Shown here piece after piece: positions 1-29,572 of a stretch of DNA of 29,572 nucleotides; within the stretch, counting starts at the first letter, position 1, and every line of letters begins with the position of its first letter. Under the pieces are notes generated by a model. The model saw only the letters and a program-made list of their open reading frames with translations, had not been told where the DNA came from and made no database searches. The stretch is from a virus. A program made the translations under genes and the position numbers. The DNA is taken from positions 1 to 29,572 of IMG/VR virus record IMGVR_UViG_3300042381_000509; one strand, 5' to 3'.

Positions 1-2228
1 GTAATGATGTCTGTACCAGCAGTTGCAGTTGGCGCAGAACCTCCGCTCCACATAATACCACCAGAGACAGCAGATCCGTTCACAGAACAAGCATCTCCGT
101 AAGTGTATGATGCGTTACCTGCAAGAACAGCAGTTACAGTAGTAACTTTGCTATTGTCTGTAGGTACGTTTGTGAACGCCCAAGTTGTTACAGCAGCACT
201 AAGAGCACCAAGTACAGCGTTTCCTAACGAGGTATCAACAGTCAATGTTCCAGTTGATGGAGCAAGTGATGTGTTGAACGCATTAGCAACAGTTTCGGTA
301 TATCGTTTAGCATGACAATTTCCTGCAACGTCAAGGTGTGCTGTAGGACTTGTTGTATTAACACCAAGATATCCACTTTCAGCAATTCTTACTCTCTCAC
401 CCCATGCTGTATTGTTGTATGTCCAGAATGTAATGGGTGTTCCAATGGTATTTGCAGCAGCTCCAATTATAGCAGCTCCATTTCCTGAGTTATCATACCC
501 GCAGATGACGCCCGGTCTGTTGCCTGTTGATTTTTGAAACTGAGCAACTGCTTTAAAGTTTCCACCACCTACGGTGAACTCTCCAGCACTTTGAACATCA
601 AGCATCATAATAGGAGTTGTTGCTACTCCAATTTTACCTGAAGAATCTATCGCAACAAGAGATGTGCCCGCACTGTTTTGTGCTTCAAACAAGTTTGCTG
701 TTTGCGATGCAGCACCCTTAACAATCACACCTTTGCGAGCAGCGGCAGTAGAGTTTACTTGAAATTTGGCCGCAGGTGCTGCTGTTAAATCAATTCCAAC
801 TCCAGCGGAACCGTTGGCTGTAACAAAGTTGAAACCGTGTCCAGTTCCACCCACACTAAAAGCCCAGCAAGACTTTCCAGTATCTCTGTCTATTGCAAGC
901 GTGTATTTACCAGCACCGTTGTCGAGAGATTCTGTAAAGAATAATCTTTCCTGGCTTGGCACAATACCAAAACATCGGTGAGTTTTGTTAAATCCAAATG
1001 TTGATGTAAAATATATTTGAGTGCCAATCGAGATCCAACCACCCGTAGAGTCGTTGGATACAGAGAAAATGGATTCATCCCACTGATTAGAAACGTTAAT
1101 ATATGTGCCGCTTGCACCAGTAGGTTGCAATATTCGCATTTTACCATCTTGGGCTATGCGCATTGTCTGAGTACCAGCACTGTTAAGAACTTCAAAGATT
1201 GGAGCACTTTGAGATGCAGCACCTTTAAGACTTAATGGTGTGGTTGCCGCAACATTGGCTTCTATAGTTCTTGTATTAACAAAGTTTGTACCGTTATGTG
1301 CAATGAAATGGCCCTTAGCAGCAGATGTAATAACAACGTCGCTAAGACCATCAAGATCTGATGCACCAGCAGCAGGTTTGTTAGTCAGATCATTATACGA
1401 TCCACTTGTTGCTACAGTTGCAAGAGTTGGCGCTCCAGTCAAACTGGCATAAGCTCCATCAAACAGTGTTGGCTTGCTAGTAAGGTCTGCATACACTCCA
1501 CTGAATGTACTATCAGCAGCATTTACCCAACCAAGACCATCATACTTGAGAACTTGTCCAGACGATGGTGTGGTAATAGCAACTTCACCCAAATCGGAAA
1601 GATTTGGTGCAGAAGCACTTTGTAATGTGCCGATATCGCCTTCTAGTGCTGTTACTCGCGTATCAAGACCTGATACATCAGATGCAACATCACCAATTTG
1701 TCCAGCAACAGTTGTAGCAAAATTTTCGTCATTGCCCAACGCAGCCGAAAGTTCATTGAGTGTATCTAATACAGCAGGCGCGCTATTAACAACACCAGCT
1801 ACAGCAGTATCAACGTATGTCTCACTTGCAAGACCAACAACACTAGGTATGGTTGGCTTGTTTGCAAGATCGCCATAATCTCCACTAAAGAGTGAAGGTT
1901 TATTGGTAAGATCAGTATACGAACCACTTGTTGCTACTGATGCAAGAGATGCGCTATCAGCTTTACCAGCTACGGCAGTATCAACGTATGTCTCACTTGC
2001 AAGACCAACAACACTAGGTATTGATGGCTTATCTGATAGATCGTTATATGAACCACTTGTTGCTACTGATGCAAGATTTCCTGCGTCAGCTTTTGCAGCA
2101 ACGTCTGTTTGAAGAGTTGCAACATCGCTCTGGAGAGTGTCGAGAACACCAGACACTTCTGGTGCTAAGTCTACAAGTTCAACCGAGCCGTCTTTTAATT
2201 GTTTTCCTGAAACTTCTGTCTTTGACAT
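1..2228 (-). CDS. Tail fibre protein, modular, C-terminal end cut off by the window edge
   Basis: A frame of 742 residues is open from the ATG at 2228 to the left edge with no stop, so the gene continues outside. An AGGAT ribosome-binding site (2236-2240) sits 7 nt before the ATG. Domains seen: a short N-terminal segment (1-50) unlike the anchor of the next two fibres; YxDLxxKP repeats (about 61-68, 104-111, 118-125, 247-253, 278-285); a SAPAVLDTLNEL module (149-180) also found in the 880-aa fibre; two modules of the GQVLKYDG/GHFIAHNG type (207-237, 288-320); two KGAASQ..NSAGT beta modules (335-366, 504-534); and a C-terminal domain from about 635 with Gly/Ser/Thr-rich strands. Such modules are typical of trimeric marine phage fibres. 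The sequence reached at the edge looks like the last domain, so I infer that little is missing. The receptor is unknown. Confidence 0.85.
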   Translation of the reverse strand, partial: MSKTEVSGKQLKDGSVELVDLAPEVSGVLDTLQSDVATLQTDVAAKADAGNLASVATSGSYNDLSDKPSIPSVVGLASETYVDTAVAGKADSASLASVATSGSYTDLTNKPSLFSGDYGDLANKPTIPSVVGLASETYVDTAVAGVVNSAPAVLDTLNELSAALGNDENFATTVAGQIGDVASDVSGLDTRVTALEGDIGTLQSASAPNLSDLGEVAITTPSSGQVLKYDGLGWVNAADSTFSGVYADLTSKPTLFDGAYASLTGAPTLATVATSGSYNDLTNKPAAGASDLDGLSDVVITSAAKGHFIAHNGTNFVNTRTIEANVAATTPLSLKGAASQSAPIFEVLNSAGTQTMRIAQDGKMRILQPTGASGTYINVSNQWDESIFSVSNDSTGGWISIGTQIYFTSTFGFNKTHRCFGIVPSQERLFFTESLDNGAGKYTLAIDRDTGKSCWAFSVGGTGHGFNFVTANGSAGVGIDLTAAPAAKFQVNSTAAARKGVIVKGAASQTANLFEAQNSAGTSLVAIDSSGKIGVATTPIMMLDVQSAGEFTVGGGNFKAVAQFQKSTGNRPGVICGYDNSGNGAAIIGAAANTIGTPITFWTYNNTAWGERVRIAESGYLGVNTTSPTAHLDVAGNCHAKRYTETVANAFNTSLAPSTGTLTVDTSLGNAVLGALSAAVTTWAFTNVPTDNSKVTTVTAVLAGNASYTYGDACSVNGSAVSGGIMWSGGSAPTATAGTDII
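1804..2021. repeat. Perfect 47-bp direct repeat inside a fibre gene
   Basis: Positions 1804-1850 and 1975-2021 are identical (47 bp, 171 bp apart, a whole number of codons). They encode two copies of a PSVVGLASETYVDTAVAG-type segment in the partial fibre protein. In-frame repeats of this kind allow recombination that changes the number of fibre modules without a frameshift; that consequence is inference. Confidence 0.9.
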
Positions 2229-2260
2229 GATAGTTATCCTATTTACCTAAAATCTTAAAC

Positions 2261-2268
2261 TATTTATT
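2261..2268 (-). promoter_or_regulatory. T4-type late promoter (AATAAATA)
   Basis: On the minus strand the sequence reads AATAAATA, one base from the T4 late consensus TATAAATA and matching the relaxed NATAAATA form. It overlaps the TAA stop of the 558-aa fibre gene and ends 32 nt before the ATG of the next fibre gene, the spacing expected of a late promoter with a short leader. It would be read by a phage gp55-like sigma factor, which is not in this window. Confidence 0.65.
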
Positions 2269-3943
2269 AAACGAAATAATATACAACAAGTTTCCAACCA
2301 GCATCAGGTGCGGTGTTGAATGTAATAGTACCACCCGAAATTGTGTAGTCGTCACCAGCACCAGAAAACTGTAACAATCCGTTCAAGAACACTTGCTCAG
2401 TACCAGCTACAGCAGGCGCATTTGATATTGTAAATGTTACGTTTGTGCCATTAACACTACCAGAAGGAACTTCTTTAACTGGTGTGTATATTGTTGGTTT
2501 GCCAGACAAGCTTGCGTACGCACCATCAAACAAAGATGGCTTGTTAGTAAGATCGTCATACGAACCACTGAATAGGATCGGCTTACCAGTCAAACTTGAG
2601 TATGGAATGTTTGGTATATCTCTTCCATCAATGTTGATTCGTTTACCAGCACCAAGATTAGTCCAGTACAATGTACTGGATGTTGGCATACTTTCATTTT
2701 CGTAATTTGCAACGTAAATGTTTCCGTTGTCGTATACGATGTCACCAATTAAATATCTTGTTCCATCAGCTATAGTGTGATTTGCAGACCATTGGTGAGC
2801 AGCTAATGCTATAGTTGGTTTGTTGCTAAGATCGTCATATGAGCCACTGAACAAACTGGGTTTGTCAGTGAGACTTGCATATACACCATCAAACAGAGTT
2901 GGCTTGCTGGTAAGGTCTGTATAAGAACCACTGAACAAGCTAGGCTTATCAGTAAGATTGTTATACGAAGTTACAGGAGCTGGAGCATTTTCAAGAGTAG
3001 TAACACGAGAACTAAGAGCACTATCAGCACTTGTTCTTGCAGATGTTTCAGACTGAAGTCCATCTTCAATAACACCAACACGAAGATCCATAGCAACATC
3101 AGCAGCTTCAAGAGCAGTGATGTCACCTTCAGTAGCAGTAACTCTATTTCCGATAGAAGTGATGCTAGTTTGAACGGATGTTACTGTGGTGCTAAGAGCA
3201 CTATCGGCAGCAGCACGAGTCGATGACTCAGATGATAATCCAGATTGAAGTGTGCTAACACTTGCCTGAAGAGAAGACACACTTGCTTCAACAGCACCAA
3301 CGTCACCTTCAAGAGCAGTGATGTCACCTTCGGCTGAAGTTAAACGTGCATTTACTCCAGATAAATCACTATCAAGAGAACTGACATCACCTTGTGCAGA
3401 AAACAACTCACTTTCAGCAGTTGTTAATCGAGAATTAAACTGATTAAGAGTGTTTGTTATGTCTAAGCTAACTACAACAGCATCAGTAACATAGTTTACA
3501 AGCACTACATCTCCACTTTGTGGAGCAAGAGTAAACGTAATGGTTGAACCATCAACAACGTAATCAGAGTTTGCTCCAGCATTAAGAAGCGAACCGTTTA
3601 TGAACACTTGCTCAGTGCCAAGATTTGGTGCACCAGCGAGTGTAAAATTTGTGTTTGTTCCATTGATTGTGCCAGATGGAATTTCTCTAGTTATTGTAGT
3701 ACCACTAGAAATAGCATCAAGATCAACTTTACGAACAGCGTCGTTGTCGTCTATAGGCGCACCAACATTTTTAATTTGATTGCTATTGAAGTCAAAGTCG
3801 CCAGTTGCAACTACCGAACCATCTCTTTTTAAGAGTTCTGATCCGTCTTTGAGTTTGTTGAGTTCGATTGATCCATCGGTGATTTGTGCATTCCCGATGG
3901 TAATGTTTTTGATTTGTTTATTACCACGAATCTGTGTTGACAT
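2267..3943 (-). CDS. Tail fibre protein with carbohydrate-binding-type module (558 aa)
   Basis: The N-terminal anchor (about 5-75), with the signature ELLKRDGSV, is shared with the 880-aa fibre and probably attaches both to the same baseplate site. Next come a beta module (85-155) built around IPSGTINGTN and EQVFINGSL, and a coiled-coil stretch (about 158-322) rich in TAEGDITALE-type repeats. YxxLTxKP repeats (about 327-378 and 448-485) flank a compact domain at 383-430. That domain has W385, Y397, G400-D401, V403, Y410 and W427 in the order seen in CBM5/12 chitin-binding-type modules. The protein ends with a second copy of the PSG-NG beta module (489-558). The role inferred is a trimeric host-recognition fibre. 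The ribosome-binding site is weak (GGA). Which domain binds the host is not shown by the sequence. Confidence 0.9.
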   Translation of the reverse strand: MSTQIRGNKQIKNITIGNAQITDGSIELNKLKDGSELLKRDGSVVATGDFDFNSNQIKNVGAPIDDNDAVRKVDLDAISSGTTITREIPSGTINGTNTNFTLAGAPNLGTEQVFINGSLLNAGANSDYVVDGSTITFTLAPQSGDVVLVNYVTDAVVVSLDITNTLNQFNSRLTTAESELFSAQGDVSSLDSDLSGVNARLTSAEGDITALEGDVGAVEASVSSLQASVSTLQSGLSSESSTRAAADSALSTTVTSVQTSITSIGNRVTATEGDITALEAADVAMDLRVGVIEDGLQSETSARTSADSALSSRVTTLENAPAPVTSYNNLTDKPSLFSGSYTDLTSKPTLFDGVYASLTDKPSLFSGSYDDLSNKPTIALAAHQWSANHTIADGTRYLIGDIVYDNGNIYVANYENESMPTSSTLYWTNLGAGKRINIDGRDIPNIPYSSLTGKPILFSGSYDDLTNKPSLFDGAYASLSGKPTIYTPVKEVPSGSVNGTNVTFTISNAPAVAGTEQVFLNGLLQFSGAGDDYTISGGTITFNTAPDAGWKLVVYYFV

Positions 3944-4080
3944 GTTCGTTGTTCCGTTAAGTAAAGTTCGTTTCTAAAAATTTGTTTGGTAATATTATAG
4001 TTTTACACTGTAAGAAGTGTGAGGGTGGTGCCCCACTAGGTAGGGCACCACACTTTTTAGTATTTAACTACTAAGGTCAA
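3944..4080. other. 137-bp intergenic region between two fibre genes
   Basis: It contains a strong hairpin (4025-4051), a minus-strand TATAAT hexamer (3994-3999) without a convincing -35 box, and GTTAAATA (4061-4068, minus strand), two bases off the late consensus. Any of these could serve the 558-aa fibre gene, but none is as good as the late promoters elsewhere in the window. I see no ORF of interest here. Confidence 0.5.
4025..4058 (+). terminator. Hairpin followed by T-run, oriented on the plus strand
   Basis: GTGGTGCCC (4025-4033) pairs perfectly with GGGCACCAC (4043-4051) around a 9-nt loop, and ACTTTTT follows on the plus strand. This is the form of an intrinsic terminator for rightward transcripts, that is antisense to every gene here. 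Read leftward, the stem is followed by CCTCACACTT, which has no U-run. It may still slow leftward transcription after the 880-aa fibre gene, so the direction of action is uncertain. Confidence 0.5.
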
Positions 4081-6723
4081 TTAAGCCTTCATGTAGCTAA
4101 CACGAATACGATCTCCACTCACAGGAGCGACAGCAAATGTTACTGTTCCACCAGAGATAGAGTAGTCGTTTCCAATTCCAGGCTCTTGCAAGAGACCGTT
4201 CAGATACACATGCTCGCTGTTTAACACAGGAGTAAATGCAAGTGAGAAGTCAGCATTGCTGCCGTTGATTGAACCACTTGGAGACTCACGAGTGATAACA
4301 TTTGCAACGTAGAGTACAGTTGACTCAAGCGCAGCAATATCAGACTCAGCAGTATCCATGCGTCCTTCAAGAGCAGACACATCAGAATCAAGTGCAGCCT
4401 CAGCAGCCATAGCTCTCGACTCTTCTGCATCGATATTACCTTGAAGGGTAACGTCAGCAGCAGAACGAGCAGATGCTTCAGCACTAACAGCAGCAGCACG
4501 AGCAACTTCTTCTGCATCAACTTCGGCTTGAAGAGCAGCCTCAGCAGCCATAGCTCTCGACTCTTCTGCATCGATATTACCTTGAAGGGTAACGTCAGCA
4601 GCAGAACGAGCAGATGCTTCAGCACTAACAGCAGCAGCACGAGCAGACTCTTCAGCATCAATTTCAGCTTGAAGAGCAGCTTCAGCAGCAAGAGCACGAG
4701 TCTCTTCTGCATCAACGTCAGCAGCACGATTGGTTACTTCTGATGCAAGGTCAGCAGCAACATCAGAAATGTCTGATGCAAGTCCAGCCTCAGCAGCCAT
4801 AGCTCTTGTCTCTTCATCGGAGATATCCGACGCAAGTCCAGCTTCAGCAGCCATTGCACGAGTTTCTTCTGCATCGATATTACCTTGAAGGGTAACGTCA
4901 GCAGCAGCACGAGCAGACTCTTCAGCATCAATTTCAACTTGAAGAGCAGCTTCAGCACCCATTGCACGAGTCTCTTCTGCATCGATATTACCTTGAAGGG
5001 TAACGTCAGCAGCAGCTCTAGCAACTTCTTCTGCATCAACTTCAGCTTGAACAGCAGCTTCAGCAGCCATTGCACGAGTTTCCTCAGCAGCAAGGTCAGC
5101 AGCTACAGCACCAATTTGTCCAGCTATAGTAGCTGCAAAGTTCTCGTCACCACCAAGGGCATCGGAGAGTTCTTTGAGTGTGTCAAGTACAGCAGGAGCA
5201 CTGTTCACAAGAGCAGCAATCTCTGTATCTGTGTAGCTATTAGCACTTGCAAGTACAACAACATCAGCAGCGATGTAGTCAGCTTCTACAGCATCGATGT
5301 TGCCTTGAAGAACAAGGTCAGCAGCGGCACGAGCAGCTTCTTCAGCATCGACTTCAGCTTGAACACCTGCTACAGCACTAATGCGAGCAGACTCTTCAGC
5401 AGCAATGTCAGAAGCCAAATCAGCTTCAGCAGCAAGAGCACGAGTCTCTTCGGCGTTTACATCTGCAACACGAGCTGTTACTTCTGATGCAAGATCAGCA
5501 GCAACGTCGGCAATATCAGATGCAAGTCCAGCCTCAGCAGCAAGAGCACGAGTCTCTTCGTCACCAATGTCTACACCAAGAGCAACCTCAGCAGCTTCAG
5601 CACGAGCTTGTTCAGCATTTACATCAGCAATACGAGCAGCAGTCTCAGCAGCAAGGTCAGCAGCAAGATCTGCGTCACCATCAGCACGAGCAACTTCTTC
5701 TGCATCAATCTCGGCTTGAAGAGCAGCTTCAGCAGCTTCAGCACGAGCTTGTTCAGCATTTACATCAGCAATACGAGCAGACTCTTCGTCAGCAATGTCC
5801 GATGCAAGTCCAGCTTCAGCAGCCATAGCGCGAGACTCTTCATCATCGATGTTACCCTGAAGAACAACTTCAGCAGCAGCAGCACGAACTTCTTCTGCGT
5901 CAATTTCAGCTTGAAGAGCACTGTCACCAGCAATACGAGCAGACTCTTCGTCAGCAATGTCTGATGCAAGTCCAGCCTCAGCAGCCATAGCGCGAGACTC
6001 TTCGTCAGCAAGATCAGATGCAAGTGCACTGTCAGCATTTTGACGAGCAGTTGTCTCAGCAGCAAGACCGTTCTCAAGATCAGTTACACGACCATCAAGA
6101 ACAACATCAGCAGCTTCAAGAGCAGTGATGTCAGACTCAGCTTGATCCATGCGAGTGTCAAGAGCAGCCTCAGCAGCCATTGCACGAGTTTCCTCAGCAG
6201 CAAGGTCAGCTTGTGTGCCGTCTAATTCTGATTGAAGAGCAGAAACAGCAGCAACACGTGCAGACTCTTCGTCAGCAATGTCTGATGCAAGTCCAGCCTC
6301 AGCAGCGCCAGCGCGAGTAACTTCAGCAGCAAGTCCAGCTTCGAGAGAGCTAATGTCTCCTTCAGCAGTTGTCATGCGACCTTCGAGAGAGTCAATATCT
6401 CCCTCAGCAGTTGTCATGCGACCTTCGATAGCATCAAGTCTTGGATCGAGATCGTCCTGTACTTGAGCACGAAGAGTCTCTAAGCCGTCATCAACGTATT
6501 GTTTGTTAGCAGCATCGCCAGAAGCAGTTGGAGCCAATACGTTTACAACTTTGTGCGATCCAGCATCTACGGTACCTGTAAAAGCTACAGAACCGTCACG
6601 TTTAATGAGTTCTGCGCCTTCGGCGAGTTTTGAAAGTTCAATACCAGCATTAGAAGCAATTTCTACGTTGGTAATCGAACCAGTTTTAATTTGTGTATTA
6701 CCACGAATTTTGGTTATAGCCAT
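4081..6723 (-). CDS. Long alpha-helical rod tail fibre protein (880 aa)
   Basis: The anchor (about 3-77, signature AELIKRDGSV, ending in ANKQYVDDG) matches the 558-aa fibre. Residues about 85-800 are an almost unbroken acidic, alanine-rich helix built from 18-residue units such as LQGNIDAEESRAMAAEAA, with some 29-residue (18+11) units near the end. The one clear break is at about 490-538, where the SAPAVLDTLKELSDAL module occurs, also present in the left-edge fibre. The C-terminus (811-880) is the PSG-NG beta module found twice in the 558-aa fibre, with HVYLNGLLQ and DYSISGGT. I infer a trimeric coiled-coil shaft carrying a small beta tip. AGGA stands 11 nt before the ATG. An imperfect late promoter (6907-6914) lies 183 nt upstream, leaving a long leader. 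The very low residue diversity makes homology searches prone to false coiled-coil hits. Confidence 0.9.
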   Translation of the reverse strand: MAITKIRGNTQIKTGSITNVEIASNAGIELSKLAEGAELIKRDGSVAFTGTVDAGSHKVVNVLAPTASGDAANKQYVDDGLETLRAQVQDDLDPRLDAIEGRMTTAEGDIDSLEGRMTTAEGDISSLEAGLAAEVTRAGAAEAGLASDIADEESARVAAVSALQSELDGTQADLAAEETRAMAAEAALDTRMDQAESDITALEAADVVLDGRVTDLENGLAAETTARQNADSALASDLADEESRAMAAEAGLASDIADEESARIAGDSALQAEIDAEEVRAAAAEVVLQGNIDDEESRAMAAEAGLASDIADEESARIADVNAEQARAEAAEAALQAEIDAEEVARADGDADLAADLAAETAARIADVNAEQARAEAAEVALGVDIGDEETRALAAEAGLASDIADVAADLASEVTARVADVNAEETRALAAEADLASDIAAEESARISAVAGVQAEVDAEEAARAAADLVLQGNIDAVEADYIAADVVVLASANSYTDTEIAALVNSAPAVLDTLKELSDALGGDENFAATIAGQIGAVAADLAAEETRAMAAEAAVQAEVDAEEVARAAADVTLQGNIDAEETRAMGAEAALQVEIDAEESARAAADVTLQGNIDAEETRAMAAEAGLASDISDEETRAMAAEAGLASDISDVAADLASEVTNRAADVDAEETRALAAEAALQAEIDAEESARAAAVSAEASARSAADVTLQGNIDAEESRAMAAEAALQAEVDAEEVARAAAVSAEASARSAADVTLQGNIDAEESRAMAAEAALDSDVSALEGRMDTAESDIAALESTVLYVANVITRESPSGSINGSNADFSLAFTPVLNSEHVYLNGLLQEPGIGNDYSISGGTVTFAVAPVSGDRIRVSYMKA
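4394..4645. repeat. Perfect 111-bp direct repeat in the rod-fibre gene
   Basis: Positions 4394-4504 are identical to 4535-4645, with an offset of 141 bp (47 codons, equal to one 18- plus one 29-residue unit). Flanking bases differ on both sides (4393/4534 and 4505/4646). Shorter copies of the same units recur at about 4870-4900 and 4980-5010. Identity at synonymous positions as well suggests a recent duplication rather than only protein-level constraint. Confidence 0.92.
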
Positions 6724-6812
6724 TTGATTTATTCCTATAAGAATAATGGTGTTTAATTGTTAAAATAGCGAATGTCAATTCAGTCAAGAGCATTACTAAG
6801 AAGATTCATGCT

Positions 6813-6834
6813 CGCAAGCTATAACATAGCTGCG
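6813..6834. promoter_or_regulatory. Palindrome/hairpin in the leader of the rod-fibre gene
   Basis: AGCTAT (6817-6822) and ATAGCT (6826-6831) form a perfect inverted repeat around AAC. It is extended by CGC (6813-6815) and GCG (6832-6834) with one bulged A, giving nine pairs in all. It lies about 90-110 nt upstream of the ATG at 6723 and is not followed by a T-run on either strand, so it is not a terminator. It could be an mRNA structure in the leader or a protein-binding palindrome; the function is unknown. Confidence 0.5.
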
Positions 6835-6906
6835 AAATAACTTTGACAAATCAGTTTGAAAGGATGATGTATTGAATATCGAAGTGAATATACGATGTTA
6901 TGATAT

Positions 6907-6914
6907 TATTTATG
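6907..6914 (-). promoter_or_regulatory. T4-type late promoter (CATAAATA)
   Basis: The minus strand reads CATAAATA, one base from TATAAATA. It lies between the 333-aa and 880-aa genes. Unlike the other late promoters here, it is far from its gene, 183 nt from the ATG at 6723, which predicts a leader of about 170 nt. Confidence 0.6.
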
Positions 6915-6935
6915 CTCCGAAGAAGCACTTTTTCC

Positions 6936-6958
6936 AAAAATATCCAAAAATTTTGGAT
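6936..6958 (-). terminator. Weak intrinsic terminator after the 333-aa fibre gene
   Basis: Just past the TAG at 6963-6965, the minus strand carries a perfect inverted repeat, ATCCAAAA and TTTTGGAT (6942-6958), followed by ATTTTT (6936-6941). The stem has only two G-C pairs per arm, so it would be weak. The position between a gene end and the next late promoter favours a real role, but an AT-rich chance palindrome cannot be excluded. Confidence 0.35.
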
Positions 6959-6962
6959 TTAG

Positions 6963-7964
6963 CTATCTTTTAGCGATATACTCGAAGGAAGCCTCAATTG
7001 TGACTACTCCCAGAGTGTAGTTTACCCCAAATTGGCGGTAAACATCGACAGCGTTAGCAGAACCCCAGCTCAGAATGCCACTTTCTATAGAATCATCAGT
7101 CTTAATAACGACAGAACCGCCTATAATTGTACTTTCTGTTGGTAAATTGCTAGGCAATGCAAAACGAACCTTGTTGTTAGCTGTTCCTGCAAGAGTTGTA
7201 GTGAACTTTACACGAACTTTAACTGGAGCACCGTTAGTTGAGTCTGGATTTCCTTGAACCATGTGTGTTGCTTCTATAATGTTGGTAGAAACAGCACTCA
7301 TAGCACCACTTCCAGTCACTGCAACGTTACTATTATCAAATGTTGTAAATGACAAATCAAGTTTTGATGTTGCAACTGAGTTTTGTTTAAGTTTTTCAGT
7401 TGTAATCGTATCATCATCAATCGCAGTCAATGACAGTTTTTGAATTCCCGCAAATACATGAACATCAAATCGGTCTTCTACAACAGGAGCAATAGCTAAT
7501 GCAATAGAAGCACCGTCGGTTGTAATGGTAAAGTCAGTTCCATGACTAAGTTGTGTGCCATTCTTTGATACAATAATACCATGTTCTGTCAAATGAACAT
7601 CTGATGTAATAAAAATTGTTGTTTGTGTTGTGTTAGTAAATTGAACAAGAAGTGGCTTCTTTTCAAGAGGTACTGGAACAGAAAGTTGACGTCCCAAATA
7701 TAACACATACAATCGTTCAGTATATGTTCCGTCATTATCAAATGTTTCAAACGTAAGCTGGATTGCAGTACCACCATCTACGAGACTGTAATCTACACCA
7801 GGCTCAAGTATTTTTGAACCACCAGCAATCTCGTACACAACAAGAATAGAAGTTTCGTACCCAACTTTGTAGTCGAGAGAAAATTTTGTTCTGCCAGCCA
7901 CAAGTTCAAGAGATTGTTTCTCGTACAAGCCGTATGGTGAATTTGATCCAATATACTTGCCCAT
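6963..7964 (-). CDS. Fibre or fibre-connector protein, beta-rich (333 aa)
   Basis: Two N-terminal beta modules can be seen (about 12-98 and 104-177). The first, with SLELVAGRTKFSLDY, ILEPGVDYSLVDGG and LYVLYLGRQL, resembles part of the N-terminal region of the neighbouring 910-aa fibre (ILEPEIDYNL, AYVLHRGEA). Both proteins also open with a similar YIG/YIGN start. A linker at 178-205 carries the TITTEKLKQNSVATSKL pattern common before fibre shafts, and a C-terminal beta domain (209-333) has no motif I recognise. It starts one base after the stop of the 910-aa gene, with AGGT as a possible ribosome-binding site. I infer a structural protein attached next to the 910-aa fibre. It might be a connector or a short fibre; no enzymatic motif is visible. 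Confidence 0.8.
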   Translation of the reverse strand: MGKYIGSNSPYGLYEKQSLELVAGRTKFSLDYKVGYETSILVVYEIAGGSKILEPGVDYSLVDGGTAIQLTFETFDNDGTYTERLYVLYLGRQLSVPVPLEKKPLLVQFTNTTQTTIFITSDVHLTEHGIIVSKNGTQLSHGTDFTITTDGASIALAIAPVVEDRFDVHVFAGIQKLSLTAIDDDTITTEKLKQNSVATSKLDLSFTTFDNSNVAVTGSGAMSAVSTNIIEATHMVQGNPDSTNGAPVKVRVKFTTTLAGTANNKVRFALPSNLPTESTIIGGSVVIKTDDSIESGILSWGSANAVDVYRQFGVNYTLGVVTIEASFEYIAKR

Positions 7965-7965
7965 A

Positions 7966-10698
7966 TTATACTACCTGTGTGTTAGCTACTTTGATGATGA
8001 AGTTTACTACAAGATGTGAAGGTGTTGCAGATCCTGTATTGCCAAGTTGTTCTGAAGTGGGAACCGGCACAGTTGCATCAGCCGTGGGCATTGCGTTTGT
8101 TGTAATATTTAAATTGCCGTCACTTCCGCCGGTAACTTTACCAATTGAACCAGAGAATGATGATGTTGTATGTGTGTGTTGACCAGATGATGTTGAGTTG
8201 CCTTTGTGCTCAGGTATGGATACAAAGTGGGAGTGACCACCAGTTACGGTCAAATATTGGGTTGAACCTGTGTAGTGTGTTGTTACACTTCTATCAATTT
8301 TTATTTCATGATAATGTAGTGTTGAATTTTCTCCAACAACGTCTGTATTAAATGCAGTACCAGTGAGTGGGCTGGTTGTTGACCCAGTTGATGCTGTAAA
8401 ACCACCGGTACCTGACGCTTGAGCTGTTGTTGCGGCTCCAACAGAAGCAACTTGATTTAATGTGGAGTTTTCACTATCTGTAGTAGATTTTTTTCTAACA
8501 ACACCATCCCTAAAACCAATATTGTGTGCATGATCAACTACAGAAACTCTATGTCCATGTGGAGTTGCCATGGATCCAGTATTCAATTTGTGAAGGTGCT
8601 CACCATCTTGCCACTGTGTGTATGCAGATCCTTGTGATGGAAAAAGAGATGCGTTTGTGTATAAGTTTCGAGATATGCCTGCACCACCTGCCGCATCAGT
8701 GCCGGTGTGTCCAGATGCGTATATGAGTGTGCTTGCGGAAACACCAGTTGTATCAGCAACAACTAAACCATTTGATTTGCTGTATGCAGTCAAGTGTGTG
8801 TGATTTAATGCTGTTACGTGGTCACCAGATAATGAGATTGCAATAGTTGATCCAACAGATGTATCAACAGAGTGATAGTGACCAGGCACACCGTGTGTGT
8901 GAGTGAATGTGTGGGTGTGCGCAGCTCCGACGTGTGTGTGTGAAATTGTTCTGCTACTCTGCGCAACGTTTTCATTTTGACCAATGTTTGATGTTGTGCT
9001 GTTTGCACCAACAGGAAAACGAGTTATAAGGTCTGGCAAATTAAATGTTGTAGTTGCACCAACAATATCAGTAACACCAGCTTGATATGCAGTTCCGCCA
9101 TACGTGTTGCCTATCAATAAATGAAGCTCGCGGTGTGTGTATGTGTTTACAGAAGATCCGTCACAACGTAACCAATTTGATGGAACAGTTGTAGATGACC
9201 AAATCATTATCGAACCAACTGGTGATAACGATCCTGAATTTATCAAAGACTTCAGTGCAGTAACAGTATCATTAAGAGTTGTTATGTTGACACCGCCAAT
9301 AGTGCTCGAAGCATCCACTGAGATGTTGCCAGACACAGACACATCACCAGAAAAATGACCATCTTTAAATTTCTTTACACTTGAGCCAAGAGAAACATCA
9401 GAAGTTTCAGGCACAATCGAAGATGACGAGATTGTTGCAGTCTTGGTGCCGGCAATACTAACGGATACTTCAGTAGCACCTGTAATGTTTGTTGAATTAT
9501 CAGATGCAACTTTTAACAAGTCTTGTTCAGTGCCAGATGATGTTTTGCCCCTAATGCTGTCGTTGTTGTTGAGAAGAATTTTATTACCTGTAACGGCATT
9601 GTTGCGGATTTTTGTTGTTAATACTGCACCGTTGGCTATCTTAGAGTCAATTACACTGTCGGTCTTTAATTGATCTGTGTCAATAGTGTTGGGCAGTACC
9701 ACCGACACTCCTTGTCCAGGAGAAAAAGCTGCCCTGCGTGATACTGTAGAAAACCCTAAGTGTAAGATGCGAATTGCTGTGCCATTATTTGGCACATCAT
9801 GAAACGTTATAGTTTGAAGACCTTCGGTCGTTCTATCAATGTCAAGAATCCATGCACCAGCTACAGTGTCGCCATTGTCATCAAGATAATCCGAATCTAA
9901 TATTTCCCCATCCACCGATACTAAGAGAGACTTTGCATCAATAACATCATATGATGGACTATCAGTTTGTGTTAGTATAAATGTGCTTGTAGAACCATTA
10001 GCTGTATATCGATCACATCTAAAATTTCTTAAATTGTCTTGAAGTTGATTTGGTCCAACAGACTTGTCAGATGGCGTCAAATTATATGTTGCTTCACCTC
10101 TGTGAAGGACATACGCTTTATCATCAACCGAAAGGCCTTGAGAAAGTGTGAGTGTGCGAACTGTGTCGCCCGTAGTGCCAAGATTATAATCTATCTCTGG
10201 CTCCAATATTGTCCAGTCATTGTATCTGCCAGTGGTTAATGACACTTCTGTGCCAGCAATAATACGTTGTGCAACGGATGTGGCAATATAAACGTGTGCT
10301 ACATCACCAGTGTAAATAACATCAAGAACTTGAAATGTGTCATTGAGTGATGATGTGCTATCACTTACTGAAACTGTAAGCCTGTCGCCAGATTTAATTG
10401 CAGATATTGCAAGAGCCACGTTGACGTTTGTGGTTGTAATTTTTATTTCAGTACGAGCAATTAACTCATCATCAACTAATACAGTTCTATCAGTATCTTC
10501 AATAGAGATATCTGTATTGTTTGTTATGATGCTGTGTGTCTCATACTTTTGTTTGAGTATAGTAATGCTGTTCTCATCACCACCCGGAACTTCTTGAGAC
10601 AACTGGAACGTTGTTTGACCATTAAACGTAGGAACAAGATCATCTCTTGTATTAGAGCCAATAATGAGTGGGCTTTTAGCATTTCCTATGTATGACAT
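7966..10698 (-). CDS. Tail-collar-domain fibre with multi-HxH needle, receptor-binding (910 aa)
   Basis: Beta modules fill the N-terminal part (about 20-315); ILEPEIDYNL at 164-173 and AYVLHRGEA at 195-203 resemble the 333-aa neighbour. A repeat linker (338-376) has KIANGAV and KIRNNAVTGNKI. The tail-collar domain spans about 493-563, with SPVGSIMIW, WLRCDGS and FNLPDLITRFPVG. After it come eleven HxH motifs, at 587, 594, 600, 607, 633, 701, 714, 723, 795, 822 and 841. The ending PSHLVVNFIIKV is the usual last strand of collar-type fibres. In T4 the gp37 tip uses HxH motifs from three chains to bind a row of iron ions, and gp12 binds a metal the same way. I infer the same architecture here, so this is the best candidate receptor-binding protein. 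GGAG lies at good spacing before the ATG. Confidence 0.92.
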   Translation of the reverse strand: MSYIGNAKSPLIIGSNTRDDLVPTFNGQTTFQLSQEVPGGDENSITILKQKYETHSIITNNTDISIEDTDRTVLVDDELIARTEIKITTTNVNVALAISAIKSGDRLTVSVSDSTSSLNDTFQVLDVIYTGDVAHVYIATSVAQRIIAGTEVSLTTGRYNDWTILEPEIDYNLGTTGDTVRTLTLSQGLSVDDKAYVLHRGEATYNLTPSDKSVGPNQLQDNLRNFRCDRYTANGSTSTFILTQTDSPSYDVIDAKSLLVSVDGEILDSDYLDDNGDTVAGAWILDIDRTTEGLQTITFHDVPNNGTAIRILHLGFSTVSRRAAFSPGQGVSVVLPNTIDTDQLKTDSVIDSKIANGAVLTTKIRNNAVTGNKILLNNNDSIRGKTSSGTEQDLLKVASDNSTNITGATEVSVSIAGTKTATISSSSIVPETSDVSLGSSVKKFKDGHFSGDVSVSGNISVDASSTIGGVNITTLNDTVTALKSLINSGSLSPVGSIMIWSSTTVPSNWLRCDGSSVNTYTHRELHLLIGNTYGGTAYQAGVTDIVGATTTFNLPDLITRFPVGANSTTSNIGQNENVAQSSRTISHTHVGAAHTHTFTHTHGVPGHYHSVDTSVGSTIAISLSGDHVTALNHTHLTAYSKSNGLVVADTTGVSASTLIYASGHTGTDAAGGAGISRNLYTNASLFPSQGSAYTQWQDGEHLHKLNTGSMATPHGHRVSVVDHAHNIGFRDGVVRKKSTTDSENSTLNQVASVGAATTAQASGTGGFTASTGSTTSPLTGTAFNTDVVGENSTLHYHEIKIDRSVTTHYTGSTQYLTVTGGHSHFVSIPEHKGNSTSSGQHTHTTSSFSGSIGKVTGGSDGNLNITTNAMPTADATVPVPTSEQLGNTGSATPSHLVVNFIIKVANTQVV

Positions 10699-10716
10699 GA
10701 TATATCAACTCCACTA

Positions 10717-11064
10717 TTAGCTATTGACATCTTCCACTAATGATACGATCACATCTACTGTTGATCCTTCTGTTTCACACTTTACCAATAACGAGTCGCC
10801 AGATTCAAGAACAACTTTCTGACCATCAAGAACTTGAAGAGAAGATCCAGTAGGTACCGGAGCGTTTTTCACCAAACATGCTGTGTCACCAGTAGCATCA
10901 ACAACTTCAACAGTGACTTGCACACCACTATCTTCAGTACAAGCAATGTCACACTGAATCAAATATGATGCCTTACCAGTTGGTGCTTGATATACAGCAA
11001 CACCTGATCCATCTACATTCTTACCAACTTGTTTCTTAATTGCGTTTTTAAAAATAGCTGTCAT
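10717..11064 (-). CDS. Small beta-rich protein, probably virion-associated (115 aa)
   Basis: The sequence alternates short hydrophobic strands (ASYLIQCDIA, VQVTVEVVDA, KVVLESGDSLLVKC, TVDVIVSLVE) and has PTGSSLQVLDGQKVVL in the middle, like a compact beta sandwich. There is no signal peptide or membrane segment. Similar short proteins sit beside fibre genes in marine T4-like phages, but I cannot name a function. It lies 4 bp after the 86-aa gene and 18 bp before the 910-aa fibre, so it is probably co-transcribed. A fibre attachment or decoration protein is possible; this is inference from position only. Confidence 0.7.
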   Translation of the reverse strand: MTAIFKNAIKKQVGKNVDGSGVAVYQAPTGKASYLIQCDIACTEDSGVQVTVEVVDATGDTACLVKNAPVPTGSSLQVLDGQKVVLESGDSLLVKCETEGSTVDVIVSLVEDVNS

Positions 11065-11068
11065 AACA

Positions 11069-11329
11069 TTAACTCATCGCAATAGCTCTAATTAATACCC
11101 GTCTTGTTTCGTTCACAGTCTCATTGATAGCAGCAACAACATTTAGTTCTTCTTGATTGTTTTGTGTTTGAGCCGCAGCTTCAAGCACACTCAAGAGAAT
11201 TGGATTTAAATTATTCAAATCGCCAAGCTCAATAGTTGTGATGAGAGTTTTTTCCAACCACGACGCAAAAGAATCGCCCTGATAATCAGGCTTCTTTTCT
11301 GCTAATGTTTTGGGATTAAACTCGCTCAT
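11069..11329 (-). CDS. Small helical protein of unknown function (86 aa)
   Basis: It starts in a 4-base ATGA overlap with the stop of the upstream 76-aa gene, indicating translational coupling. The sequence is mostly helical: a polar N-terminus (NPKTLAEKKPDYQGDSF), then helices SWLEKTLITTIEL, PILLSVLEAAAQ and INETVNETRRVLIRAIAM. There is no transmembrane segment, cysteine or catalytic motif. The tight pairing with a coiled-coil partner suggests the two proteins work together, perhaps as a structural or assembly pair for the neighbouring virion proteins. I do not recognise the family. Confidence 0.7.
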   Translation of the reverse strand: MSEFNPKTLAEKKPDYQGDSFASWLEKTLITTIELGDLNNLNPILLSVLEAAAQTQNNQEELNVVAAINETVNETRRVLIRAIAMS

Positions 11330-11556
11330 TTCCTCAGTAGCTCCAAAATCTGAGAGATGCCGTCTTTAAGTTCAGACACATCTTGCTCAAGTTTATTTAG
11401 TCTCGATTCTGCATTGTGTTTTTCTTCTTCCAAAAGTTGCACCTTACGCTTGCGCTTCAAATACTCATTGTATGCAACATCATTTGTGTTGATGATACCG
11501 TTCGATTGTGGATCTCTACACAAGAATGGATCATCTTTCACTTTCAATCTATTCAT
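11326..11556 (-). CDS. Small coiled-coil protein (76 aa)
   Basis: The N-terminus MNRLKVKDDPFLCRDPQSN is a type I recall near structural genes of T4-like marine phages, with no assigned function. Residues about 30-75 form a charged coiled coil: KRKRKVQLLEEEK, then heptads LNKLEQDVSELKDGISQIL. The start codon lies 2 bp after the stop of the 2482-aa gene, and the end overlaps the next gene by ATGA. The arrangement suggests an oligomeric accessory protein made together with the large virion protein. The function is unknown. Confidence 0.75.
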   Translation of the reverse strand: MNRLKVKDDPFLCRDPQSNGIINTNDVAYNEYLKRKRKVQLLEEEKHNAESRLNKLEQDVSELKDGISQILELLRK

Positions 11557-11558
11557 AA

Positions 11559-14500
11559 CTATTCATCCAAAGCAATCAATCTGAAGTTCTTAATCTTTGG
11601 TGGTTTAGCTGGATTACCTCCACGCATAACAATCTTAGCTTGTACGCCACTAAACTCTTGTAGACCTTCTATCGTAGCTTCATATGCTCTATACAGCGCA
11701 TCACTAGGCTCAGGCGTCTTTGGTGTAAGAACGCCATTCATGTCAATATTGTATGTAGCTTTTGTCCAGTTCTTGTCAAAAATACTAACATTGTCGTTTG
11801 GTTGCTCAATTCTATAGTACAAATCAATCTCAGAATACTGATCGCGTACTGCATCAAATGTAAGTTTCAATGCATTTGATGGTCTATCCAAGTTAAGTTT
11901 CTTACACACATACTTGCTTGCACACGAGCCGCCTTCATATGCAATCTCATCAACAAAACGATCAAGTTGTGTCATAGTAACTTTTGCTGCGTCTGTGCTT
12001 GTAGTTCCATCGTTCAAGTGTTGAACAATAATTTTACACTTAACAGTTTCACTTGGTGTGTAGAACACATTTAGAATCAACTTGTTTTGAAATTGGCGAC
12101 TATCATCTGCAATTGCAATACTAGCATCATCATCGTCCGAGAATGCAAATGTTGCATACTTGCCCGAATCAAGTTGAGATAGCAATTGTGCTGTCTCTGT
12201 ATCTTGTGTAGTAATCTCCATAAACTCTCCAACAAGAGCAAGTGAAGAAGATGCAAGTGGTGCGTTGAACGGCGCATTAAGAATCATCTTAGTGTTGTTT
12301 ACCACTTTAACTACAGTTCTCTCTTCCGTTGGATTGCTCAAGTCTACAATCTTGTCACCAGGATTAACTTGACTCAAAAGTGTAGTGCCTGCTGTTGTGA
12401 CAGTCTTACTATTTGTTTCTTGAGTAAATGATCCAGTCAACACAACAGTTGAGTTAGTAAACTCAAGAGCAGTAAATGCATCAGCATCATTATTGAATAT
12501 GCTAAGTGTGTCAAAGTCTCCACTTGCGCTAGTCAGGTTGATGTTGTTGCCAAGAATGCCAGCAACACCTCTAGGATTGTCAAGTCTTGTCGAAAGTGTG
12601 GTTGCACTCAAACGAGTCTTATCAATTACAGGAGACAAGTTCTCGTTATCACTAATAAGAAGTGCTCTAACAACAGCAGACTTTCTATCTTGTAGTGCTT
12701 TGCGTTTTCCAGACCAGCCAGATGCATCCTCAACACTAAGCGACTGCTCATTTTCTGGCGACTGTAACTTCATAGGCACATAGAAGTCTACCGGAACATT
12801 AGATACAAGGTTTATTGGACTTGTCTTAACAAGATCACTGCGCTCAACTAACGATCCATTACTTTCAAACTCATTCACACCAACTGCTGGAGTTGTTTGA
12901 AGTACCCACTGAACAGAAGTTCCCGTTGGACAGAATGTGTTTGTGATGAGAGTTAAGTTGTCAAATCTCTTGTCTATGCGAACAAACGCCGTTGGCTTGC
13001 CATCACTCGATACAGGACACATCTTATACTGATCTTGTGTTAATGTGCTTCTAGCCTTGTATCCATCACCCGGACTTGATGCAATAGTTGTCTCTACAGT
13101 AAAGTAATCCGCTTCAGCATTTACTACTTTAAGTCCAGCTTGATCTTGAAGAACAGCTTTTGAGAAACCTCTCAAGTCTGTATCTGAAGATGAATCTGAA
13201 TCAATGCTAAAACGAACTCTATCACCAATAGATGTGCCATGATTTGGACACAACACACGAATCAATTTTGAGTTTGGTCGAACTTCAAGTGCATTACTTG
13301 TCAGCTCAGTCCAAGCAACAGTTTCATTTACGTAAGTAATCTCACCGACGTTAGGTACAGTATCTGCACGAGTCTTAAACTTAGCTTTTGATAAATTAAA
13401 CTTCATGCTAACTGTACTAGCAAGATCCCACTGCATGCCGTTCTTTGACTTAAAGAAACCACCATTGAAATATAGTTGTTTGTTAGTTACAACATCAGTT
13501 GTTCCAATCTTAACGTTTGTATCACCAACTTGACTGTAGTAGCCATACTCCAAGTTCATGTCGGCGGGCTCATATTGACCAGATTGTGCAACCCACACTT
13601 GATAATCGCTACTGTCAGAGAGAAGAACAAATGCATATGACTTGCCTTGCTCTAAGTAGATTGGTGAGTTGAATGTGAACCGTGTTGGCACCATGTCAGA
13701 TGACATATCACTTGATGTTATCTCTGTGTTTGCAAAGACTTCTTGTGTGTTTGTGTTATCAAGTTTGATTGTATCAGACTTTACTGAAGTGCTTGTAGAC
13801 CATTTGATTTTATTTGTTGTTGTGTCCAACACACCACCAACATCCTTAGCACTAACTCCGGCGTCAACTTGTACAATTAGCCTGTTATTTCGACTTGAAC
13901 CAGTTGTCTGAATATCAACTTTGTTGACAACAACTTGATCAGCTGTCTTAATAACTGTACCAAGATTACCACCAATAATCTGTGCTTCTGGAATACCAGT
14001 GAGCGCAACAGTTCTTAACTCAAGTCGTACAGGCACAGCATTGTTAGCTGGCTTGTTTGCAAAGAACACATCAATATCTGTGATGTAGCATCCGCCGTTT
14101 TCGTCAACTCTGAATGTTTGTGCAATTGGGTCAATGACCTCAGGTGGCTCATAGTCATAGAATGATTCTGGCTTGGATGATACTGATTCAGGGTTCACTA
14201 AGTGTGATGTCACAACAAACTGTTGAGTTTGTGTAATTGTCATCTCTTGAGTGTTTAATACTCCACGAGCAACATAGTCTGTCTGAGCGCGAGTAATTCC
14301 AAGACCTCTTTGAGTATTCTTAGAAGAAGACGACAGAACAAACTTTGCTTCACCAGTTTTAAATCGAAGACCGTCGCGATTAGGAATCTTAAACACACCA
14401 GCAATAGATCCGTTGCTGTCTGCTTTTAGTTTATCACCGTATGCATACTTAGATATTTTAATTGTGATGTTGCCCGAAGCTCCAAGAGCTCCAGCCTGTG

Positions 14501-17500
14501 ATGCCAGCAATCCTTCTTGAGTCTTCTCACGACAAATGATTACTTTATTATCACTAGAAATTCTTTCAATTTCAAACTTTCTGACAACACCAGATGTTGA
14601 TAATACTTGAACTTCACATCCAACACGCACTTTTCCAATCTTCTCTTCAGCAGTTGATGATGCACTTGGCACATTAAATGTGCTATCAGTAGATGCCCCA
14701 ACAATCTTGAAGTAGCGTACTGGCGAATCGATTGGGAGAATAGTAAATTGACCAGAGACGCCCGTATTTGTTGTATCTGTTGCAGTGTATGTAACCCAAT
14801 TGTCGCTGTCTTTTACAGCAACGGGTCTACAATGCTCCGATACTGGAACATCATCAAAGTATGCATACAAGTTTGAACTAGGTCTAAATGCTTTTCCAGT
14901 GAACGTAATCTCACGAGATCTCATGAACTCGATCTGAGTGGTTTCATCTTTAGTGAGTGCTTTTGTAGTTTCTACAGAAGTCTTAACTAACTCACTTTGC
15001 ATTCCAAGTCTAATTGAAGTTGTAGTTCTTGTGAAAGTCTCTTTAGTTTGTCGTTGAATTAAAGCACCACTACGAAGGTTGATATCAACAATTTCACCCT
15101 CATTAAGATATCCTTTAGGCACTTTAAATTTTTTAGTCTTTCGAGCAAGCTCTTTTTCTTTACCAGTCAATTTGTCAAAGTGAACGTGTCCACCCTCAAG
15201 CATCTTTAATCGACCAGTCTTTTTCTTGCCACTCTTAGGTCCATTGACAACTGATGTTATAGACCCACTATAATTAATATCTCCTGTAATGAGTTTTCGT
15301 GCAGCTTGATATGCCGAATCGTCATACACTAAAATCTCAGAGTATTTTGTTTCGCGCCACTCATCACTCCATGGGAACAAATCAATTTGACCAACATAGG
15401 TCAACACATCATATGGATTTACACTCACAACTTTTGTTGCTAATGGTTGAGATATGAACTCTGAACGAGTGTATGGTAATGTATATAACTCACCAGTCTT
15501 TTGATATCCATTGTTATCATCTTGTCCCAATCTGAGCGTGTCAATAGTGTCAGCAAAGATTGGATTTAACAAATCCTCTTCAAGTTTGAAGTTGTCTGAT
15601 GTAACCAACGGTCTAGCAACATGCTCTTGTGTAATATCAATCGAGCATGAAAAATCTGGACTATTAGTATCAGCAGATTCAAATGAGTTAAAGCTATCTA
15701 CCAAGAAGCCGTTCTTGAAACGAACATTGCCGTTTGCATCAGTGATGCTCATGCGCGATGTTTCTTGCTCAAGCAAACTGAGTGCCGTGTAGTATTCAAG
15801 ATTCTCAATGCGTCTCTCAAGTTTTCCGATATCACGCATAGTGTATCGTCTGTTGTCTTTGACTTTGAGAATGCAAGAATTTTTATCAATGCCATATGGA
15901 TCATTGCTCAATTCGACAAGAGTCATTGCTGTGTCAATATCATCAGCATCAACTGGCTCATCGTCAGCAACACCCATACTAAGGGTGAAGTTCTTTGTCT
16001 TGCTATCAAGAACAACTTTGTCTCTACGACCATTGTATGCAAAATAATCGATAGTTAAGAATCCTTTAGGAGCTCGACCAGATTTTGTTTCCGCAACACC
16101 TTCAACTGAAGCCTTTCGTCTAAAGTCTAAACAGTCTGACAACATGTACTGAATACCATCACTTGATGTGTGTGTTGGTATTTCATTGTAGTTGATACCA
16201 GACTCGTGTGTGTATGAATTTACAGTAAAGAAATCACCAGCATCTTCGCCATCTTGATGGTCAAAGTAGTCATACTCAACACGAACTTTACCAGTGAGCT
16301 TTTTGTAACTAGCTTGTAAGTAAACTGATCCAGTTCCATACTCGTATGGAGTTTGACCATTATCGAATCTGTATAGTGCAGTAACGTCAACATCACCATC
16401 GTTGAGTGTTGATGACATAGATGGTTCAGTATCATCATTTTTTGATGCAACAATACGAGTAATTCTGAATACATCACAATCATCTAAATGAATTTCAGAG
16501 TTGTTAGATGCAGCAACAACTTTTACACCCTTCCCTGGATTAGCTGTGGTAGGAGTGAATGAGTCTGGATTAGCTGCGTGTGTATAGTTGCCTGATGCAT
16601 CAAACGAACCATAGCGAAGAACTTTCTTCTTCTCAATAACATTTGTTTTAACTACAGGCACAACAATATCATATCTAATACTAGATTGTGCATCATTATC
16701 TGTAAATGAAAATGTGAGCGTCTTATTTGTAAGATTAGATGATACATTGACTGTTCCATCTGTAGATGGAGCAGACGCACCAGATTCAACTTTCATGATA
16801 GTCTTAGTTGAGCCATTAGTGCGAATTACTTTGTATGTGTACTCGTTTGGCACAAACGTATGCTTAACAACATTAGCAACACTAATTTCAATCTTCTTAG
16901 TTGTTTGATCAACACTGCGATCAGTGAAGTATTCATCGATGGTGTACTGATTCTCAGAAGTTGTTGCTGGAATACCAGATACACCCTGTGTTCTTACACT
17001 CGACACATAGCTGTCTGCAAGTTTGTATATCAAACCTGTTTCATTTGTCGATGACTCAAGTTGTGTGTATGTAACAAAAATAGAACTTGCACTGATTGTT
17101 GGTGTGCCTTCGTCTTCTGTTTTTAATACAATTGCCGTATCGGATGTTGGTAACGAAACAACTCTATAGTATTCTTGTGTAGAATCTGCATAAACGTAAT
17201 CGTTTACCCTGAGTAATTGGCTGGCATCATTTTTCCATTTTGTTCCTGTACCAGTTGTTGTGCCAGCTGCTGATGTGATTGTACCAATGAGGTCTTGAGT
17301 GACTAGCGATACGTGTGCAAAGATTCCTTCTGCACTTGAATGAATAGTCTTAACAGAAGCAATTGTGTTTGCTCCAATCAACTCAATGTCTGTAAGATAT
17401 GCTCTGTAGTATCCTGCACCTTCTGTGGCATCTGGCTCAATAGCAACAAGCCTTGCTGTACCAATTTTAGTGCCAGCAGAATTAAGTGTGCTTGCATATG

Positions 17501-19007
17501 TGTATTGTTTTGGATTAGATGTGCCAACGGCGTGTGTTCCCACGCGACGAGCATCATACAAATCAACAGACACAAATTTAGGGAACGTGATATTACCGAC
17601 AACATCATTTACCAGAATATAGCGACCAAGTTCTGTCTCAACAGTTTTCTGGTCGATAAAACGTGTCGTTCTTGATTTGGGAACATCAACACTAGATTTT
17701 GCAATCTTACGAATCTCATATCCCTTAACATAGGCTTTACCAGCATCAATCCTAAGAGTTAAGAAGCTATCACACAGTGCTTTAAATGATGTTGCATCAC
17801 CACTGTCATCGTATGATGTTCCTGGATAGAAAATTTCAACACCATCTACTTCAACTGAACATGATGTGTTTACACCAAACTTTTTGAGTGCATACGCCGC
17901 AGCATCTTGCGATGTTGTAAATTGAAACTCAGTGATGTTATGTGCACCATTGTTTTGAGTCTGTTCATCTCTCAAGAACTCTTTAAGTTCAATGTTTAAA
18001 CCTTCAACAACATAGTCGCCAGACTCATCATAAGTTCTACGAGCAAGTGTATCAACAATTGTGCCATAGTCTGGAGCGTCTACAATAAACGCAACTTGAC
18101 CATTAAGAACTTCTACTAATGTGATGAAGTTATCTGGCTTACTCGCCGTCGCATTATAAGATATCTGAGTTAATTGTGCATCGATATGAAAACGATCTGC
18201 ACCTGGAGCAGAATAGTTTGGAGAGCCAAGAGCATTGTCGAGAAGATTTGGATCATCTTGAAATGTTTTGATGCTCTCAGTCATCAACAAACCAACGCTT
18301 GCCGTTGGCACATCATTCCATAACTCTTGATTGATAGCATCATCAGATGTCTCATCAGCACCTGGCGCAATAAAGTGTGTTTGTGCATCAACGTAAACAA
18401 AATATCCGTTGTAGAAGTATACACCTTCTTGAATTTGTACGGATGCAACTGTGCCAACTTTCTTTCCAGATGTTGATGGAATTGTAGCTGAACGAGTATC
18501 ATCACCAACAAGTTGAACTGTATCACCTTTAGCAAAAGTTGAGTGCTCACCATTTGATGATCCAGTAATTATGTTCAAGAAAAAACGAATTTCTCCGCCA
18601 TTTTCTCCAATACTATCTGGACCTCTGTAGTCAATGATTGATGCTGTAAGTCCTTCCCTATCGCCAATATTTACGCGAATTGTTTTGCCAACCCAAGTTG
18701 CTCTAATAGCTTTGTGGATATCCTCTGATACACTATACTCAGGCAATACATCCTTTAACGACAATTTAATGAAATGTACGTTGCGAGTGTATCGAACTGC
18801 GTTGCTTGTGCCGGGAATTACATTTGAACCTTGCTTGAAGATGTGTGTACCAAAACGCTCAACCTGAGATTGTAACAAAGTCTGAAGTTGTGTCAACTCT
18901 CTAGCTTGTACAGCACGACCTGGACGAAACAAAATTTGATAATACTTATCAGAATTTTTATGGTCGTCAAAATATGGTGATTGATTTAAGTTCAGCTTTT
19001 TTGCCAT
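11559..19007 (-). CDS. Giant DUF4815-type virion structural protein (2482 aa)
   Basis: The start is taken at the ATG at 19007; an in-frame TTG four codons earlier is less likely, and neither has a clear ribosome-binding site. The N-terminus (PYFDD, then YYQILFRPGRAVQARELTQL, then QVERFGTHIF) is the hallmark of DUF4815 proteins of marine T4-like phages. Further recognisable stretches are LSDCLDFRR, RRYTMRDIGKLERRIENLEY, FMRSREITFTGKAFRPSSNL and FDDVPVSEHCRP. Later come an EVFANTEITSSD..SPIYLEQGKSYAFVLL region and a C-terminus with AKIVMRGGNPAKPPKIKNFR. A lysine-rich patch lies at about 1256-1299. The gene follows gp8, where T4 has gp9 and gp10, so I infer a peripheral baseplate or fibre-attachment protein. 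It is more than four times longer than T4 gp10. It has its own late promoter at 19036-19043. Precise identity with any T4 protein is not established. Confidence 0.88.
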   Translation of the reverse strand: MAKKLNLNQSPYFDDHKNSDKYYQILFRPGRAVQARELTQLQTLLQSQVERFGTHIFKQGSNVIPGTSNAVRYTRNVHFIKLSLKDVLPEYSVSEDIHKAIRATWVGKTIRVNIGDREGLTASIIDYRGPDSIGENGGEIRFFLNIITGSSNGEHSTFAKGDTVQLVGDDTRSATIPSTSGKKVGTVASVQIQEGVYFYNGYFVYVDAQTHFIAPGADETSDDAINQELWNDVPTASVGLLMTESIKTFQDDPNLLDNALGSPNYSAPGADRFHIDAQLTQISYNATASKPDNFITLVEVLNGQVAFIVDAPDYGTIVDTLARRTYDESGDYVVEGLNIELKEFLRDEQTQNNGAHNITEFQFTTSQDAAAYALKKFGVNTSCSVEVDGVEIFYPGTSYDDSGDATSFKALCDSFLTLRIDAGKAYVKGYEIRKIAKSSVDVPKSRTTRFIDQKTVETELGRYILVNDVVGNITFPKFVSVDLYDARRVGTHAVGTSNPKQYTYASTLNSAGTKIGTARLVAIEPDATEGAGYYRAYLTDIELIGANTIASVKTIHSSAEGIFAHVSLVTQDLIGTITSAAGTTTGTGTKWKNDASQLLRVNDYVYADSTQEYYRVVSLPTSDTAIVLKTEDEGTPTISASSIFVTYTQLESSTNETGLIYKLADSYVSSVRTQGVSGIPATTSENQYTIDEYFTDRSVDQTTKKIEISVANVVKHTFVPNEYTYKVIRTNGSTKTIMKVESGASAPSTDGTVNVSSNLTNKTLTFSFTDNDAQSSIRYDIVVPVVKTNVIEKKKVLRYGSFDASGNYTHAANPDSFTPTTANPGKGVKVVAASNNSEIHLDDCDVFRITRIVASKNDDTEPSMSSTLNDGDVDVTALYRFDNGQTPYEYGTGSVYLQASYKKLTGKVRVEYDYFDHQDGEDAGDFFTVNSYTHESGINYNEIPTHTSSDGIQYMLSDCLDFRRKASVEGVAETKSGRAPKGFLTIDYFAYNGRRDKVVLDSKTKNFTLSMGVADDEPVDADDIDTAMTLVELSNDPYGIDKNSCILKVKDNRRYTMRDIGKLERRIENLEYYTALSLLEQETSRMSITDANGNVRFKNGFLVDSFNSFESADTNSPDFSCSIDITQEHVARPLVTSDNFKLEEDLLNPIFADTIDTLRLGQDDNNGYQKTGELYTLPYTRSEFISQPLATKVVSVNPYDVLTYVGQIDLFPWSDEWRETKYSEILVYDDSAYQAARKLITGDINYSGSITSVVNGPKSGKKKTGRLKMLEGGHVHFDKLTGKEKELARKTKKFKVPKGYLNEGEIVDINLRSGALIQRQTKETFTRTTTSIRLGMQSELVKTSVETTKALTKDETTQIEFMRSREITFTGKAFRPSSNLYAYFDDVPVSEHCRPVAVKDSDNWVTYTATDTTNTGVSGQFTILPIDSPVRYFKIVGASTDSTFNVPSASSTAEEKIGKVRVGCEVQVLSTSGVVRKFEIERISSDNKVIICREKTQEGLLASQAGALGASGNITIKISKYAYGDKLKADSNGSIAGVFKIPNRDGLRFKTGEAKFVLSSSSKNTQRGLGITRAQTDYVARGVLNTQEMTITQTQQFVVTSHLVNPESVSSKPESFYDYEPPEVIDPIAQTFRVDENGGCYITDIDVFFANKPANNAVPVRLELRTVALTGIPEAQIIGGNLGTVIKTADQVVVNKVDIQTTGSSRNNRLIVQVDAGVSAKDVGGVLDTTTNKIKWSTSTSVKSDTIKLDNTNTQEVFANTEITSSDMSSDMVPTRFTFNSPIYLEQGKSYAFVLLSDSSDYQVWVAQSGQYEPADMNLEYGYYSQVGDTNVKIGTTDVVTNKQLYFNGGFFKSKNGMQWDLASTVSMKFNLSKAKFKTRADTVPNVGEITYVNETVAWTELTSNALEVRPNSKLIRVLCPNHGTSIGDRVRFSIDSDSSSDTDLRGFSKAVLQDQAGLKVVNAEADYFTVETTIASSPGDGYKARSTLTQDQYKMCPVSSDGKPTAFVRIDKRFDNLTLITNTFCPTGTSVQWVLQTTPAVGVNEFESNGSLVERSDLVKTSPINLVSNVPVDFYVPMKLQSPENEQSLSVEDASGWSGKRKALQDRKSAVVRALLISDNENLSPVIDKTRLSATTLSTRLDNPRGVAGILGNNINLTSASGDFDTLSIFNNDADAFTALEFTNSTVVLTGSFTQETNSKTVTTAGTTLLSQVNPGDKIVDLSNPTEERTVVKVVNNTKMILNAPFNAPLASSSLALVGEFMEITTQDTETAQLLSQLDSGKYATFAFSDDDDASIAIADDSRQFQNKLILNVFYTPSETVKCKIIVQHLNDGTTSTDAAKVTMTQLDRFVDEIAYEGGSCASKYVCKKLNLDRPSNALKLTFDAVRDQYSEIDLYYRIEQPNDNVSIFDKNWTKATYNIDMNGVLTPKTPEPSDALYRAYEATIEGLQEFSGVQAKIVMRGGNPAKPPKIKNFRLIALDE

Positions 19008-19035
19008 AGTATTGTTCAACTAAAAAGTATGTAAC

Positions 19036-19043
19036 TATTTATG
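19036..19043 (-). promoter_or_regulatory. T4-type late promoter (CATAAATA)
   Basis: The minus strand reads CATAAATA just downstream of the gp8 stop region (gp8 ends at 19045). It ends 28 nt before the ATG at 19007, the same spacing as the other late promoters here, which supports both the promoter and the choice of the ATG start. Confidence 0.65.
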
Positions 19044-19044
19044 A

Positions 19045-21099
19045 CTAAAATTCAATGATGGCTTTAATGTCCTCTGTCTGTTCAGGGGATCTCAAAACTG
19101 CCCTGCGGTTTTCTAAGTACAAGATCTCTCCCTCAAATTTCTTGATCTCAGGTGAAACAACAGCACGAATTTTACATGTGGTCTGGCTGTGATTTACCGA
19201 ACTCAAAACAGTTGATAAATCGCTTGTGCTTGGCACAAACTCGACAAAACCAGTCTCAGGTGTTTGTATGTATCCAATGGTGTATACTCCAGAGCCATTA
19301 TCAATCAATTCAATAAGTCTTGCTCGCGCTGTCTTTTCTACACCATCAATGGTGTATGTTTGTGTAATAAGTTCATCAACCTCAAACGCAGGCGATATGT
19401 CTGACTCTAATGTATCCACGTCAAGTGTTTTGCAAGCATTGAGTGTGTCGTCTGTTGCAAGAGAACCATCAGTATTGCGAACATCACGAACAATACCAAG
19501 TTGTCTATAGTCGTTTGATAATGGAAAATCACCAGACTCATCATTGTGTCCCAAACGTGCATTTAACATAACATAGAATGCACCAAGGTCTTTTTCAATA
19601 TCTGCGCCAAGACCTTTTGTTGGGCTTAATACAGCACGAACTTTTGCAATTTGAGTTCCAGCATTTTGACCAGAGTTTTCGCCAACAGTCACTTTAACAA
19701 AACTTGCGTTTTGTCCACCATCAATAACTTTCACGCGAGAAATTCTACCATTCTCAACCACTGGCTTAAGTTTTACTGGAGAGGTGCCATTAGACTCTAC
19801 AGTAACAATTGGTAAAATATCATATGACACAGGTTGCACGGCAAGCTCCGCGGATGGATTTGCAAGAGCATCACTCCATCTTTCTCCAGATGCAAGAGTT
19901 ATGGTCTTACTTACCGCATCATACGTTGCAATAGTATAAATTTCTCCAAGACCTCTAGTTGATGTTACATACAGATGCATGTTTGCATATGCATTTGTAC
20001 TTTCACTTGGCTGACCATTAGAGCCATCAGATGATAATATTGCTGTGCATGGGTCACTAGCATTAGTTCCGTTGAGTGGCACACTATCAAATATGCCTGT
20101 GTGGGTTGTTGTGTATGAGCCAATTTGAGAACGTGCATTATCTACAATAAAACTAACAACAGATCCGGGTGATACACTAGCTTGAACAAGTGCCTGAGGG
20201 TTTGGAAGACCACCCGCCGCTTCTTCATTTTCAGACTCTTTTAATTCTTGAGCATTCAGTGTTTTTACTGGTACCCAACTATCCGTAGTAAACCGTGTGA
20301 TATCGGCTGGCCTGATTGTTGTAACGTATTTCCATACATACCCATCGATTGCTGAGTAGTCAATAAGTTCCGTTGGCGATTGTGTGCGCCTTGGCTCTTC
20401 TGTGCTTGGTGTTGGATCACCATCTGCATTTCTGCCAGTTTCAATACACACAAACAAGTCATATTCGCTGTTAAGTGTATAAAAACTACCCAAACTAAGT
20501 CCTTGAATTCCACGCGGCACGTTTGCTTGTGTACGTTCGTCATTGCTTGGTGTGTTATGTAAATTTGGGTTCTTATCGTCATATACACGATAGACTGTTT
20601 TTCCTGTTCCGTCCCAGTCATGACGTGGAATAACAAGAGATGCTAAGAGTTCGTTAATCTTTTTAAGACCAAGCATTTCGTCCCACACTCTGCGCTCTTC
20701 TTCAATTGTGTCTAATGCTGGTGCCGGGGCAAGCTCTGATACGGGAGCTAGAATAGTATTACCAGTTGTATCAGTCCATGGGGTGCTTTTGCCAATAAAC
20801 AAGTAATGGTTTCTATCAACAATGTGTGCTCCAATCTGATCGCGCAACCCTTTAATTGCATCTGCCCGAAGTTCCGTAGTTGAACTTTCAGTTGTTGATA
20901 CTGTGTTCGATACAGTCCATTCCCACGTTAATGACGCTTGAGCTAATGTTGCATCACTTTCGTCTGCCGCAACAGTTAAGTTGTCGTTATCTTCCAGTGG
21001 GCTTGCCGCACCGTCAGTCACTCTCGGATGAGCTTTTAGGTTCTCTAAAAAGTCACGAGCATTTTGAAGTCGAAAATTCTTTTTTATGATAGCTGCCAT
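19045..21099 (-). CDS. gp8: Baseplate wedge protein gp8-like (684 aa)
   Basis: In T4, gp8 is part of the baseplate wedge and binds gp10 and gp7. The recognisable signature here is an N-terminal AAIIKKNFRLQNARDF, then NHYLFIGKSTPWTD (97-110) and EEERRVWDEMLGLKKI (133-148). These are followed by GSFYTLNSEYDLFVCIETG and DGYVWKYVTTIRPADITRF (252-270), matching gp8 of T4-like marine phages. At 684 residues it is about twice T4 gp8 (334). Two additions are visible: a polar insert of about 60 residues at 25-90, and the long C-terminal half with beta strands. It lies directly downstream of the gp7-position gene. AGGA and a late promoter (21119-21126) precede the ATG. Confidence 0.82.
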   Translation of the reverse strand: MAAIIKKNFRLQNARDFLENLKAHPRVTDGAASPLEDNDNLTVAADESDATLAQASLTWEWTVSNTVSTTESSTTELRADAIKGLRDQIGAHIVDRNHYLFIGKSTPWTDTTGNTILAPVSELAPAPALDTIEEERRVWDEMLGLKKINELLASLVIPRHDWDGTGKTVYRVYDDKNPNLHNTPSNDERTQANVPRGIQGLSLGSFYTLNSEYDLFVCIETGRNADGDPTPSTEEPRRTQSPTELIDYSAIDGYVWKYVTTIRPADITRFTTDSWVPVKTLNAQELKESENEEAAGGLPNPQALVQASVSPGSVVSFIVDNARSQIGSYTTTHTGIFDSVPLNGTNASDPCTAILSSDGSNGQPSESTNAYANMHLYVTSTRGLGEIYTIATYDAVSKTITLASGERWSDALANPSAELAVQPVSYDILPIVTVESNGTSPVKLKPVVENGRISRVKVIDGGQNASFVKVTVGENSGQNAGTQIAKVRAVLSPTKGLGADIEKDLGAFYVMLNARLGHNDESGDFPLSNDYRQLGIVRDVRNTDGSLATDDTLNACKTLDVDTLESDISPAFEVDELITQTYTIDGVEKTARARLIELIDNGSGVYTIGYIQTPETGFVEFVPSTSDLSTVLSSVNHSQTTCKIRAVVSPEIKKFEGEILYLENRRAVLRSPEQTEDIKAIIEF

Positions 21100-21118
21100 A
21101 GTAATATTCCTATGAAGT

Positions 21119-21126
21119 TATTTATC
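21119..21126 (-). promoter_or_regulatory. T4-type late promoter (GATAAATA)
   Basis: The minus strand reads GATAAATA in the 54-bp gap before gp8, ending 19 nt before its ATG with AGGA in between. The rest of the gap holds only A/T runs and a 5-bp CACCA/TGGTG inverted repeat with a long loop, which I do not consider a terminator. Confidence 0.65.
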
Positions 21127-21153
21127 ACCATTTTTTAAGGACTTTTTGGTGTT

Positions 21154-23031
21154 CTATTCCACAATCTTGATGCCTACATTATCTGATTTATATTGCCTAC
21201 CAAGATCATCAATCACAAACAATGCAAGGCGACATGCGATTGCATTCACATCAACAGACACATCACCAGTTGCTTGCTCACCGCGAGCAACCTCTATACC
21301 ATCTTTCTTTAATATCCATGTATAATTTGCTTCAGAGTCATTTGTTACACTAAATGTTACAGTAACCGCGTCACCCTCTGTAGCTTGGATGACGTTGCGC
21401 TCATGTTGCGCAACAATCTCAATTCTATCAGGACTTTGGATAATTACAGCATCGGATTGCAATCTGATTGATTTAGTTCTATGTGTCTCCAACTCACGTG
21501 GACTGTTTACCCCAATCTTTGATATCTCAAATGTGGAAACTGGTGTTGCTGCAAGTCTATTATCAAGACCTGTTCCAAAATGATGTGAATTTAACCCATC
21601 AAATTCTGCATTCGCATCATACTTCATGAATGGTTTATAACTGAACTTGTCACGCAACACAGATTCGTATGTGGCACCAAGCACATTTGAGCTGGTGATT
21701 TCGTTTGGATGTATAATCTCTGTTCTGACACTCTGAAGTGTGGATGATGTTGGTGTTGTGGTTGCAATGATGTGAATGTGTGTGGCATCTTCAGGCAATT
21801 TAACACCAACATTCAAAAAAGTTTCAATTGCAACTGAACCAAAGTGTTTGAATCCAAGAGGGTGAACAGCCTTGTTCATCACATCTTTGTACTTGTCAAA
21901 CGATTCGCTTGTGTTTGTCACATAAGAAAACTGTTGGTAGTAATAACCATCGTGAATATATTTTGTTGTGCTGAGTTGTCCGTCTTCGTTTCTAAAGTAC
22001 CCTGGATAATTTGTTGTCGATCCTAAGTTGAGTGTAACTATGGCAATATCTGTATTTTCAACAGCAATACTAACATCAGAGCTGTGTGCAAGATGAGTTT
22101 CATTAATACACTTAATGTTTTTGGGCGGTCGTTGTGTGTCGTAGCCAACACCATACTCTTGAATGTAGAATCGAGTGATGCGACCATTGTCATCAACTTC
22201 TGCAACACGAATGATTGCACCTTTGCCGATGTAGTCTACTTTGAATTTGTCACCCACTTTGTAGTTTGCGCCAGGGTGAACAATACGAACAGTCTCAGGT
22301 ATTGGACTGATGGTTGCCCGTACTGTACCATCTTCCGATACGACTGTTTCCCCTGGCAAAAATTTTCCAGTAATGCTTGCTCTGTTTAATACAAGCTCGT
22401 GTGCTGAGTAGTTGCCAAAGTTGATGCCGTATAAACGTTCAACAAATGCGCTAGAATTGTTTGTTGTGCCACGAATTTTTTGCGCACGAAATTTCTTTAC
22501 ATCACCAACAACGTTTGTTAAACGTAAAGTTTTGTTTTGAATCCATTTACCATCGGATGTGCGAAGAATATCATTTTTGGGATAATACAAATATGAATCT
22601 GCATTGAAAAGAATTCTGAACAAAAATTTAAATGACTTCTCAGTACCTTTTGCTCCGTAGAACTGCTTAATATTTTTTAATACAGTAGCTTTGTCTGCAA
22701 CAATGTTGCGGGGAATGATAGACAAAAATTCATTAAAAAAGTGCTCTACATACTCATCTGATACTGTGTCAATGTCTTGATTCTGAGGCAATCTTCGTGC
22801 TTCGTGCAAAGTCTGTCCGTTAGATTCCATCCAACGATAGTATGCTTCCATAAACTCAACAAAACGAGGATGTTCTTCAGAAACAAACGCGGGAAATTGA
22901 GATGATATGTGTGATGAAACACCAGGCAAAGGATCCGTATTAGATATAGAGCCACCCAAACCAACTGGTGAATTCAATGGCGTGACTTGTAGCTGTGGTT
23001 CGGATATCGATGCCGGTGATATAAACGTCAT
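21154..23031 (-). CDS. Baseplate wedge-region protein in the gp7 position, with C-terminal Ig-like domain (625 aa)
   Basis: The start codon overlaps the gp6 stop by 4 bases (ATGA). A glycine/proline-rich N-terminus leads into a conserved helical segment, FPAFVSEEHPRFVEFMEAYY (46-65) and FYGAKGTEKSFKFLFRILF (124-142), a type common in T4-like marine phages. The middle is beta-rich (VRIVHPGANYKVGDKFKVDY at 248-267; NEDGQLSTTKYIHDGYYYQQ at 348-367). Residues about 538-625 look like an Ig-like domain: EGDAVTVTFSV, then NYTWILKKDG with a central W, then LFVIDDLGRQY. T4 order places gp7 between gp6 and gp8, so gp7 is the natural equivalent, but T4 gp7 is 1032 aa and I cannot show homology by eye. 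The structural role is confident; the gp7 identity is not. Confidence 0.78.
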   Translation of the reverse strand: MTFISPASISEPQLQVTPLNSPVGLGGSISNTDPLPGVSSHISSQFPAFVSEEHPRFVEFMEAYYRWMESNGQTLHEARRLPQNQDIDTVSDEYVEHFFNEFLSIIPRNIVADKATVLKNIKQFYGAKGTEKSFKFLFRILFNADSYLYYPKNDILRTSDGKWIQNKTLRLTNVVGDVKKFRAQKIRGTTNNSSAFVERLYGINFGNYSAHELVLNRASITGKFLPGETVVSEDGTVRATISPIPETVRIVHPGANYKVGDKFKVDYIGKGAIIRVAEVDDNGRITRFYIQEYGVGYDTQRPPKNIKCINETHLAHSSDVSIAVENTDIAIVTLNLGSTTNYPGYFRNEDGQLSTTKYIHDGYYYQQFSYVTNTSESFDKYKDVMNKAVHPLGFKHFGSVAIETFLNVGVKLPEDATHIHIIATTTPTSSTLQSVRTEIIHPNEITSSNVLGATYESVLRDKFSYKPFMKYDANAEFDGLNSHHFGTGLDNRLAATPVSTFEISKIGVNSPRELETHRTKSIRLQSDAVIIQSPDRIEIVAQHERNVIQATEGDAVTVTFSVTNDSEANYTWILKKDGIEVARGEQATGDVSVDVNAIACRLALFVIDDLGRQYKSDNVGIKIVE

Positions 23032-24836
23032 GACAACTTAATCTTATTTAAGTTTACTGTTGATACGCTAATGTCTTCTTCTTCTAATCTGAGAATCTGA
23101 TTACGAAGTGAAATCACATCATCATTCTTTGGCTTAATGAAGATATCAATATATATCTGATCGCGTGGAATTCTGTCCACATAGATGTTTTCAATGTGTA
23201 TCTTACCGTTCGCGTAGTCCATTGTGCCTACGTTATTGTTTACAACTACACGAACGCTGTTGAGTGTGTAGTATAGATACAGTTTGCCAAGTCCATCATC
23301 AGCAAGTTTTACTGAAGTGCCTTTGTAAATAAATTCTGTGCTGTTAATTGCAGAGTTGTTGTTCTTAGCATCACCGGTGTCAATTGCGTTATTGAGTGTA
23401 ATGTCTTTATTAAAGTATGTGTAAAACGGTGGCACAAGTCTATACTTGATCTTTACGTCTGTTGTGCTACTTTCAATTGCACTATCGAGTGAGTCAATTG
23501 TGCGAACTAATTTTGAGTGTCTAAAGTCCGCATCAAAACCAGACAAGTTCGTGGTTTTAAAGTTCTTAATACCATCAACAACAATCTTCTTGAGATCGCC
23601 ATCTTGTTTGTTGGTCTTATCAGCAAAGTAGTTTACTGTTGTGTTTGTTGTGATATAGATGTACTCAGGCTCAACAAGCTCAACATCAAGAGACAAAATG
23701 CTCCGAGGTTTAATGTAGTTGTCAATCAAACGTTTCTTATCATCTGTGTTCAATTCAAAACCAGAGATTGGCTTAATTGAACAAAACACTTTACCATAGA
23801 TAGGTGGATCATTCTCTTCACCACCCCACACACGAAGATGTTCAATAATTGAAATATCTTTCTTTAAGATTGTTTCATAGTCTAGTTTTGTTACTGCTCT
23901 GTTTTGTGCTGCAAATGCGCGAGGCGCAACAAGTTTGATTGAATCGTTTGATTCTGGACCAACATAGCTTGTTGCTGCTTGTGTGCACGTGATTGTTGTG
24001 CGACCAGAAGCATCTGGGGAAAGAAGTTTTGCCGGTGCAAATGTTTTGGCATTTTTGGCACCATCACCAGATGATGCAATGTAGTCAAGTGTTACTATAT
24101 TGCCGGTCTCAAGTCCTTTACCAAGAATGCCATCGCCAAACACAACTTCATATAAACCATCACCATATGGTTGTATAAAATACACCGGCATCTTTGGCGA
24201 CAATAAGTTAATGTCTTTAGCTTGTGTAAACACTTCTTCAGCTGTGTTTGTTGCAGATTGTTTTATGGTAACAACAAGAGTTGAAAGGTCAACAAGAGCG
24301 TTTGGTATCACATAGTGTTGTTTCAACGGAGCATTCAAGTCAACAACATACTGATGCTTTAGTCGCGTACCTTGTATGAGTGTAAGACCAGTTGTTGCAT
24401 ATTTCTTTGCAGAGTTTAATTCTAAGTATAGCGAACGCTCTGGAATAAATGTGTGCTTTTTATTATCAACAGCTGTAGTAAACTCTGTGTCTCTGTTGAT
24501 GTAAATACGAGATTGAGGATTAGCAACACTTGACACATCAATTGAGATGTCAACCACAGCCCGTAATGAATTTACACTGCGTGGAACGTAGCCCAAATGT
24601 TTTGCTCTTGATATGATACTTTCACGCATCGAGGCTGAATCTAAGAACATTTCACTGGAAAGCATATTCAAGTAAAAGCCGTTGTATGCTGTGTTGTATG
24701 CAAGAACGTCTAGTAGGATTGATAATGACGAGCCGTCAAAGTTGTAGTCTTTGAACTGTTCTTGACTTTTGAGAAATTGTTTTAAGTTTGACTTGATGGT
24801 ATCAAAATCTAACTTGTCATACTTTACATGTGTCAT
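23028..24836 (-). CDS. gp6: Baseplate wedge subunit gp6-like (602 aa)
   Basis: Gp6 dimers form the inner ring that holds the wedges together in the T4 baseplate. Family signatures are clear: LLDVLAYNTAYNGFYLNML (41-59) near the N-terminus, VVFGDGILGKGLETGNIV (231-248), the baseplate-J-like APRAFAAQNRAVTKLDYETI (304-323) and VWGGEENDPPIYGKVFCSIK (336-355). The C-terminal third is beta-rich and ends in a leucine-rich helix with NQILRLEEED. Length is close to T4 gp6 (660). The gene begins 1 bp after the gp25 stop and overlaps the next gene by ATGA, so the three are co-translated from the late promoter before gp25. Confidence 0.95.
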   Translation of the reverse strand: MTHVKYDKLDFDTIKSNLKQFLKSQEQFKDYNFDGSSLSILLDVLAYNTAYNGFYLNMLSSEMFLDSASMRESIISRAKHLGYVPRSVNSLRAVVDISIDVSSVANPQSRIYINRDTEFTTAVDNKKHTFIPERSLYLELNSAKKYATTGLTLIQGTRLKHQYVVDLNAPLKQHYVIPNALVDLSTLVVTIKQSATNTAEEVFTQAKDINLLSPKMPVYFIQPYGDGLYEVVFGDGILGKGLETGNIVTLDYIASSGDGAKNAKTFAPAKLLSPDASGRTTITCTQAATSYVGPESNDSIKLVAPRAFAAQNRAVTKLDYETILKKDISIIEHLRVWGGEENDPPIYGKVFCSIKPISGFELNTDDKKRLIDNYIKPRSILSLDVELVEPEYIYITTNTTVNYFADKTNKQDGDLKKIVVDGIKNFKTTNLSGFDADFRHSKLVRTIDSLDSAIESSTTDVKIKYRLVPPFYTYFNKDITLNNAIDTGDAKNNNSAINSTEFIYKGTSVKLADDGLGKLYLYYTLNSVRVVVNNNVGTMDYANGKIHIENIYVDRIPRDQIYIDIFIKPKNDDVISLRNQILRLEEEDISVSTVNLNKIKLS

Positions 24837-24837
24837 A

Positions 24838-25230
24838 CTATCTTAGCCTTTCTAAGAAGAAGTCTACTGTTACAACTTCTGAAATTTGATCTATAGCAAA
24901 TATCAAATACACGTTATATCCATTCTCATCTGGCGATACTCTTACATCAAGTTTGATAATCTTCGCCCGTGGCTCAAACGCGTGAATAACATCTGAGATC
25001 AGGATGCGAATACTCATTTCAGTCATTGGCGTTATTGGCTCAAACAATAACTGTTTCAAGTTGGCGCCAAGACTTGGCTGAAACATGCGCTCATAGTATC
25101 CAGTAAACATGAGGTTTTTGATCGCCCTCTTGACAGCATCACCATCTTTCAATGGAACAATGTCCCCTGAAACAGGATGTGCTACAAAGTCGAAATCCAA
25201 ATCTGAAATTTTCTTAGTTGTCTGATCCAT
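24838..25230 (-). CDS. gp25: Baseplate wedge subunit gp25-like (130 aa)
   Basis: This is the GPW/gp25 family, the lysozyme-like wedge protein that links gp6 to the tail sheath base; the family has no lysozyme activity. The signatures are NLMFTGYYERMFQPSLG (39-55), LLFEPIT (61-67) and the conserved E-P-R at 86-88. Length matches T4 gp25 (132). I use the ATG at 25230; an upstream in-frame TTG at 25248 would add FCCNLM-like residues and lies too close to the promoter. No strong ribosome-binding site is visible before either. It sits between the gp5 and gp6 genes. Confidence 0.95.
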   Translation of the reverse strand: MDQTTKKISDLDFDFVAHPVSGDIVPLKDGDAVKRAIKNLMFTGYYERMFQPSLGANLKQLLFEPITPMTEMSIRILISDVIHAFEPRAKIIKLDVRVSPDENGYNVYLIFAIDQISEVVTVDFFLERLR

Positions 25231-25255
25231 GAGGTTGCAACAAAACAATACGTTT

Positions 25256-25263
25256 TATTTATT
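25256..25263 (-). promoter_or_regulatory. T4-type late promoter (AATAAATA)
   Basis: The minus strand reads AATAAATA, ending 25 nt before the ATG of gp25, in the 82-bp gap after gp5. It probably drives gp25, gp6 and the gp7-position gene as one unit. A 5-bp GCACT/AGTGC hairpin just upstream is too weak to call a terminator. Confidence 0.65.
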
Positions 25264-25312
25264 GCACTATTTTGAAGTGCTTTGAGCAATCTTGGCTTAT
25301 TGTTGGATACCT

Positions 25313-28081
25313 CTATGCCTTTCTCGAAGTGCCCGGTAGCGGCGCAGGAGAGTCGCTAGGACGAACGCTATTGCGTTTATTATTCTTAGATGTTCTCTCG
25401 TTTGCTCTGTCGTCTTCTGTTATTGTAGACGCCGTAATGCTACCAGTTGCTGTTCCAAAATTGGCTGTTGCTGCGTCATTCTTAATAACTTTCTCATTGA
25501 ATCCATTTGGAAACGGAGGTGAACATTGGTGTCTGGATGCTGGATCTGCAATAAAACTTACAATCTTGGTTGCGCCAGATCCATCTTTGACAACCCAAAA
25601 CATGTTTTTTGGATATGCTGCTCCAGGCTTGTTCCACCTACAGAGATGCCTAGCACCATCGAGAAACATGGTGTTCATTCGAGGTCTGTCAATAACAGCA
25701 CCCATCTTGAAAACAGGTCGAGTAATCGTCCACTGAGTTACTGTGCCACTAATGTTGAGGTACTTCATCTGAACAACTTCTTTTTCGCCAGTGTCGAGTG
25801 CTTCGTATAGTTCATGATTGCCACCTAAAGCACTGAGTGTGACTAAGTTCCCGTCACTCTCTGAGAGTGGTTTCCATACGTCGCCGTTTTTACCATTTGG
25901 TAATAAGTAACCAAACTTAGGCGATGCTGTGCCATCTTCTTCACTACCAACTTCAGGTCCAGCTGTCATTACGTCAAAATCTAACTGCGCATCATCTTCG
26001 TTAAACAATCCGTCAAGGTTTTGGTGTCTGATTGCGCTGTCAAGAATCAAGTTCTCAATACCGCCAATCTCCCAGATGAGTTGTTTTGGATATGCCTTAC
26101 CAGGCTTAGGCCACCTATACATCGTTCTACCATCTAAGAACGTGTCTCTGCGAGGCGTGCCAAACATGTCTGTGATGTCTTTGCCCTTTTCATGAATAGG
26201 TCTAACTGTGTCCCAGAATGTTTGGTTACCATCTTCGTGTTGATATGCAATGCGCACTGCTTCAAGCTCACCTGTAGGAATAGCTTCATAGAACTTATGT
26301 TCAGCTGCATTACCATGTGGCGCAAGTGTTACAAGTTTCTTATCACTGTCTGATATTGGCTTCCATACAGCACCAGGTCCAGAGTTAGGAAGCAAGAACC
26401 CAAACTTCTTTGACGCATCTTCTGGTGACTCTTTATACCAGCTATCATCACCAGCTTTGTTTTCTTCAATGCCTCGCGGCGTAGCAATAGGTGGCAAGAA
26501 CAATAATGGATCTACTGGCTCTACTACAGCTGCGACCATTGCGGTGTGTGCCATCAAGAAAATTGATTTGATATCAACAGACACCATGTTGACTGATGTG
26601 AGACCACCACCATGACCTTGCATAGTAGTAATTGGCGCAGAGAGTTTTATGTGTTGCTTTGATTTAAGTTCAATTGTTGCATCTGAGTCGATGACAATTT
26701 TCTTCTTTGCTTTAATGTGAAGTTCACCATTCTTAACACAAAAGAATGAATCACCTAATACGTGCTTCCATGTGTCTTCATCAATGATTGTATATGTGCC
26801 ACCTTTAACTCGTGTGTTACCATCACCATCTACTACAGTGTTAAGGTCTTCACCAACTTGAGTGTTGAGTGTAGAGCCCGCATTTAATGTAATTGATTGA
26901 TCTGCTTTTAGTCTAAGTGCTTCAGTTGCATGAAAGTTCATGCTGCCACCTGCGGCACTATAAAAGTCTTTGATTACAAAGTTGTAATCATTCTTTTTGA
27001 CTTTTGTGACCTGTGTACCATCTGGATGAATTTCTCTAAATGTGCCAGAGCGATGATACCAATGAAGTCGTTCTGCGCCAGGCGTATCGTCTATCTCAAC
27101 AACATGGCCAGCTTCACTCTCGTATACGTGATTAAATGGATACTTAGCATCATATGGTGTTTCAGGCTCATCAAATGGTTGTGGCGCAACTGTAGCTTGT
27201 AGACCAACGCCACCATCTTCAAATCCTGCTGTTGTGCCTGTTGCAAGTTGACCTTTCTTTAAGCCAACAATAGTTTGATCAATCTTCTCATTACGGGCGA
27301 GCCTGCTTGTAGTTGGCTCCATAAGCCTGTCTTGCAGAGGGTATGGAGACTGTGTTGGTGGCGTCAACTCTTCAGGAGTAATTTTTACATTGCCAGCTGC
27401 ATCAAGAAACTTAGATATAACGTTTGCTGCGACGCCTAGTAGTTGTGCTGCTCCACCAAAAACAGATTGACCAAAAATGTTTGTTGCTGCTTTGATAATG
27501 AGCGACGAATCGTTTGCATCGTATGATCCGTCTTTATTAAGATCAAACTTATAGTTTGCAGGATCGTAAAACTTGATCAACTCACCAAACGCAACATTGC
27601 TACCAGGCAACTTGTCTGGATTAAAAAAACGTCCACTAGGTGTGTCTTCTGTTTTTTCTGCGTTACTGCCTTCTGTTTTCTCGTCAAGCTCTGCCGTGTT
27701 CAGATCAGGTGGACGCGGACAACTATCAGGTGTAACTTGTTCAGGTGGAGTTGGATCACCGAAGCCAAGCTCAGGTGTGGCAGGCTTTTCATCGATGCCT
27801 GGTATTGACCCAACGACGATTGGTCGCTGTGCTTCAGAACCATCCATGAAAAAGCCCCATACCCAATCTCCTTCTTTGAGACCAACGGGGTTGCGACCAG
27901 TATCAAATGGAACACTTGGCATCGCCCACGGCAATTCTTCTGTGGGTATTTGTTGTCTATCTTCTGAGTGACACCCAAAGATGCGCACACGAACGCGACC
28001 AAGCATGATAGGATCTTTTCGATCTTCTACCACACCTTTCCACCAAATGAAGCCGTCTTTTCCTAAAAATGTTGAGTCCAT
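25313..28081 (-). CDS. gp5: Baseplate hub/spike protein gp5-like, without visible lysozyme, with extended tip (922 aa)
   Basis: Residues 1-95 form the OB-fold of gp5/VgrG-type spikes, with GFIWWKGVVEDRKDPIMLGR, VRIFGCHSED, LPWAMPSVPF and EGDWVWGFFMDG. In T4 a lysozyme domain follows; here 100-320 is Pro/Glu-rich with two EF-hand-like loops, DLNKDGSYDAND (180-191) and D227-E238, and no lysozyme signature. From about 327 the conserved VVEIDDTPGAERLHWYHRSG leads into the triple-strand beta-helix (about 375-510), with QSITLNAGS, GGTYTIIDED and QHIKLSAPI. Two copies of a domain of about 135 residues then follow (559-691 and 722-856), plus a polar Ser/Arg-rich tail. In T4 gp5 ends with the helix (575 aa). 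A perfect late promoter TATAAATA stands 26 nt before the ATG. The hub identity is firm; the function of the added domains is unknown. Confidence 0.92.
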   Translation of the reverse strand: MDSTFLGKDGFIWWKGVVEDRKDPIMLGRVRVRIFGCHSEDRQQIPTEELPWAMPSVPFDTGRNPVGLKEGDWVWGFFMDGSEAQRPIVVGSIPGIDEKPATPELGFGDPTPPEQVTPDSCPRPPDLNTAELDEKTEGSNAEKTEDTPSGRFFNPDKLPGSNVAFGELIKFYDPANYKFDLNKDGSYDANDSSLIIKAATNIFGQSVFGGAAQLLGVAANVISKFLDAAGNVKITPEELTPPTQSPYPLQDRLMEPTTSRLARNEKIDQTIVGLKKGQLATGTTAGFEDGGVGLQATVAPQPFDEPETPYDAKYPFNHVYESEAGHVVEIDDTPGAERLHWYHRSGTFREIHPDGTQVTKVKKNDYNFVIKDFYSAAGGSMNFHATEALRLKADQSITLNAGSTLNTQVGEDLNTVVDGDGNTRVKGGTYTIIDEDTWKHVLGDSFFCVKNGELHIKAKKKIVIDSDATIELKSKQHIKLSAPITTMQGHGGGLTSVNMVSVDIKSIFLMAHTAMVAAVVEPVDPLLFLPPIATPRGIEENKAGDDSWYKESPEDASKKFGFLLPNSGPGAVWKPISDSDKKLVTLAPHGNAAEHKFYEAIPTGELEAVRIAYQHEDGNQTFWDTVRPIHEKGKDITDMFGTPRRDTFLDGRTMYRWPKPGKAYPKQLIWEIGGIENLILDSAIRHQNLDGLFNEDDAQLDFDVMTAGPEVGSEEDGTASPKFGYLLPNGKNGDVWKPLSESDGNLVTLSALGGNHELYEALDTGEKEVVQMKYLNISGTVTQWTITRPVFKMGAVIDRPRMNTMFLDGARHLCRWNKPGAAYPKNMFWVVKDGSGATKIVSFIADPASRHQCSPPFPNGFNEKVIKNDAATANFGTATGSITASTITEDDRANERTSKNNKRNSVRPSDSPAPLPGTSRKA
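25514..26407 (-). repeat. Tandem duplicated domain in the gp5 C-terminus
   Basis: Residues 559-691 (26009-26407) and 722-856 (25514-25918) share a colinear series of motifs: FGFLLPN/FGYLLPN, VWKPISDSD/VWKPLSESD, LVTL, YEAIPTGELE/YEALDTGEKE, a W..(T/V)RP turn, FLDG, RWPKPGKAYPK/RWNKPGAAYPK and (S/P)A(I/S)RHQ. The copies are clearly diverged, so the duplication is old. I do not recognise the fold. Confidence 0.9.
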
Positions 28082-28107
28082 ATAATCTGCAAATCACATC
28101 TCTTGTG

Positions 28108-28115
28108 TATTTATA
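28108..28115 (-). promoter_or_regulatory. T4-type late promoter, perfect consensus (TATAAATA)
   Basis: The minus strand reads TATAAATA exactly, 26 nt upstream of the gp5 ATG and 8 bp after the stop of the zinc-ribbon gene. It marks the boundary between the small non-structural genes and the structural block. Confidence 0.8.
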
Positions 28116-28122
28116 GCAGATC

Positions 28123-28530
28123 CTATGGTAGCTCTGAAAGATCATCCACATTCAAATCTTCTTTTCGTGTGTGCTCATCACATGCTGTGTACAACCAAGC
28201 CTGTCCTCTAAGTTTGCCTGGCTTGCCACATTGTTCGCAAGTGCAGGCAGATTTCTTTTCTGCGTCGGCAATACACAGCTCAATTAGTTCATCATGATAC
28301 GACACATAAAATCGCAACGTACCATATTTTTCTTTTACTTGTAATGCCACAATATCTTTGGCAAGATCCTTATGAAGGATGTTTAGACGACTTTGTATCT
28401 TTTGACACAACTCTACAAGCAAATCTGCCCAGCCGTCGCCACATTCAAAATAAAAATTTAACTCCCCATTAACCGTTTCAAATAGAGACGGGCATGCATC
28501 AATAATGTGCTTTGTGTTCTGCTCATTCAT
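28123..28530 (-). CDS. Zinc-ribbon-like phage protein of unknown function (135 aa)
   Basis: The N-terminal part has an acidic GDGWADLLVELC stretch (31-42) and the conserved VKEKYGTLRFYVSYHDE (65-81). The C-terminal part has C98xxC101 followed by C117xxH120 (CEQCGKPGKLRG, then TACDEHT), a likely zinc-binding ribbon; C96 is also present. Proteins with 'KEKxGxLRFY' plus this Cys/His cluster occur in many phages without assigned function. It begins 3 bp after the 100-aa gene and ends just before the gp5 late promoter. It could bind nucleic acid or protein; there is no direct evidence for either. Confidence 0.8.
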   Translation of the reverse strand: MNEQNTKHIIDACPSLFETVNGELNFYFECGDGWADLLVELCQKIQSRLNILHKDLAKDIVALQVKEKYGTLRFYVSYHDELIELCIADAEKKSACTCEQCGKPGKLRGQAWLYTACDEHTRKEDLNVDDLSELP

Positions 28531-28533
28531 ATA

Positions 28534-28836
28534 TTAGATACAATCTTGATATCCAAGTTTATCTGCAACTTTCATTTCTTGAGAGTCAATGTGTACAAAC
28601 ATTTTTTGATAAAAGTCTCGAATTGCTTTTGCTTTCTTAGCCATTTCAAGAAGTCGTATTTCTTTCTTGTTGCGAAACGCACGAACGATATCATCCTCAT
28701 CAACTGTTAACCCCAACTTTGAGTAAACAAAGTCAAGTGCTTTTGCATCGCCCATCTGCATCATTTTGTGGAGACCTGTAGAATCTGGAAATAAATTCTT
28801 TGCTTCTTTTACTAATGCACTCGTGTACTTTATCAT
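28534..28836 (-). CDS. Small helical protein of unknown function (100 aa)
   Basis: I choose the ATG at 28836 (MIKYTSALVK) because GGAG lies 9 nt before it. An in-frame TTG at 28851 overlaps that site and is unlikely to be used. The sequence is charged and helical: VKEAKNLFPDST, ALDFVYSKLGL, an acidic DEDDIVRAFRNKKE, then MAKKAKAIRDFYQKM. No known motif, membrane segment or cysteine cluster was seen. It is packed between the MGCDIH and zinc-ribbon genes, which suggests early or middle expression rather than a virion role. Confidence 0.72.
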   Translation of the reverse strand: MIKYTSALVKEAKNLFPDSTGLHKMMQMGDAKALDFVYSKLGLTVDEDDIVRAFRNKKEIRLLEMAKKAKAIRDFYQKMFVHIDSQEMKVADKLGYQDCI

Positions 28837-28845
28837 AATATATTT

Positions 28846-28849
28846 CTCC
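28846..28849 (-). promoter_or_regulatory. Ribosome-binding site GGAG that fixes a start
   Basis: GGAG on the minus strand lies 9 nt before the ATG at 28836 and directly inside the alternative TTG-started frame. This makes the 100-aa product the better reading. Confidence 0.65.
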
Positions 28850-28856
28850 AATTAAA

Positions 28857-29492
28857 TTAAGAATCGAACCAACAAACCAATCGAGTTTCCGTATCTGCAT
28901 TTTCACTGACACGCTCAAGCGACATCATTGTGCCGACTGCTGCATAGAGTACGCTGTTTTCATAATCTGGAAACGAATACTTCATCAACTCGCGCGCGCC
29001 AGTGCTTTTGATAAAATTGAGCATGTCAATTTTCTTTTGTTTTGATATGTTTGCCCAAAATTCAACGGTCTCTAACAAATACATCTTGCGAATTATCAGA
29101 AGTTCATCCAGTGTAAGCCAAGTTGGTGTGTGAAAATTAGGATTCGTGATTCTCAGTTTTGAATCATCAACGTATATTGAATATGCTTCTGACACATACT
29201 CTTTAGCAAGTGATTCACGAATTGAGTTTGTAGGGGCACGTGGCGCTTCATCAGATATAACATTTAAATAGTATGCATCTGTAACTTCGTACGACAAGGT
29301 TGGCGTAGTAGGAATACCTTTAGGTTTTATGATTGGTGGAACACTGTGACGAACTCCTGCCATGAGACCGAAAAGAATGTAGTCTCTGCCAAAAGATAGC
29401 TCACCAGAAAAACAACGAACAAAACAATTGCTGGTAGTCTTATGCTCAGTCTTAGAGAAAAATTCAATATGCGCATGAATGTCACAACCCAT
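28857..29492 (-). CDS. MGCDIH-type phage protein of unknown function (211 aa)
   Basis: The N-terminus MGCDIHAHIEFF is a conserved opening of a family found in many phages and some bacterial genomes. The conserved C3, D4, H6 and H8 suggest metal or ligand binding, but no reaction is known. A later SFGRDYILFGLMAGVR is also typical of the family. The rest is mixed helix and strand, with TWLTLDELLII and FIKSTGARELMKY near the end. A sigma70-like promoter with an extended -10 lies directly upstream (29499-29527), so it is probably expressed before the late structural genes. No ribosome-binding site is visible before the ATG. Confidence 0.82.
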   Translation of the reverse strand: MGCDIHAHIEFFSKTEHKTTSNCFVRCFSGELSFGRDYILFGLMAGVRHSVPPIIKPKGIPTTPTLSYEVTDAYYLNVISDEAPRAPTNSIRESLAKEYVSEAYSIYVDDSKLRITNPNFHTPTWLTLDELLIIRKMYLLETVEFWANISKQKKIDMLNFIKSTGARELMKYSFPDYENSVLYAAVGTMMSLERVSENADTETRLVCWFDS

Positions 29493-29498
29493 GCTTTA

Positions 29499-29527
29499 AT
29501 AATATCAAATCCTAAACTCAAAGTCAA
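29499..29527 (-). promoter_or_regulatory. Sigma70-like promoter with extended -10
   Basis: The minus strand shows TTGACT (29522-29527), a 17-nt spacer and TGA-TATTAT (29499-29504), each hexamer one base from consensus. The predicted start of transcription falls at about 29491-29493, at the ATG (29492) of the MGCDIH gene, so the transcript would be nearly leaderless. It is read by the host polymerase and differs from the late promoters that serve the structural genes. Confidence 0.55.
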
Positions 29528-29572
29528 TACGGATCGCGGAGATTTTGTTTCTTTTTTCAGAATCCATTTTTT
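29505..29572 (-). CDS. Possible 3' end of an upstream gene (partial)
   Basis: A minus-strand frame is open from the right edge to a TGA at 29505-29507 and reads KMDSEKRNKISAIRIDFEFR before a final I. It ends 12 bp before the next ATG, as tightly as the other genes. With about 22 residues visible, it may be a true gene end or a chance open frame. Confidence 0.25.
   Translation of the reverse strand, partial: KMDSEKRNKISAIRIDFEFRI

Follow-up and report, generated by a model that had tools for sequence, protein, structure and literature searches.

A conserved loop of dockerin/EF-hand type in the OB-to-needle linker of a gp5-like spike protein from uncultured T4-like phages

In an uncultured T4-like phage represented by a virus record of 29,572 bases (IMGVR_UViG_3300042381_000509, hereafter the window), the OB-fold of the gp5-like spike protein is closely followed by a module of ~40 residues, i.e., one loop of the dockerin/EF-hand type, the helix that follows it and a conserved leading LPGxNxAFGxL. 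The loop occurs at the same place in 27 distinct sequences (window included), which share 38-94% identity (lowest ~38%) and which all come from uncultured contigs. The module probably stabilises, through bound calcium, the linker between the OB-fold and the needle. No lysozyme domain was detected in the protein.

Identity, layout and gene context of the gp5-like protein

The gp5-like baseplate hub / central spike protein (922 aa) is encoded at 25313-28081 on the minus strand, as are all the features of the protein given below. It matches PHROG 430 «baseplate hub subunit and tail lysozyme» (E=3e-78), Pfam Gp5_OB (PF06714, E=3.6e-11, above the cut-off) and the T4 gp5 structures, the latter both by sequence (phmmer, E=5.6e-30) and by predicted fold (Foldseek, E~1e-12). 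The N-terminal OB-fold covers residues 1-110 (27752-28081), with the motif GFGDPT at its end, as delimited by Pfam Gp5_OB/Phage_base_V and by the alignment with T4 and KVP40. The spike start and the triple beta-helix region extend over residues 303-500 (26582-27175). The beta-helix is assigned by homology, residues 303-452 being aligned with residues 376-525 of T4 gp5 in the phmmer match mentioned above; its Pfam support is thin, i.e., PF22178 is marginal (0.1) and DUF2345 (residues 380-496) is below its cut-off.

Two copies of a beta-rich domain are found at the C-terminus. Copy 1 (residues 557-690, 26012-26413) was delimited by alignment and has a pLDDT mostly of 82-89 in the AlphaFold2 (AF2) model, and copy 2 (residues 718-856, 25514-25930) was recognised by blastp, in which two query ranges correspond to the single copy of the relatives. 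According to blastp and the alignment, the doubling of the domain is restricted to the window and L002-L006, the relatives having one copy. The whole region (25514-26413, residues 557-856), which is well predicted and situated after the spike, is covered by no Pfam family, and this domain could occupy the needle tip. No PAAR-like gene was found between gp5 and gp25 in the window.

The gene context is that of a baseplate hub: GPW_gp25 (24838-25248), a gp6-like gene (23028-24836), another wedge protein gene and a gp8-like gene lie downstream, and T4 gp5 likewise has gp25, gp6 and other wedge genes in its vicinity. Two small genes (28857-29492 and 28123-28530, minus strand) recur upstream of gp5 within the clade; one, with 211 aa in the window, begins with MGCDIHxHxEF, whereas a CPSLF...ECGDGW motif characterises the other. 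The window copies of both have no Pfam match, and similar ORFs are also located upstream of gp5 in L094, L097, L101 and, partly, L099. Further away, a 2486-aa ORF (11559-19019, minus strand) has a strong match to DUF4815 (E=1.3e-50); lysozyme was not found in it.

Conservation of the calcium-type loop

The loop, DLNKDGSYDAND (residues 180-191, 27509-27544), has its ligand positions at D1, N3, D5 and D12, with Gly at position 6, i.e., the loop of type I dockerins (D1, N/D3, D5, G6, D12, then a helix), and the Dockerin_1 match is located at residues 178-197. It belongs to a larger module (residues 158-198, 27488-27610) of the form LPGxNxAFGxL...YKFDxNxDGxYxxxD plus helix, which is conserved in the 27 sequences. 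The fit of this stretch to the dockerin/EF-hand loop had been noticed in a sequence-only reading, which also listed a second loop at residues 227-238 (27368-27403); both positions are exact and the fit of the first loop is confirmed. Its resemblance goes beyond chance since only 8 of 20,000 shuffled versions of the protein, with the same composition, contain the pattern D.N.DG.[hydrophobic]...D, and since the ligand columns are among the most conserved of the linker.

Homologues were collected from three IMG/VR scans, and the gp5 ORF was extracted from each. The 27 sequences have the same order, i.e., OB-fold, GFxDPT, PRPP, a variable stretch, then LPGxNxAFGxL...YKF-[DxNxDGxYxxxD]...(FFTG)...SRYPLEDRLxEPSTSRLARNE. 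In an alignment of 21 sequences, D180 and D191 are invariant while N182, D184 and G185 are conserved at more than 90%. The sequence-weighted mean conservation of these five columns is 0.96; the corresponding means are 0.81 at the spike start, 0.70 in the OB region and 0.39 across the linker (residues 113-246). When five linker columns were drawn at random 100,000 times, the value of 0.96 was never reached. Such a conservation of the ligands, above that of the OB-fold over this range of identity, suggests that they are under selection. The variants are mild: Asn replaces the Gly of position 6 in L027, and position 5 is Asn in L036 and L101.

Four relatives (L018, L034, L099 and L100) have another DxDxDG-like stretch shortly after the loop, at a position that is not homologous to residues 227-238 of the window. 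This is expected if selection acts on metal binding. The arrangement presumably resembles the tandem calcium loops of thrombospondin type 3 repeats.

Resemblance to dockerins and EF-hands

When the profile of the segment was compared with all PDB chains, the best match was a dockerin (2y3n, E=0.0096); the rest of this weak list is mostly made of dockerins and EF-hand proteins, the remaining matches being scattered among unrelated proteins. Pfam Dockerin_1 matches 14 of 25 members (best E=5.7e-4). The segment of the window is matched with E=0.024 and 15.3 bits, i.e., below the curated cut-off of 22.9, and the match spans positions 35-54 of the 57 of the profile, which corresponds to one loop plus helix. 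In NCBIfam, two clade members (the window not being one of them) match «holin-associated N-acetylmuramidase», with a best value of 0.0013.

The AF2 models of the full-length protein and of a 115-aa segment are poor overall (mean pLDDT 62-63 for both). Nevertheless, they agree on a better-scored island at residues 161-200 (block means 72-82, most of the other linker being below 50) and on a helix after the loop, equivalent to the F-helix of EF-hands. This helix covers residues 189-198 (27488-27517) according to DSSP on the full-length model and residues 189-201 in the segment model. Before the loop, these low-confidence models contain no proper helix but at most helical turns of 3 residues. The helix-loop-helix of an EF-hand is thus not predicted at this loop, a helix being present only after it. 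Foldseek with the 115-aa model gave no significant match (best E about 5).

With type I dockerins (PF00404) the module shares the loop D-x-N-x-D-G-x-x-x-x-x-D followed by a helix; however, dockerins have two repeats while the window has only one conserved loop, its score is below the Pfam cut-off and 16 related contigs, which are fragments, yielded no cohesin partner. With EF-hands (PF13202, PF13405, PF00036) it shares a 12-residue loop with ligands at positions 1, 3, 5 and 12 and Gly at position 6. It differs from them by Asp instead of Glu at position 12, Tyr/Phe at position 8, the lack of a proper predicted E-helix and the lack of pairing within the chain. Because it consists of one loop and the following helix, with no preceding helix, the module as it appears from the sequences and the predicted models is half a dockerin, i.e., a single EF-type loop, and not an EF-hand pair.

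The second loop

The letters of the second loop, DAAGNVKITPEE (residues 227-238, 27368-27403), are present as listed earlier. This loop is nevertheless unsupported as a calcium site because its position 3 has no acidic or amide side chain, because its literal pattern, which was chosen after seeing the sequence, occurs in 222 of 20,000 shuffled proteins, and because the insertion that contains it is restricted to six sequences (the window and L002-L006) and absent elsewhere in the clade, the loop being degraded in three of the six (L003-L005, e.g., NPDGTPK-DKEE). Its pLDDT in the full-length AF2 model is about 40-50. The second loop is thus probably not a real calcium site, and of the pair initially proposed only the first member stands; as the second is not conserved, an EF-hand pair within the chain is rejected.

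Lysozyme and the junction with the spike

Neither the protein of the window nor 20 relatives have a lysozyme or peptidase domain according to Pfam, and PF00959, the family of the T4-type tail lysozyme, is not matched. The same library detected PF00959 in T4 gp5 (E=1.3e-12), Phage_lysozyme2 and Peptidase M15 in Ochrobactrum phage OC, and VanY, just below its cut-off, in Methylophilales phage Melnitz. A hydrolase hidden in residues 100-320 was also considered and rejected, no hydrolase family being matched there. The absence of lysozyme from this gp5-like protein, already noticed from the sequence, is confirmed by Pfam, with T4 gp5 as positive control.

T4 gp5 (tail lysozyme, PDB 1k28 and 1pdl) shares with the window protein the OB-fold, a long linker and the trimeric beta-helix spike. 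In T4, the lysozyme is tied to the OB domain and to the helix domain by two long linkers that run along the beta-helix (PMC3004832). The junction alignment provides a landmark, namely GFxDP then YP...EPDTNRLARN in KVP40, D479 and ACP17, the T4 version being GFSDPTGQYPRRLGNDTNVLN. In the window the second part of this landmark corresponds to SPYPLQDRLMEPTTSRLARNE (residues 245-265, 27287-27349), a motif common to KVP40 and D479 (YP..EPDTNRLARN) and to T4 (YPRRLGNDTNVLN). The lysozyme of T4 (PF00959) is inserted after the YP...DTNxLA landmark, whereas the module of the window, which has no such lysozyme, precedes YPL and splits it from GFxDPT; the window protein also differs from T4 gp5 by its extra C-terminal beta domains. 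The location previously described as that of the T4 lysozyme is thus correct as regards the linker, which is the same OB-to-helix linker, and incorrect as regards the insertion point.

Since the T4 lysozyme comes after the landmark and the module before it, the latter is not a same-site replacement of the former. Moreover, gp5 proteins without lysozyme are common among the relatives sampled, i.e., KVP40, D479, ACP17 and a large marine group. According to its record, the gp5 of KVP40 has no lysozyme domain, the aligned D479 and ACP17 leave no room for one, and no such insert was seen in the sequences read from the marine group (L038-L090), as judged from length and by eye. The proposal that cell-wall cutting was lost at that place is consequently not retained, and «lost and replaced» is not supported as the natural reading of the module relative to the T4 lysozyme.

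The gp5 of Vibrio phage KVP40, which lacks lysozyme too, shares YPLxDxLxEPDTNRLARN upstream of the spike but has no calcium-type module, GFNDPNEKYPLADKL being uninterrupted. The gp5/OB proteins of Ochrobactrum phage OC and Melnitz also have extra domains, inserted ahead of the spike within the OB-to-helix linker. These are of wall-cutting types (M15 peptidase, Phage_lysozyme2, VanY) and are located just before the GFxDP landmark, unlike the calcium-type loop of the window, located between GFxDPT and YPL. In Melnitz (L172, 1501-4544), gp5 consists of two separate proteins: an OB protein, the end of which is VanY-like, and a spike protein, at the start of which the GFxDP-YP landmark is found.

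Phylogenetic distribution

In a tree built on the OB and spike-start regions, all the loop-bearing sequences are grouped in one clade (support 100/99). Of the three label changes in the tree, one is a gain, one is a loss (L146) and the third is due to a mislabelled row: L026, labelled as having no loop, shares its contig with L010, and the loop is present in the L010 fragment. The history of the loop as read from this tree is thus one gain at the base of the clade and one clear loss. L146 (a 167.8-kb contig) is the only clade member without the loop; its gp5 has four cysteines (CEVIPRRDPQC...CC) in the corresponding stretch of the linker, at about residues 115-150.

Between the OB-fold and the module, long inserts (about 100-240 aa) that appear to be helical are found in L028 (residues 128-370), L027 and L036 and in L008, L009 and L011 (about 125-225); those of L028 and L008 have no Pfam match. 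In cultured phages, tblastn did not find the loop, and only the downstream spike-proximal motif was matched, in Vibrio phages. No earlier description of an EF-hand/dockerin module in a gp5 spike was found in open-licence papers, which is weak evidence.

Proposed function and alternatives

The best-supported function, which we regard as probable, is that of a calcium-stabilised knot in the OB-to-needle linker. The loop would most likely bind one Ca2+ per chain, i.e., three per spike. The bound calcium would fold an otherwise flexible stretch into a knot, which would fix the linker between the OB collar and the beta-helix needle and probably packs on the collar or hub. A calcium-stabilised linker had been proposed from the sequence, and this part of the proposal is kept, with one loop instead of a pair. 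The single loop counts against a calcium knot, since an EF-type loop without a partner often has a weak affinity for calcium.

Dockerin_1 being the best family match of the segment, the loop might instead be half of a docking device recruiting another virion protein (a separate lysin, a chaperone or a wedge protein) in the manner of dockerin and cohesin. The conserved LPGxNxAFGxL, which has no obvious internal role, could then be a contact surface, and a stand-alone PF00959 lysozyme exists in the contigs of two loop-bearing relatives. However, only one of the two loop-helix repeats of dockerins is conserved here, a search of 16 related contigs, themselves fragments, yielded no cohesin, and beside gp5 no gene could be recognised as a lysin in the window or in five relatives, whose neighbours were judged from gene lists. 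In the closest large relative, the PF00959 lysozyme is ~62 kb off, in a 162-aa open frame of endolysin-like size. Docking is thus unlikely, and the docking site for a separate lysin suggested by the sequence-only reading is not upheld. Single EF-type loops can also have a moderate affinity, suited to sensing, and the module is situated at the OB-to-needle junction. One dockerin-type loop per chain might hold the needle to the hub when loaded in calcium-rich surroundings and let go in the calcium-poor cytoplasm, loosening the spike from the hub and opening the tube. The beta-helix of T4 must indeed dissociate during infection (PMC3004832). Nevertheless, most gp5 proteins function without the loop and L146 has lost it altogether, and we consider a calcium-responsive joint of this kind distinctly unlikely.

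Two other explanations have a still smaller place. The presence of two loops in some relatives and one in most, in a linker otherwise free to change, would agree with a vestige, devoid of present function, of a calcium-binding domain captured earlier (dockerin or thrombospondin-3-like); the selection on the ligands that their conservation indicates makes this very unlikely. As for a divergent wall-cutting domain concealed in the linker, the OB-to-helix linker of OC and Melnitz does contain tail-lysozyme domains and peptidase domains of the M15/VanY type, but the linker of the window has ~135 residues, is predicted with low confidence except for ~40 of them and has no Pfam hydrolase match, and such a domain is scarcely to be expected.

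Significance

The linkers of gp5 are known mainly as the place where the lysozyme of T4 is attached. The presence of a conserved calcium-type module close to that place, though not at the same point, together with the peptidase inserts of other phages, suggests that different lineages load the OB-to-needle linker with different small modules. These results help to avoid the annotation of these gp5 proteins as lysozymes. If the loop binds calcium, it would also offer a defined place to look for calcium-dependent infection in the phages of this clade.
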